Of a stretch of DNA of 64,000 nt, positions 1 through 64,000 are shown piece after piece. The stretch covers positions 1,903,001 through 1,967,000 of the forward strand of contig OY725506.1 of NCBI GenBank assembly GCA_963281255.1, given 5' to 3'. This DNA comes from Aphrocallistes beatrix (taxonomy: Eukaryota; Porifera; Hexactinellida; Sceptrulophora; Aphrocallistidae). Below the pieces are notes generated by a model that saw only the letters and a program-made list of their open reading frames with translations, ran no database searches and was not told where the DNA came from. Made by a program: the position numbers and the translations under genes. Each line of letters opens with the position of its first letter. Position 1 is the stretch's first letter.

Positions 1-815
1 GGGATGAAGTAATAGCCGAATGGATTAATACACGATTAGCCTGAAATCGTTAACCATGCAGAATAGGCATTAAGAATGTATTACCAGCATATATAAACAT
101 GGTATCAAAGTACATATATCCGTTGGAAAAATTTCGATTAGTCATCATATCATTGCGCAACAGGTCATTCTAAGGACAATTTTAGCGATTTTCAGAGTAA
201 GTCAAGGTTTGTACAGGTCAATTCGAAGAAATTGAAATTCCAATGGAATTTTGTTACATTTCTGCGTTGCTATAGAAGCCCATTTTGCCATTTGAGTCTA
301 TATCTTGAATGCGTGGTCGTTAAACATTCAAATTTGATATTCTTTGATAGGTTACTACTTTCTATTTGTTTACGATACATTTCGTAACTCCAAATTCCAA
401 AACCTTAGAGATACAGGACATTATATTTAATCGGTCGCCTTTGTTGTATTTTCATTTGTCGTTTCCACTCCTTATATAAAGTAGTTTATGATTTGGACAT
501 ATTATAGCTTCGATCTTCCTAATTTAGTTGAATAGAATGACGTTTAAGTGAAAGTTTTAAATGCTCATTGTAATATGACATCTGAGGAATGTTAAATGAA
601 AAGGGGGCCGAATGTCATCTCTAGATCTGGAAAGCTCGTATACTTCTTCATGTTTAAAAGACTTCAATTTACCTTAATCATGGCTTACTATTATATGGTT
701 ATATATGCCCCCGAAAAGACCTCCAAGCAAGAAGGACAGTTTTGGCACATTTCAATATTTAATTAGGACGATAAATAAAAAACCGTGTACGATGGAGCTT
801 AGAAATGTATTATCA
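1..815. mobile_element. Family A fold-back repeat, truncated by the window start
   Basis: The first ~185 bases are almost identical to the reverse complement of the right arm of the complete family A copy at 39437-40501, including the shared stretch TATCCGTTGGAAAAATTTCG. The rest follows the same order of conserved blocks (a GTTGCTACATTCC-type block near 250-275, then a degenerate inner arm) but is more diverged. No coding sequence is seen. The family is a long inverted-repeat, non-autonomous DNA element of unknown superfamily. Confidence 0.7.
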
Positions 816-819
816 CTAT

Positions 820-847
820 AAAGTAAAGTAAAGTTTATAGATTTATA
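820..847 (-). repeat. 3' tail fragment of the tRNA-derived SINE
   Basis: This stretch of about 28 bases is the reverse complement of the 3' end of the SINE at 13872-14271 (AATCTATAAACTTTACTTTA, one mismatch over the whole block). Only the tail is visible, so this is a heavily truncated copy or a shared 3' module. Confidence 0.5.
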
Positions 848-998
848 TAAAAGCATAGCCTACTACATAGAAGTCATCACAACTTTTTTTAAAAAAAATT
901 TGGACTAGGGATGCGAAGGAAGATGGTTGAACTAATACATGAGCTGCCTTAAATCATGAACCACACACAATAGAGCTTAGGAATGTATTCCCAGCATA

Positions 999-1491
999 CA
1001 GTGGAAACCGGTTATAAGAACATCGTTGGGAGCTGAAAAAAATTTTCTTATAACAGTATTTCGGTTATAAGAACATGTTCTTATAACCGGCATAAGAGGT
1101 CAGATATGTCGGTTATAAGAACATATTTTGTTCTTTTTATTGGTTATAAGAACATCTATTGTCGGTTATAAGAACATATTTTGTTCTTTTTATCGGCTAT
1201 AAGAAGATTGGTCCCTAACCTAATAAATAGTAGAAACCTCGAAAAAGTATGCGAGGTAGAAGATACAGGAGTCAGAAATTACAAAATTGGTTGTGTATGA
1301 ATGAAAAATGAGAATTTGGCTACTAATAGTTCTAGAAATTATTGATAGAATGTTCTTATAACCGATACTAGATGTTCTTATAACCGGTTCTGTTTAAATA
1401 GTAATGAATAGAAAAGAATCCGTTCCCAAATAAATGGTTCTTATAACCGACATGTTCTTATAACTGGTGTTCATATAACCGATATCTACTG
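999..1491. mobile_element. Pogo/Tigger-type MITE with repeated ATAACCG motifs
   Basis: Ends read CAGTGGAAACCGGTTATAAG and, inverted, CAGTAGATATCGGTTATATG, flanked by TA on both sides (997-998, 1492-1493). The target (GCATATATAAA) matches the uninterrupted family A sequence elsewhere. Inside both ends, GGTTATAAGAACA and its reverse complement are repeated many times in degenerate form. No coding capacity. TA duplication and CAGT termini are typical of the pogo/Tigger branch of Tc1/mariner. Confidence 0.75.
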
Positions 1492-1758
1492 TATATAAAT
1501 ATTGTATCAAAGTACCCATATCCGTTGTTAAAATTTAGATTAGTCATCATATGATTGCGCAATAGGTTATATTTGTGACAAATTTAGTGATTTTCAGAGA
1601 CGGTTTAAAGGCACTTAGCCAATATACTATTTTTATTAAGTGATAAAACAATGTATATGTCTAAATTCAATGGTTTTTACAAGATATTCGAAAAATTACA
1701 AATGTGACCAATATGACAAATTGTTTAATAACTCAAAAGCTATTGATTTAGACATATA

Positions 1759-2990
1759 CAGGGTGCGATTTAAGTTCTGTCCCCAATTTAAACCACCATC
1801 AATCCAAAGTATAATCAGTGTATTAGTTATTACACAAGCTATTTTTAATTTATAATGACACTTTACTGTAAAGATCTAACTTAATTGCACAAAATAGCCA
1901 GATTCTGAAATTTTATTCCCAATGGGGCAAGAGAGGTGTGGAATTATTGAATTATTCAAAACCGGGGGAACACATGCAGAAATAATGAAATTGTGAATTT
2001 TCCAGAATCGAGGCGAAAGTTCGTCTATCGTACTATTAGGAGATACAAGGAGACCGGAGGAACTGCGGACAGGGCAAGAAGTGGTCGTCCGCCGCCAATA
2101 AGAGCTCTCCAACTTCAGAAGGCTGTATGCGAGCGGATTCGCCGAAATCCCCGGCGTTCGTTGTGAAAAATGGCTCTAGAACTCAAAATGTCCGAGTTTT
2201 CAATCCGCAAAGTAATGAAAATCTGTTTAGATGCGAGGTTGCAAAAGTAAGAAAGTTCATTCCCTTAGTGAGCAGGTTAAAGAGAAGAGATTACGAGATG
2301 TGAGGGAGAACTTGGTCGACACGCTACTTGTAGTCTGGAAAATATTATGTTATCAGATGAGAAAATGTTCACAATCCGAGGTTTCTAATAGCCAAAATTA
2401 CAGAATAATATCACTCACGACATGTAGCAATAAAGAAATGCTCAGATATATCCCTAGGTTGCAAAAGCCTCTCTCAGTGATGGTTTGGCCTGGAAAATCC
2501 GCTAGTGGACGGACACATCGGGTTTTTGTCCCGAGTGGGGTCAAATCAACGCTCCTACCTACCGTGAGTTGATTTTAGACCCGGTTGTGAAGAACCTAGG
2601 GCAAACAATATTTAATAGGAGGTCCTTCGTCTTCCAACAAGATAGAGCTCAAGCCCATACCGAAAATTCCACTCAAGATTGGCTTCGCAGCAATATTCCG
2701 GGGTTTATCAGTGATGACCAATAGACTATGTACAGCCCAGACCTAAACCCCATGGGTTATTCGATTGGCCCATTCTCGAAACAAATGCCTGTAGTAAATC
2801 TCAATAAAGTATTGAGTCTTTGGAGTGATCTTTGGTAGTAGAATGGGAGAAGGTTCCCCAAGAGGTCCTACATACCGCAGTAGGGGCTTTACCAGGCAGA
2901 ATAAAAGCTGTGATTAAAAACAAAGGTGGATACATTGATTAGCAATTCATAATTCGTATTGTAACATGATCTCTAATCTCTATACGTGAA
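1759..2990 (+). pseudogene. DD37D Tc/mariner-type transposase relic
   Basis: The left end CAGGGTGCG follows a TA, as in the related element at 23867. Forward frames contain recognisable transposase pieces: a paired-like helix-turn-helix region near 1930-2130, the block QKPLSVMVWPG near 2465-2500, and FQQDRAQAHTENSTQDW near 2630-2680, which carries the second catalytic Asp. Frames change several times and stops interrupt all of them, so it is inactive. The right inverted repeat was not found; family A sequence resumes near 3000. Confidence 0.75.
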
Positions 2991-3075
2991 TTTTCGATGA
3001 TACAAAGTGACGACTCACAAAGTTATAGGTAATTATAGATTTAAATTTGAATATCTACCTCTTGTGGTTTTCAAG

Positions 3076-3230
3076 CAGGGCCGGCGCCACCGGGGGTGTC
3101 CTGGATGTCCAGACACCCACTGCGTCCTGTTTTATCATATTGTACAATATATATCCCTCCATAAATGGACACCCACTTTCAGAGAAATCCCTCTTAGGAC
3201 ACCCACTGCCGATAAAACATGGCGCCGGCC
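3076..3230. mobile_element. Short GC-rich hAT-like MITE
   Basis: The left end is CAGGGCCGGCGCCA and the right end TGGCGCCGGCC, a near-perfect inverted repeat. It interrupts the family A sequence TTTTCAAGATATGAC, and TCAAG is present on both sides. CAGGG termini suggest hAT, but the 8-bp duplication is imperfect, so the superfamily is tentative. The short ORFs across it are not genes. Confidence 0.55.
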
Positions 3231-4022
3231 ATGTCAAGATATGACCTCAACTGACCAAAAATGCGTTTCCATAGCAACACTGGAATGTAGCAACATTCCA
3301 TGATAAAATTCAAAATTATTCACATCAACTCATCCATGGCTCACTTATATCCAAAAAAAAATTAAAATAAAAACACTAAGAAGTGCCCTTTAAATCGTCT
3401 CCATATGATGAAAGTTAATATGTCATCATATGATTGCGAAATAGGCTCTTTTTGGAGCGAGAAATGCTGCTGTTCTAGGCCATTTATTAAATTTCATATT
3501 CTGCATATCTAATGATTGATTTTGTGTAATGGTTTATGAGTTGTTAGAAAAATTACCAAATGTGACCAAAATTATAAATTCTCTAATAGTACCTAAACCA
3601 CTGAATTTTGACGAGGAAGTTATATTATTCTTTAGTAGGAAGAAGTCTATTGGCTATCAAATAAAATAAAATTGGAATGCAGTTATTACAGTTTTCAAGA
3701 TATGACATCAACTAGAGTAAAATGCGTTACATTGTAACGCTGGAATGTAGCAACATTGCATGAAAAATCTAAATTTTTTACATTAAACCCATTCACAGCT
3801 CGATTCTATTCGGAAACTTTATATTAAAACACTTCAAAATGTCCTTAAATCGGCTCTAAAAATCAGTAAATTCGTACGAGTTATCTTAGCGACGGATTCA
3901 AAATCCTCACTAAAACGCACGTAACTCAAAAAGTATACGTTCTATGTTAAAGATAATTATACCAGTTGAAAGAAGAGCGTTTGGGTATTTCATAAAATGC
4001 CTCAAATATGTCAATTCTTAAG

Positions 4023-4073
4023 GACAAGAATTTACTATCAAAATGCTAAGTCTTTTGATAGTAAATTCTTGTC
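4023..4073. repeat. Perfect 21-bp inverted repeat with 9-base loop
   Basis: Arms GACAAGAATTTACTATCAAA(A) at 4023-4043 and 4053-4073 are perfect reverse complements around the loop TGCTAAGTC. Nothing else around it has this symmetry. It looks like a templated snap-back duplication rather than an element end. Confidence 0.8.
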
Positions 4074-4133
4074 GCAGTTTTAGTGAATATCTCTGAAAGT
4101 AATAAGAAGAAAGTTTTTTCCTTTGAATAACAC

Positions 4134-5014
4134 TAGGGTTGTAAAGGGTGGGAAACTTTCCGGGAATTTTGGGAATTTTCGTTTTTCTATAATAATGAGA
4201 AATATTCAAATATTTTACTGTGCCGACTATAATATTTTATAGTGGCCCAGTTCTGAAATGCATTATTTTGTTTGTTTGTTTGTATTTGTCAATAGACCTG
4301 TCCTGGCTACACCATTATACATTAAATTTGGCAAGTAGATATGAAAAGTCCATCTAATTTGGATCTCGGTATACGATTTTCCAACCAGCCACAATTTTTG
4401 TATTCAATATTTTGAATTGTAATGTCAATCACGAGAATCACAAGATCCAGACCAATTATAGCCAATATACTTTTCATTTCAATGAGTTTAAATAAAACTC
4501 GGTTAAAATTTGTCAGATATTTTTTGACTAGAGCTGTAGCCAAAATATTTTTATAAACTACAAGCGCGCTTCGCTAGCTTGTGCTGCGCGGCTGGTGGAC
4601 ACTTTGTGTCCGCCGGAGGCGCCCTTTGGATACCTGTGGTCACCATTGATTATTATAAGAGAAATAATATCTCTAAATATGTCTATCTTAGTGTTAAAAT
4701 CGATATCACTCGAAAAATCACCAAATTTGTCAATTTTTGAAATTTTTGATGAGTAATGATGACGTCATAACAGAGTGATGAGTCATCATTTTTTGACGAT
4801 AGTTGCATCATAAGTGAGGTATGTTAGTATACAGATTCTATTAAAATTTCAGCTTTCTATCTCCTATAATCGCTGAGTTACGCTCACATTCATTTTTCTC
4901 AGAGAAATGCCTCGGAAACAATCGGATTTATTTAAACACTATGCAGAAATTCAAGTATAATAAATTCCCGGAAAGTTTCTACATTTGAAAATTCCAGGGA
5001 ATTTTGCAACCCTA
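4134..5014. mobile_element. TAGGGTTG-ended TIR element split by a Helentron-like insertion
   Basis: Left end TAGGGTTGTAAAGGGTGGGA and right end TTGCAACCCTA are inverted, and the subterminal AACTTTCCGGGAATTT block recurs inverted near 4967-4985. TA lies at both ends. The centre is a truncated Helentron-like copy (4560 to ~4890) plus AT-rich sequence. No transposase. Confidence 0.5.
4560..4890 (-). mobile_element. Helentron-like family 1 copy, 3' half
   Basis: Reading the minus strand it ends in GCGCGCTTGT preceded by the palindromic AAGC-rich hairpin and the GGCGGACACAAAGTGTCC-type stem. Upstream blocks (GTGATATCGATTTTAACA, TGACGTCATCATTACTCATC) match the full copies at 10754 and 40873. The 5' half is missing. 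Confidence 0.75.
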
Positions 5015-5440
5015 AATAACACATTTCTACAAATGGGTATTATGCATTTTAAATTTCAAACATAAATATTAACTTTTGAGAACATTATAGCTGTTCGAAT
5101 TTTTACATTATAAATCACATTAAAAAATGCCCAGTTTTTTGTCATTAATTAACTCTTGAAATATTGATGCTCGAAAGATTTCCTTTGGAATACGCTTATT
5201 TAAGTTTGGATTATTTTATATTTCAAATATTGGCTAAAAATATTGATTTTTAAAGAATTATGAACATTTGATTTGTTAGTAAATATGCTCAATTTGAGTT
5301 TAAAACCCACGCTTGCCACAGGAATGTGCTGCGTCATTTCCGGTGGAAGCCATTTTCAATGTGGAAGCCATATCAGTTTGGGGTTACTACTATAAATAGA
5401 AAAATCCCAAAATGCTTCTAAGGGATGATTATTAATATTA

Positions 5441-5633
5441 TAGTCAACACCCCTTAATCGGGAAACCGGCTAATCAGGACAACCGATTAATTGGGACAAG
5501 TCTCCAGGAACGGAACGGTTCCCATACAATGCATACATAGAAGCAAATACTAAATTTAATCGGTTAATTGGAATCCTTGCTTAATAAGGACAAATATCCG
5601 GGACCAAGGTGTCCAGATTAATTGAGTCACCTG
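5441..5633. mobile_element. 193-bp pogo-type MITE
   Basis: TA-flanked, with ends TAGTCAACACCCCTTAATCG and, inverted, CAGGTGACTCAATTAATCTG. GATTAAT/ATTAATC motifs with GGGAC spacers repeat inside both arms. Non-coding. Confidence 0.65.
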
Positions 5634-6250
5634 TATTTATTATGATTTCCATTATGCATAAAAACAATATTATAACATGTAAACAAGCATGTGAGTAAAC
5701 TTTTCAAACAAATCAAAAAATGAATAATCAGAGGCAAATGTTAACTTCACATCGGCCAGATTGGATTACATTAATACAGATACGTATTCTCAGAGCAAGA
5801 ATGTAGTAATCATCTTTATCGTGAAATGGGTAAGAATCAAAGGAAAGAATGCGTCAATAATTTCTGGAATGTATTAACAGGAACTAAGTCGAGTAGTCAT
5901 CTTGTTATCAAATCCAAATCTAAAACACCAAAAGAACAGCGATTAGCTGAATGATTGCGCGTGATAAGAAGGTTTTAATGTTTGGAAATAAAATATTTAA
6001 CAACGAAATGGTATCTCTTAATTAAACATAATAATGCGTTGATGTACTTATAATTAAATAGCTTCCAATTTTTGTAAACATACTCAAATTGTGTAAGAAT
6101 TCTTGATAATAGACTATGGGTGATATATATCAGAAATGCTACAAAAAAAAGTCTAATGGAGCTAGGAAACTAAGCTAATGAATTTCAGACACGAATTAAT
6201 TAAATAACAAGGTATATACAAATATATACATACATACATACATACATATA
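5634..6250. other. No feature recognised
   Basis: AT-rich sequence with a short CATA microsatellite near 6228-6250. No exon, RNA gene or clear element end was found on either strand. Confidence 0.5.
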
Positions 6251-6960
6251 CAGTTTGAGTCATAATTATTTAGAATATCAGTAGTTATTGAATAACCATC
6301 TTCTTACTTGGAAGGATCGTGTTCTGGTCGAAACTAACTAAATACGATTTCCAATTGATATCGCTCTAACATTATAAATTTAAACTGATTTTGAAAAAAT
6401 TTCTAAAGTAATTAAGAAGGCTAAAAATGTCATCACAATTCACGTCCACGTAAATGTTTATCTTTGATCAGTATCTTTATTAAATCTAGCCAGATTACCA
6501 ATAATTTCAATGGCGCAGCTCAGAAAGCGACAGATTGTAGATACTCTCCTTACTTCTACAGGTTATACTACGAAAGAGATTGCTCGTATTGCCAAAGTTA
6601 GCTTGGCGAAAGTATATAATGTAAAATCTCGACAGAAGATATCTTCTAAATTCCAGCATAAAAAGGGAGCTGGAAGACCTAAAACCTTGGGAAATGCCAT
6701 TAAACCGAGTCTATCCTAGCAGATTAGGAGACCATTCCTATCAATACGGAAACTTGCTTCTCAACTCGCAATTGATACCTCCTTTTCTAGAGTCGGTAGG
6801 GCTCTAAAAGATCTCAATTATAAAATAGCCTTTCCATCCAAGCCACCAATGTTATGCGAAAAGGCCCGCCTATATAGCATCAAATGGGCGTAAAGATATA
6901 CTATGTACCCAAAAAAATCCTGGGGTCTCATACGAAAAAAATCCTGAGGTCTCCTACGTC
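6251..6960 (+). pseudogene. Tc1-like element, 5' part with transposase HTH region
   Basis: A Tc1-style left end, CAGTTTGAGTCATAATTATT, follows a TA at 6249-6250. The frame from 6510 gives 69 residues beginning MAQLRKRQIVDTLL. It includes a first helix-turn-helix (TTKEIARIAKVSLAKVYNVK) and a GAGRPKT linker of the GRPR type, then a stop at 6717. Homologous sequence continues out of frame (IRRPFLSIRKLASQLAIDTS, then a second helix) to about 6890. The catalytic domain and right inverted repeat are absent, so this is a 5' fragment. Confidence 0.7.
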
Positions 6961-8744
6961 CTGTATTAATTAAAACTACAACTTAAAATTTTTAATGCAA
7001 GAAATAGCTGATTTCAGCACTAGTATGAGCTGAACTAATCTTCTCAGCTAGGGGGACTGGGCTAGTGGTATAAGTAGGGTGTTTTACTGTTAGAGCATAG
7101 TAAAACACCTTTTTCTGAGAGCTAAAAATTGACCTGGTGGCATCTAAATGGAGAATAAACTTTTTTTTAAAGCTTTCCAAATTTTATTTGTTCTTCTGTT
7201 TACAGATGAATAATTAAACAATTATCTCCCGGTCGGATGTAACCTCTTAACTGGTTACCAACTAAAGTTTCCTGATAGTGTTGCTGCAAATTAATCAATT
7301 CACTCCAATTATCTTTCGAATATCTTTGTAGGCTAGACAAATCAAATTTAGACTTTCTAAGAACAGATGCACTTTTTATTTTATCAAAATTCCCGCTATT
7401 AAGGGCGAATATAGTATTCTTAGTTAATTCGAATTGATTGTAAAGGCATGGCTAATAACATAGAGGTCACCATTTTGGGTTGGATTGCCAATGCAACAGC
7501 CTCATCCCAGTCATGGTGAACACTAACTTTGCATCGGAACGCTCCTAAAAAATCATTTATTGAACTGAAAACAAGACTTTCTTAACTGCTCTCAAGCATG
7601 CGGATAATGACAAGATGACAACCGTGACAATATGAACAAAGGGATTGCATCAAATGATGAAATGGAAGATAAAAATGAATATGAGCATATCTATCCATCT
7701 ATTTATCAATCTATCCAACCTAATGATTCCATCATATATTTCATAGGTGTTTAAAAAGAATCAAAAAATTACGAGTGTATTTCCCTTATCAATACATTTC
7801 TGCCATCATGCACAAGCCATCATATTTTAAAACAAACATTTAGACTATTTATAATAAGAAATTCGTACTGTGCTTGTTGGGTACCGAGAAAAAAAGGGGG
7901 TCACTTGATATGGTTTCGACCAGATTTGGAGACCAGAGATTTTATATTCCAGGGCGTTGTTAGTGAAGACCAAAAACATTTTGCTCAAAATAAAGTCAAT
8001 ATATATATCCCTAAATGGCGCTAGATTTTTGCTAACTCATTTCCGGTTAAGTCATTTTGGGCGGGGAAACCTTAGAAGTGTGGGGTCTTTGCTATAAATA
8101 GAAATGACCCCAGGTAATTTAAGGGATATGTAACAATTTCTCGTAAATCCGATGCTGGCCACGAATATGACAATAAAAATAATACACAATGATTTCAAAG
8201 GTTAAATATCAGTTTTCAGAACCGGCGATTAAAATAGTCTCAAGTCAGGTAAACTTTTAGTATATTATTCCTAATAAATGAAACTACGGAAAATGCAATA
8301 AAATAATTTCTAGCAATTCTTGGGGTATGGAGCTTTTACTTAATTTACTCAAAATAAAAAGCTGGAAGATAACTGGTTCTAATGATTATAGTTGAGGTTA
8401 TAAATAGACAAGCCCGCTTGGCTTGCTTGCGCTGCGCGGCTTGCTGACACTGCATGTGCTGGCTATCAAGGAAGAAGAAACGGTTGATTGTTTTATAATT
8501 TCCAAAACGTCATTTATCTAGGGTGAATCATGAATTCAGAGCTGGAGAAGAAAATGTAGACAAAGTATTACACAAAAATAGACAAAAAATAGACAAAAAA
8601 GAACTGATCAGATAGTTTCTAGCATATTTGGGAATCTATTTACTTTATGTAACTATTGTAAATTTAGGTAAACTAATAATTTATCATATAGACTCGAAAA
8701 TTACACTTGAACTCAAGTTATTACTTTGAACATAGCCTACTTAA
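6961..8744. other. No gene recognised; one repeat fragment and a small hairpin
   Basis: AT-rich. At 8408-8470 a minus-strand scrap of the Helentron-like 3' hairpin is present (GCTTGCTTGCGCTGCGCGGC). Near 7078-7110 an 11-bp inverted repeat (GGTGTTTTACT / AGTAAAACACC) has a 10-base loop. A block near 8030-8125 (CATTTCCGGT, CTATAAATAGAAA) resembles 5330-5420 and may be part of a diverged repeat. ATAGCCTAC at 8732-8740, just before the TTAA, is the family A terminal motif. Confidence 0.45.
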
Positions 8745-10669
8745 GAATACCGCCCGTGAAAAATCCATAGGTTTGGCTTACAGCATATATCAAGAATAGA
8801 GATATATAAGATGTTAAGCGTGGGCAGGTAGTGCAATTACAAAATATTGAGACATGCCAAACGGTTTTTGGCTCGCATTTCCAGTTTTTGAGTTACAGCG
8901 TCTCAAAGTCGGTTTTTTCCGTTTTTCCCTAGCACATCTTAATGGTAAGCCCTCCACTCTGTGATTTTTTTAAAGCACATGTTTGGATCAAATGCTTCGA
9001 AAATTTATTCATAGATAGTCTATCATATTTGCCACTTCATAGGACCAGAAGAAAGTTAAAATTAGAAAAATTGTAATTTTATCGGTGTCCGAATAAAAAG
9101 GGCCAAAAAAGGGCGAAAAAAGCACTATTTTCTTTGGAAATCAGCAATAAAAACACAAATTTATAAGATATCGAAAATCGAGTGGTCCTACGCTCATCGC
9201 CTAATGATATGGAACAAGTTCTGAAATTTTCAAACCTCTACCTCAAGGAAATTTTGAGTTAAAATTTTTGAAAGACGGTCAATTTTGGAATTTTAAAGTC
9301 CCGAGATATAGGGATTTGAAGTTTTGATGTTAAGAACGAGGTAAAATGAGCTATTAACGATGAATAAAAGCATCCATGGACATTTAATCGCATGTATACT
9401 AATGAATTAGATGTATTCCAACAGATTTTGGTGAAAATAGCGAAATTATACTGAAAATTCAAGAAATTACCTTGAGGCCTCTAACCCCGAATATTTTGAA
9501 CCAATTAGGGAATATAATTCATATTCCTAGCACTACAAAGTATAATTCATCGGTTTAGAATGAATAAAGAACTTCTAAAAAGTATATTAGGAAGTTAGAG
9601 CGAGAGTCTACGACTTTTAGTTTTTAAGCTAGGATTTTCGAAAAATGCTACGTCATCACGTGATAAAAATTTGAAACTTAGCATTCCATTCCATGTAATA
9701 CACTTATTATTTAAGAATCAGATATATACCGTCTTGAAAAGTATATTAGGAATTGAGAGCTAAGAATTTGGGTGTATATTTCCCGAGATATGGAGGAATA
9801 TGTTTTTGGACCATAAATGGGGGCTTTGACCGAATTTTGGAGATAAATCCTTTGAACTTCCAAAATAATCATGTTGAGTGCTTCAAAATTTCTGTATACA
9901 TTGCTAGTGACTATTGCATTGTTTTTTGAGTATAATAGCTACTTTTGGGAACTTATTTCATGACAAGATTCGCCATTTTCTAATATTTTCAAAGTTCTCC
10001 ATAGAATTTGTATTACAATAAAATCGATGATAAGTCAAGAAATATTTACTTTTTGACAAAAAGATGTTTGAGGAACCTATATATTATCATATATATCCTT
10101 TCATTTAGGATTAAAATAGATTATATATCATCAATAGTTTTTAAGCATTGACATCGAGCACTTTCGGGGCCATAGAGAGGTCTGATGTCCGAACTTTACC
10201 TACAATATACTATAACTTACGAACTAATGGTCGGATCTTAACAAATTTTAAAAAAAAATGCTCAGAATTCTTTTCTATACACAATAGCTAATATCACAAC
10301 GGCCATTTCCCGAGCATTTTTGAAATGAAGTCCCTCATAAAGATATTTTTGATTGGATTTTAAGTTCCTCTATTTCTGAATTCATCTGTTTTATAATATT
10401 TAAAGGCGCAAAAACCATTTTGAGGGTCATATAATTGAAAAAATATCAGTAAAGTTGGAAAATAATTGATGAATGCGCCGCAAAATCACGAATAACTATC
10501 CGATTTTTAGTACTACTGAGCTTTAGGTGCTCATTTCTAGAATATCAAATTAAATACCGTCCAACAAGTACTATTAGATGGTAGACTTCTCAATAATCCG
10601 ATTGAATTAACAATTAAAAATTTCACCATTTTTTTAAATGTCAGGCGATGTTTTTCGAGGGCGGTATCC
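8745..10669 (+). mobile_element. Family B: 1.9-kb non-coding TTAA-flanked repeat, longest copy
   Basis: TTAA at 8741-8744 and 10670-10673 brackets inverted ends GAATACCGCCCGTGAAAAA and, inverted, GGATACCGCCCTCGAAAAA. It has inserted just inside a family A end (ATAGCCTAC). No reading frame of note lies in the 1,925 bases. Related copies are at 16537 (inverted), 19760 and 46825. TTAA duplications are typical of piggyBac and Kolobok elements; no transposase is present, so the superfamily is inferred only. Confidence 0.75.
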
Positions 10670-10753
10670 TTAATATAAGGCCTGAGTCCGCCTGACAGTA
10701 ACTTAGAAAATTAGGACCAAAGATGAAGACAAGATGGTAATATTATCTAACCA

Positions 10754-11298
10754 TCCTTACTATTAAAACTCGATTATTGTTTGTGTATATATATATCTAT
10801 ATATATATATCTGTAACGAATTGATTGAAGAAACTGCCAGGCGCAGAAAGCTGATTTTTGGCATGTGCGAGTCTTTTGGCTATGGCTCCAGTAAGTTCTG
10901 AGCTCAGACGAAAATGTCGACTCATCATCGAATTATGACGTCATTGTCACATTTTTAAAAGTTAAGCAACACAGTTATTCGAGCATAACTCAGCCATTAT
11001 AGGAGATAGATGGTTGAAATTTTAATAGAATATGTATACTTACATGCGTCACATATGATGCAACTATCATCAAAAAATGATCACTCATCACTTCGTCATC
11101 ACTACGCATCAAAATTTTAAAAATTGACAAATTTGGTGTTTTTTCGAGTGATATCAATTTTAAATCTAAGATAGACATATTTAGAGATGATATCTCCCTT
11201 ATAATTAACCGATGTCACCTCCAGGCGACCGAAGGGAGCCTCCGGCGGACACGAAGTGTCCGCCAGCCGCGCAGCGCAAGCAAGCGAAGCGCGCTTGT
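10754..11298 (+). mobile_element. Helentron-like family 1 element, full-length copy
   Basis: Begins ATCCTTACTATTAAAACTCG, passes a TATATA microsatellite, then the conserved body (GTAACGAATTGATTGAAGAA, TGACGTCATTGTCAC, TGACAAATTTGGTG). It ends in a GC-rich hairpin (CGGACACGAAGTGTCCG, then GCGCAGCGCAAGCAAGCGAA) and the terminus GCGCGCTTGT. There is no inverted terminal repeat, no constant target duplication and no coding sequence. The 3' hairpin, 5' microsatellite and asymmetric ends fit non-autonomous Helitron/Helentron elements. The exact subgroup is inference, since the canonical CTRR terminus is not seen. Confidence 0.7.
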
Positions 11299-11471
11299 AA
11301 CATTTAATATCGAAGATATTATAATAATGAACCATATTTATTATAAATATTATTTGAATGAATACTATTATTGGTCTCATAATATTCAAAACTATTATAT
11401 TACACATACTTTTGCCTGATTGAATATCCCTCTGCTCTTTTAATTAATATTAGCCTCTATTACATTCCGAC

Positions 11472-12017
11472 ATGCCAAATTCATGTTCTGTCCCTGGATG
11501 CAAGAGTAACTACAACGTTGGTGATCGAGTTCCAATATTCAAAATGCCTGAAAGTCCACCTGACCTGAATTATACCTGGACATGTGCTCTGCATCGTGAG
11601 GATATAGGTGACCTCAAGGCTGTTTATGTATGCATCAAGCATTTACAGAAAGAAGACATATACTTCACTTTCAAAGTGCCAAAAGGAGATGGTACCTTTA
11701 TTGAAGTACCCCGCGTGAAGCCAATGCTGAAGGAAGGTACTGTTCCAAGTCTACTACCTGGGCGTCCAACTTACTATTCAACTAAATCTACGAAACGGAC
11801 TCGCTTGTCATACGATGAAAAAGAAGATTTGATGAATCAAACCCTGCAATTTAGTTTGAGATCCGAGAGTGAGAAGAAGATGAAGTTTAGCGTCAATTCT
11901 CTAAAATACTTGAAAGATAAGTTAACCTTGATTTCAATACCTAATAGTTGGTTTGTATGGTTTCGTGATGAAAATAACATCACGTTCGCAAGATGTCTGA
12001 TTGAAATATGTTTGTGA
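11472..12017 (+). CDS. THAP-domain N-terminus of P-element-type transposase (truncated)
   Basis: A 181-residue frame. The THAP zinc finger runs from residue 1 to ~90, with C2CH ligands Cys5, Cys10, Cys54 and His57 (CSVPGC ... VCIKH), plus the conserved Trp36 and the Pro of FKMP. A linker (KVPKGDGTFIEVPR, then LLPGRPTYYSTKSTKRTRLS) and a helical segment follow, ending in LKLP/W-type P-transposase sequence (LTLISIPNSWFVWF). In the family this region binds DNA at the element ends. The start ATG directly precedes the MPNSC typical of THAP N-termini. The frame stops 40 bases before the insertion at 12061, so the RNase-H catalytic core is absent. It could still encode a DNA-binding-only product, but nothing shows it is expressed. 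Confidence 0.8.
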   Translation: MPNSCSVPGCKSNYNVGDRVPIFKMPESPPDLNYTWTCALHREDIGDLKAVYVCIKHLQKEDIYFTFKVPKGDGTFIEVPRVKPMLKEGTVPSLLPGRPTYYSTKSTKRTRLSYDEKEDLMNQTLQFSLRSESEKKMKFSVNSLKYLKDKLTLISIPNSWFVWFRDENNITFARCLIEICL

Positions 12018-12604
12018 ATTTGTACACCTCATTTGACTGTGAAATCATGCTTTCCATCTACAGGGTGTAACAAAAGTGTTGTCACCTTTCATCTTAGCAC
12101 AAATTTAATAGGTGAACAAAATAATCCGCACATTTTGATCAAATTCGAGAGTAGAATTTTGATAAAATCCTCCCAGGAGAACTTTGATCAAACATTAAGA
12201 ATCGAGTTTTAACACTTGTTGATCATAATTCTACATCATTGACTGATGTAGAACTTTGATCAAACAGAAGTCGAACTGATCAAATTTCAAATTGGTCAAT
12301 TTGATCAGAATGCTACAAGAGCTACTACTCGTGATGTAGAAATTTATATTTTCGAAATCATATCCATATTATCAAATAACTCATGATTCATATAACTACC
12401 GGTACATGTTATTTTTTTCTATTCAGAATGATTTGAATGAGGAATACAATTCGACACGATTAAAGGATAATTAATGAATAAATTAATAAACTTGTTCCTA
12501 AATAATTCTCTGTCCTCTCTGTCCTAGTAATAAAAGAGTGGAAGTTTGCTAGCAGTATTATTTCTCATTGAAATATCTGTATTTTGCTTGTATGTAATGC
12601 CTCA

Positions 12605-12910
12605 GCGGCATGTTGGACAGCTGTCTCTTGAACTGAAATTTGCAGCACACATTTCACAGACATGTGCATGTCAACATGGCAGGAAAACATAAGTCGAATT
12701 TCTTTCCATCAAGCAGATCACACAAGAATTAACAATTGGCGCCTCATTAATTGCAACTTCATTGTCACTCACATCAGAATCTGAAACTTCTGTGATGCTG
12801 TCAAACTTAGGGTTACCAATTGTTTTTGAAATTTCATTAATATACTCTAGGTGTATATTCATTTTGTTCAAGTTTCTCTTGACATTTATTGCGGAACTTT
12901 TCATTTTCAA
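12605..12910 (-). pseudogene. RING-finger C-terminus of the MULE-encoded protein
   Basis: Minus-strand translation gives an acidic linker followed by CVICLMERNSTYVFLPC, one in-frame TGA, and then HAHVCEMCAANF...SCPTCR and a stop. The Cys/His spacing is that of a C3HC4 RING: CxxC, then C at the end of the first loop, HxxxCxxC, and a final CPTC. A RING here would normally recruit ubiquitin-conjugating enzymes. Its position at the end of a MULE frame suggests a transposon-borne domain rather than a host gene. The stop codon splits the domain. Confidence 0.6.
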
Positions 12911-13339
12911 TGTCCTTTTTTCGTCGGTCTCCGATTTCTAAACCGTTTATTATAACCTCTGATATTCTAAATCATACTTTATCATAATCTTTCCAAGAAA
13001 TTCCATGAAAGACCAAATATTTGGTGCTTTCACACGAATCATGGACCTTAACTCTCCATAGTAAACTTCGCAACAATTATTCGTTTTCTGAACTGATCGA
13101 TAAATTGAAAAGTCGTTTCTTTCGATCCATTCCTTTTTAAGCTTTAAGTTTTTTAAGAAGAATTTTTTCCCTTGGTGCTAAATTTATAGGCAAAATGTCA
13201 ACTAGCACTTGAAAAACTGGTAAATATCTTCAGCTGGGAAAAGAGGTAGAGTTATTACTGATTTGATACATTTATTCAAACTAGAATTTTCTTATAAGTG
13301 GATGAAAGTTGCAACTTTTGAACCTTTTTCCAAATGGTC

Positions 13340-13460
13340 ATTACCTGCAATTCATATTTTGATGTCTTCAAAAAATGAAACTTTATATACGACCGTTGTA
13401 GAACAGTCGTATATAAAGTTTCATTTTTTGAAGACAATCAATATATGAATTGCAGGTAAT
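13340..13460. repeat. Fold-back inversion duplicating part of the MULE transposase
   Basis: Arms at about 13340-13394 and 13405-13460 are inverted copies (ATTACCTGCAATTCATAT inward to GTATATAAAGTTTCATTTTT) around a ~10-base spacer. The coding string LPAIHIL is readable on both strands as a result. The outer flanks are not inverted repeats. Confidence 0.8.
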
Positions 13461-13871
13461 GCGTTGTGGTTTTCTTGAATGAATATTGTAAATAGTTGAT
13501 AAAACAATTTTGGAACAACATAGAATGTCCCATCGTAGATTACTTTCTTTGCACTTTTTAGTTTTCGGAGCATTAGATCAGAGGCAAATAATGCTGCAAA
13601 ACCTTCCTGTATAATGACCATTAAACAAAAGGAAGTTGAAAATCGAATTTGTAATAACATATTTTCAAATTCTTCAGGAGTTTGTGGATTGCCTGGCACT
13701 TCAAGTCGTCTTCTTTTGAGCATCGTCTTACGCAAATGCTTATAAGATACTAAAGCATTTGCTTGGTCTGAACCAGTAACATCATCAAATACTTGTCGAA
13801 GGCTATCTGTTGAAGTCTCGGCTGCTCGCTTAATCCTGCTGGTTAGGTTTATAACTTCTGATTTATCTGCT
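13421..13871 (-). pseudogene. MULE transposase core fragment
   Basis: The minus-strand frame after the SINE junction reads SEVINLTSRIKRAAETSTDS, then a DNA-binding linker with KTMLKRRRLEVPGNP. Next comes ALFASDLMLRKLKSAKKVIYD and DGTFYVVPKLFYQLFTIF, the first catalytic-Asp block typical of animal MULE transposases. It ends at the fold-back inversion. The first ~15 residues of the longer open frame are SINE-derived (the frame runs to 13903). Its C-terminal continuation is displaced and broken. Confidence 0.75.
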
Positions 13872-14271
13872 TGGGTGGTGCAGTGGTTAGGGCGTTTAAA
13901 CACCGTGACTTAGGTCACGGGTTCTAACCTCGCCCTAGTCATTTGCATTTTGTTCTCAATTACTTTGCTTCGGTAATGTAATCTGAGCCTACACTCTTGC
14001 AGAGCCTTAGTGAGCTGAAAGCACTAAGGATGTCATCTTGCTAAAGGTAAAGTTAGGTGCTATCTTTCTTGCCTACTGATAGCCGAGTTTTTCTCTGTAA
14101 CACGCTATCATATGCAAACAGCATGCCATCATATGCATACAGACACGCCGCATGTACACATTCAGCAACTATCAGTAGGTTTAGCACCTCACCCAGATTG
14201 TGAACCCCCTGAGAATATATTATAATGGATTCGGGGGTATGTAAATCTATAAACTTTACTTTACTTTCTGG
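13872..14271 (+). mobile_element. tRNA-derived SINE
   Basis: The head has Pol III boxes: A box TGGTGCAGTGG at 13876-13886 and B box GGTTCTAACCT at 13920-13930, with a plausible tRNA-like stem between (CCGTGACTTAGGTCACGG). A ~300-base unrelated body follows, and the tail is a short ACTTT repeat (AAACTTTACTTTACTTT). It lies inside the MULE coding region. Target duplications were not clear. The same tail is found at 820-847. Confidence 0.75.
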
Positions 14272-15012
14272 TGAAGATAGAAAAGTTTACTTTCAATATT
14301 TATTCGCCCAAACCCACGACATTCTATTCCCTGAGTTCTCCATAAAGTACATATCAAATATATGCATTTGTTAGTTGAAGAAGAGCAAACATATAGATAT
14401 TGTTGACATTTGTAGTTACAAGAGTTAAACTTCTTGCCTTCGACAATGGTATATTCCATGCGTAGTACAAGAAAGATGGGAACAATTTCAACAACTTTTA
14501 AACCGTAGACTATTCAAATGCAAATCAAAACATAGTATACTGATCACTATTTCAGCGTATTTATTCACTTCCACAATTAGTTTGACTATGCATTTGACTG
14601 TTAATTGATGTTGGTTATTGGTTTGGCTCCTTTTAGTACGATTTTTTTAAGATAAAAACAGATAGAAAAGTTCGACTTCTGTTTGATCAAAGTTCTACAC
14701 CAGTCAATGATGTAGAAGAATTACGATCAACAAGTGTTCAAAACTCATTTTTTAACGTTTGATCAAAGTTCTCCTAGGGGGATTTGATGAAAATTCTACT
14801 CTCTAATTTGATCAAAATGTGCGAATTCGAACAAAATTTTGATAATCGGAAAGGAAAAGTGTCTTTCTCAAATGGTGTGATGTCACAAAATATAGTAATG
14901 CGTGATAACTAACGACAGGTTAAGAGTTTTGTATTTGATTACTATTGGTTCGATATCAATCAAGCATAATGATGAATATTCTAGGGTGACAACACTTTTG
15001 TTACACCCTATA

Positions 15013-16127
15013 GCATAGAACGTCAAAATGTAAAACTGGTGTTAAAAGTCGTTAACGAATTAACTTTTTCTGCACTAACCATCCAGAACGAATTGCGTAT
15101 CCCAGAATTTAGAAATAATACACCTGAGTTTGTTAGCATCCTTCTTACTGTTTGAAATTATTTAACGTGAATACACCATTTGAAGGAATACGTTTGAACG
15201 ATCATTTCTCTGAACCTTTGACTTTTAATGACGAACGGTTTTTATTCTTGACTCGTGTAGTTTTCTGGTTAGATACCTGGCAAGCTCAACCAGAAAAAAT
15301 TGGGAAACTGAGTAAACAAACATTAGTTTTATGCATGCTTGTATTGCATTACAACAAATTACTAACCATTTGATTAACTATTATGTTTTTTCCTATGTGT
15401 TGTCCTCCTTTTTACAAACATATTCATTGGAACACTATTTCGGGCTGTATCGTATGATGTCGGGTTCTAATTACCATGTCTCATATCTTCAAATTCTCGA
15501 AACCGAGCGTCGACTCAAACTTTCTAGCATATTACGTAAATATATTTGCTGACCGACAAGACTCTTGTTTGCCATCAATTCATTTGTCAAATCCTTTTCT
15601 TCTCCTTGTTCCACTAGTGATGTTGAATTCAATTTAGAGCCATTTCATGATGAAATTCCCAATATATCAACCATTGAATGCAGCTACAGATGCTTCAATC
15701 ATTGACCTTTATTACAGGCTATTCTGTCTATAAATGCGTAAAATAATCGAAACCATGTCATATCTGTCTTAATCTGTTTACAGTTGATAAAGAATTTCTT
15801 CTTGATTTAGCCTCGGATACTGAGTTTAAACTTCTGCATTTAACGGACCGTGGCGGACTTGAGTACCCATCTGAGCCTGTTTTGAATTATATACTTGTTT
15901 TATGGAAGACATTTTGTGCCATCGTGAATAATAAAGAGCTGTTGGCAAAGCTAGTAAGTGGGCCTTCTAGAAGAATATTAGTTGAACTCACATTGAAGTA
16001 CTTGAAAGAGAGTGATAATCATGATAAGAATATTTTGAAGTTTAATTCTGCTAACTGTGAAGTATTCAGTTTGAGCATCCTACAGAAACTTGTTTTTTAC
16101 CTCAGCAAATTGCTTTCTCGTAAATAA
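15013..16127 (+). pseudogene. P-element-type transposase, C-terminal segments
   Basis: Forward frames give P/THAP9-like blocks in order. First is NVKLVLKVVNELTFSAL (15025 on), then TPFEGIRLNDHFSEPLTFND and FWLDTWQAQPEKIGKLSKQT (15170-15320). INYYVFSYVLSSFLQTYSLE with HYFGLYRMMSGSNYHVS follows (15370-15480), and finally HLTDRGGLEYPSEPVLNYIL near 15840-15890, running to a stop at 16127. These are the GTP-binding insertion and C-terminal zone of the family. Frames shift more than once and a non-homologous gap lies near 15555-15780, which may be an intron or a deletion. Confidence 0.75.
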
Positions 16128-16536
16128 AATCAAGAATTATAATTCTCTAGTTCTTTCGAAAGTTGTAGAAAAACGTAAATTAAAGAATTTTTCTTAATTA
16201 TTAGTTTACTTTTGTATTTCCTATTATGTGTATTTGTATTTTTTGATAATTCTTATTTCTATTATGTAGTTTCTTGGTACCCTTGATTTATTGATTATAA
16301 ACAGAATCGTATTAGTGCTAGCTAGAGTCCGAACGAAGAGAGAGAATGAGAAAGAGTTATTATTAGGTTGTGTGTTGTATTTCTACTAATTATATGATAG
16401 AATGTACAGTTTGTAGTATATACTATTAATATTAAATTATGAAATCCAATCACATTTTCACTATACATGATAAAGTTAACCACAGGTCAAAAGGGAAGTA
16501 ATGAATGGGAGTCCTAGAGATGCTTAGTTAGCTTAA
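16128..16536. other. No feature recognised
   Basis: AT-rich flank, possibly containing the P-element 3' end. No inverted end matching 11300-11470 could be picked out. TTAA at 16533-16536 is the target of the next family B copy. Confidence 0.4.
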
Positions 16537-18108
16537 GGATACCGCCCTCGAAAAACATCGCCTGACATAAAAAATAATGGTGAAATTTTTTATTGCTAAT
16601 TCCATCGGATTATTGAGTAGTCTACCATCTAATCGTACTTGTTGGACGGTATTTATTTTGATATTCTAGAACTGAGCACCTAAAGCTCAGTCGAACTAAA
16701 AATCAGAAAGTTATTCGTGGTTTTGCGGCGCATTTATCAATTATTTTCTAACTTATCTGATATTTTTTCAATTATATGAACCTCAAAATGGATATTATAA
16801 AACAGATGAATTTAGAAAAAGAGGCACTTAAACTCCAATCAAAAATATCTTCATGAGAGACTTCATTTCTAAAATGCTCGGGAAATGGCCGTTGTAATAT
16901 TAGCTATTGTGTATAGAAAGAATTCTGAAAAGTTAAAAAAAAATTTGTTCAGATCCGAACATTAGTTCGTAAGTTATATTATATTGTAGGTAAAGTTCGG
17001 ACATCAAACCTCTCTATGGCCCCGAAAGTGCTCGATGTCAATGCTTAAAAACTATTGAAGATTTATAATCTATCATAATCTTAAATGAAAGGATATATAT
17101 GATAATATATAGGTTCCTCAAACACCTCTTTGTCAAAAAGTAAATATTTCTTGACTTATCGTCGATTTTATAGTAATACAAATTATATGGAGAACTTTGA
17201 ATATATTTAAAAATGGCTAATTTTGTCATGAAATAAGTTCCCAAAAGTAGCTATTATACTCAAAAAACAATGCAATAGTCACTAGCAATGTATACAGAAA
17301 TTTTGAAGCACTCAACATGATTATTTTGGAATTTCAAAGGATTTATCTCCAAAATTCGGTCAAAGCCCCCCATTTATGGTCCAAAAACATACTCCTCCAT
17401 ATCTCGGGAAATATACACCCAAATTCTTAGCTCTCAATTCCTAATATACTTTTCAAGACGGTATATATCTGATTCTTAAATAATAAGTGTACGACATGGA
17501 ATGGAATGCTAAGTTTTAAATTTTTATCACGTGATGACGTAGCATTTATCGAAAATCCTAACTTGAAAACTAAAAGTCGTAGACTCTCGCTCTAACTTCC
17601 TAATATACTTTTTAGAAGCTCTTTATTCATTCTAAACCGATGAATTATACTTTGTAGTGCTCGGAATATGAATTATATTCCCTATTTGGTTCAAAATATT
17701 CGGAGTTAGAGGCCTCAAGGTAATTTGCGAATTTTCAGCATAATTTTGCTATTTTCACCAACATCTGTTGGAATACATCTAATTCATTAGTATATACATG
17801 CGATTAAATGCCCATGGATGCTTTTATTTATCATTAATAGCTCATTTTACATCGTTCTTAACATCAAAACTTCAAATCCCTATATCTCGGGACTTTAAAA
17901 TTCCATAATTGACCGTCTTTCAAAAATTTTAACTCAAAATTGCTTTGAGATAGAGGTTTGAAAATTTCAGGAGTTGTTCCATATCATTATGCGATGAGCG
18001 TAGGACCACTCGATTTTCGATATCTTATAAACTTGTGATTTTATTGCTGATTTCCGAAGAAAATCGGGCTTTTTTGCCGTTTTTTGGCAATTTTTTTTCA
18101 AACTATCC
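16537..18108 (-). mobile_element. Family B TTAA-flanked repeat, inverted copy
   Basis: Starts GGATACCGCCCTCGAAAAAC after TTAA (16533-16536) and follows the copy at 8745-10669 in reverse complement with high similarity for ~1.5 kb (compare TCCTAATATACTTTTCAAGA in both). The outer ~300 bases of the other end are missing; it finishes TATCC before TTAA at 18109-18112. Non-coding. Confidence 0.75.
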
Positions 18109-18565
18109 TTAAAGTCTAACCATAGAAAATAGAAATATTTGACTTTTATATAAATTTACGAAATTCTCAATTTCATCCTGACAGACTGTACAATAATTAG
18201 AAAATGATAACTTATATTTCTGTTATGAGCCATCATTACGTAATCATTAATCGAAAAATGGATTCGTTTTGACACATTTTGGGAACAATACAATTCTAAA
18301 TGTGATATTTATTTGTTGATATTGCTTTTATAACATTTGAAATAATTTTAATTCCAAATGCTCATTAATGATTTACGTAATTGCTCCCTTTAAATTCATC
18401 AAATTTGTAGCTATGTTTCGTACTGATCACCGCTTTTATTTAATTTTTACAAAATGTTTATTTAATATTATAATAATCCCTAATTAATCAAATTAGTAGT
18501 AGAATTTAACACATGAAATATTTGCCGTAAGTAGTCACGTAATCATATAATGACTATTGTCATTA

Positions 18566-19586
18566 GGATTACCAATCCTCCCGGATTGGCCGGGAGTCTC
18601 CCGGAATCTCAACCAGTCTACCGGAAATTAGCAAATCTAATTCGGGAGGTTTTATCGTAAATCTCAGCAGAAGTATACATTCAAACAGCAGAAATAGAGA
18701 AGGAGCACTAGACCTTTTTAGTTAGTTTGCTATATTACTGGATTATTAAACTTAGGCCTGTTTCGTGCCAGGTTGATTCACGTGCCAGATTGATTCACTT
18801 GTATTAATGGACCATGGACACTGTAGTGTCGTGCCAGATTAATTCACTTGTATTACTGAACCATGGATGCTGAGTAACCGTACCAGATTGATTCATTGTT
18901 TGTGTAATTATGTATACGAACAATATGCATTGCTTACACAGTATCTGCACTTTATGAGGGAGTTACTGTATGATAATTATCACATTTTCGCATACGCAGC
19001 TAGTAATTCCGAATTTATTCAAAGGATTATCTTTCAAGGATTGGAATTGGTAAGCATTTCAACTACGTAGTTTCTGAAAATGGAATAATATTTGATTTTT
19101 ATTCGTTAATCACTTATGCTGTCATACAAAGTTTGAATCAATCGTTTACAGGATTTAAAATTTGATTTTAATCTTTTACTATGGGATTTCTCTACTGATA
19201 CTATCCTGTAAAACTATCGCATAATGAAAGTTTTTTGTGTACGAGCCCGATATTGTAATCATTTGTTTCGTATGTACACTGAAAATTACGTAATTATATT
19301 GCTCAAACACGTATGAACTGCTATAAAACAGAAATAATGACTGTTATAATTACACAAACAATGAATCAATCTGGTACGGTAACTCAGCATCCATGGTTCA
19401 GTAATACAAGTGAATTAATCTGGCACGACACTACAGTGTCCATGGTCCATTAATACAAGTGAATCAACCTGGCACGAAACAGGCCTATAAATCGTTGTTC
19501 TCTGTTTCTGAGCAGCTCCCACGATTGCCCCCCCCCCCACGAAAACAAAAATCCCCCAGAATCAAAATGAGTCGAGTTGGCAACCC
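18566..19586. mobile_element. TIR element with CTCCCGG repeats, split by a Ginger-type insertion
   Basis: Left end GGATTACCAATCCTCCCGG and right end (inverted) GGGTTGCCAACTCGAC, with TA on each side (18564-18565, 19587-19588). CTCCCGG/CCGGGAG repeats follow the left end. The centre is the Ginger-type element 18759-19481. Non-coding; superfamily uncertain. Confidence 0.5.
18759..19481. mobile_element. Non-autonomous Ginger-type element with GGCC duplication
   Basis: Ends TGTTTCGTGCCAGGTTGATT and its inversion are flanked by GGCC (18755-18758, 19482-19485). The inverted repeats run ~180 bp and contain four copies of a CGTGCCAGATTGATTCA-type motif. The tip TGTTTCGTG, the repeated subterminal motif and the shared string ACTTGTAT...ACCATGGATGC closely parallel the complete Ginger at 51975-56133. 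A 4-bp duplication is the Ginger hallmark. Between the repeats there is no transposase. Confidence 0.75.
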
Positions 19587-19759
19587 TAATTGTCATTCCT
19601 AATGGGTCTATTATATTCCAATATTAGTGAATACATTTGAGTATGTTTTATCATAATAATTCTAATTCCAAATAGAATATGCCCATATTGAAAAAATGCA
19701 GTTAAATATCTATACAAATCGGCGAACAAAGGACACGAAGGAGCTTTTGTAGAATTTAA

Positions 19760-20430
19760 GGATACCGCCCTCGAAAAACCATATGATTTGGCTTACAGCA
19801 TACGATGAAAGTAGAGCTATTAGAGATGGTTAAGCGTGGGCAGGTATCTCCGTCAAGAAATACTTGCACATTCCAAACCGTTTTTGATTCTCATTTCTAG
19901 TTTTTGAGATACAGTGTCTCAAAGTCTGTTTTTTTCATCTATCGCTAGCACACATTAATGGTAGAAATCCGGCTACTCAAGGAATTGTTTAGGACATACC
20001 AAGGAAACAAATGCTTCCAAAATCGAATCATAGATAGTCTATCATATTTGCCACTTCATAAGAACAAAAGAAAGTTAAAATGACAAAAATTGAAAAATTT
20101 TCGGAGTCCGAAAAAAAGGGTCCAAAAACGACGAAAAATATCTGTTTTTTTTTGGTAATCAGGAATAAAATCACCAAGTTATAAGATATCGAAAATAAAG
20201 TGGTCCTAGGTTCATCACCTAATGATATGGAACAACTTCAAAATTTCAAACCTCTATCTCAAAACAATTTTGAATTAAAATTCTGTAAAGACGGTCAATT
20301 TTGAAATTTTAAAGTCTCGAGATATAGAGATTTTAAGTTTAGATGTTAATAAGAATGTAAAATGAGTTATTAAAATGAAGAAAAGCATTCACAGACATTT
20401 ATTCGAAATTAAAAGAAGTTATATATGTGG
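19760..20430 (+). mobile_element. Family B TTAA repeat, left-end fragment
   Basis: GGATACCGCCCTCGAAAAAC follows TTAA at 19756-19759. The sequence then tracks the left third of the 8745 copy (GTTAAGCGTGGGCAGGTAT, CAAACCGTTTTTGATTCTC) and fades near 20430. No right end. Confidence 0.65.
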
Positions 20431-20974
20431 GACATTTCGCATTTAAAATGTGTCGTTTTTAGAGTGACACAGGTGATACAAGTGGCTCCAAGTGGAGAAA
20501 TATTGGCACTGGAGTTATAAAAATCTGAGATAATCTTTTGAACCCCTATAAGGATCTAAAATGATAAAAAAAGTACTTTAATAGTTAAGCAACACACTCC
20601 GTTTAAAGTTTTCAAATCCAACCATAGTATCAAATACTTCAAAAATGCAAACATACAATCCCGGCAAAAAGTCTGGAATATTGTATGTAAATATGAATAT
20701 TCTAGTTTTAGCAAAAATAGCAAATTTTAATATTGCAGAATATTTTTTAGCAATTTAATGCAACGAAAATCTCGAGTCTACTCTTTCTATAACACGAAAA
20801 GTATGAAATATTCAATTAAAATATATTATATGTTTAATACTGGGTAAATTCAAAAAAATTGGAATATACTAAAATCGAATTCAGTAAAAGTTTCGCCCCG
20901 ATCCCGATCCTATTTTTAAAAAGGATCGCGATCCGGATCTTTCGATCATGGATCGAAAGATCCTAATGCCCTAG
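20431..20974. other. No gene; palindromic GATCC-rich tract
   Basis: AT-rich until 20890, where a GATCCCGATCC / GGATCGCGATCCGGATC tract with overlapping palindromes runs to about 20965. It probably is an end of an unclassified TIR element. Nothing else recognised. Confidence 0.35.
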
Positions 20975-22210
20975 TGGAACTACACACTGCCTTCCATACA
21001 TAGATGACACGTTAACGTTCTCTACTACCTTTGAGGATCATCTGACACATTTGCACAGAGTCTTGGAATGCTATCGATTGTCTCAAATGCATCTCAGGAG
21101 GGATAAGTGCAGGTTTGCGTACAGTGAAATCGAGTTTCATACTGAGAGCTTTTGCAAGTGATGCATGGTCTGTCTGAAGAATAAGAGGTCGTACTCGCCG
21201 AAATCAACCTCTTAGTCCCATCAAGTTGGACTATGAACTTCCCAGAGCCATGATCGCCTGCGACGTAGCAAGCCTGCCCTGGACCAAAGAAGTGTTTAGA
21301 TACGTGCTCATTATTGTCGATTTATTCACCAATTATATCTAGGCCGTCCCGATGAAGAACCAAACCGCACAGAGCATTGTGGAAGCCCTGGAGTCCGGGT
21401 AGCTATTATCCGAATGGATATCCGGCTTCGATTCTGTCGGATCAGGGTCCGAACGTGGACGGACACCTAGTACGACAGTTAAGTCAGCAGCTCGGTATAT
21501 GGAAAATTTATTCCACACCTCACCACCCAGGAGATGGCGAGGCTGAGAGGAGCATTCAATCCTTTAAGTTGATGCGATGTAAGTTTGCGGAAAAAGGATG
21601 TGTCGTACCGACTGGCCGAAACTGTTGCAAGAGATCATTTATATTCATAACGCCCAGATTAACGCTAGCACAGGCTTTACGCCAAATGAAGTCATGTTTG
21701 GAACCCGTATGCGTACAAAGGTTGACGCGGCACTCCCTTTAGCGGAGACCAAAAACGTTACAAACCCGATGGAGTATTGTGAAACTGCGAGGGAACGGAA
21801 CAACTTAATGTACGAAAGAGTGGCTGGGAACACGGATATGCCCAGGGATAAAATGAAGAACTACGACCATGGATCCAAGGTATCTGACATTTCACACGGT
21901 GACTGGGCACTCGTAAAGGGCGAAGCACGAACATATTCTCTGTCCTCCATGTACCGTGGAAAGTGCTTGAACGCAACGGAGTCAACGTATACCTCAAAGT
22001 CCCGGGACTAGGTAGTACACGTGTTGTGCATCTAAATCGGTGTAAGGCCTCCCCAGCGCCTGTGGGTGGTACTAATGATAGGGCAGAATATACGGAGCCG
22101 GGAGTGCATCCCAATCCGAGGGTGAAGCCTCACAGCCGAACGTAGAGGATGGAAGCTCCGGTGGGCTTGTCCTAGGGAAGAGTTAAGGGAGTTAGGGACA
22201 TAACACCTGA
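20975..22210 (+). mobile_element. Ty3/gypsy LTR retrotransposon fossil (pol fragment)
   Basis: Fossil of a Ty3/gypsy-type element. A short reverse-transcriptase portion with the YIDD active-site block is followed by an integrase portion with an ILSDQGP-type core block. No LTRs, gag or protease were seen. It is broken, with several disablements, and clearly old. Its GC content is higher than that of its surroundings. Confidence 0.75.
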
Positions 22211-23380
22211 GCTTGAACCGAGATCTACTAGGCAATTTTAAAGATTAATATCCATACTTTTCTTTAACATACGATGTCATTTTCGTTCAATATTAATAGG
22301 AATAGTTCGCTATACTTTCTAAACAGTAGTCTATGCAGCCCGTAGCGTAATTACTATATAACAACCAGAGATATAGTACTTTCGCTTTCAGTTTATGGTA
22401 TATTTTTGCTATATAGGCAGCCCTCGCTGTTCACGTATTTACAGTTTCCTCGATTATTTTGGTTTTAATTGGAGTTATATTGCAATAACATTACAGCTAT
22501 TTCCAATACTTTAAATTATGATCGTTCATGAGCTAATAATCACATAATATGGGTGGGTCATAAATCTAGGAAATTAATCACTCGAGTTTCTATTAACTAT
22601 TAGTTTCGCTGCCCGTGTTTATTCTCATAATCGAAACACCGACAAGAATTTGACCCGAAGAATTTCAAAAGTTTTACACTGAGTATATTTTGGCATCGTC
22701 CTCTCAACTCCGTAGAGGTCATCATGCTCGAAGCAACCTTTTTTAATGCAACAAAGTTGTACTCGTATGCATGGTTGAAATGTTGCATCTTTTTACATCT
22801 TGTGTGTTGAATTATTCCATGCCGCATTGTTTGCAACGTTTATATTCAAAGTAAAGTTATATGTTGATAATTTTAATTTGTTCATGCATCCTAATGAATA
22901 AGCTGGAGTGCATCATAACGTAATATCAAGGGAAGAAGGGGAGAATGGATAAATCGAATGGAAACATGGGGAAATACCACCCTACATTTCTCATCTATAA
23001 ATGTATATCTTTTTTTCAAATTGTCACATCAAAAGTTTGTAACATCACTCTAGGGGTCCGAATAAACGGACTCCCGCTATTTGCTTTCGTATATTTGTTT
23101 TTATGCATATATCGAGTCCTGCTTGACAATTTTTGCATAAAATCTCTCTAATTAGTTAATATCACATGTTCTATAGAATTCCGAAGAGAATTGTATAAAG
23201 AATCGGATTTCGGACATCGGGGATCACATATCGAATTTTTGACAGTTGAATTGGAAACTCTGATATAATGTTTATATATGGTAATAATACATTTCAAAGA
23301 TTTATCGTGTACAATTTTTGATTTATCGCGGTCAAATTAAATTTTGGCTGTGTTAAAACTGGCCTTCTAGTTCTCATGCC
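22211..23380. other. No feature recognised
   Basis: Mixed-composition sequence. Open frames of 60-80 residues here have no recognisable domain and lie on both strands without splice-site support. Confidence 0.4.
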
Positions 23381-23399
23381 TTTCCGGTGACATACACGG

Positions 23400-23860
23400 C
23401 CGTATATTAAGCAGGCCATGGTCTCGAAAAAGAATCGAGAATAGTAACTGAACACAATTCTTACCCATACTTCAGTACTTCAGTCCTTGTGTGCTCTCGC
23501 GAAGGCAAGACGGTCTCGATTGTGGTTGAGAGTACGAGCTTTCTTCGCGGTTTTCGTCTACACAGTACAGCCCCTCGCAACCTTCTCTGGACTGTTGAAG
23601 TGGAAAATTTTAGCGGACATTCTGAGAATAGTTCTGGTCTCATTTGAGTAGCAGTCGATCTTTTTTAGATCGATTGTTTTTTAAAAATATTTTATGACTA
23701 ATAAACTGTCCTGACTATTGGTTGTGATACGAGCGCTACCCGGAATAGTGGTGTCTCTTCCTGAATCAGTCGGTCTATGTCTTCTTAGGATTTCAATTAC
23801 GCTTTTTTGGCTGTACCGAACGATTTTAGCGACCCCTCCAAAAGTATAGCCGCTTTCCGA
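23400..23860 (-). pseudogene. Tc1-like transposase N-terminal relic
   Basis: On the minus strand, ESGYTFGGVAKIVRYSQKS with VIEILRRHRPTDSG (first helix-turn-helix and linker) leads to FSTSTVQRRLRGAVLCRRKP (second helix-turn-helix, the KVSTSTVRRRL-type Tc1 block), in different frames. The catalytic domain is missing. The 5' side is cut by the DD37D element that starts at 23867. Confidence 0.65.
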
Positions 23861-23866
23861 TAGCTA

Positions 23867-25650
23867 CAGGGTGATCCATAAATAGTTACCAAATATTATC
23901 TAACCATATTCGCTATTTACTGTGTTTATAGTCGTCAATTTAGTATACGATTACTAATGTGCATCTATTGAACTGATTTAGATCATTTTAGCGTTTTACA
24001 GAATATTTTTTTTAATACCCATGCTGTCCAGAAGAGCTGCTGGTAATTGGATTATTTGAGTCCGGGAAGACGAGACCAGAAATCGCACGTTTGCTCAGGG
24101 AAGGCAAAATGTATATATCTCGCACCCTGAAACGTTACGCCGAAACAGGGGGCACTGCTGATAAACAACTCCCTGGACGGCAACGTACTGTAAGGACTGC
24201 TGCTATGCGGAAGAACGTCATACGCCGGATTAAGAGAAATCCCGCCAGGAGTATGAGGAAACTAGCTAAATAAATGAACACCAGCAGAGAATCATTGAGA
24301 CGCCTCGTTCAGAACGATCTAGGAATGAAGTCCTAAAAAAATACACAAACACCAGCTTCTCACAGCTCAGACAAAGCAGAAGAGGTTGGAAAGATCTAAG
24401 GCGATGCTTTTACGGTTCACCGGTGGACTGCATAATCAAATCGTCTTTTCGGATGAAAAATTCACTGTTGAACAGTCCCTGAATCGACAAAACCATAGGA
24501 TTCTAGCAACTAGTAAAGACACATTAGCCCAGGAACAGTTTCAGGTTTATAGAACCCAAAAACCGATGTCAGTGATGGTTTGGGCTAACCTCGACAGGTC
24601 GGATACCTTTAGTTTTCGTCCCCCAAGGTGTCAAAATAAATCAGTCCGTATATCGTAATGATATTCTTGAGGTTTTGAAGTCTTGGGCACGGAAACATTT
24701 CAAAAAAGACGTGGATATTCCAGCAAGATTCCGCACCAGCTCACAGGGCAACGGCCACTCAAGAGTGGTGCAAGGCTAATTTTCCAGGTCTAATTTCATC
24801 GGAACAGTGGCCACCATGTTCACCAGATCTGAACCCACTTGACTTCTCCATATGGTCTATTTTGGAGGACAGGGTAAACTGCAAAAAAATCTGGCAGATC
24901 TGAAAAGAGCCCTAACGCGAGAGTGGGAGAAAATACCTCAGGAACACATACGGTCCAGCGTAGGGTCCTTTCTTATCAGACTACAGATGTGTGTTCAGGC
25001 TAAGGGTGGTATTTTCGAATAATGATATTGTAATTGTGTACTTACCTACACTGCCTGAACAAAAGTATTCGTACACCCCATAATTCCCCATACAAATAGT
25101 TATAATACTGATTTATTTAGCGAGTCAAGGTATTTAATTGGTAAGAGATACGCTTAATTTAACTTCAAATTCGAATTCTCCATATTCGAATTACGTACTC
25201 ACTTTTTAATCTTTCAACTTGTTTACACTCTCACAAGGTTAAAATTTTTCAAACTGTGCCACCTCATACCACCAATGCCATCATATACAATGGTGATCAC
25301 TCGCGACATGTGGCATAGGAAAGCAAATGCTAAAAATAGTTAATCTTGAAGAAGAGTAATTAAGTTGAGTAACTTATAAAGTTGGTAATTTGAATGTGGA
25401 GAATTCGAATTTGAAGTCAAATTAAGTGTATCTCTTACCAATTAAATACTTTGACTCGCTAAATAAATCAGTATTATAACTATTTGTATGGGGAATTATG
25501 GGGTGTACGAATACTTTTGTTCAGGCAGTGTATATTGTTGTAAATTACCAGAACTTTCGAAGCTAGAAATGGAGTATTGAATTTAGAGCTTACGATGTGG
25601 GTAACTGTATTTATGGGTCACCCTGGTAACAGTATTTATGGGTCACCTTG
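23867..25650 (+). pseudogene. DD37D (maT-like) Tc/mariner transposon relic
   Basis: Left end CAGGGTGATCCATAAATAGT and right end CACCCTG/CACCTTG with TTTATGGGTCACC, TA-flanked (23865-23866, 25651-25652). Forward frames show a helix-turn-helix with GRQRTVRTAAMRKNVIRRIK (~24180-24230) and QKPMSVMVWANLD (~24560). QQDSAPAHRATATQEW and SPDLNPLDFSIW (~24720-24860) follow; 37 residues separate the second Asp from the Asp of NPLD, hence DD37D. Several frameshifts and stops make it inactive. A Tc1-type MITE sits at 25049-25530. The last ~25 bases of the right end are duplicated in tandem. Confidence 0.8.
25049..25530. mobile_element. Tc1-type MITE (ACAAAAGTATTCG family)
   Basis: Near-perfect inverted ends CACTGCCTGAACAAAAGTAT / ATACTTTTGTTCAGGCAGTG are flanked by TA (25047-25048, 25531-25532). 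Each arm is ~200 bp, so the element is largely a palindrome. It has inserted into the 3' part of the DD37D relic. Copies of the family also lie at 28636, 29714 and 41879. Confidence 0.85.
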
Positions 25651-25794
25651 TATATAGGTTTGCTCGATTTTCGAAGGAAATTCTGGGTTTCGAGTGTGCA
25701 TTGAAAATTCGATAAAACCAATGAATTGTAAAAAAAAGTAGAAAAATGAAAAAGGAAAGTTAAACTAATACAACGAATATAATACAGTCGACTC

Positions 25795-25968
25795 CGCTTA
25801 ATATGGTGACATCGGTTGGAGGACATTATACCTGATTAAGCTGAGAACCTCATTAACCAAAAAATATCTTGTATTAGCTTCTATCTGTGAGAGCTATTCC
25901 GGTCCTGCCAAAAGTGGTCCGATTAAGCGGTTGATATGATTAACAAGTGACCATAGCAGAATCGACTG
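25795..25968. mobile_element. Pogo/Tigger-type MITE
   Basis: Ends CAGTCGACTCCGCTTAATAT and, inverted, CAGTCGATTCTGCTATGGTC; TA precedes the left end. GATTAAGC and GGTTGG motifs recur inside. Non-coding. Confidence 0.6.
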
Positions 25969-26419
25969 CATCTGTCCTTGGACGTTACTTACAAAATAAA
26001 CAATAATATCTATGGTTCGAAAGAAATAAACTATCCAATAAGTCAAGACTATTTTACATCCACTATACTGTATATATGTACATTGATTATGAGCAATTCT
26101 TTTTGAACGGCAATGTATATAATTTATGCTACACAAAGGGACTAAATTAAAAATTTAGAGCCAAGAGACATAGACACTCCCATGGAGTAAAATCATACTA
26201 GGGGAACCACTGATTTCAAATGGAGCATGCGAATAATCGGTACAGGATCCTTTTTTGGTTCGCATCCATTATATTTAGCACAATACAAACAACATCAAAA
26301 TAATTGATAAGAAATTAATATACTACATACAAAAAATAAATAACGAAATTTGAATGGGAATAGTCATTAAACTGAATGGATTCAATAAATAAAAGTAAGG
26401 ACAAGTGTGATAAAATAAA
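25969..26419 (-). other. 3' flank / 3' UTR zone of the HECT gene
   Basis: Minus-strand sequence downstream of the HECT stop codon, AT-rich and without an evident AATAAA near the stop. No element end was recognised apart from the MITE beyond it. The transcript end cannot be placed by eye. Confidence 0.4.
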
Positions 26420-27574
<1,155 letters not shown>

Positions 27575-28422
27575 CTAAATATACATGAAAAATAAAATGG
27601 ATAAGGTTAAATTAAGGCCATAATTGAAAATTGTAGAGCCCCTTCTGACAAAGTAATTTTAAAATAATTAATTTTTAGATGGCCAATTGGTTCCAGAATT
27701 AATAAATGAAATTGTACAAAATCCCTAAAATAGATTTAGTATGTCATCATAATTTTCATCTTCAAAACGATGCAGAATTGTCTTCTAGTCCGAGGTGACT
27801 AACTTAGAATACCTCAGATACACCTCTTTTTGATAAGCGACTTGCAAAAATATAATATGACAAGTCTGAAGAAGAGGTTACGGAATCGAACCATTGAAGC
27901 TTAAAATGAATTGTAAAGGAACCGAAATGTTACAAGGCATTATTTTGCAATGCTCCAAAGAGGAGCCCATCAGCCACCAGAGCTAGGTGCAAAAGGCAAC
28001 CACCACCAACCAGCAGCTAACTAGTAGGTCAAGTTCAAAGACTGATATAGAATGTATGAATTGGCAGGAAATGAAATGGTCAATTTAACCAGTTTATTGG
28101 TGAGCCGAGGCGATCAACACTATAGACACCCAAAAACCAATTGATATCTACCTATTTGCTTCTTAAACACGCAAGGAAGGTGGCAAGCTTTTTCAGCAGT
28201 AGTTAGACCTATGAAGCCCTCTTCTCTAAAATGAGATATAAAGGGCTGCATTCATGAATTTTGAGCATTTGCTTTTTAGGATATAACAGCCTCAATATGT
28301 CACCAAGTGTAAGATATAAAATTGTATTGTAACATCGCCTGCCGATAAACAATTTATAAAACTTTTGTCTAAATTTTTCATCCTTACTATTAAAACTCGA
28401 TTGATGTTTATTTGTGTATATA

Positions 28423-28611
28423 CAATATAACTCGGTTAGTACGTACTCGGGATACAACGTACTTCGGCTTTGTACATACTCATTACTGTGAACCAGAAAT
28501 TCATTTATTATATGGATTCATATTTAATATCAACTCGGTTAGTACGTACTTACGGATAGTACGTACTTTTTCCTGCTTCCCGGAGGAGTACGTACTAACC
28601 AAGTTCTACTG
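28423..28611. mobile_element. Pogo-type MITE with GTTAGTACGTACT motifs
   Basis: The right end, inverted, reads CAGTAGAACTTGGTTAGTAC; the left end is a degenerate form (CAATATAACTCGGTTAGTAC). GTACGTACT palindromes repeat in both arms. TA follows at 28612. Non-coding. Confidence 0.6.
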
Positions 28612-28635
28612 TATATTTATACATATATATATATA

Positions 28636-29117
28636 CACTACACGGACAAAAGTATTCGACCACCACGAAAACCTCCATACAAATAGTATTAAAGTGGATC
28701 TATTCATAATGGAATATGTACTCGAACAGTAGAGATATTCTATTTCTGATTTCAGATTCTTAAACTACACATCCGAATTACTAATTTTCTAAATTTTTAG
28801 TACAATATTAATTCTCATGTAGAAAATTATCAACCTCTGCCACTTTGTGTCACTAATCGCCACCATATATAATAGCAGTGACTCGGGACAAGTAGCATCA
28901 AGTGTTAAAAGTAGATATTTATAATTTTGGGAGTTAGTAATTGAGTTGCAGATCTCAATTATGAGTAATTAGAATGTGTAGATTAGGAATTAGAAATCAA
29001 AAATAGAGTATTTCTAACAGTTTAAGCACATATTCCTTTATGAACAAATCTACTTTAATACTATTTGTATGGAGGTTTCTATGGTGGCCGAATACTTTTG
29101 TCTAGGTACGAGTACTG
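28636..29117. mobile_element. Tc1-type MITE
   Basis: The left end carries GGACAAAAGTATTCGACCAC and the right end, inverted, CAGTACTCGTACCTAGACAA, with TA on both sides. The arms are ~200-bp inverted repeats with TGCCACTTTGTG in the centre. Same family as 25049. Confidence 0.75.
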
Positions 29118-29713
29118 TATATATCTGTAACGAATATATTGAAGAAACTGCCAGGCACACGAAGCTGATTTTTGGCATGTGGGAGTCTTTTGGCTATGGT
29201 TCCGCTAAGTTCTGAGCTCAGATGAAAATGCTGACTCATCATGGAATTATGACGTCATTGTCACCTTTTTATAACTATACATTTCAGTTTTTCGGCTATA
29301 ACTCAGCCATTTTAGGTGGTAGAAGGATGAAATTTTAATATAATGTATATATTAAATTAATATACATCTCACATATGATAAAACTCTCCTCCAAAAATGA
29401 CGACTCATAATTCTGTTATGACGTCATCATTACGCATCAAAAATTTAAAAATTGACGAATTCGATTATTTTTGAGTGATATCGATTTTAGCAGTAAGACA
29501 GATATCTTAAGAGATGTTATCTACCTTATAATTAATCAATGTAACCCCAGGCGCCCTAAGGGTGCCTCTGACGGACACAAAGTATCTGCCAGCTGCGCAG
29601 CCTAAGCAAGCCAAGCGCGCTTGTGATTAATAAATAGGGATTGTAGAGATGCTGTTATAACGGGTAGTTTTTCTGCTAAACTTTATCAGCAAAGTTATAT
29701 ATATATACGTATA

Positions 29714-30167
29714 CTCCCTGGACAAAGCATTCGTACACCTTAAATTATTACAATACTTATCCATTAATGAAGTCAAAAACATAATCGGTAACAGATACAT
29801 TAAATTTGGCTTCAAATTCGTTTCTTCAAATTACTCACTTATTAAGCATCAACCTAATGACTCTCCATGAAGATTAAGCCTTTTCAGCATTTGCTACCCT
29901 ATGCCACATGCCACCGATGAGTTATCACCATTATTCACGATGGAATTGGAGGTACGAGGTGGCACAGTTTGAAAATGTTCAAGCTTGTGGGAGAGGAATC
30001 AATTTGAAGATTATAAAGTGAGTTATTCGAATGTGGAGAATTCGAATTTGAGGCTAAATTAAGGGCATCTCCTACAAATTAAATTCCCTTGATTCGATAA
30101 ATAGATTAGTATAATAACAATTATATGGGAAATTTGGGGTGTACAAATACTTTTTGTCCTTGCTGTG
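29714..30167. mobile_element. Tc1-type MITE
   Basis: Ends CTCCCTGGACAAAGCATTCG and, inverted, CACAGCAAGGACAAAAAGTA; TA on both sides. Central inverted arms with ATGCCACATGCCACC and GGTGGCACAG-type blocks match the family. Confidence 0.75.
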
Positions 30168-30177
30168 TATATATATA

Positions 30178-30340
30178 CGAGGGGCAATCGAAAAGTTTTA
30201 ATCCTTTGTCATTAATTTCTACTTGAAAGATAAATTAAACATAAATCGTATTAGTATTAAAATTGTTCAAAATAGTGCCCATCTACATTAATACACTTTT
30301 GTAAAGTCTCAAGAATTATCTTTATCGTATTGCTAGAACA
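30178..30340 (-). pseudogene. Mariner 3' end fragment
   Basis: Minus-strand sequence translates to LETLQKCINVDGHYFEQF and a stop, the C-terminal block of mariner transposases (QKCI..DGxYFE). An end CGAGGGGCAATCGAAAAGTT follows a TA. The rest of the element is missing. Confidence 0.65.
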
Positions 30341-30554
30341 ACAAAAATATGTTTTTTTTAACTTATCAACTACTTAGCTGCCTGGGACTTTAGATACATA
30401 AGCCTATACCGCTATTTTGTACCATTAATTAAATAGTTAAACCTGAAATTTGTAAATTTTTGTATAATTAATTTTAAATTAGTTTTGCATTAGTTGTTTT
30501 AAAGTATTCAAATATTAAGGAATAATAGTATCATTAGTACGCGTATGTTGAATA

Positions 30555-31170
30555 CGAGGCTCACTACGAAAGTTTCTGGACTAATATAGAACTAATTGAG
30601 ATACCATACTACAAATTTTATAACTTTTTGAAGTATTATCCATAACATTCTAGGCAACGTTTCAACCCTTTAAACTATATGTCTGGTCAACCTATTCAAA
30701 GTTTGAAAAATATTTCCGTCTTAACTTTTCCTGGGCTGCAGGAAACAGAAAAATGCCAGGGCAAAGTAGGAAAAATAAGTCGGATTGGAAAGCAGAGTGA
30801 CTCCATTTCGGTCATAAAGTCGATGGTCCTGGCGGCGATATGTGCTGATTGTGCCATTATGACGCCAGAATAGCACCCTCAATCCTGCTCTTGGACGCCC
30901 AGCCTCATACGAATGAAGTACACTGGGTGTGCGAATATCGAAATACTTGATGCGAGACTCAGCGAGCTGCAAACTTACTCAAGCATATATACTCGTGTCA
31001 AATCTTATTGAATGCAGTCGATGAAATGCCAAGTTCCTTCTCAATATCGGTGAAGATTAATGGTGGATCTGAAATCACTAATTTCCTCACTGCCTTAACC
31101 AACTCTTCGTGGACCGCTGGTTAAGGAGATCCAGGCCGCGGTTCGAATAGAAGTGAGTCTCTGCCACGTC
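30555..31170 (-). pseudogene. Mariner-like transposase relic
   Basis: The end CGAGGCTCACTACGAAAGTT follows TA at 30553-30554. On the minus strand the HTH part reads HEELVKAVRKLVISDPPLIF and GISSTAFNKI (31030-31120), followed by degraded catalytic-domain pieces toward 30680. Frames and stops are scrambled. The opposite inverted repeat was not found. Confidence 0.55.
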
Positions 31171-31402
31171 TAAATTAAGCAAACCAACTAAAAATGTTCA
31201 TCTTGAAGAGAAACATCCAAAAATGTTCTAAATAAAGTTGATAAGATTCTCAGGCAGATAACCCCCTCTTGTAGTCGTAGAAAATTATCACTTCAAAACC
31301 TCTTCTTTCAATCTCAATGGTAAAATATGGAAGATGTCGAAACTATTTCAGAACTGAGGTTGCACAAAATCCGTCAAAACCATGGGTTGAATTTTTTTGT
31401 AG

Positions 31403-31705
31403 TTAGATAATGCGTGGCTCTAAATAATTACCGATTATTAAATCACTTCTAATTCTACACAAATGGTCCCTCAGTGCTCCATCTAGAAATCGCTTGCTAG
31501 TGGTGGATAGTAGGTTGCAAGCAGTATGGAATGCACTCACCCTTAAGATAATGCACTTGAATTTGTCTTGCTTCAACACAATCTCTGCAGCTTTAGCATA
31601 CAGCTTTGTCAAAGACACAAAATTTTGGCAGTGGTACATCGTCTTTAGAGAGGTCCGGCTTCTGGAGACATTCCTCAACTTGTGAATAAGAGACAACGTG
31701 GCCAA
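31403..31705 (-). pseudogene. Fragment of an unidentified multi-copy-type protein
   Basis: A 100-residue minus frame contains AFHTACNLLSTTSKRFLDGA followed by LRD, resembling a block (FHTxxNxLxxIGKRFxDAGLRDL) that I associate with repeated uncharacterised proteins in invertebrate genomes. No catalytic motif is visible, and the downstream part runs out of frame. It may be the remains of a transposon-carried gene. Confidence 0.25.
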
Positions 31706-31801
31706 ACCGAATCAGAATTCATATAAAAGCCTTGACGGTCAGACACTTCAGGGAAAAATGGGAGAAGGACATGCTTGGGTGGCTCTACCTAGCTACAAGT
31801 A

Positions 31802-32132
31802 CAGTACACCCTCGATAGTCCGAACCTCGTCAATCTGAATCCTCGCTAATCCGAACACTTCATTCTCAAAATCCGAACACCCAAAATATAATTATATTTG
31901 CTTCTATGCTTTGAATAAACGCATATAAACTTAAATCTATTAATAAGATTGAGAAAGCTCGCTAAATAAGCAATCATAACGAAATAATATCATTAATATT
32001 CCAACAGAACAAATTTATTATAATTAATGTCCTATTGAATTAGTGTTATTTCACTAATCGCAACAAATTCACTAATCCGAACATTTTTTCGAACATTGGA
32101 ACAGAGCTGTTCGGATTAGCGAGGGTGTACTG
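31802..32132. mobile_element. 331-bp pogo-type MITE
   Basis: Inverted ends CAGTACACCCTCGATAGTCC and (inverted right) CAGTACACCCTCGCTAATCC, flanked by TA (31800-31801, 32133-32134). CTAATCCGAAC is repeated inside both arms. Non-coding. Confidence 0.8.
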
Positions 32133-32534
32133 TAATATCAAAGGTCAAATCACCAAGGCTAGTTAGTGGCTAGTCTCTTGATTCTTTCATAGGGATTCTA
32201 CAATCAAATTTCACAGTCAACAGGGTATACAAAATTGTGTGGCTGATTCTGGGATCAAACGGTCTAAACGTTGCGAGGTTTGCTGGAAATGAGTTTCTAG
32301 CATTACGCTCCCGATGTTTCTTCCACTCTAAAGTTTTCATTCATTTTGCTAAAGTAAGAGGACTTGATGGCTTCTATGTGCTTTTATGCTTTAAGTTGTC
32401 TATCAGAACAACGCCAGATGGGGATTGTCTGGATATCTTGCAGGAGACAACCTATTAAACTCACAAACGAGCACTAGTATTTGTTTCATGCATAAGTAGG
32501 CGATGTTTGGAGCGAGTCGTCTAGGAACGAAAGT

Positions 32535-32830
32535 AGATTATAACTTAGCGGTAGCTGAAACTAATTATTTTCACGGGATGGGAGACTATTTGTCTTATGC
32601 AACAGATGAATAAAGCCTTGCAAAAAAAGTGCCTAAACATTCTTGGGGGAAGAAGAACCAATGAAACTATGTATGATCAGTGGAAAGCAAAGGTGAATAT
32701 GAAGCTGGAGATTTTCGCATTTTCGGACATATGAAGAGAGGCTTAGAGAGCTATGTCGTGCGAAAACGTTGCAAAAAGTGTGATGTCCCGCTTTTTCAGC
32801 CTACAGGTATAATACAAATATACGATGTCC
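32535..32830 (+). pseudogene. Possible LINE 3' remnant
   Basis: Forward translation gives MNKALQKKCLNILGGRRTNE and, in another frame, RIFGHMKRGLE. These resemble the C-terminal zone found after reverse transcriptase in many LINEs (cluster of a Cys-Leu-x-x-Ile-Leu block, a TNE block and a FGHxxR block). No reverse transcriptase is present. Weak. Confidence 0.3.
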
Positions 32831-34289
32831 TGCGATATAACTCAATGTAACGCTAAAAGTACTACTTATGTCCCGTTATTTTACATGCAGAAGTTGGCAT
32901 GCATGCTTTCAGTACATTATAAAACAGTCGACTCCGCAATCCATTCTTGCCAAACGATTCTGTAATAACAATCGTCAAGTTAAAGTGAAGGAACACCGAT
33001 CCCCTTTAAATTTGTAGTGATGGAGCACCGCTCCCCTTGAATTTGTAGTGGGGGAGCACTGCTCCCCCCGCTCCCACTACACTACACCCCTGGTTGTGAT
33101 ATGCATTTAATGTTTATATAATTACATATAGGACAATAAATATCAAATTTGGGCTCCAATACACTACTGCGTTTCATTACAATCAGTCATCTCTAACCGT
33201 TTATTAGTTAGACAGAAAAAATGGGCAAACATTACCAAAATACACCCATTTAACCTTAAAATATGACCTTTGGACCTTTAAGATGACACCAGGTGGTGCT
33301 AAAAAGTGAACTCGCCGTCCTCAAATTCCCCTATATGGACCCGAGATCGTGTTTCTAGCTCTTCTAGAAGTCATCTTAGGCCAGGACTCAAGTAAATCCT
33401 TCAGACTCAAATTACAAACCCCAAGCATGGGAGACTTCAGTCCTCTAAAGAAGTCTATAATATGACTATATATGAAGGTGTGAAAACCGAAAAAATCAAA
33501 AACTAGAAGCATTTAGGATAAGTTGATATGCTCAATTGATTCTTTATATATGACTTCCTATTCAATAATAATACATTTCCCATGTCTAACGTTAACCAAT
33601 TCCAAGTTATCAACATTATTACCATATATGGAAAGATGTGAAAACCGCAAAACTCAAGAACCATAAATATTTCAAGTATGCCAATGTGACCAATGAATTC
33701 ACCATATGCGACTTCCTATTCAACAATAATACATTTCTCACCGAAATAACGGCAGTTATAGTGATAAGCAATAGACTCAAGTTACAGGACCCGAGTCCTT
33801 AGTTAAAGGAGTCTATGATTCTTCGACCATATGATTACGGAGTGATTTAGGAGTTACTAGGTTCGATTCGTTGTTCAATATGCTTGCCCATTTACATCCT
33901 TGATTAGTAACTACGTATCGTAATTACGTTTCGTTAATTACTTTGAACCATTACATTGCACCTTTGCTAGAATGAATTCGATCAATCGACAACATAGCTA
34001 AAGTAAATTCGATCTATCGACAACATGCTATTTTCGATCTAACACACCATTATAATTGGACATAATGCTGCTACCCCAAAAAAAGTAATATCATATTTGA
34101 ATCGATGTAAGAAGCTGCAGGCCAAGCATGAGCCAGAGGAAAAAGTTTAGAACTTACATTCCATGTAATGAAATGCTTGACGATAAAGAAATTATCGAGC
34201 ATAAAAATACAAATATAAAAGAGCAAACTAAGGGTGTGAATTTAGGAGATAATTGCAAAGAGAGGGCAATGCCTATAGTTCAGCTCTGA
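32831..34289. other. Mostly unrecognised; one element end
   Basis: At 32923 CAGTCGACTCCGC is a pogo-type end without a partner. At 32990-33095 three GGAGCACCGCTCCCC-like units run up to ACTACACCCCTG, resembling the end of a hAT-type MITE. The rest, including 33100-34289, shows no exon or element end I can name. Confidence 0.35.
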
Positions 34290-34585
34290 GCTGAAAGAGT
34301 AAAGTAACTAGTACGAGACATTCAAACCCAACTCATCGACGTAAAACAAGCTTGGATCACTGCGAAACGGTGTGATGATCTTGGTAACATGAAGATAATG
34401 CGAGTGAATGTATTAAACATTTCAGGGAAGAATACATAGAAATCACACACAAAGTTCCAAAAGGAGACGAAAGGTTGATGGATGTACCTCGTGCAAGAGC
34501 AATTTGAAGGATATATTTCATGATTGATATCGGAAAGTCTCTAATCATTCTACAACATCAAAAACAAAGCGGCCTGGATTGGCAT
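34290..34585 (+). pseudogene. Second THAP (P-element) fragment
   Basis: Forward frames read AWITAKRCDDLGNMKIM, ECIKHF (the C-x-x-H of THAP) and HKVPKGDERLMDVPRARAI. They parallel residues 35-85 of the THAP frame at 11472 (TWTCALHREDIGDLKAVYVC and FKVPKGDGTFIEVPRVKPML). Frame changes and a stop break it. It is cut by the AACCGAATA fold-back repeat at 34586. Confidence 0.65.
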
Positions 34586-35160
34586 CAGGGTTGCAACCGA
34601 ATAGTTGATTATTCGATTTAACCAAATGATATTTGCAAATATGTAGTTGATATTAGTTAGGGTTGTAACCAAATATCATCATTTGGTATTCGGTTGAAAA
34701 CCAAATAATTTGCTCAACCGAATAACTTGGTTAACTAAATAATTTGCATGATTTCCCAAAACAATCACATGTTCTTACATGAGTTCGTCCGAACACAAAT
34801 AAATCTAGTAGGTCTACTTATACTTGATTATATTTTTGTATAAATGTTTATATATTCAAATTCCTAGACATTTTATAGGAAAAATTATTTATTCTTTACA
34901 TTTAGATTATAAATCCATACTAGATCTTATTCAAACGTGTCTTACAGCAATATAAATATACAAACATACAGTATTTGTCAAAATTTATTCAGTTAACCAA
35001 ATTATTCGGTTAACTAAATATTCGTTTGACCAATTTATTCGATTTGACCACTATTCGGTCTACCAAATTATTTGGTCTTACCATTATTCAGTTGACCAAA
35101 TTATTTGGCCTGCCCATTATTCGGTTAAATTGGTATTTAGTTGGAGCGGTTTCTACCTTT
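34586..35160. mobile_element. AACCGAATA-rich fold-back MITE
   Basis: Begins CAGGGTTGCAACCGAATAG. Both halves are filled with ATTCGGTTAACC / GGTTAACCGAAT-type units, with AGGGTTGTAACCAAATATC again at ~34663. Long degenerate inverted arms surround an AT-rich centre. Such repeats are usually hAT MITEs; the duplication was not resolved. The plus-strand 61-residue frame over it is not a gene. Confidence 0.5.
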
Positions 35161-36189
35161 ATTGGCATATATTATGACCCAATATTCTTTTACATCAGTG
35201 CTTGTATTTAAACTCGCCCTAATTTACTAATATTTAACTTGTACAGTCATAATGTTTGACTAAAATACAAATCAAATATATTTGTTAACATCATGTGATT
35301 TTCTTGGCACTTCAACATCAATATAAAGTTTGTATAATGGATGTCCAAAATTCCAGAGTTGGTAGAAGTTTACGTGCAATCGGTATGTTAGAATCTGGTA
35401 TTAGCCAAAAACAATTGCTCAGACCTTAGGGGTTAAGGTAAGGATGTTTGGAATTGGAAAACGAAGATTTCTATGGCGGACAAAGCTGATCTGGGCGTCC
35501 AACACGGCTTTCCCGCGTTCCTAAAATCATTATCAGAAAGTCTCTTGGTAAACGTTGGCAGTCTACACGAAAACTTGCTTGTATTGTTTCGAAAAATTCA
35601 CGTTGTTCACGAGTTAGTAGAGACACTATACATCGCTATTTAAGGAATACCATTGGAGCAAAGTCATACAAAAGACCTTCGCATCCAAATTGTCGGAAAA
35701 ACAGAAGGAACAGAGGCTACAATTCTGTCTTGGTCATAAATTTTGGGGTGAACAGGATTGGAAAAGGGTTCTATTTAGTGATGAGAGTTCTTTTGAACTT
35801 TTCCAACCAACAAATCGGCAGAACGATCGGGTTTGGAGTTAGAATGCGCGAAACATTGAACCTGTTCAAACTGTTAAATTTCCGCCTAAAATCATGGTCT
35901 GGGGGATGATAAGTGGCACTGGGCTCTCGGAACTCCATTTTCTTCCCCCCCAAACAATCTGTAAATGTAGATTACTATATAAACGAATTTTGGAGAAGTC
36001 CTACCTTCCTACCTTAAAGAGAAAGAAAACTACAGGCCCAGTAACAGAACGGAAAATGTGTCACTTGATGTCCGAGGCCATTTTTATTCAGGAAGGAGCT
36101 CTGGCCCAAACCGCCATAAAAACGCAAACCTGGCTTTCTAATCATATTCCAGGCTATTGGGCAAGGAATTTGGACTATCAATTTACCAG

Positions 36190-37702
36190 GGGCCGTATTC
36201 ACTAACATTTTAAGTTCATACTTAAGTTCGAACTTAGTACTTAAGTACTAAGTTTGAACTTAAATGGTATTCACTAAGATCAGCTTAAGTTCGAACTTAA
36301 GTACGAACTTAAGTACGAACTTTAAGCAACCTAGTTAAGCACTAAGTTCGAACTTAACTCGTTTTTGCCGAGATCGGTATTCACTAAGATTTAAGTTTGT
36401 GCTTAAGTTTAGACTTAAGCAACAACTTTAAGTAACCTCCAGAGGTGGCTTAAATATTCGTTAGCTTCTAATTATCAACATATAGTCTATTTTTCTTTGA
36501 AATATCAACGCTTATGACATTACACTACATAGAGATTAGCATCTAACTTGTTTTGTTCGTCATTCTATTCGATAATATTGCTTCAATTTCATAACATCAT
36601 TTGATGTATAAAGTTGATTCATGCGGTATACCTAGCAATACAACATTTCTGAATGTATCTAAATTAAAGATCTACATAAACTCTACATCTAGCTGTTAAT
36701 GATTCAATACTTTTTCCCTTTTCTCAATTTATGATAAGCTCTTGCTCTTCAATTAATATCAGCTGCTCCGAGAACTAGCATTGGTTGATAGAGTACTTCG
36801 CAGAGGGACTACAACGGATGCTGTCAACCTTGGCTGATCAAACTCGGAGGAAGCTTCACGTCTCCGTTTTTGACTTCGATTTGACTTTCACTGTGCCTGA
36901 ATTCCCACTGGAAGATGGCTACTCTCAAACGTTTGTGATATTCTCTCGGTGTTTGTCAGAGTCTTGCCTGCAGAGAGGATGAGTGTCTCAACTTCTTGAA
37001 CGAAACCAACATTAGTTAGAGCCATTTCCAGTACTATTAACCTCCCTATGACAATGGTTAGCATTAACTTTTCGGTTAGTTTGAGCTTGTTCCACTTGTT
37101 TCCACCTCATCAACCCCTCTATTTGTAAGGAACTTCCTTGTCAATCCACAGTTCTTTTTTCTTGTTGATTTCGGCGTTATTACCTGACCCCCTAATCGAA
37201 TTACCAGCAGCAATTTCAATGTATTCAATCAATGTGCATACCTCTTCCTCCATCCAATTGTTTTGCACTTCTACTATTTCCTTTTCCGAACTGTTTATGA
37301 TATTTTGGATACTTTGATGTATATATTTAGCCGTGTATTTTTTTCGTTTGATTTTGGTTACTTGTGTGAAAATGAATGTAGTTGATGTCTTTTGAATATC
37401 ATACTTCAAAGATATTCAGTGTTTTGCTTGTTAGTACTATTTAATCATGTGCTCAAGTATATTGATAATAAAAGTTGATACTTAAGTTCGAACTTAGTTA
37501 AGTTTAAACTTAAGTTCGAACTTAAATCTTAGTGAATACGAGTTAAGTTCGAACTTAACTAAGTTTAAACTTAGTACTTAAGTACGAACTCTTAGTGAAT
37601 ACGGGTTTTCCCCCGACTTAACTAAGTTCGAACTTAATACTTAAGTTCGAACTTAGTACTTAAGTTCGAACTTAGTGCTTAACTTCTTAGTGAATACGGC
37701 CC
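36190..37702. mobile_element. Harbinger-like element with TTCGAA palindrome arrays
   Basis: Perfect inverted tips GGGCCGTATTCACTAA / TTAGTGAATACGGCCC are flanked by CAG (36187-36189, 37703-37705). Both ends hold many palindromic TTAAGTTCGAACTTAA units. A minus-strand Myb/SANT-like fragment (37119-37409) is the only gene; no DDE transposase is present. A 3-bp duplication plus a Myb/SANT-like gene fits PIF/Harbinger. A relative lies at 57416-59066. Confidence 0.75.
37119..37409 (-). pseudogene. Myb/SANT-like protein fragment of the Harbinger-like element
   Basis: The 96-residue minus frame contains WMEEEVCTLIEYIEIAAGNS, then IRGSGNNAEINKKKELWIDK. That is the Trp/acid-rich first helix and the K-x-x-x-W motif of the Myb/SANT-like fold. 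It aligns with SLINEIESAGEILRGSGNSA and the KRRKQIW block of the frame at 58146. The N-terminal 50 residues are diverged and the C-terminal half is lost. Confidence 0.55.
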
Positions 37703-38010
37703 CAGATTTAAATCTCATTGAAAATCTTTGGACAATTATTCAAGTAGAGCTTGATAAGAAGAGATCAGCCACCAACTTGTCAGAGCTCGCTAATTACCTG
37801 AAAAATATCTGGAATGGACTCACGCCTTCTAATTTTGAAAATTTAATCCCAGGGATGCCTGCTCGTATTAATTATTGCATCTAACTAAGAGAAGATTATA
37901 TTGACAAAAAATATAAGATTTCGATAATGTAGTTTACTAGTTATGGATATTTTTACAACCGAACATAGCTTTTGCGACAGCGTGTGTATTTATATATACA
38001 AGTATAAATA

Positions 38011-38390
38011 ACAAGCGGGCTTTGTTTGCATGCGCTGCGCAGCTGGCGGACACTTTGTCAACTTTTAAATTTTTGAAACGCAATGATGACATCATAACAG
38101 AGTGATTAGTGAACATTTTTTGATGATAGTTGCGTCATATGTGAGATATATTAATATATTAAGATACATATTCAATCAAATTTCAGCCTTCTATCACCTA
38201 AAATGGCTGAGCTATGGTCGAAAACTGAAAATTCTAATTATAAAAAGGTGACAATGACGTCATAACCCCATGATGAGTCAACATTTTCGTCTAAGGTCAG
38301 AAAATAGTGGAGCCATAACCAAAAGACTCCCACATGCCAAAAATCAGCTTTCTCTGCCAGGCAGTTTTTTCAATTAATTCGTTACAGATA
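38011..38390 (-). mobile_element. Helentron-like family 1 copy (minus strand)
   Basis: The minus-strand terminus GCCCGCTTGT and hairpin lie at 38011-38050, and the body runs to GTAACGAATTAATTG near 38385. It is shortened internally around 38060. A Tc1-type element inserted at its TA at 38389-38390. Confidence 0.7.
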
Positions 38391-39011
38391 CACTAGCGGT
38401 CAAAAAGAATTACCCACCACAGTATTTATACTAGTGTTTGCTACTTACTAGAGTTGATATTATAAGATCTTACATTGTCTGGTTCTAATACAACCTCGAT
38501 TTATTCAAGTAGCTACCAGTCAATCAAATGGTTATCACACTATCCGACTACTTTCAATACGAGTTTGAAATTTTTCTGAGATTTAAAAATTTTATAATTT
38601 CGAATTTTGCCTCCTAAGCCAAGAATAAGTTTAGAAACGCGAGGAAAATAGTTGTCCTGTCGGAAGAAGGTTATTCTTCACGGCAAATAGCAGCTCGACT
38701 TGGTTGCAGTAGAAAGAGCGTTAGTCTCATCCACCAGAAGCAACGACTGACTGGATCTGCTGCCGACCGCCAGATCCCAGGAAGGTCTCGGAAAACCAGC
38801 AGTAAAGAAGATCGTCTAATCGTTCAGAAAAGTAAATCCGAACGTTTTAAAACTGCTCCTCAGATTTGAGCTGAAGTTAAGGTTCAGCACGGAATAAATG
38901 TTTCGATATCTACGGCACAAAGAAGGCTCAGAGAAACAGGGCCTTGGGATAGTAGAAATAAGGCAAATGTTGAAAAAAATCGAAGTGGGTCATTCTTTTT
39001 GGCCGCTAGTG
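38391..39011 (+). mobile_element. Tc1-like mini-element keeping only the DNA-binding domain
   Basis: Inverted ends CACTAGCGGTCAAAAAGAAT / ATTCTTTTTGGCCGCTAGTG are flanked by TA (38389-38390, 39012-39013). Inside, the plus strand reads ETRGKIVVLSEEGYSSRQIA, SVSLIHQKQRLTGSAADRQI and ISTAQRRLRETGPWDSRNKA: both paired-like helix-turn-helix units with the GRPR-type linker. One in-frame stop lies between them. The DDE domain is deleted and the right inverted repeat follows directly, so this is an internal-deletion derivative of a DD34E-type element. Confidence 0.8.
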
Positions 39012-39027
39012 TATACATATCTTTACT

Positions 39028-40600
39028 ATCCTTAATAATAAAACTCGATTAATGTGTATATACATATGTGTATATATACTAGTATACCAACATATATACG
39101 TATATATAAATATGTAACGAATTGATTGAAGAAACTGCCGGCACAGAAAGCTGATTTTTGGCAAAGTTCTGAGCTCAGACAAAAATGTCGACTCATCATG
39201 GAATAATGACGTCATTGTAACATTTTTAAAAGTTAAGCAACACAGTTAATCGAGCATAAATCAGCCATTATAGGGGATAGCAGGCTGAAATTTTAATAGA
39301 ATATGTATACTGATATATCTCACATATGATGCAACTATTATCAAAAAATGATGACACATCGCTTTGTTATGACGTCATCATTACCCATCAAAATTTTAAA
39401 AATTGATAAATTTGGTGATTTTTCGTGCGATATAGCATAGCCTACTCTATTAATGCCTCACAGTAAAATAACCAAGGATGCTGTAATTGCCGAATGGATT
39501 AATACACGATTAGCCTAAAGTCGTCAACCATGTAGGATAGGCATTAAGAATGTATTACCAGCATATATAAACATGGCATCAAATAACATATATCCGTTGT
39601 CAAAATTTCAATTCGTCATCATATCATTGCGCAACAGGTCATTTTAAGCACGATTTTGGCAATTTTCAAAACTGTTTTAACCCTATTTCTAAATGATATT
39701 AAGGTGTGATTTTTGTGTAGAACCAAGATTAGTACGAGTTGATTTGAAAAATTTGGTATTTTTCAATGGAATGTTGCTACATTCCTGCGTTACTATGGTG
39801 ATGCATTTTGGTCAGTCTGGGCCATATCCTGCAAACTGTAAGAACTAGGTCTTTAATTTGATTTTAATCGATAGGCAATTGGCTACTTCCTATTAGTTAA
39901 TAATACAATTTAAACTTCTAAATTCACAGACTATAGAGTTATGAGACAATTTAGTGTTTTGGTCACATTCTTAAAACAACCCATAACTCAAAACTCGTTG
40001 AATTTAGAAGTTCAAGTTGTATTATCACCTAATAGGAAGTAGGCCATTGCCTATCAAACAAACACGCTCGAATTTGAAGATCTAGCTACTACAGTTTGCA
40101 CGAAATGGCCCAAACTGACCAAACTGCTTTACCATAGCAACGCAGGAATGTAACAACATTCCATTTAAAAATTCTAAATTTTTCAAATCAACTCGTACTA
40201 ATCTTGGTTCTACACAAAAATCACACCTTAATACCATTTAGAAATATGGTTAAAACAGCTTATAAAATCGCTAAAATTGTCCTTAGAATGACCTGTTGCG
40301 CAATGATATGATGACTAATCGAAATTTTTCCAACGGATATATGTACTTTGATACCATGTTTATATATGCTGGTAATACATTCTTAATGCCTATTCTGCAT
40401 GGTTAACGATTTCAGGCTAATCGTGTATTAATCCATTCGGCTATTACTTTATCCCTTCCATGATTTTCAGTCTACTGTGAAGCATTATTAGAGTAGGCTA
40501 TAGATATAGATTATAACAGTAGGACAGATGTATTTAGAGATGCTATCTCCCTTATAATTAACCAATGTGACCCCAGGCGACCGAAGGGAAGCGCACTTGT
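39028..40600 (+). mobile_element. Helentron-like family 1 copy split by a family A element
   Basis: 5' end ATCCTTAATAATAAAACTCG at 39028, body to 39436, then again 40502-40600 ending GCGCACTTGT. The terminal hairpin is partly deleted. Confidence 0.75.
39437..40501. mobile_element. Family A fold-back element, complete copy
   Basis: About 530-bp inverted arms meet near 39960, with ends ATAGCCTACTCTATTAATGC and, inverted, ATAGCCTACTCTAATAATGC. Flanks GATATAG on both sides suggest an imperfect 8-9-bp duplication in the Helentron-like target. Non-coding. The superfamily is unknown; hAT- or Mutator-like duplication length is possible. Confidence 0.75.
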
Positions 40601-40649
40601 ATATACTAGTATATACACAAACATTAATCGAGTTTTAACAGTAAGGATA

Positions 40650-41684
40650 TATATATCTGTTACGAATTGATTGAAGAAACTGCCAGTCACAGAAAGCTGA
40701 TTTTTGGCATGTTGGAGTTTTTTGGCTATGGCTCTGCTAGTTCTGAGCTCAGACGAAAATGTCGGCTCATCATGGAATTATGACGTCATTGTCACCTTTT
40801 TTATAAATAGAAATTTCAGTTTTTCAACAATTTTAGGTGATACTAGAAGGCTGAAATTTTAATACAATGTGTATCCTTACTATTAAAACTCGATGATTGT
40901 ATATATATATATATATATATCTGTAACGAATTGATTGAAGAAACTGCCGGGCGCAGAAGGCTGATTTTTGGCATGTGGGAGTCTTTTGGCTATGGCTCCA
41001 GTAAGTTCTGAGTTCAGAGCAAAATGTCGACTCATCATGGAATTATGACGTCATTGTCACATTTTTAAAAGTTAAGCAACACAGTTATTCGGGCATAACT
41101 CAGCCATTATAGGAGATAGAAGGCTGAAATTTTAATAGAATCTGTATACTAACATACCTCACATATGATGCGACTTTCATCAAAAAATGATGACTCATCA
41201 CTTTGTTATGACGTCATCATTACGCATCAAAAATTTTAAAATTGACAAATTTGGTGATTTTTCGAGTGATATCGATTAGCACAGTAGAACAGACATATTT
41301 AGAGATGTTATCTCCCTTATAATTAACCAATGTGACTCCAGGCGACCGAAGGGAGCCTCCGGCGGACACGAAGTGTCCGTCAGCCGCGCAGCACAAGCAA
41401 GCGCGAAGCGCGCTTGTATTAATTATCTCACATATGATACAACAATCATCCAAAAATGATGACTCATCACTCTGTTATGACTTCATTATTACGCATCAAA
41501 AATAAGAAAATTGACAAATTTGGTGATTTTTTGAGTGATATCGATCATAACCGTAATACACACGTATTTAAAGATGTTATCTACCTTATAATTAATCAAT
41601 GTGAGTCCATCCGCCCAAAGGGCGCATCTGGCGGATACCTTGTGTCTGCCATCCGCGCAGCGCAAGCAAATGAAGCGAACTTGT
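40650..41684 (+). mobile_element. Helentron-like family 1 copy interrupted by another copy
   Basis: Body from TCTGTTACGAATTGATTGAA, broken at 40872 and resumed at 41418 (ATCTCACATATGATACAACA), ending GAACTTGT at 41684. A reversed 5' end (CGAGTTTTAACAGTAAGGAT, 40629-40648) lies just upstream, so its own 5' end is inverted or rearranged. Confidence 0.7.
40873..41417 (+). mobile_element. Helentron-like family 1, full-length copy nested in a sister copy
   Basis: Starts ATCCTTACTATTAAAACTCG and ends GCGCGCTTGT, with a TATATA microsatellite after the 5' end. It is 545 bases, the same length as the copy at 10754-11298 and very similar to it. The insertion separates two parts of an older copy and so defines both ends well. 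Confidence 0.8.
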
Positions 41685-41689
41685 AGTCG

Positions 41690-41860
41690 ATAAACTGAAA
41701 TTTCTAATAATAAAAAAGGTGACAATGACGTCATAATTCCATGATGAGTCGACATTTTGTCTGGGAACTATGTGTAGCCATAGCCAAAACACTCCCACAT
41801 ACGAAAAATCAGCTTTATGTGCCTTGCAGTTTCTTCATTCCGTCCGTTATAGATATTTTT
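41690..41860 (-). mobile_element. Helentron-like family 1 fragment
   Basis: Minus-strand 5'-half sequence (AATTATGACGTCATTGTCAC, GTGGGAGTGTTTTGGCTATG) without the 3' hairpin. Confidence 0.65.
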
Positions 41861-41878
41861 ATATATGCACTCCCCAGA

Positions 41879-42242
41879 CAAAAGTATTCGTACACCTCAA
41901 TATTTTACATCCAAATTGTTATAATTGTAATCAATTCGTGAATTCAAAAACATTTAATTAGTAACAGATACAATAATCTGGCTTCAAATTCATTTTCTTC
42001 ACATTCAAATTACCACTTTGTAAGCTTTCAACCTAATTACTCTCCTTCAAGATTTAATATCTTCAGCATTTGCTACCTTATGCCACATCTCACGAGTTAT
42101 CACCATTGATGATGGCATTTGTGGTATGAGGTGGCACAGTTTGAAAATGTTCAATCTTGTGGGAGAGTAATGGACTGGAAGGAATATAATGTTAGCAATC
42201 AGAATCTGGAGAATTCGAATTCGAAGTTAAATTATGACAGTG
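41879..42242. mobile_element. Tc1-type MITE, right arm shortened
   Basis: The left end CACTCCCCAGACAAAAGTAT and central ATGCCACATCTCACGAG / GGTATGAGGTGGCACAG blocks are of the 25049 family. The right end is reduced to GACAGTG before TA at 42243. Confidence 0.65.
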
Positions 42243-42494
42243 TATACTATATATATAACAAACATTAGTCGGTTTTAAAGTAAGGATAAACTAACAATGA
42301 AGCTTAGTAGTTCTGTAATGAATGCAATTTTTCCTTAGATAGACGAACATGTATGATTTAGCTAGAAAATACTCCAGTGTGCCATATATCAGCTCTCTGC
42401 AACGAGAATTTACGAATTCATTTCGCTGCAGATTATAAAAATATATCTTCATATGTATACACTTAGTTTTATGTTTTATATGATTAAGACTATA

Positions 42495-44010
42495 TAGTCT
42501 GTCTCAGAAATCAGGAATTTCGATTTACTATATATACAGCCATAATATTCCTTTTATCAAAGATAGTGATATTGGTTAATTATCTCTTCGAATATGAGTG
42601 TAAAGAGTAGTCTTCATTCTAAGCATCATTTTAGCCAACATTTAAAAGTTTTTTCCCAAATATTTGCTCTTTAATTGTGCTTACGTCATCATAAATTATT
42701 TTTGCTCCTATTTATTGAACATATTAGGTAACCTATATTTTTCTGCTCACTGACTTATTTCAATCGAGATGTCAGAAATTGAGAAGCGTAAACACTTCAT
42801 GATACTTTTAGATGGTAAAAAGCATTCAGCTAAATAAATTTCACGTATTGTGGGCGTATCCTTATCGACTGTTTATGACATGTCACGCTTGAAGAAAGGT
42901 TTATGTTGCGAAAGGAAAGTAGGAAGTGGTAGACCGTCTAGACTACTTCCAATGATTGCAAATAGTGTGGCACAATAAATTAGAAGAGCACCATATATAT
43001 TATTACGACTCTTTTTTTTCGAATTTGAGAAGGTTTAGATGGATTTTTCCTCCATAACTATTGGATTTGATGCCGAAAAGGTGCCAGTTAGTCATTGATA
43101 GCGGTGGTTATAAAATAAAATATTATAGTTAAATATTTTAATTGAATTGTAGGTTTCGTTTGAAATTGTATCTTCAAAACTTGATTAATTACAAGCGCGC
43201 TTCGCTTGCTTGCGCTGCGCGGCTTGCAGACACTACGTGTCCACAGATTTACCCAGTGAGCGCTTGCGGATATTAGAGAAACAATACGTCGCATTCTTGT
43301 TTTATACTAATTACGCTGGATTGCCATTTGTCTATGGTTAAATTAATGAAATCAGAATTGTAGCAGAAATTTTGTTTCGTGATGAATATAATTTACTTCG
43401 TATTAAGTCTTAAGTCAACTATCCTGAATGTAAGCTCAATTTGAATTCACAAAGTTCACATTGCTAAAGATTATTATACTAAAATAATCAATTCCAGTCC
43501 ATATCGTTAAAAGTTATTTTATGATCGAATTGATTGATCGTAGCATATAACACACTTTAATTGTTGTTAACAATCAAATTATAGACTCAAAATAGCAGTA
43601 TTCAATCATTTATATGAAATAGAATCGTGTGAATGACATTATAAAAGGCTGATAATTGATTGGTTCACATAAACCAATGAATTTCAATCACAAATAGTTA
43701 TTTTGATAGTATGCATAAGTCACTACTATTTTAACCAATGTATTCGCATTATAAAATAATCGAATTTGATTGGTCAGCACATTTTGTCACCTATCTCGGC
43801 GAGGTGTGAACATTTCGCTTAGATCTTCGAACTTAATCCTAGATTCATCATTTGACACCTACATGCCAATTTTCGTATTTCTATGACTTGCCAATTCTTC
43901 AATCAATTCGGACAAACAAACAAACAAACAAACAAACAAAAAAAAAATCCTAGAGTTTTAATATATAAGATGCCTAGTTAAGTAATTCCAGATTTTTCTG
44001 AGACAGACTG
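42495..44010 (+). mobile_element. Tc1-like transposon relic containing Helentron-like scraps
   Basis: Ends TAGTCTGTCTCAGAAATCAG and, inverted, CAGTCTGTCTCAGAAAAATC, flanked by TA. The transposase N-terminus starts at 42769 (MSEIEKRKHFMILLDGKKHS, one in-frame TAA, then ISRIVGVSLSTVYDMSRLKK). Its GRPSRL linker reads on to ~43080 and then stops. The catalytic domain is replaced by a family 1 hairpin scrap (43191-43260, minus), AT-rich sequence and a family 2 Helentron-like 5' piece (43790-43985, minus, with a CAAA microsatellite). It ends 113 bases from the WW exon donor. Confidence 0.7.
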
Positions 44011-44123
44011 TATATCGAACTTCTAAATCAAAGCAGCTCTTATTACCGAGTGTTTTGTGCACAAACAATTTTTGTAAATAAAACAATCACAAATTTGAAA
44101 AGTAAATTATATCAATAAATAAC

Positions 44124-44332
44124 CTGCCCAGAAGATGACTGACAAACGGATGATGTTTCTCTTGGATCATCTAGAGTAGTAGACCTCGAAACATGATTGA
44201 CAAAATATCGTATACCAGTTTCAGTAAATCTTTCTTCCCAACCAGGCGGTAGACCAACTTGTTGAACAATAGATATCCTAGGATCTTCCCATTGTGTTGT
44301 CCGTGATTGATGATTCACAAAATAGATTTTTC
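44124..44332 (-). CDS. WWP1/ITCH/Su(dx)-like: WW-domain exon of the ITCH/WWP/Su(dx)-type ubiquitin ligase
   Basis: A 209-base internal exon. The predicted acceptor CTCACTAG ends at 44333 and the donor CAG|GTTATT begins at 44123. It enters in the second base of a Gly codon and leaves in phase 0, matching the HECT exon. Residues: [19 protein letters not shown], the second half of a WW domain with its Tyr-Phe pair, second Trp and Pro; then a linker; then a full WW domain from [20 protein letters not shown] to LDDPRE. In the last domain the usual second Trp is replaced ([10 protein letters not shown]), as in the fourth WW domain of ITCH/WWP proteins. WW domains bind PPxY motifs in substrates and adaptors. 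The first half of the split WW domain must lie in an exon further upstream, which I could not find in the window. Confidence 0.93.
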
Positions 44333-45004
44333 CTAGTGAGTAGCGTATCAAAATTGGCACCATTGGATTAAAAAATAAAGTACATATTACAAAATAAACT
44401 ACTATGAAAAAGAATTTTCAATTATATCAATTTATACAGCAGGAAATTGAATAATCTGCAAAACTGAATTATGGTAATAGCAAGTAATGTACAAGTACAT
44501 GTGTTCACCAAAAAAACGCCTCAACCAGCTGATTTTAAAATTATTAGGTTGCAAAGAATCATTCAGAATATTCTATCTACGATATCCAATAAGTATAACA
44601 ACTAAGATTACGCGAGTAGTGGAAAAAATAACCCTATTTGCAGTGGGCAGAAGACTATTCCCCACCCTATTAAGGTCTTATGCTGACGTAATTTAATTGC
44701 GATAATATGTTTATTGTTCATTAATAACCTACAATATTAAAAAGTTACGAGGAATCATTTAAATGTGCAATGAAATTTCCTGATATAATCCATTAATAAG
44801 TCAAAATTAATCATAAATTATTAATGAATAAATAACTACACTATGAACGTGTGTAGGTTTGAAGAGAGCGATGTACAGAGAATACTAGTGACTAGTTATT
44901 TCGTTGTGATGGCATCCTTCCCCCTTGATAGCCCATTCCTGTCCAGGCAGACAGAGTAGGTTTACAGGGCGATAAATGGAACTAGAAATTATATATTAGA
45001 AATA
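44333..45004 (-). other. Intron sequence upstream of the WW exon
   Basis: AT-rich, with no further WW- or C2-domain exon visible on the minus strand. It is presumably the start of another intron, since no upstream exon of this gene was recognised up to 64000. Confidence 0.45.
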
Positions 45005-45520
45005 ACAAGCGTGCTTCGCTAACTTGCGCTGCGCAGCTGGCGGACACTATGTGTCCGCCGGAGGCGCCCTTGGGCGCCTGGGGTAACATTGATTAATTAT
45101 AGGGGAGAAGACACTTCTAAATACGTCTGTCTTAATGTTAATATCGACATCACTAAAAAATCATCAAATTTGTCAAATTTTCAATTTTGGATGTGTAATG
45201 ATGGAGGCACATAACAGAGTGATGAGTCATAATTTTTGGTTGATAGTTGAATCATATCTGAGGTATATTAATAATATACACATTCTATTAAAATTTCAGC
45301 CTTCTAGCACTTAAAATGGCTGAGTTATGATCAAAAACTGAAATTTCTAATTATAAAAAGGTGACAATGAGGTCATAATTCCATGATGAGTCAACATTTT
45401 CGTCTGGGGTCACAAATTATTGGAGCCATAGCCAAAATACTCCCACATGGCAAAAATCAGCTTTCTGTGCTTGGCCGTTTCTTCAATCAATTCGTTACAA
45501 TATAGCATATATATAGGTAT
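45005..45520 (-). mobile_element. Helentron-like family 1 copy, nearly complete
   Basis: Minus-strand terminus GCACGCTTGT at 45005, hairpin GCGGACACATAGTGTCCGC, and body to GTAACGAATTGATTGAAGAA near 45497. The extreme 5' end is replaced by the Tc/mariner end at 45522. Confidence 0.75.
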
Positions 45521-45521
45521 A

Positions 45522-46310
45522 CAGGGTGGGCCACGGGAAACAGGTTGAAATAAAATTGCCATAACTCGGCAGTCTTTTGTCTAATTCCTGTTGGCAACCC
45601 CTCATTTTGTAGCTAGAAGGATGCTATTTTATGTTTTATTAACCTCTATACACTAGTAAGTTATGACAAGGCTGACGCGTGGTGAAAGGAATAATGTCAT
45701 AAAATAGTACTACGGAAATCATAATTCTATAGTTATAACGCAGAGAAGATTTAGGAGATTCTATAAATCTAGAACTGCACCTAAACCAGATACCATCAAA
45801 AATATTGTCAAGAGGTTTGAAGGGAATGGCACTGTAAATGATACATCTAGGCCAGGACCATCCAAGACAGTGAGGACTCCCATTACTTAAGTAACATCGA
45901 AAAATTAAAGAGGAAACTTGCAGATTCACCACACCGCTCATCAAGGAGGCTTTCAAGAGAGCTGCAATTATCCAGGACAACAGTTAGGAGGATTCTCATA
46001 GATGACCTCAACCTCTTCCCATATAAGATACAGATCCTACAGAAGCAATCTACACTCCAAAAAGAGAAGAGACTGACTTTTGCAAAACTTATGTCAGAGA
46101 ATATTGGGAATAATGAAATTGACATTGGTGATAATGACTGGAGTGACGAGGCTAATTTTCACATTTCTGGACAAGTCAATAAGCAGAACATGAGGATTTC
46201 GAGTGAGGAAAAGCCAAACGTGTTTGATAACAAGCCTTTAACATAAGAAAAGGGTATAGTCTGGTGTGCAGTTGGCTCTAAGAAGATAATCGGTCCGTAT
46301 TTTTATGAAG
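45522..46310 (+). pseudogene. Tc/mariner (IS630 superfamily) transposase relic
   Basis: The end CAGGGTGGGCCACGGGAAAC follows TA. The plus strand reads FRRFYKSRTAPKPDTIKNIV then KRFEGNGTVNDTSRPGPSKT, the helix-turn-helix and linker of this superfamily, preceded by MTRLTRGERNNVI. Fragments continue toward the first catalytic block near 46135-46200. It is broken in several places and cut at its 3' side by a Helentron-like scrap. The long minus-strand frames here are shadows. Confidence 0.65.
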
Positions 46311-46450
46311 ACAAGCGCACATCGCTTGCTTGCGCTGCGCGGCTGGCGGACACAAAGTGTCCGCCGGATGCGCGCTTTGGCGCTTGTAGTCACCATTGAG
46401 TAATTATATGGTGGATAACATGGTGGATAGATGGTGGATAAAAGTGGATA
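46311..46450 (-). mobile_element. Helentron-like family 1 3'-end scrap
   Basis: Minus-strand terminus GTGCGCTTGT with a perfect hairpin stem GCGGACACAAAGTGTCCGC. Only ~140 bases remain. Confidence 0.7.
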
Positions 46451-46452
46451 AC

Positions 46453-48063
46453 ATCATTAACAAAGCATAATAGAGCTTAGGAATGTATTACCAGCATATA
46501 TAAATATGGTGTCAAAGTACCCATATCCGTTGTTAAAATTTAGATTAGTCACCACATGGTTGCGTAATAGGTTATATTTATGACAAATTTGGTGATTTTC
46601 AGAGGCCGTTTATGGGCACTTCGAAGTGTTTTTATTATAAATTTTTCACAAAGAAATGAGATGTGAATGAGTTAAAATTTTTGGAATTTTTCATGAAATG
46701 TTGCTACATTCCATTGTTATTATGGAAACGTGTTTTGGTCAGTTGGGGTTATATCTTGAAAACTGCAACAGTTACACATTCAAATGTAATTCCATTTGAT
46801 AGCGAATAGACTACTTCCTATTAAGGATACCGCCCTCGAAAAAACATGATTTGCATTACAGCATACGATGAAAGTAGAGCTATAAGAGATGTTAAGCGTG
46901 GGGAGGTATCTCCATCAAGAAATACTGGCACATTCCAAACCGTTTTTGATTCTCAATTCTAGATTTTGAGATACTAGTGTCTCAAAGTATGTTTTTTAAA
47001 TTTTCCGCTAGCACATCTTAATGGTAGAAATTTAGGCACTCAATGAATTGTTTAGGACATACCAAGGAATCAAACGCTTCCAAAATCGAATCATAGATAG
47101 TCTACCATATTTGCAACTTCATAGGACCAGAAGAAAGTTAAAATGACAAATATTGTAAATTTTTCGGTGTCCGTAAAAAAGGGCCAAAAAAGGGCCAAAA
47201 ATGTCTGTTTTTTGGGGAAATCATGAATAAAATCACCGAGTTAGAATATATTTTATTTGCCCATTCTTTTAAATCTTTGTGTTTTATAATCTCCAAAGGT
47301 GCTAAAACAATGTTAAGGTTCATATCATAAAAAAAATCAAATAAGTTAAAAATTAATTGGTAAATGAGTTAAAATTCTCTATTAATTTTTCAATTTTTAT
47401 TAACGCTCAATAAAACATTTTGCTGTTTTTTTTACGCAAGGCAAGATTTTTCGAGGGCGGTATTCCTTAAGCTATAATAGAATTTCTACGTCTAAATTCA
47501 ATAATTTACGAGTTAATAGACAATTTATCTTATTGGTCACATTTGGTAATTTGTCGAATATCTCGTAAACCATTGAATTTAGACATAGAAATTGTATTAT
47601 AGCTTAATAGGGAGTAGTCTATTTGCTATCAAATGGGATTACATTTGAATGTGTAGCTGTTGCAGTTTTCAAGATATAACCCCAACTGAACAAAACACGT
47701 TTCCATAGCAACACTGGAATGTAGCAACATTCTATGAAAAAAATCAGAATTTTTCGTATTAACACATTCACATCTCAGTTCTATGCGAAAAACTTAAAAT
47801 AAAAACACTTAGAAGTGCCCTTAAACGACCTCAGAAATTACTAAATTTGATCCAAATATAACCTGTTCCGCAATCATTTGATGACAGATCTAAATTTTAA
47901 CAACGGATATGGGACTTTGACACCATAGCTATATATGCTGGTAATATATTTCTAAGCTCTATTGTGCTTTGTTAATGATTTAAGGCAGCTCATGTATTTC
48001 TTTAACCATCTTCTACCGCATCCCTGGTGAAGTTACTCTTAGGCCTTATATATAGTAGGCTAT
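46453..48063. mobile_element. Family A fold-back copy interrupted by a family B element
   Basis: Left arm from TAGAGCTTAGGAATGTATTA; right arm ends TATATAGTAGGCTAT at 48063. The arms are inverted copies (GGATATGGG...TTTGACACCAT on the right). The B element (46825-47466) sits in the middle at a TTAA. The left tip is missing next to the Helentron-like scrap. Confidence 0.7.
46825..47466 (+). mobile_element. Family B TTAA repeat, 642-bp internally deleted copy
   Basis: TTAA at 46821-46824 and 47467-47470 flanks GGATACCGCCCTCGAAAAAA and (inverted) GGAATACCGCCCTCGAAAAA. Left-end blocks match the 19760 copy; the middle of the 1.9-kb form is missing. It confirms TTAA as the duplication because the family A arms resume on both sides. 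Confidence 0.85.
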
Positions 48064-50090
48064 GGCTCCACAAACTTTCTACCAACCTTTTGTTTAATAT
48101 TTGACTATTTACTTCATAAATATTTTACCCTAGTCCACTAAAAAGCAGTTTTCTACACTTTTTTAACTTACAATTATATCTTTTGATTTATTATTAGCTA
48201 CTTTACCATCTATTTTCACGATATCCACTGTTCTCTTTCCGGATGTAGAATAACTATCCCCCAGATCGTGTAAATTGCGAAGACGAGATTTTACATTTTA
48301 ACAAATTGACGATTCTGAGAATATGAAGAAAAACAGTTGGAATGGAACAAGACATATCATTCTCAAAGCCAGTGACCAATTGAGATGGGAACCGGAGCCG
48401 GAGGGTTAATCTGCTTCGATCCTGTTATGAGTTCACACAAAATTTTAAGAAGTGATGTTCTAGAGTTTAGTAAAGCCTACCTCTTGTGACGATGAAAAAA
48501 ACCTTCAAACATATACCTTCGAAACGAATGCCAGTCAACGCATACCATTGTCAATTCGTACAACATGTCAACTCATACCACAAGTCAACAGAAAATCATG
48601 CCTTTCGCTGTTTTCTTATTTATATATCTCATGGAGTTGACTTAGTGGAATGGAAGTGTTGGTATTTGGGATGAGTTGACTGGTTCCCTTCGGAACCACT
48701 GAAAGAATTTACTTCCCAAAGATTGTACCGTACCTGGTGAAGTCATAGCAATTGCTGATATACTCTCTATGACAGTGGTTCCCAACCTCTTTCACCTCGT
48801 GCACCCCCTGACACCTAAAAATTATTTTGTGCACCCCAGGACCCACCTATGTAAGTCTGAAAAACACTATTGATCCGACTTGTCATTGCAATAAGGACGA
48901 CCAATAATAAGGACGAGTCCTTGTCCCGTGCACCCCCGACAAAGGACCCGTGCACCCCAGTTTGGGAACCGCTACTCTATGAGATGACTACGAATATTTC
49001 GATTGTCTACATGCAAATAGGCTGATAAGAAGGGAAATGATCATAGTAAAACATGTGGCAAGGTCTCCAATACTTGGAATATAGTTAAAGGATTCATTAC
49101 CCTGTTAAATAAATAATATTGAAAACTCAGGATTCTCAATTCAGCTTTTGATGAAAAGTAGGCAAGACTTCCTTTACTGTAAAAACAGTTCTGTCTTAGT
49201 AGGATGTGGGAAGAGTGAAGACATCGCAGCAACCGATAGTCTCCGGAGAAAATCCACACAGCTTGGCAAGCGCGAAAAGTACGATGTGTTGAAAGAAATC
49301 AATGATGGAGAGGAGGTATTAGCCGACTACTTATTAAGTCGATTTTGTACCCGAAAGTAACATTTTGAACGTAAGCTACTCACTCAATCATCTAATTTTA
49401 GACTCTTGTCGACTGATCAAAGCCACAGTTCTCTGATCTCAAATTAAGGTCAGAGTGGATTCATGCTAGTTATAGGAAATTGTTGTGAGATTATGGTTAT
49501 TAATTCAGGTTTCTACCTAAGTTGACTAATTCATTGAAAGATGATGAAGAATTATGAATTATTCAACTAATGAATTATTCAAAATCTCAAACATTAGTGC
49601 AGATTATATGCCCAAAAGTGGTTAAAAGGTTGCTCATGTTATATACCTCTAACATTGCTCAGTCCCTAAGCGAAATATCAAATATTTTTTCATTATTTTA
49701 GTTTCAAATTTTGAGTAATTCATTGATAATTCATGAATTAGTTAACTTAGGTTTCCACAAAATTGTTTGTGGCCGTCATACCCACGAAAGAGTTGGAAAC
49801 AGAATATTGACAAAGACTAAGAGATCAAGAGTAGAATAAGAGAAAAAGTGTCGAGAGAGGTGAGATTTCGATTTCACGAACATCTATGTTACTGTTATTT
49901 TAACATAGTTTGTTACAAATGAAAGCAAATATAGTTGTTCAGAATGATATTGAAAATTAATAAAGTTACCAAATATAATAATATTGTTAGATTTATGAGT
50001 AGATAATATCAGAAAATGGAAGTCTTAAGGACATAAGCTAATGAGATAGATTTTTAAGAATTTAAATTCCCATCCTCTACTTCATCCATG
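48064..50090. other. Mostly unrecognised sequence
   Basis: No host exon, RNA gene or transposase was recognised. Near 48532-48688 inverted CAGTCAACKCAT-type ends suggest a small TIR element. Frames of 60-72 residues near 48486 and 49041-49360 show no domain. The hAT MITE at 48773-48974 is the only clear element. Confidence 0.4.
48773..48974. mobile_element. 202-bp hAT MITE
   Basis: Ends CAGTGGTTCCCAACCTCTTT and, inverted, TAGCGGTTCCCAAACTGG, flanked by a perfect 8-bp duplication CTCTATGA (48765-48772, 48975-48982). CGTGCACCCC repeats fill the arms. Non-coding. Confidence 0.88.
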
Positions 50091-50094
50091 GTAC

Positions 50095-50345
50095 ATTTTA
50101 TACAAGGTCTTATATTGATGCTATGATACATTCTATTAAATATTAGCCTTCCAGCAACAAAAATGGCTGAGTTATAATCGAAAATTAAAAAATGTGATAA
50201 TTGCTCCTTAATTCCATGATAAGTCAACATTTTCATCTGAGGTAAGAACGTCGTTTAGCCATAACCAAAATAAACCGACATGCCAAAATCAGCTTCCTGC
50301 GCCTGGTAGAATATTCAATCAATTTGTATAAGTATACATGTATAC
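50095..50345 (-). mobile_element. Helentron-like family 1 fragment
   Basis: Minus-strand central and 5' blocks (CTCAGCCATTTTTGTTGCTG, TACAAATTGATTGAATATTC) without the 3' hairpin. Diverged. Confidence 0.6.
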
Positions 50346-50352
50346 GTATATA

Positions 50353-51680
50353 TAGAGGGTGTTAAGAAATTGATGACTTATTCGCAGAATCTATTATAAT
50401 GTAACCACAGTTTCAATGTTCTATTTATCATTGGTACTGTAACAAAGCTAATATTTATTCAGTTATTTCATTTCATAGCCAGTTTTATGCAATTTTTACG
50501 TATCACTTTTAATCAGAATACCAATTCATAATTTCAAATCTGATTCTACCTAAATTTAGCTAAAATAATGGCAAAGGAAGCTACTTCCCAAACAAGGAGC
50601 AAGGGCTAGGAATGGTATTGGGGGGAATGACTCAAAAACGGGTTTCAGAAATCTTAGGGACTAATAATCGAAATATTCGCCGTTGGCTGACCCACAATAA
50701 GACATGTGGTTCCTTCGAAAACAAGCCCAGACGTGGACGCAAATCAAAATTCTGAAAATTGCTAAAATCGTCATTGCAAAATCAAATTGCAAAAAACATC
50801 ATTCGAAAAGGAGATTGGCCAAGCGTTTACGCTCCAAAGGATTTCCAGCGTCTCATGTAACTGTACATACCGATTTAAGGAATGCACTCTCTGTCAAGCC
50901 TTACAAACCCCAAAACAGCAAAATATTACAGAAAAACAACGGTTTGCTCGGTAACAATTTTGTCAGGATCGAAAATCATGGAAAAAAGAAGACTGGCGCC
51001 AAGAATTGTTCTCAGACGAGTCTCCCTTTGAATTGTATAAGCATCCAAATCATCAGAATGATCGTTTGTGGGCTTACAATCAAACTCAAGTCGAACCAAC
51101 TGAAACCGTAAAATTTCCATCGAAAATACTCGTTTGGGCAGTGATGTCATATCGTGCAGTGTCAGAACTTAATTTCATCCTCAAAGGTCAAACTGTTAAT
51201 GTGGATTATTATGTAAAAGAGATATTGAGCAAGTCATTGATGTCTACTTTGCTTCGTTTACAAGATGGGCATACTTTACATCGCAAGATGTTGCCAGACA
51301 TGTCATGAGCTAACTTTCAACAAGACGGTGCACCGGCCCACACTGTTAAAAATTCACAAGAATGGTGCCATAACAATTTGTTCGAATTCTAGGCGAGAAA
51401 CTGGTCAGGTACCTCTCCGGATCTCAATCCGATCGAAAATTTGCGGTCAATTGTCAAAAAAGAAATTGAAATGATGCCTACTCCAACCAACGTTACGATT
51501 CTAGAAAAAACGTAAAGCTGACTTGGGTACAGATTTCCCAAGAAATTTAGGAGATAATTTGGTTTCACGGATGCCAAATAGAGTTAAATTGTGCATAAAA
51601 CGAAAAGGAGGATATATTGGAAAGTATTTTGAAATTGTAACAGAAAAAAATTAGGAGATCAATTTCTTAACTTAACCCTG
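50353..51680 (+). pseudogene. Tc1-like transposon relic (DD36E-like spacing)
   Basis: Ends TAGAGGGTGTTAAGAAATTG and, inverted, CAGGGTTAAGTTAAGAAATT, flanked by TA. The plus strand shows DNA-binding remnants near 50570-50890, then LFSDESPFELYKHPNHQNDR and TVKFPSKILVWAVMSYRAVS (51006-51150). FQQDGAPAHTVKNSQEW and SPDLNPIEN (51315-51440) follow, with 36 positions between the second Asp and the Glu. Several frame changes and stops; inactive. The catalytic half is well preserved. Confidence 0.8.
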
Positions 51681-51974
51681 TATATATATATATATATATG
51701 TAACGAATTGATTGAACAAACTGACAGGCACAGAAAGCTGATTTTTGGCATGTGGGGGTCTTTTGGCAATGGCTCCACTAAGTTCTGAACTCAGAAGAAA
51801 ATGTCAACTCATCATGAAATTATGATGCCATTGTCACTTTTTTTATAATCCGAAATTTTAGGTTTTGACTATAGTTCAGCCATTTTGGCTGATAGAGGGA
51901 CATCATTATTAAGCATCAAAACATTATTAATTGCCATTTATTGTGATTTTTCGAAAGTATCCCGCTTATAGTAC

Positions 51975-52175
51975 TGTTGCGTGAAATTCTGAGGCGCATG
52001 AAATTCTGAGGCACTTGTATACAGGGACCATGGATGCACAACTAGCGTGAAATTTTGAGGCACTCCGTGAAATTCTGAGGCATGAACAAAGAAACCTGAT
52101 CAGCAGAACATATGATCTAAGACTACTAGGTTTCTGGTTCCTATTACAGATGATGTATCATCTAACATGATGATT
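51975..52175 (+). repeat. Left inverted repeat of the Ginger element with four motif copies
   Basis: TGAAATTCTGAGGC (or one-base variants) occurs at 51982-51995, 51999-52012, 52048-52061 and 52068-52081. An ACTTGTATACAGGGACCATG block lies between the second and third copies. The right end carries the same arrangement inverted. Repeated subterminal motifs usually bind the transposase. Confidence 0.85.
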
Positions 52176-52303
52176 TGGTTATTCGTCTTTTACTACCAAA
52201 GCGTTTATATATAAAGTATTAACTTCGTACTAAATATAATATTTTAACAGTATTGCAAATTCAGTTATTTTATTGAGTAACTTTCCTTTCTTTTTGCATT
52301 GAA

Positions 52304-54056
52304 ATGAACTCAGAGGAATACGAAAGCATTATTAATTTCCTTCGAAATGACATATACCCACCAGCAGCATCACTTAACTCCAAGACAAAATGGAATTTCA
52401 GGAGAAGCGTTTCAGGCTACTTTATTGGAGAATCAGATACTCTTCACAATGTAAGGAATTGAGTTCTTGACTTAAACTAGTTGAACTATTGGTGAGCACC
52501 AAGTTTTTGTAGTTGTTTTTTTCAAATTATTGCAAAGTTGCTAAGATAAGGTTGTGAAACTTATCTTAAAGAATAAATGCATGCAATATCTGTGCAAAAA
52601 GTTGTATACGTATAAGGCCCCGAGCACTTTTTCTGCCGTAAAATATTTGACAAATAAAATTTAATTTTGATTGAGCATTTGTTTCAGAGAATCAATCTTG
52701 AGGGAACAGAGGTAGATGTAAAAGTCGCTCTAAGTGAAGAAGTCGATGGAATTTTGAAAAAGTTCCATGATAAAGTAGGCCATCCAGGAATCAACTCTAG
52801 TTATTTAGCAATACAGCAACAATACTACTGGAAAGGAATGTTTACAGATGTCTCTCAATACGTGAGTGCTGAGTCAATTAATTTGTTTCCCTTTTTATGT
52901 ATTGCTTCAATATATTGAATCATTTTTGAAGACCTTGAATATTTAGGAATTCTATTTAGAAAAAAACATGTGATTACTGCCAATCTGAAGCGCCATTACC
53001 TGCACAACCTCAAAGAAAACTTCAGCCTATCCCTCCTCCAAACCAAACATGGTTCCACATAGGCATGGATCTCATCTGCGATCTCCCAGTGACTCGACTA
53101 GGTTTCAAACACATACTTGTTACAGTGTGCTACCTTAGCAAATACGTGTTAGCTCGACCGCTTAAAACAAAGACCTCTGAAGAAGTAATTCAGCAGCTGA
53201 AGGACATATACCTTGAAGTTGGTTTGCCCAAAGTTATCCAGCATGATCAAGGAAAGGAGTTTACAAGCAACGTAAGTACGATAACCATCAAAATATTTAG
53301 AAATTTACTTGAGAATCGTATGTCATTCCAGCATGTATGTAGGTAGATCTTCCAAGATTTCCACAAGCGGATAGGGATTGACAACAGAAAGACACGTGCA
53401 TATCATCCAATGGCTAATGGATTAGTGGAAGCACATAATAAGATCCTCAAGATGTAATAATTTTTGTTAATAACTGGATTTGGAGAACATAGATATAAAA
53501 TTATTTTTTCATTAATTAATATGCAAATTTAGGAAGTTGAACAATATGTGCATCGAAACTAATAAAGAATGGTCGGAGCTCCTCAAGTCTGCTGTCATTG
53601 CAATGAACAGTACTAGGAAAAAGTCTCACGGATATACTGCCTTCAGAGTAATGTGGGGAAGAGAGTCCAGATATGAAGAACTACTCTCTATCGACGATAT
53701 TTCTTCCACATCGGCTGAAGATTTTGAGTGCGAGGAGACTATAGTCGACGAATTCCCGCTTGATGAGGAAAACAAGTTTTTTGGATTTCAAAGAGTACAA
53801 ATAGTGAGACATCTCAACAATCTCAAGGTAGCCTATTCCATTCTTTTCTACTACCTTTTTCGTCAATTATATTTAGCCATTCGAAAGGTTTATTTCTTAT
53901 TTCTCTACACAGGAAATTTTAGCAACTAATATCAGGGAAGGAACGTTCATGAGTCAATTACATCAAGAACTTCATGAGTTGCTCAATAAAAATCACGAGT
54001 ATGTTCCAAACACATTATTATTTCGTTTCCTGAATGACTCAAGTGAAGTTAATTTG
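52304..54056 (+). CDS. Ginger integrase: exons 1-6 of the transposon gene
   Basis: My exon model, from splice signals and frame: 52304-52450, 52688-52861, 52960-53271, 53347-53453, 53533-53827, 53913-54056; all junctions keep phase. Exon 1 begins MNSEEYESIINFLRNDIYPP after an ATG. Exon 2 carries the two His of the zinc-binding domain (FHDKVGHPGINSSY) and exon 3 the two Cys (CDYCQ). The catalytic residues are Asp at 53068 (GMDLICD), Asp at 53245 (QHDQGKEF) and Glu at 53428 (NGLVEAHNK). Exactly 35 residues lie between the last two, which also supports the exon 3-4 junction. Exons 5-6 hold the usual AMNSTRKKSHGYTAFRVMWG block and an uncharacterised tail. The integrase would cut out and reinsert the element in the nucleus. 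No stop interrupts these exons. Confidence 0.8.
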
Positions 54057-54557
54057 GTGAGTAATTCTTTATTCAGTTATTTCCAGTTTTATTGGAAAAT
54101 TTCTATCTCTGGATTTAAATATCAACCATCTCGAACAAGATAAATTCGATATTTAGATTATTTCATTGTTTCATTATTTCAAAACGTAAATACCGCAATT
54201 ATTTGTACATTTCCAACATTTCGTAAAAGATGATGTGTAGCAGATGATGTAATAAACACTCTGACAAATACAAAATGATTACGATAAGTAACTGAATGAT
54301 TTAGACTGGATTCTCTTTGCTAATTATAGCTAATGGAATTGAGTTAATACCAACAATAGGATACTAACAATGCACATGCATGCAAGATAGTCATGCGTAT
54401 GACCATAAACTACTTAAGAGTTTTTCAAATTACTTAAAACCCGCGGCTGGCTACGTCATTTTTCTATTTATAGTTTATAGTTATCAAGGAGTAATGAACT
54501 CGCAATGTTCCTAGCACAACTACATAGCAATTAAATTAACATATTTCTAATTTGTAG

Positions 54558-55565
54558 AAAAAAAGCAATTCGTGAAAAACTTCAAAGTTGGATAGTGGAT
54601 TTATATCCTCAATTTGGCGGCTCATTAGCCATCAAATACACAGAAAAAGTATTATATGGAGTGGTAAGTTTGTGATATCTGTTTAGTTGATTAATTGACT
54701 ATTGGTGAGATTGCAATTAAAAATTGTGTTAGACTAAACAAATTTCGAAATAATAAAATGTTTTATTTCGACTATAACAAAGAAAATGTTTCGAGCCTTT
54801 AGCTAGAATGCAAATTTTTCTGTTTTTTTAATAATATCTGTATTTTCGCGCATAGTTATGAAATTTACAAAATTAGGGTAATTATAACTCTCCTTGTATT
54901 AGGCAATCCAATACTTAAACACCATGCTATGGGAAACGTTTCCTGACAACTGGAGGAATTTCATTCCTAGCATGTTGACTAAAAGCCCGAATATTACGGT
55001 AGTCGATGAGCGATGGCAGCGTCAGAAATGTGCTATGCACGGACTCACGTTTCATTCCGTATGCAGGCAACCCGATCACCTCTTAAATGAACAACTTTCA
55101 AAATACCAACCATGGGAAACTGAAGATATCGTGGGAGATGGCAACTGTCTATTCCGTTGTCTCTCCAAAATTATTACAGGAAGCCAGGAAAATCATTCTA
55201 CTCTCCGTTCTATCATATCTAACTACATGGCAAGCGAGGGTACTACACAAATGGGTTGGTATTTTCGACAATCTCGCCTTACACCATGTGATTACTTTCT
55301 TAATGAAAGGCCTACCTACCTAGATGGCGTTTGGGGAGGCGATTTTGAGATAATGGCAGCTTCCGCAATTCTTCAAGCGGATATATTCATAGCTAACAAC
55401 AATTATAGTATGGAAGCGAATAAGTACACTAGCAAAGTACGATGGAGCCTGCTTAGAGCTACGAAAGATACCAACTCATCACTCTATATAAAGAACTATC
55501 ATGAACACTACGAACCTGTTGTTTCTATGATTAATTCTTCCACTCCAACTTTTGGAATGGATTAA
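54558..55565 (+). CDS. OTU cysteine-protease C-terminus of the Ginger gene (exons 7-8)
   Basis: Exon 7 (54558-54663; REKLQSWIVDLYPQFGGSLA) joins exon 8 (54903-55565) in phase: donor GTG|GTAAGT, acceptor TATTAG|GCA. Exon 8 has the OTU signature VGDGNCLFRCLSKI with Asp at 55137-55139 and catalytic Cys at 55146-55148, a middle block GDFEIMAASAILQADIFI, and the catalytic His in YHEHYEPVV (55506-55508). All three expected catalytic positions are present. OTU enzymes cleave ubiquitin or ubiquitin-like chains; here the domain is transposon-borne and could stabilise the transposase or counter host silencing (inference). The junction from exon 6 to exon 7 does not keep phase in my model, so an exon in 54057-54557 is probably missed or the OTU part is a separate gene. 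Confidence 0.8.
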
Positions 55566-55936
55566 GAAGTTTTAATGTAATGAAAATATACTATTATGAA
55601 GTCACATTTACTCAGTCCTTTATGCAACACTGTTCAAGTTTTGTTAATTTTGTCATCAGATTGATAGATTAGGCGTTGAATTATAATATGTTGTGTTACA
55701 TTTACTTGTTGCCAGTTAGTTGTTGGTATCATTATTTAGTTAATTTGATTACAATATTGACAATTAACGATATACAATTCCATATTATAGCGATCAGAGA
55801 GAACTGCTAGATACGGTTTATAGAAATGATCGTTAGACTATGTTGTTTGACTGTCTTTTATAAAAATAGTAAAGAAATACAGACCACTTGCGGTGGTAAC
55901 CACAACAAGAATCATATAATACGTAAATGAATGAAA
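55566..55936 (+). other. 3' untranslated part of the Ginger element
   Basis: AT-rich sequence between the OTU stop codon and the right inverted repeat. No reading frame or further motif recognised. Confidence 0.6.
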
Positions 55937-56373
55937 ATCATCATGTTAGATGATACATCATCTGTAATAGGAACCAGAAACCTAGTAGTCTTAGATCATA
56001 TGTTCTGATCAGGTTTCTTTGTTCATGCCTCAGAATTTCACGGAGTGCCTCAAAATTTCACGCTAGTTGTGCATCCATGGTCCCTGTATACAAGTGCCTC
56101 AGAATTTCACGCGCCTCAGAATTTCACGCAACAGTACTAAGACAAACATATTTAGAGAAATGCTATCTACTTTTTGATTAATCAATGTGGGCCTAGACGC
56201 CAAAGGGCGCCTCCGGCGGACAAGATGTTCGCCAGCTGCGCAGCGAAAGCAAGCGAAGCGCCCTTGTTAATTTTAATATACACAAATATTAATCGAGTTT
56301 AAATAGTAGCGAGTAAAATAAACAAAAACAAGTCTCCATTGGTACCCAATCAAAACTAGAATTAAATTCATCT

Positions 56374-56623
56374 AATAAATTAAAACGCTAGGATTTCTTT
56401 GTTTGTTTGTTTGTCAGAATTGATTGAAGAATTGGCAAGTCGTAGAGATAAAAAAATTAGCATGTAGCCGTCAAATGATGAATTTATGATTTTGTTCGAA
56501 GATCTAAGCGAAATTTCCACACCTCTACAAATAAATGGAAAACAATTTTTCACACCTTTATGCAACTTAATACAAAGTCGAAAATAAGTACAATCGACTT
56601 AAACATCCTAAATATATTTATTA
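56374..56623 (+). mobile_element. Helentron-like family 2, 5' fragment
   Basis: Starts near TTAAAACGCTAGGATTTCTT, followed by a TTTG microsatellite and GAATTGATTGAAGAATTGGC, then GTCAAATGATGAATTTATGA. The same 5' sequence opens the larger element at 56797 and is seen inverted at 43790-43985. A reversed family 1 5' piece lies just upstream (56281-56310). Confidence 0.6.
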
Positions 56624-56796
56624 CAAGCGCGCTTCGCTTGCTTGTGCTGCGTGTGCGGCGAACACTTCGTGTCCGCATGAAGCGCCCTTTGGGTGCATGG
56701 GGTCGCATTGATTAAATATAAGGGGGATAACCCCTCGAAACACATCCGTCCTACTGTTAAAATCGTTATCACACGAAAAATCACCAAATTTGTCAG
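56624..56796 (-). mobile_element. Helentron-like family 1 3'-end fragment
   Basis: Minus-strand terminus GCGCGCTTGT and hairpin at 56624-56690, and body to GACAAATTTGGTGATTTTTC. It is truncated where family 2 begins. Confidence 0.7.
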
Positions 56797-57415
56797 TAAT
56801 CTTATATATTAAAATGCTAGGATTATTTTTTTTGTGTGTTTGTCCGAATTGATTGAAGAATTGGGAAGTCGTAGAGGTGTGAAAATTGGCATGTAGGTGT
56901 CAAATGATATGCCTATGATTAAGTTCTAAGATCTAAGCGAAATTTTCACATCTAGCAAAAAAATGGAAAACAATTTTTCGCACCTTTTCTATACAAAATA
57001 AATGACTACACTATTACAATAGAAATCATTGTACAAGTACGACACTACAATAAATAGATCGTCATTGTTATTAATACTTCAAAGCAGTGGCGTAGCTAGG
57101 GGGGGGCGGGGGGGGCGGACCGCCCCGGGCGGCGCTTAATAGGGGGCACTTGACCTTGTGTTTCATAAAATACTTAGAGCATTCAATAAGTTCGTAACCC
57201 TACCTATCATTTCTTTGCTAGCCTTATTTAAAATCAGTTCTAGTGTGATTATTACAGATCAATATTTAAACTCTATTTACTGTTTAGTTTATCTAAATTG
57301 ATCAAATACTTGAGAAGTTACATCAATTTTACATTTGGCTGTTTGACTCACTGATATTTATGGCATCAAAAATACCAGAAATTAATGTAGAGCATAGAGC
57401 CTATATTAAAATCTG

Positions 57416-59066
57416 CGGCCGTATTCACTAAGAACTTAAGATCGATCTTAAGATCGATCTTAGTGCTTAAGTCTTAAGTTCGATCTTAAGTCGTATTCAC
57501 TAAGATTGGTATTCACTAAGATTTAAGTTCGGTCTTAAGACCGAACTTAAGACCGAACTTTAAGCAACCTAGGGAGGTGTCTTAAGTATTGTAATTGATT
57601 CGATTTTCACTAATTACTCCATAAATGTTCAAACTTACTTCTGTCGAACATTGAATCTATCTTGATTGATATTAGACTTCAAATAAAATATTTTAAAAAC
57701 ATTTCTCTTATTGTGTGTAACATCGCAACATGTATCACATGCTATATTCGTGGCAAATTCTTCTTGGATTTGTATGAATAAACAAGCATACATTCTTTGA
57801 TCATATAATCATAGACTCATTCTAATATGCACAATTATAGAGACAGGCTTTATATATTGATTCACATGACTGATAATAATCACTTTGATCCTATTTTCCT
57901 ATTTACAATGATTTTCCCAGCGTTTCAATCGATAATAGTCACTCTGTTCTTCTATTAACTGCAGCAGAGAATACAGCCATCTGTTGGAACAAAACTTCAT
58001 GCTGTAATGGAAGTAAGTCTGCAGCCTTCAAGAGCTCGATCGAATCATCTTGCTCATCAACAGTTCGCCTTCTCTCCCGACTTTTCTTTGATGCTTTATA
58101 CGTTGTCTGGATTTCAATTTCTGGAGACTTTTTTCCTGATATCCTCTACAGCTCTGCCATGCCATGCACTGAGTTGAGTTTGGCTGTAAAGTCTCTCCAG
58201 ATTTGTTTCCTCCTTTTGTTTTTGTCAGCAGAATTTCCTGACCCTCTCAAAATCTCACCTGCTGACTCAATTTCATTAATGAGACTCACTCTTCTTCTCT
58301 GGTCCAATTTGCTTGCGGGATTTGTCCATTTTGGTCTGGTATTGTTAATGCAAGCACTCAGCAGCAATTTATATACACGGGAGGACGCCGACTTACCATA
58401 ACCATTAATGACACCAATTATTTTCGTAACACCAAATGACGCAGAAATTTTAACGTCGATAGAGTTCAATTTATTGTTCTTCTCATATCCAGTGTTTATA
58501 ATTTGTCTTAGAGAGCTTTTCATGTTACAATATACAAAGACACTTGTCGTCTATATGTTTTGTTCAATATAATATTATGAATTCATGAGATACAACTTAT
58601 GCTCTTTGATAGCTCTTCCTTTGATATTGACTAGTGTAGAATAATTATAGATTACATACATAAAACATTGAATTTCATAATAGAATTCAAAGTTAAAACA
58701 AAGATTTCACCACAGATATTGTAAGACTCACCAGCAGACATTCCAGGCTGTACAACTACATAGTAGATAGAAGCTATGTCTTACAGGAGTGGGTTAATCA
58801 ATCTTATTTGCTCCTAATATTGACATTAATGGCCTCAATTTTGCTCAAAAAGAAGAAATATAGTTTATTTTCACTAGATCAATAATAAATGACTACTTGC
58901 CATCACCAATATTATACTTCAGTTTTGTATTTGATTAGTATAATGCTATATTCTAATCATATTAACCCTAACGTTATTTCTAAGTTCGATCTTAAGATCG
59001 ATCTTAACTAAGATCGATCTTAAGACTTAAGATCGATCTTAGTGCTTAAGATCTTAGTGAATACGG
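57416..59066. mobile_element. Harbinger-like element with ATCGAT palindrome arrays
   Basis: Ends GGCCGTATTCACTAAG / CTTAGTGAATACGG, with CTG (or TGC) on both sides as a 3-bp duplication. Multiple palindromes TTAAGATCGATCTTAA occupy both ends. The only gene is a minus-strand Myb/SANT-like frame. The tips match the element at 36190, but the palindrome core differs (ATCGAT instead of TTCGAA). Confidence 0.75.
58146..58523 (-). CDS. Myb/SANT-like protein of the Harbinger-like element
   Basis: 125 residues on the minus strand. The N-terminus is MKSSLRQIINTGYEKNNKLN. A middle basic/Trp part has RPKWTNPASKLDQRRRVSLI, then the SANT-like helices NEIESAGEILRGSGNSADKN and KRRKQIWRDFTAKLNSVHG. In Harbinger elements the Myb/SANT-like partner binds the element ends and carries the transposase to DNA. 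The frame ends at a TAG. An overlapping frame reads RAVEDIRKKVSRN, which would continue the domain, so a frameshift near 58150 is likely. Lysine-rich C-terminal sequence (TTYKASKKSRERRRTVDEQD) lies beyond. Confidence 0.6.
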   Translation of the reverse strand: MKSSLRQIINTGYEKNNKLNSIDVKISASFGVTKIIGVINGYGKSASSRVYKLLLSACINNTRPKWTNPASKLDQRRRVSLINEIESAGEILRGSGNSADKNKRRKQIWRDFTAKLNSVHGMAEL

Positions 59067-59099
59067 CTGCAGGTCGCTTCTTGGAGACACTCCGAGGAA

Positions 59100-60091
59100 T
59101 ATTTTCAATGATCTATCCCGAGTTTATGGCCGTGATGCTTGTTCAGAATCTACCGTCAAGAAGTGGAGTATTCGTTTTCGTGAGGGGAGAGAGGCGATAG
59201 CAGATGACCCTCGGGCTGGAAGACCGGTTACGGCGACCACCACTAATAATATCTCTCAGGTATCCAAAATGATTGAAGAACCACATATCACGATTGAGGG
59301 TATATTGCTAACCATGTTGATTTGTCATCGGGAACAGTTCATGAGATTTTGAGTTTGCATCTTGGCCTGAGGAAATTTTGTTCCCGTTGGGTCCCGCATT
59401 TGCTTTCTGACAGTCAAAAGAAGGCTCGATTGAATGCAGCTAAGTCTCTCCTGAAAATTTATGGTCATTGCAATGAAAGGCGATTATTCGAGATCTGTAT
59501 AGGAGATGAAACCTGGATACGGTTTTCAGCTGACATTACGTAACGAACAGAATAGAGTATGGCTCCCGAAAGGCACAGATCCACTTGCAATCCCCCGTCC
59601 GGACCACTGGGGCCGAAAGGTTATGTACACGATATTCTTTGATGCATATGGCCCAGTGTGTCAAATTTGCACCCCCAAAGGGTAGGACTGTTACAGGAAA
59701 CTTTTATGCAACGGTGATACTTCCTGCTATAAAGAAACACTATCTAGAGCGTCGTCCAGGATGTGGACTAAAATTATTGCACGATAATGCCAGACCCCAT
59801 AAATCGAAGCAGGTGAAGGACAAATTGGAGTCCATGAGGCTTGTCGAATTATATCACCCTCCTTATAGTCCAGACCTAGCACCCTGTGACTTTTGGCTAT
59901 TTGATGGTCTCAAAAAACACCTAGCAGGGAAGACTTTTGATGAGAGGATGCAACTTGGGAGGACAATTCAGCGGTACTTTAGAAACATCCCGGAAGAGGA
60001 GTATAAAAAGACATTTTATATGTGGGTAGAGCGGTTAACGCTCGTAGTTAAGTACAAGGGAGATTACTTTGAACATTTAGTAATGTTTTGA
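59100..60091 (+). pseudogene. Mariner transposase (DD34D), broken
   Basis: Reads FNDLSRVYGRDACSESTVKK and IRFREGREAIADDPRAGRPV (N-terminal HTH and linker), SSGTVHEILSLHLGLRKFCS with RWVPHLLS (second HTH, 59322 on), and EICIGDETWIRFSADIT (first Asp). A frame-shifted stretch precedes MAQCVKFAPPKGRTVTGNFY, LLHDNARPHKSKQVKDKLES (second Asp) and YSPDLAPCDFWLFDGLKKHL (third Asp). There are 34 residues between the last two Asp. The protein ends KYKGDYFEHLVMF. It is broken by two or three frame changes in the first half; the 168-residue second half is open. All three catalytic Asp survive. Confidence 0.85.
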
Positions 60092-60495
60092 TATGATATA
60101 ATGTGTATTGCCCCTTTTTCCATACTGAGTTACGAACTTTTTGAATGCCCTAAGTATATATTGGTAAACTCAGAATTTTTCCAAGGTATTTTGAATTTGA
60201 ACATGCTTTTTCCAGCTAATAAGAGTATGAATAGTATTTTAAATTAACACACAAAACACACCACAAATTAAGTTAATACACTTGCCAAGTTGAGGTAGAA
60301 ATATGTGTTGAGGGGCGGCATGAAATACATCCGCCCCGGGCGACATAGGTGTAAGCTACGCCTCTGCTTCAAAGCCACAACTTATGTTTGATATCTTAAA
60401 TGTATTATAGTGTATGGCTATAAAAAAGATTATCTGCATATTTTCACACCTTTATATACATATTTTCACACCATTTGATGAATTTTGAAAATAAT

Positions 60496-61199
60496 GCTAG
60501 AGACTAGCTTTCAACGGTTGACATGGGGTTTTTAGGGGTGTAGATTTCTAATATCATATTTTTAGATCTATATGATAAATTATTTGATTACTTTTGTTTA
60601 CATTAGATACATAAAGTAAACAAATCTCAAAAATAGGCTAGAGACTTGCTTTCAACGATTGACATGGGGTTTTCAGGGGTGTAGATTTCGAATATCATAT
60701 TTTCAGATCTATATGATAAATTATTTGTTTACTTTTGTTTACAATAGATATATAAAGTAAACAAATTACAAAAATATGCTAGAAACTTGCTTTCAACGGT
60801 TAACATGGGGTTTTCAGGGGTGTAGATTTCGAATATCATATTTTCAGATCTATATGATAAATTATTTGTTTACTTTTGTTTACAATAGATATATAAAGTA
60901 AACAAATTACAAAAAGATGCTAGAAACTTGCTTTCAACGGTTAACATGGGGTTTTCAGGAGTGTAGATTTCGAATATCATATTTTCAGATCTATATGATA
61001 AATTATTTGTTTACTTTTGTTTACAATAGATATATAAAGTAAACAAATTACAAAAATATGCTAGAAACTTGCTTTCAACGGGTTACATGGGGTTTTTAGT
61101 GGTGTAGATTCCGAATATCATATTTTCAGATCGAAATGATAAATTAATCGTATACTTTTGTTTACAATATTCATATAAAGTAAAAAATTCCCAAATAGG
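60496..61199 (+). repeat. Five tandem copies of a 141-bp unit
   Basis: Units start with GCTAGA at 60496, 60637, 60778, 60919 and 61060, spaced exactly 141 bases; the last ends at ~61198. Each contains TTGCTTTCAACGGTTAACAT, TTCAGATCTATATGATAAAT and a near-palindromic TTTACTTTTGTTTACAAT. The middle units are nearly identical and the outer ones more diverged. The array sits between the body and the 3' hairpin of the family 2 element. Confidence 0.9.
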
Positions 61200-61399
61200 T
61201 TAGATTGAGCAACTTCAGGCGCCCGCAGGGAGACTCTGCGGACACGCAGTGTCTGCAAGCCGCGCAGCGCAAGCAAGCGAAGCGCGCTTGTAATAATAAT
61301 AATAATATACATTTATATAGTGCAGATTCCATATTAATATGTTCAAGTGCGCTGTACAATTCAATAAAAGTAGGTGTGTGTTATGCATGTAGGTATCAT

Positions 61400-61662
61400 A
61401 TGTGTTGAATCATATGTGAGATATATTAATATACACATTCTCTTAAAATTTCAGCCTACACTTAAAATGGCTGAGTTATGGTCGAAAAACTGAAATTTCT
61501 TTATAAAAAAAGGAGACAAAGACGTCATGATTCTCCATGATGAGTGGACATTTCCGTCTGAGGTCAGAACATAATGGAGCCATAGCAAAAAGACTCCCAC
61601 ATGCCAAAAATCTGCTTTCTGTGCCTTGCAGTTTTCTCAATCAATTCGTTACAGATATATTT
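61400..61662 (-). mobile_element. Helentron-like family 1 fragment
   Basis: Minus-strand 5' half: GTAACGAATTGATTGAGAAA near 61655 through CTCAGCCATTTTAAGTGTAG to TGATTCAACACATATGATAC. The 3' hairpin is absent. An ATAATAATATACATTTATAT tract precedes it (61302-61318). Confidence 0.65.
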
Positions 61663-61762
61663 ATACAATGGAAGTTTTTAGAAATCCATTACTTGAAGTA
61701 ATTACACGAAACTTGTTTATTGTTCGTAGCAGGCCCTGTATTAAACACATAAAAAGGTGAAA

Positions 61763-61990
61763 AGGTGATGACCGTTATAGACAGGTAGTGGCCGTTATAG
61801 TCAAGTAGTGGCCGTTATAGACAGTTTAGGGTCAGTAAGGGACTACAAACTGGTGGTCGCTGGCCGCGTTGAGCAGGTGACCGCTATACACAGGTTCAAT
61901 ATTATAGAATTTCGGACGGGACTGTTCATTGGTGACCGCTATAGACAGGTGACCGTTATATAGAGTAACCGTTATAGCAGGTTCGACTGT
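61763..61990. mobile_element. Pogo-type element end with GACCGTTATAGACAGGT repeats
   Basis: The right end, inverted, reads CAGTCGAACCTGCTATAACG with TA following. At least five degenerate GCCGTTATAGACAGGT units precede it. No matching left end. Non-coding. Confidence 0.5.
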
Positions 61991-62382
61991 ATATATAAGT
62001 TGACTAATTCATTAATTCGTGATTAGTCAACTCAGATATACGTAGATATACAAGTATATATGTTATGGACCAAAGTGTAAATTGGCCAATATTTTAGAGA
62101 ATCTTGGCAAAAATCTTGGCTAAACGAAACTTTGGTTCAGCCAAAATTGTTGAGTTAACCTAAATTTGATGGAAGCATAATACATTATGGTTCAATATAA
62201 ATAGTACATTTATTTAATCTTATTGCGTTATGCGTTATGCGAGAGAGTAGTGATTATGATTACCAGTTGAGAAAATCCTTTAACGCTAATATAAAACTCA
62301 TTCATGTTAACAGTAATTAGCAATTCACAATAATTAATTAAAAATATTAACAATTCAACAAAGGTATGAGTCATTTGTACTA

Positions 62383-62560
62383 GTTACTTGCTCTGTTATG
62401 AAGGGGACAGGAGTAATCCATTTGTCACTTGCTCTGTTATGAGGGACAGGGTGTAATTCAGTTGTCACTTGCTCTGTTATGAGGAACAGGGTGTAGTTCA
62501 GTTGTCACTTGCTTTGTCACGAGGGACATGGTGTAATTCAGTTGTCAGCTGCTTTGCTAT
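62383..62560 (+). repeat. 40-bp minisatellite, four to five units
   Basis: Units TTGCTCTGTTATGAGGGACA followed by GGGTGTAATTCAGTTGTCAC repeat with a 40-base period. The first unit is slightly longer and the last is partial. It lies just upstream of the integrase-bearing fossil. Confidence 0.85.
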
Positions 62561-62639
62561 GAGAGGATGAACTTGTTTTGAAAAAAACAGGTTTTAAGTA
62601 TTCATTAACCCAGGAAGAAATGAAGAGAGATAAGTTTGC

Positions 62640-64000
62640 TAGTTAATTCTTCTGAGGATTTTGGCAAAAGCACCCATCTCCGAACAGCTGAGAAGTACAG
62701 CGTCAGTCGGTTTGGTGATATTGTCGAGCTGCATACCAAGGGTGGGGAGTTTCGAGGAAGAGAGAGAGCGCGTGCACTTTAGTAGTTGCCAAGGAAGATG
62801 TTTACGAGACCCTCTGCAAAGCACACGACAAGATCTGTCATGCAGTGAGGTTTAGAATGTAGGCCTATCTGGAGAGACATGTAAACTGCACATTACTCGC
62901 TCCATCTTGGACATATTTTTACGACTCTGCCCTATATGCCAGGAGAAAAGGGGAAGGTGACTGCGAAAAGGATTGTACACAAGCCAATCATTCCTCCAAC
63001 TGTTGGCCAGCGTGTACACTCTGACCTGATAGATTTACGAGTGCAGGAGGATAACGGGTACAAATACATCCTCAATTACCAGGACTGCTTTAGCAAGTTT
63101 ATTGTGTTGAGAGCGCTTAAAACGAAGTCAGCTGTAGAGGTGTGTGACCACCTGATCTCCATATTCTGTGAACATGGAGCACCTCACATCTTCCAGACAT
63201 ATAACGGAGGTGAATCTACTAATAACATGCTGAATATGGTACTGCTTACGGAGTGGAAGAGAACACGGTTCGTACATGGAGGCATCGGAAATCCACAGAT
63301 CAAGGAATCATTGAGTGAGCTAATCAAGATGTTGAGAAGCTGCTCTATGCCCGCCTCAAATCATTGAAAAGGCCAATGAACCAATGGGTGAGTGAGTTAA
63401 AATATGTTCAATATACTAAGAATACTGTAAAACATTCCGCTCTGGGCCGTAGTCCCTTTGGAGTACACTTTGGGAGGACCCCCCTGATCTATCTGTAGAT
63501 TTGATGTGTTACCCCAGGAGTTGATATACTCACTCAACACCGAGGACGATGTGGAGAAAGCTCTACAGTGGGGTAGCCAGATCATCGAATTCACTACTCA
63601 AACTACCGAGACTACAGCAGTTTATGTCCCACGACCCCCACTCTCTCGCATGACTCTTTGTCAGCCAGATGTGCCAATTCCTTCAGTCGATGTTTCTAAT
63701 CAAGTGGATAGAGACCAACAGCCTCAGCCATGTTCTTCATATAGCTCAGGACCTGTCCACGAGTACACCGAAGTTGAAGTTCCCTCATCGCCTCTCTCTT
63801 CTACTGACGAGCTGGATGAAACAATTCTCTCAGAGCTGTATCCAGTACTAGTTCAGGATGAGGATTCTTACGACTTGGAGGTTAGACCGCTTATTAGGAC
63901 TGATATTAGACCATTTGTTAACCCAAATGATAGACTTCTTCCTCCGATGTCGATCCAAAACTCCGATTTAACGAGAATGTTTGTGCTAATTGTGAACTGA
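62640..64000 (+). mobile_element. Integrase-bearing element fossil (KRBA2/SCAND3-like integrase)
   Basis: Fossil of an element carrying a DDE integrase, running off the window end. The forward frames at 62936-63367 and 63506-64000 show an integrase core of the type seen in KRBA2- and SCAND3-like proteins (HSDLIDLR, YILNYQDCFSKFIVLRAL) and a Ser/Pro-rich acidic C-terminal region. It is broken, with a few disablements in the core. Whether it derives from an LTR element or from a Ginger-like DNA transposon cannot be told without its ends, so it is treated as a fossil. Confidence 0.65.

Follow-up and report, generated by a model that had tools for sequence, protein, structure and literature searches.

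Ginger1 transposases with a C-terminal OTU domain were reported from hydra, Aplysia, and an aphid in 2010, the OTU-bearing elements being Ginger1-1, -2, -3, and -11_HM and Ginger1-1_AC (Bao et al., 2010; PMC2836005). Helitrons and Helentrons with OTU or VTD deubiquitinase domains are also known (PMC9741609). In 2010, PMC2836005 asked why transposons carry ubiquitin or SUMO proteases. The question returned in 2022 in PMC9741609, according to which the OTU domains of transposons were at that time untested for catalytic activity.

We analyzed a window of 64,000 nucleotides from the genome of the glass sponge Aphrocallistes beatrix, the species that its COX1 sequence matches most closely. Positions 51975-56133 are very probably an internally deleted, Ginger1-like cut-and-paste DNA transposon of this sponge that is probably non-autonomous. 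The initial annotation had recognized an OTU-bearing DNA transposon of the Ginger type, an identification borne out by the ends, the terminal inverted repeats (TIRs), and the Pfam matches to rve, Integrase_H2C2, and OTU; it had also called the element a candidate for an unusual system, but in kind it is not unusual, OTU-bearing Ginger1 elements having been in print since 2010 (PMC2836005).

Ends, target site, and gene of the window copy

The features of the window copy are as follows (position, strand, feature).

51971..51974, strand not applicable: target-site duplication GTAC, left
51975..52176, + strand: TIR, left, begins TGTTG
51979..52084, + strand: motif of about 20 bp (SCRTGAAATTYTGAGGC), four times within the left TIR
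52304..52450, + strand: exon 1 (predicted), N-terminal part, IYPP... region
52688..52861, + strand: exon 2, H2C2 zinc finger (Pfam Integrase_H2C2, 9.5e-13)
52960..53271, + strand: exon 3, integrase core with catalytic Asp 1 and 2 (Pfam rve, 1.3e-8)
53339..53342, + strand: 4 bases duplicated at the acceptor of exon 4, in neither long sister copy (its position inside the repeat is arbitrary)
53347..53453, + strand: exon 4 (predicted), bears the catalytic Glu
53533..53827, + strand: exon 5 (predicted), fusion exon spanning the deletion
53772..53775, strand not applicable: breakpoint of the 697-bp deletion, with 2 bases of microhomology
53913..54056, + strand: exon 6 (predicted)
54558..54663, + strand: exon 7 (predicted), opens with a lengthened A-run
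54903..55565, + strand: exon 8, OTU domain (Pfam OTU, 4.4e-10)
55935..56133, - strand: TIR, right, terminates CAACA
56024..56129, - strand: the same motif (SCRTGAAATTYTGAGGC), four times within the right TIR
56134..56137, strand not applicable: target-site duplication GTAC, right

The termini are TGTTG...CAACA, and the annotated inverted repeats of about 200 bp are indeed near-identical, with a single substitution and an indel of 3 bases between the arms. The GTAC duplications are present on both sides, as had been noted. Since GTAC is a palindrome, the inverted repeat continues into the target-site duplication, but the boundary of the element is fixed because sister copies have GAAC or GTTC duplications. 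The motifs repeated within the TIRs are possible binding sites for the transposase.

Repeats related to the host sequence show the empty site. The joined flanks match four one-piece copies of the repeat (76-77% identity) with no gap at the junction, and 19 more of the listed pieces cross the junction (68-77% identity; 40 candidates scored); in the four copies whose letters were read, the four bases at the target are ATAG, ATAG, AAAG, and ACAG, never GTAC. The insertion apparently is fairly recent, in agreement with the initial annotation, which had called the element young. Its further proposal, that the element sits in a Helentron-like copy, stands insofar as the two halves rejoin without a gap; the Helentron label itself is putative, and the nearest listed Helitron_like_N match is about 150 kb away on the same contig.

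Target sequences were scored for 16 insertions, that is, the window copy and 15 elements from 12 of 21 loci (the other nine yielded none). A GNNC duplication is found in 16/16, with A before it in 15 and T after it in 14, an AGNNCT-like site; the script demanded identical 4-bp flanks, so the uniformity speaks to the sequence of the duplication and not to its length.

The gene of the window copy can be divided into eight exons bordered by AG...GT, consistent with the intron-split gene of the initial annotation, and the catalytic Asp, Asp, and Glu in exons 3 and 4 have the annotated DD35E spacing, as counted by eye on the protein from the predicted exons. Exon 1 reads IYPP...GYF...LHN and fits three of the four positions of the Ginger1 YPYY motif, as judged by eye only. 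The profile check that had been proposed for rve, H2C2, and OTU finds all three, each above its curated Pfam cut-off. Exon 8 contains the three residues reported for the OTU domain: Asp 79 (55137-55139), Cys 82 (55146-55148), and His 202 (55506-55508).

The OTU domain and the C-terminal slot

The OTU domain and its catalytic residues are kept across families by purifying selection. Among 35 loci the Asp is present in 34, the Cys in 35, and the His in 33, and the tree-wide omega is 0.116 (28 sequences; omega = 1 is worse by 552 log units), these loci being mostly top-scoring matches and hence biased toward intact ones; the tree-wide omega of the integrase exon is 0.089 (23 sequences; omega = 1 is worse by 353 log units). 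Synonymous sites are saturated in most pairs of families, with 11 of 105 pairs passing the filter; pairwise omega is 0.27 for one near-saturated OTU pair and 0.07-1.33 for very close pairs. Because the relatives keep the OTU in good condition, we suggest that the domain matters to the transposon.

In a sequence search of the PDB, the best match of the OTU is OTUD1 (5.7e-5), a deubiquitinase, and the others are viral OTU-bearing polymerases; the OTU exon has no match in PHROGs. An AlphaFold model of the OTU built with a three-row alignment only has a mean pLDDT of 46.9, too low for a fold search.

The less damaged relatives are predicted to encode one protein in which the N-terminal motif and the H2C2 finger precede a DDE core of the Gypsy-integrase type, followed by a GPY/F-like module and, at the C-terminus, the OTU cysteine protease. 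This transposase would bind the repeated motifs in the TIRs, excise the element, and insert it at AGNNCT-like sites with duplication of the 4-bp GNNC, as seen in the 16 insertions; the OTU would most likely deubiquitinate the transposase or proteins of the transposition complex, which could prolong activity or steer repair. It would thus probably shield the transposase, or the complex around it, against ubiquitin signaling; protection of the transposase, as proposed in the initial annotation, is plausible and fits the purifying selection. It is unlikely, although the most credible of the alternatives, that the main job of the conserved OTU is not deubiquitination but self-processing of the transposase or cleavage of another ubiquitin-like modifier: our data establish conservation and constraint only, and in at least seven hydra Ginger1 families this slot is occupied by the SUMO-type protease Ulp1 (PMC2836005), but the best match in the PDB is OTUD1.

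Of 100 integrase exons, 40 have no OTU match in the 8 kb downstream; 19 of these 40 have a non-OTU domain instead, as do none of the 60 with an OTU match. This alternative domain has no Pfam name, is common to Oopsacas and A. beatrix, and is characterized by a Cys motif (NTC-xx-DN) and two CxxC pairs. Ulp1 was rejected as its identity, the nine genome-wide matches to Peptidase_C48 being elsewhere. A USP (peptidase C19) was considered for a resemblance in motif but is unsupported by Pfam: a 200-residue piece of the domain has no UCH match at E ≤ 10, and genome searches with UCH_1 and UCH list no match at its places (compared by eye). Below the cut-offs there are weak matches to Zn_ribbon_3CxxC (0.0069) and a rubredoxin-like model (0.027); searches of the PDB return nothing under E 0.1, and PHROGs gives one match at E 0.76. 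In an integrase tree of about 104 residues (30 A. beatrix exons, Oopsacas, and one Gypsy-type outgroup), the one alternative-domain element that was fetched groups with Oopsacas (support 0.979); because the position of this pair among the OTU types has weaker support (0.82-0.86), we do not claim a single replacement of the OTU. Tentatively, and with somewhat less than even confidence, we consider the C-terminal slot of Ginger a swappable cartridge for differing cysteine proteases of the ubiquitin pathway, which in hydra would hold either OTU or Ulp1 and in glass sponges either OTU or a protease-like domain not described before, perhaps USP-like. If so, the transposon would need such an activity and not any particular enzyme.

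Damage in the window copy

The window copy is 99.25% identical to one sister copy (4104/4135 aligned bases). One sister copy has, unaltered, an open frame of 803 residues in 10 predicted exons, and in sister copy L031 the OTU is in frame with the integrase. Both long sister copies contain 697 bp that are missing from the window copy and that code for the C-terminal, GPY/F-like module of the integrase; no match to this module is listed at the window copy's locus (1954-1959 kb of the contig). The module has no Pfam family match at E ≤ 1; it aligns with the GPY/F regions of two proteins, one of Gypsy type (23/76, 30%, E 5e-4) and the other the Oopsacas integrase (31/81, 38%, 7e-17). In both long sister copies it reads YLGPQT, with Gln as the third residue of the motif, where the aligned Gypsy sequence is YRGPYRV. 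The deletion, with its 2 bases of microhomology, would have occurred either prior to or following insertion.

Compared with both long sister copies, the window copy has one extra base in the A-run of exon 7, and this shifts the frame ahead of the OTU exon; when the eight exons are joined as they are, the OTU is not in frame with the integrase. The extra base could be a homopolymer assembly error, and skipping of exon 7 would preserve the frame; it is thus not certain that the product of this copy lacks the OTU. With its integrase C-terminal module lost and a frameshift before the OTU, the window copy is best read as non-autonomous. A structurally complete and possibly active Ginger making its own transposase and OTU enzyme, as the initial annotation had it, is thus very unlikely; the near-identical TIRs, the clean target-site duplication and empty site, and the close sister copy would fit such an element, but completeness is refuted by the 697-bp loss, the frameshift, and the 4-base duplication that changes a splice acceptor, barring assembly errors at these positions.

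Transposons do capture host sequences, and OTU domains also occur in Helitron-type open frames of the A. beatrix genome, so the OTU might be a captured passenger with no role in transposition. This reading is disfavored, and we regard it as more improbable still: the omega of 0.12 across families is near the 0.09 of the integrase exon, and an OTU match lies downstream of 52, 55, 60, and 61 of 100 integrase exons within 4, 6, 8, and 10 kb, respectively, and upstream of none. That the locus is instead a decayed Gypsy-type LTR retrotransposon can practically be dismissed, for although its integrase and H2C2 finger resemble Gypsy-type proteins, the terminal repeats are inverted and not direct, Pfam matches neither a reverse transcriptase nor an RNase H in the five frames that were scanned, and the OTU is C-terminal, a plan shared by a sister copy.

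Comparison with known systems

Searches of the open-licence literature, in themselves weak evidence, returned no report of Ginger elements in glass sponges and none for Ulp1 with the Mutator-like SUMO protease. The rolling-circle Helitrons and Helentrons with OTU domains (PMC9741609) resemble the sponge Ginger as transposons with a ubiquitin-protease-type domain but are Rep-helicase and not integrase-type elements. Ginger2/Tdd, which has an AT-rich RTATAY target and no GPY/F, does not fit the GNNC target and the GPY/F-like module of the sister copies. In the glass sponge Oopsacas minuta, the integrase-domain protein P0001 (37% identity, 72% of the query covered) likewise has an H2C2 finger, the core, and a GPY/F-like module; in place of an OTU match, its C-terminal region has a module that surrounds NTCSIDN and has no counterpart in Pfam, in a gene model that may be truncated.

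With Ginger1 as described in PMC2836005, the sponge family shares the Gypsy-type integrase, the H2C2 finger, the C-terminal OTU, and introns, and the window copy shares the TGTNR ends, the 4-bp target-site duplication, and a TIR length within 40-270 bp. The sponge family differs in its predicted introns (nine in a sister copy, 0-4 in Table 1 of PMC2836005), in the GPY/F position (GPQ in a sister copy; the module is absent from the window copy), and in its host, a glass sponge, which is outside the four species of that paper. What is new here is the presence of many Ginger1-like/OTU relatives within one glass sponge genome, the retention of their OTU triad, the low omega of the OTU and of the integrase exon, and, as seen in 16 insertions, a GNNC target in place of the CCGG/CCGT of hydra Ginger1 (PMC2836005); this change from CCGG to GNNC provides a handle on how Gypsy-type integrases choose their targets. 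With at least 150 matches to the integrase exon, at least 152 to the OTU, and constraint on both domains, the sponge genome is a natural test set for the role of such proteases in transposons, to which the lineage with an alternative domain replacing the OTU adds.

The window element and its sister copies

Window 51975-56133: Ginger1-like element, starting with TGTTG, finishing with CAACA, with GTAC flanks on both sides

The two inverted repeats of the element (~200 bp) are identical except for one substitution and one 3-base indel. Each arm carries four copies of a ~20-bp motif; a single fifth row of the left family falls outside the element. The three domains anticipated by the initial annotation (rve, the H2C2 finger and OTU) were recovered: Integrase_H2C2, rve and OTU match in successive frames, all above the curated Pfam cut-offs, and two of the five frames searched have no Pfam match.

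The left arm gave 63 matches in a genome search (40 of 82 candidates scored). Two long sister copies, L031 and L032, are 99.25% (4104/4135) and 98.46% (3704/3762) identical to the window copy, respectively; two short relatives, L033 and L034, have similar ends and internal deletions. Both L031 and L032 contain 697 bp that are missing from the window copy at window 53772-53775, where the deletion junction has a 2-base microhomology. The 697-bp segment codes for the C-terminal module of the integrase: it aligns to the Gypsy GPY region and to the Oopsacas integrase, although no Pfam model reports a match to its product. Searching the genome with this segment recovers the two sister copies (at 100% and 98%) and, among the matches listed, finds nothing within the window element (150 of 218 candidates scored). 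The fused exon in the window copy remains open, so the loss of the module escapes reading by eye.

Two smaller changes mark the window copy as well: four bases are duplicated at the exon 4 acceptor, and the A-run that opens exon 7 has one base more than in the sister copies; when its eight exons are joined unaltered, the frame is lost ahead of the OTU exon. L031, unaltered, is open across 803 residues in ten predicted exons, and L032 lacks part of the left arm, exon 1 and the beginning of exon 2. In 3760 gap-free columns, the window copy has 21 private substitutions, L031 has 8 and L032 has 37. The element had been described as young and complete: youth is a fair guess, made without a clock, but completeness is not borne out, given the absent segment and the lost frame.

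Insertion site and target rule

The joined flanks of the element match four repeat copies unbroken across the junction (76-77% identity), as do 19 more junction-spanning pieces (68-77%) among the matches listed (40 candidates scored); this alignment upholds the proposed clean insertion into a repeat. In the four copies whose letters were inspected, the junction is gap-free and its 4 bp are ATAG, ATAG, AAAG and ACAG; the single 4-bp copy is therefore established by position, not by sequence. The name Helentron for the host repeat is not supported, the nearest Helitron_like_N on this contig among the matches listed being ~150 kb away.

Scanning 21 loci for elements with TGT...ACA ends, 24-bp arms at least 80% identical and identical 4-bp flanks yielded 15 elements from 12 loci and none from the other nine. 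Together with the window copy, all 16 duplications fit GNNC; the preceding base is A in 15 of the 16 and the following base is T in 14. Two of these elements (L038:49-961 and L038:1300-2142) have arms clearly unlike those of the rest, so GNNC holds for more than one family. The same locus (L038, G000:C15:2602400-2611100 in the searched genome) has nested insertions: a longer TIR span (966-7708) encloses a 4980-bp TIR element, both have a GNNC duplication of their own, and two shorter TIR elements are nearby.

Transposon remains look abundant in the region (DDE_3, HTH_Tnp_Tc3_2, THAP), and other features lie in the window:

Window 11454-12017: THAP domain
Window 26420-27574 (-): HECT ubiquitin-ligase frame (1.9e-92), probably a host gene exon
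Window 45851-46246: HTH_Tnp_Tc3_2, weak match under cut-off
Window 59534-60091: DDE_3 endonuclease fragment
Window 60340-61185: tandem array spaced at 141 bp; five 282-nt windows in register share 63-93% identity with the reference window
Window 62885-63367 (+): second integrase core, apparently decayed (rve 2.3e-7, 31.4 bits against a cut-off of 32.6), by eye with Tyr at the expected second catalytic Asp position

The genome also includes a mitochondrial COX1 (L115, G000:C28:3080-4660, on an 18-kb contig) in which TGA is read as Trp and AGA stands at positions that are Ser in the A. beatrix record. Read by table 5, it is 96% identical to Aphrocallistes beatrix, 86% to A. vastus and 82% to Oopsacas minuta, and one further record falls between the two Aphrocallistes species at 89%; with ATA as Ile, identity to A. 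beatrix is 88%, because that record has Met at those places, and the remaining differences are grouped in a single stretch close to the beginning. On this COX1 evidence the DNA comes from a glass sponge, most likely A. beatrix or a near relative.

The OTU domain and an alternative C-terminal domain

The best PDB sequence match of the OTU domain is OTUD1. In its own genome, the OTU exon has at least 152 matches, with identity down to 29% among the matches listed. Of 35 loci (four duplicates removed; stops in four), 34 retain the catalytic Asp, all 35 the Cys and 33 the His. Pairwise dN/dS was calculated for 15 representatives, and 11 of 105 pairs passed the saturation filter. For the moderately diverged pairs (L068-L071, L068-L078 and L103-L038), values are 0.09-0.12 (OTU) and 0.03-0.09 (integrase exon). 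Three pairs close to saturation give 0.09, 0.09 and 0.27 for OTU and no usable value for the integrase exon; among closely related pairs the values are unstable (0.07-1.33) or absent. In GY codon models, omega is 0.116 for OTU (28 sequences) and 0.089 for the integrase exon (23 sequences); with omega set to 1 and kappa to 1.55, the log-likelihood falls from -7803.9 to -8356.1 for OTU and from -3094.5 to -3447.0 for the integrase exon. These sequence comparisons indicate that the OTU domain has been kept in working order as the families diverged. At G000:C2:4502656-4506654 and C7:517370-521368, OTU and Helitron_like_N match open frames of equal length (1970 and 1947 aa); Helitrons with OTU are probably also present in this genome.

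We compared the first 100 of at least 150 integrase-exon matches with 145 of the OTU places listed. Among the matches listed, 60 of the 100 have OTU no more than 8 kb downstream in the same orientation (52, 55 and 61 at 4, 6 and 10 kb), and none has it upstream at 4, 6 or 10 kb. The closest named relative outside the genome is the Oopsacas minuta integrase-domain protein P0001. It lacks an OTU match, and its C-terminal stretch of 137 residues matches 64 places in the sponge genome. This domain is 2.2-3.1 kb downstream of 19 of the 40 integrase exons without OTU, is upstream of none of the 40 within 6 kb, and accompanies none of the 60 that have OTU. The other 21 have neither domain among the matches listed; decay, or matches beyond those listed, may be the reason.

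G000:C13:1970690-1971290 (L119): alternative C-terminal domain, 57% identical to P0001 over the common part

The alternative domain contains NTCPVDN/NTCSIDN and two CxxC pairs, which by eye we take to resemble the Cys box and zinc fingers of USP proteases; Pfam lends that identity no support. Family searches returned nothing but zinc-ribbon models, all under cut-offs, and PDB searches no match below E 0.1.

Proposed mechanism and comparison with known elements

Alongside the ends, target rule (16 insertions), domain order and constraint that we observe, we propose that the transposase would bind the repeated motifs in the inverted repeats, excise the element and insert it at AGNNCT-like sites. 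OTU would then probably remove ubiquitin from the transposase, or from repair or silencing factors at the site; Bao et al. 2010 (PMC2836005) suggested a repair role.

The window element is a damaged copy of an already known kind of transposon; its host lineage has its own target rule and related elements with an undescribed alternative C-terminal domain. The interest is moderate and lies mainly in the family rather than in the window copy. The usual Ginger1 duplication is 4 bp, according to PMC10045372, and hydra Ginger1 targets CCGG or CCGT (PMC2836005), whereas the sponge elements use GNNC. The mutually exclusive C-terminal modules agree with the elements requiring an activity and not a particular enzyme, an argument that PMC9741609 makes for Helitrons and herpesviruses.
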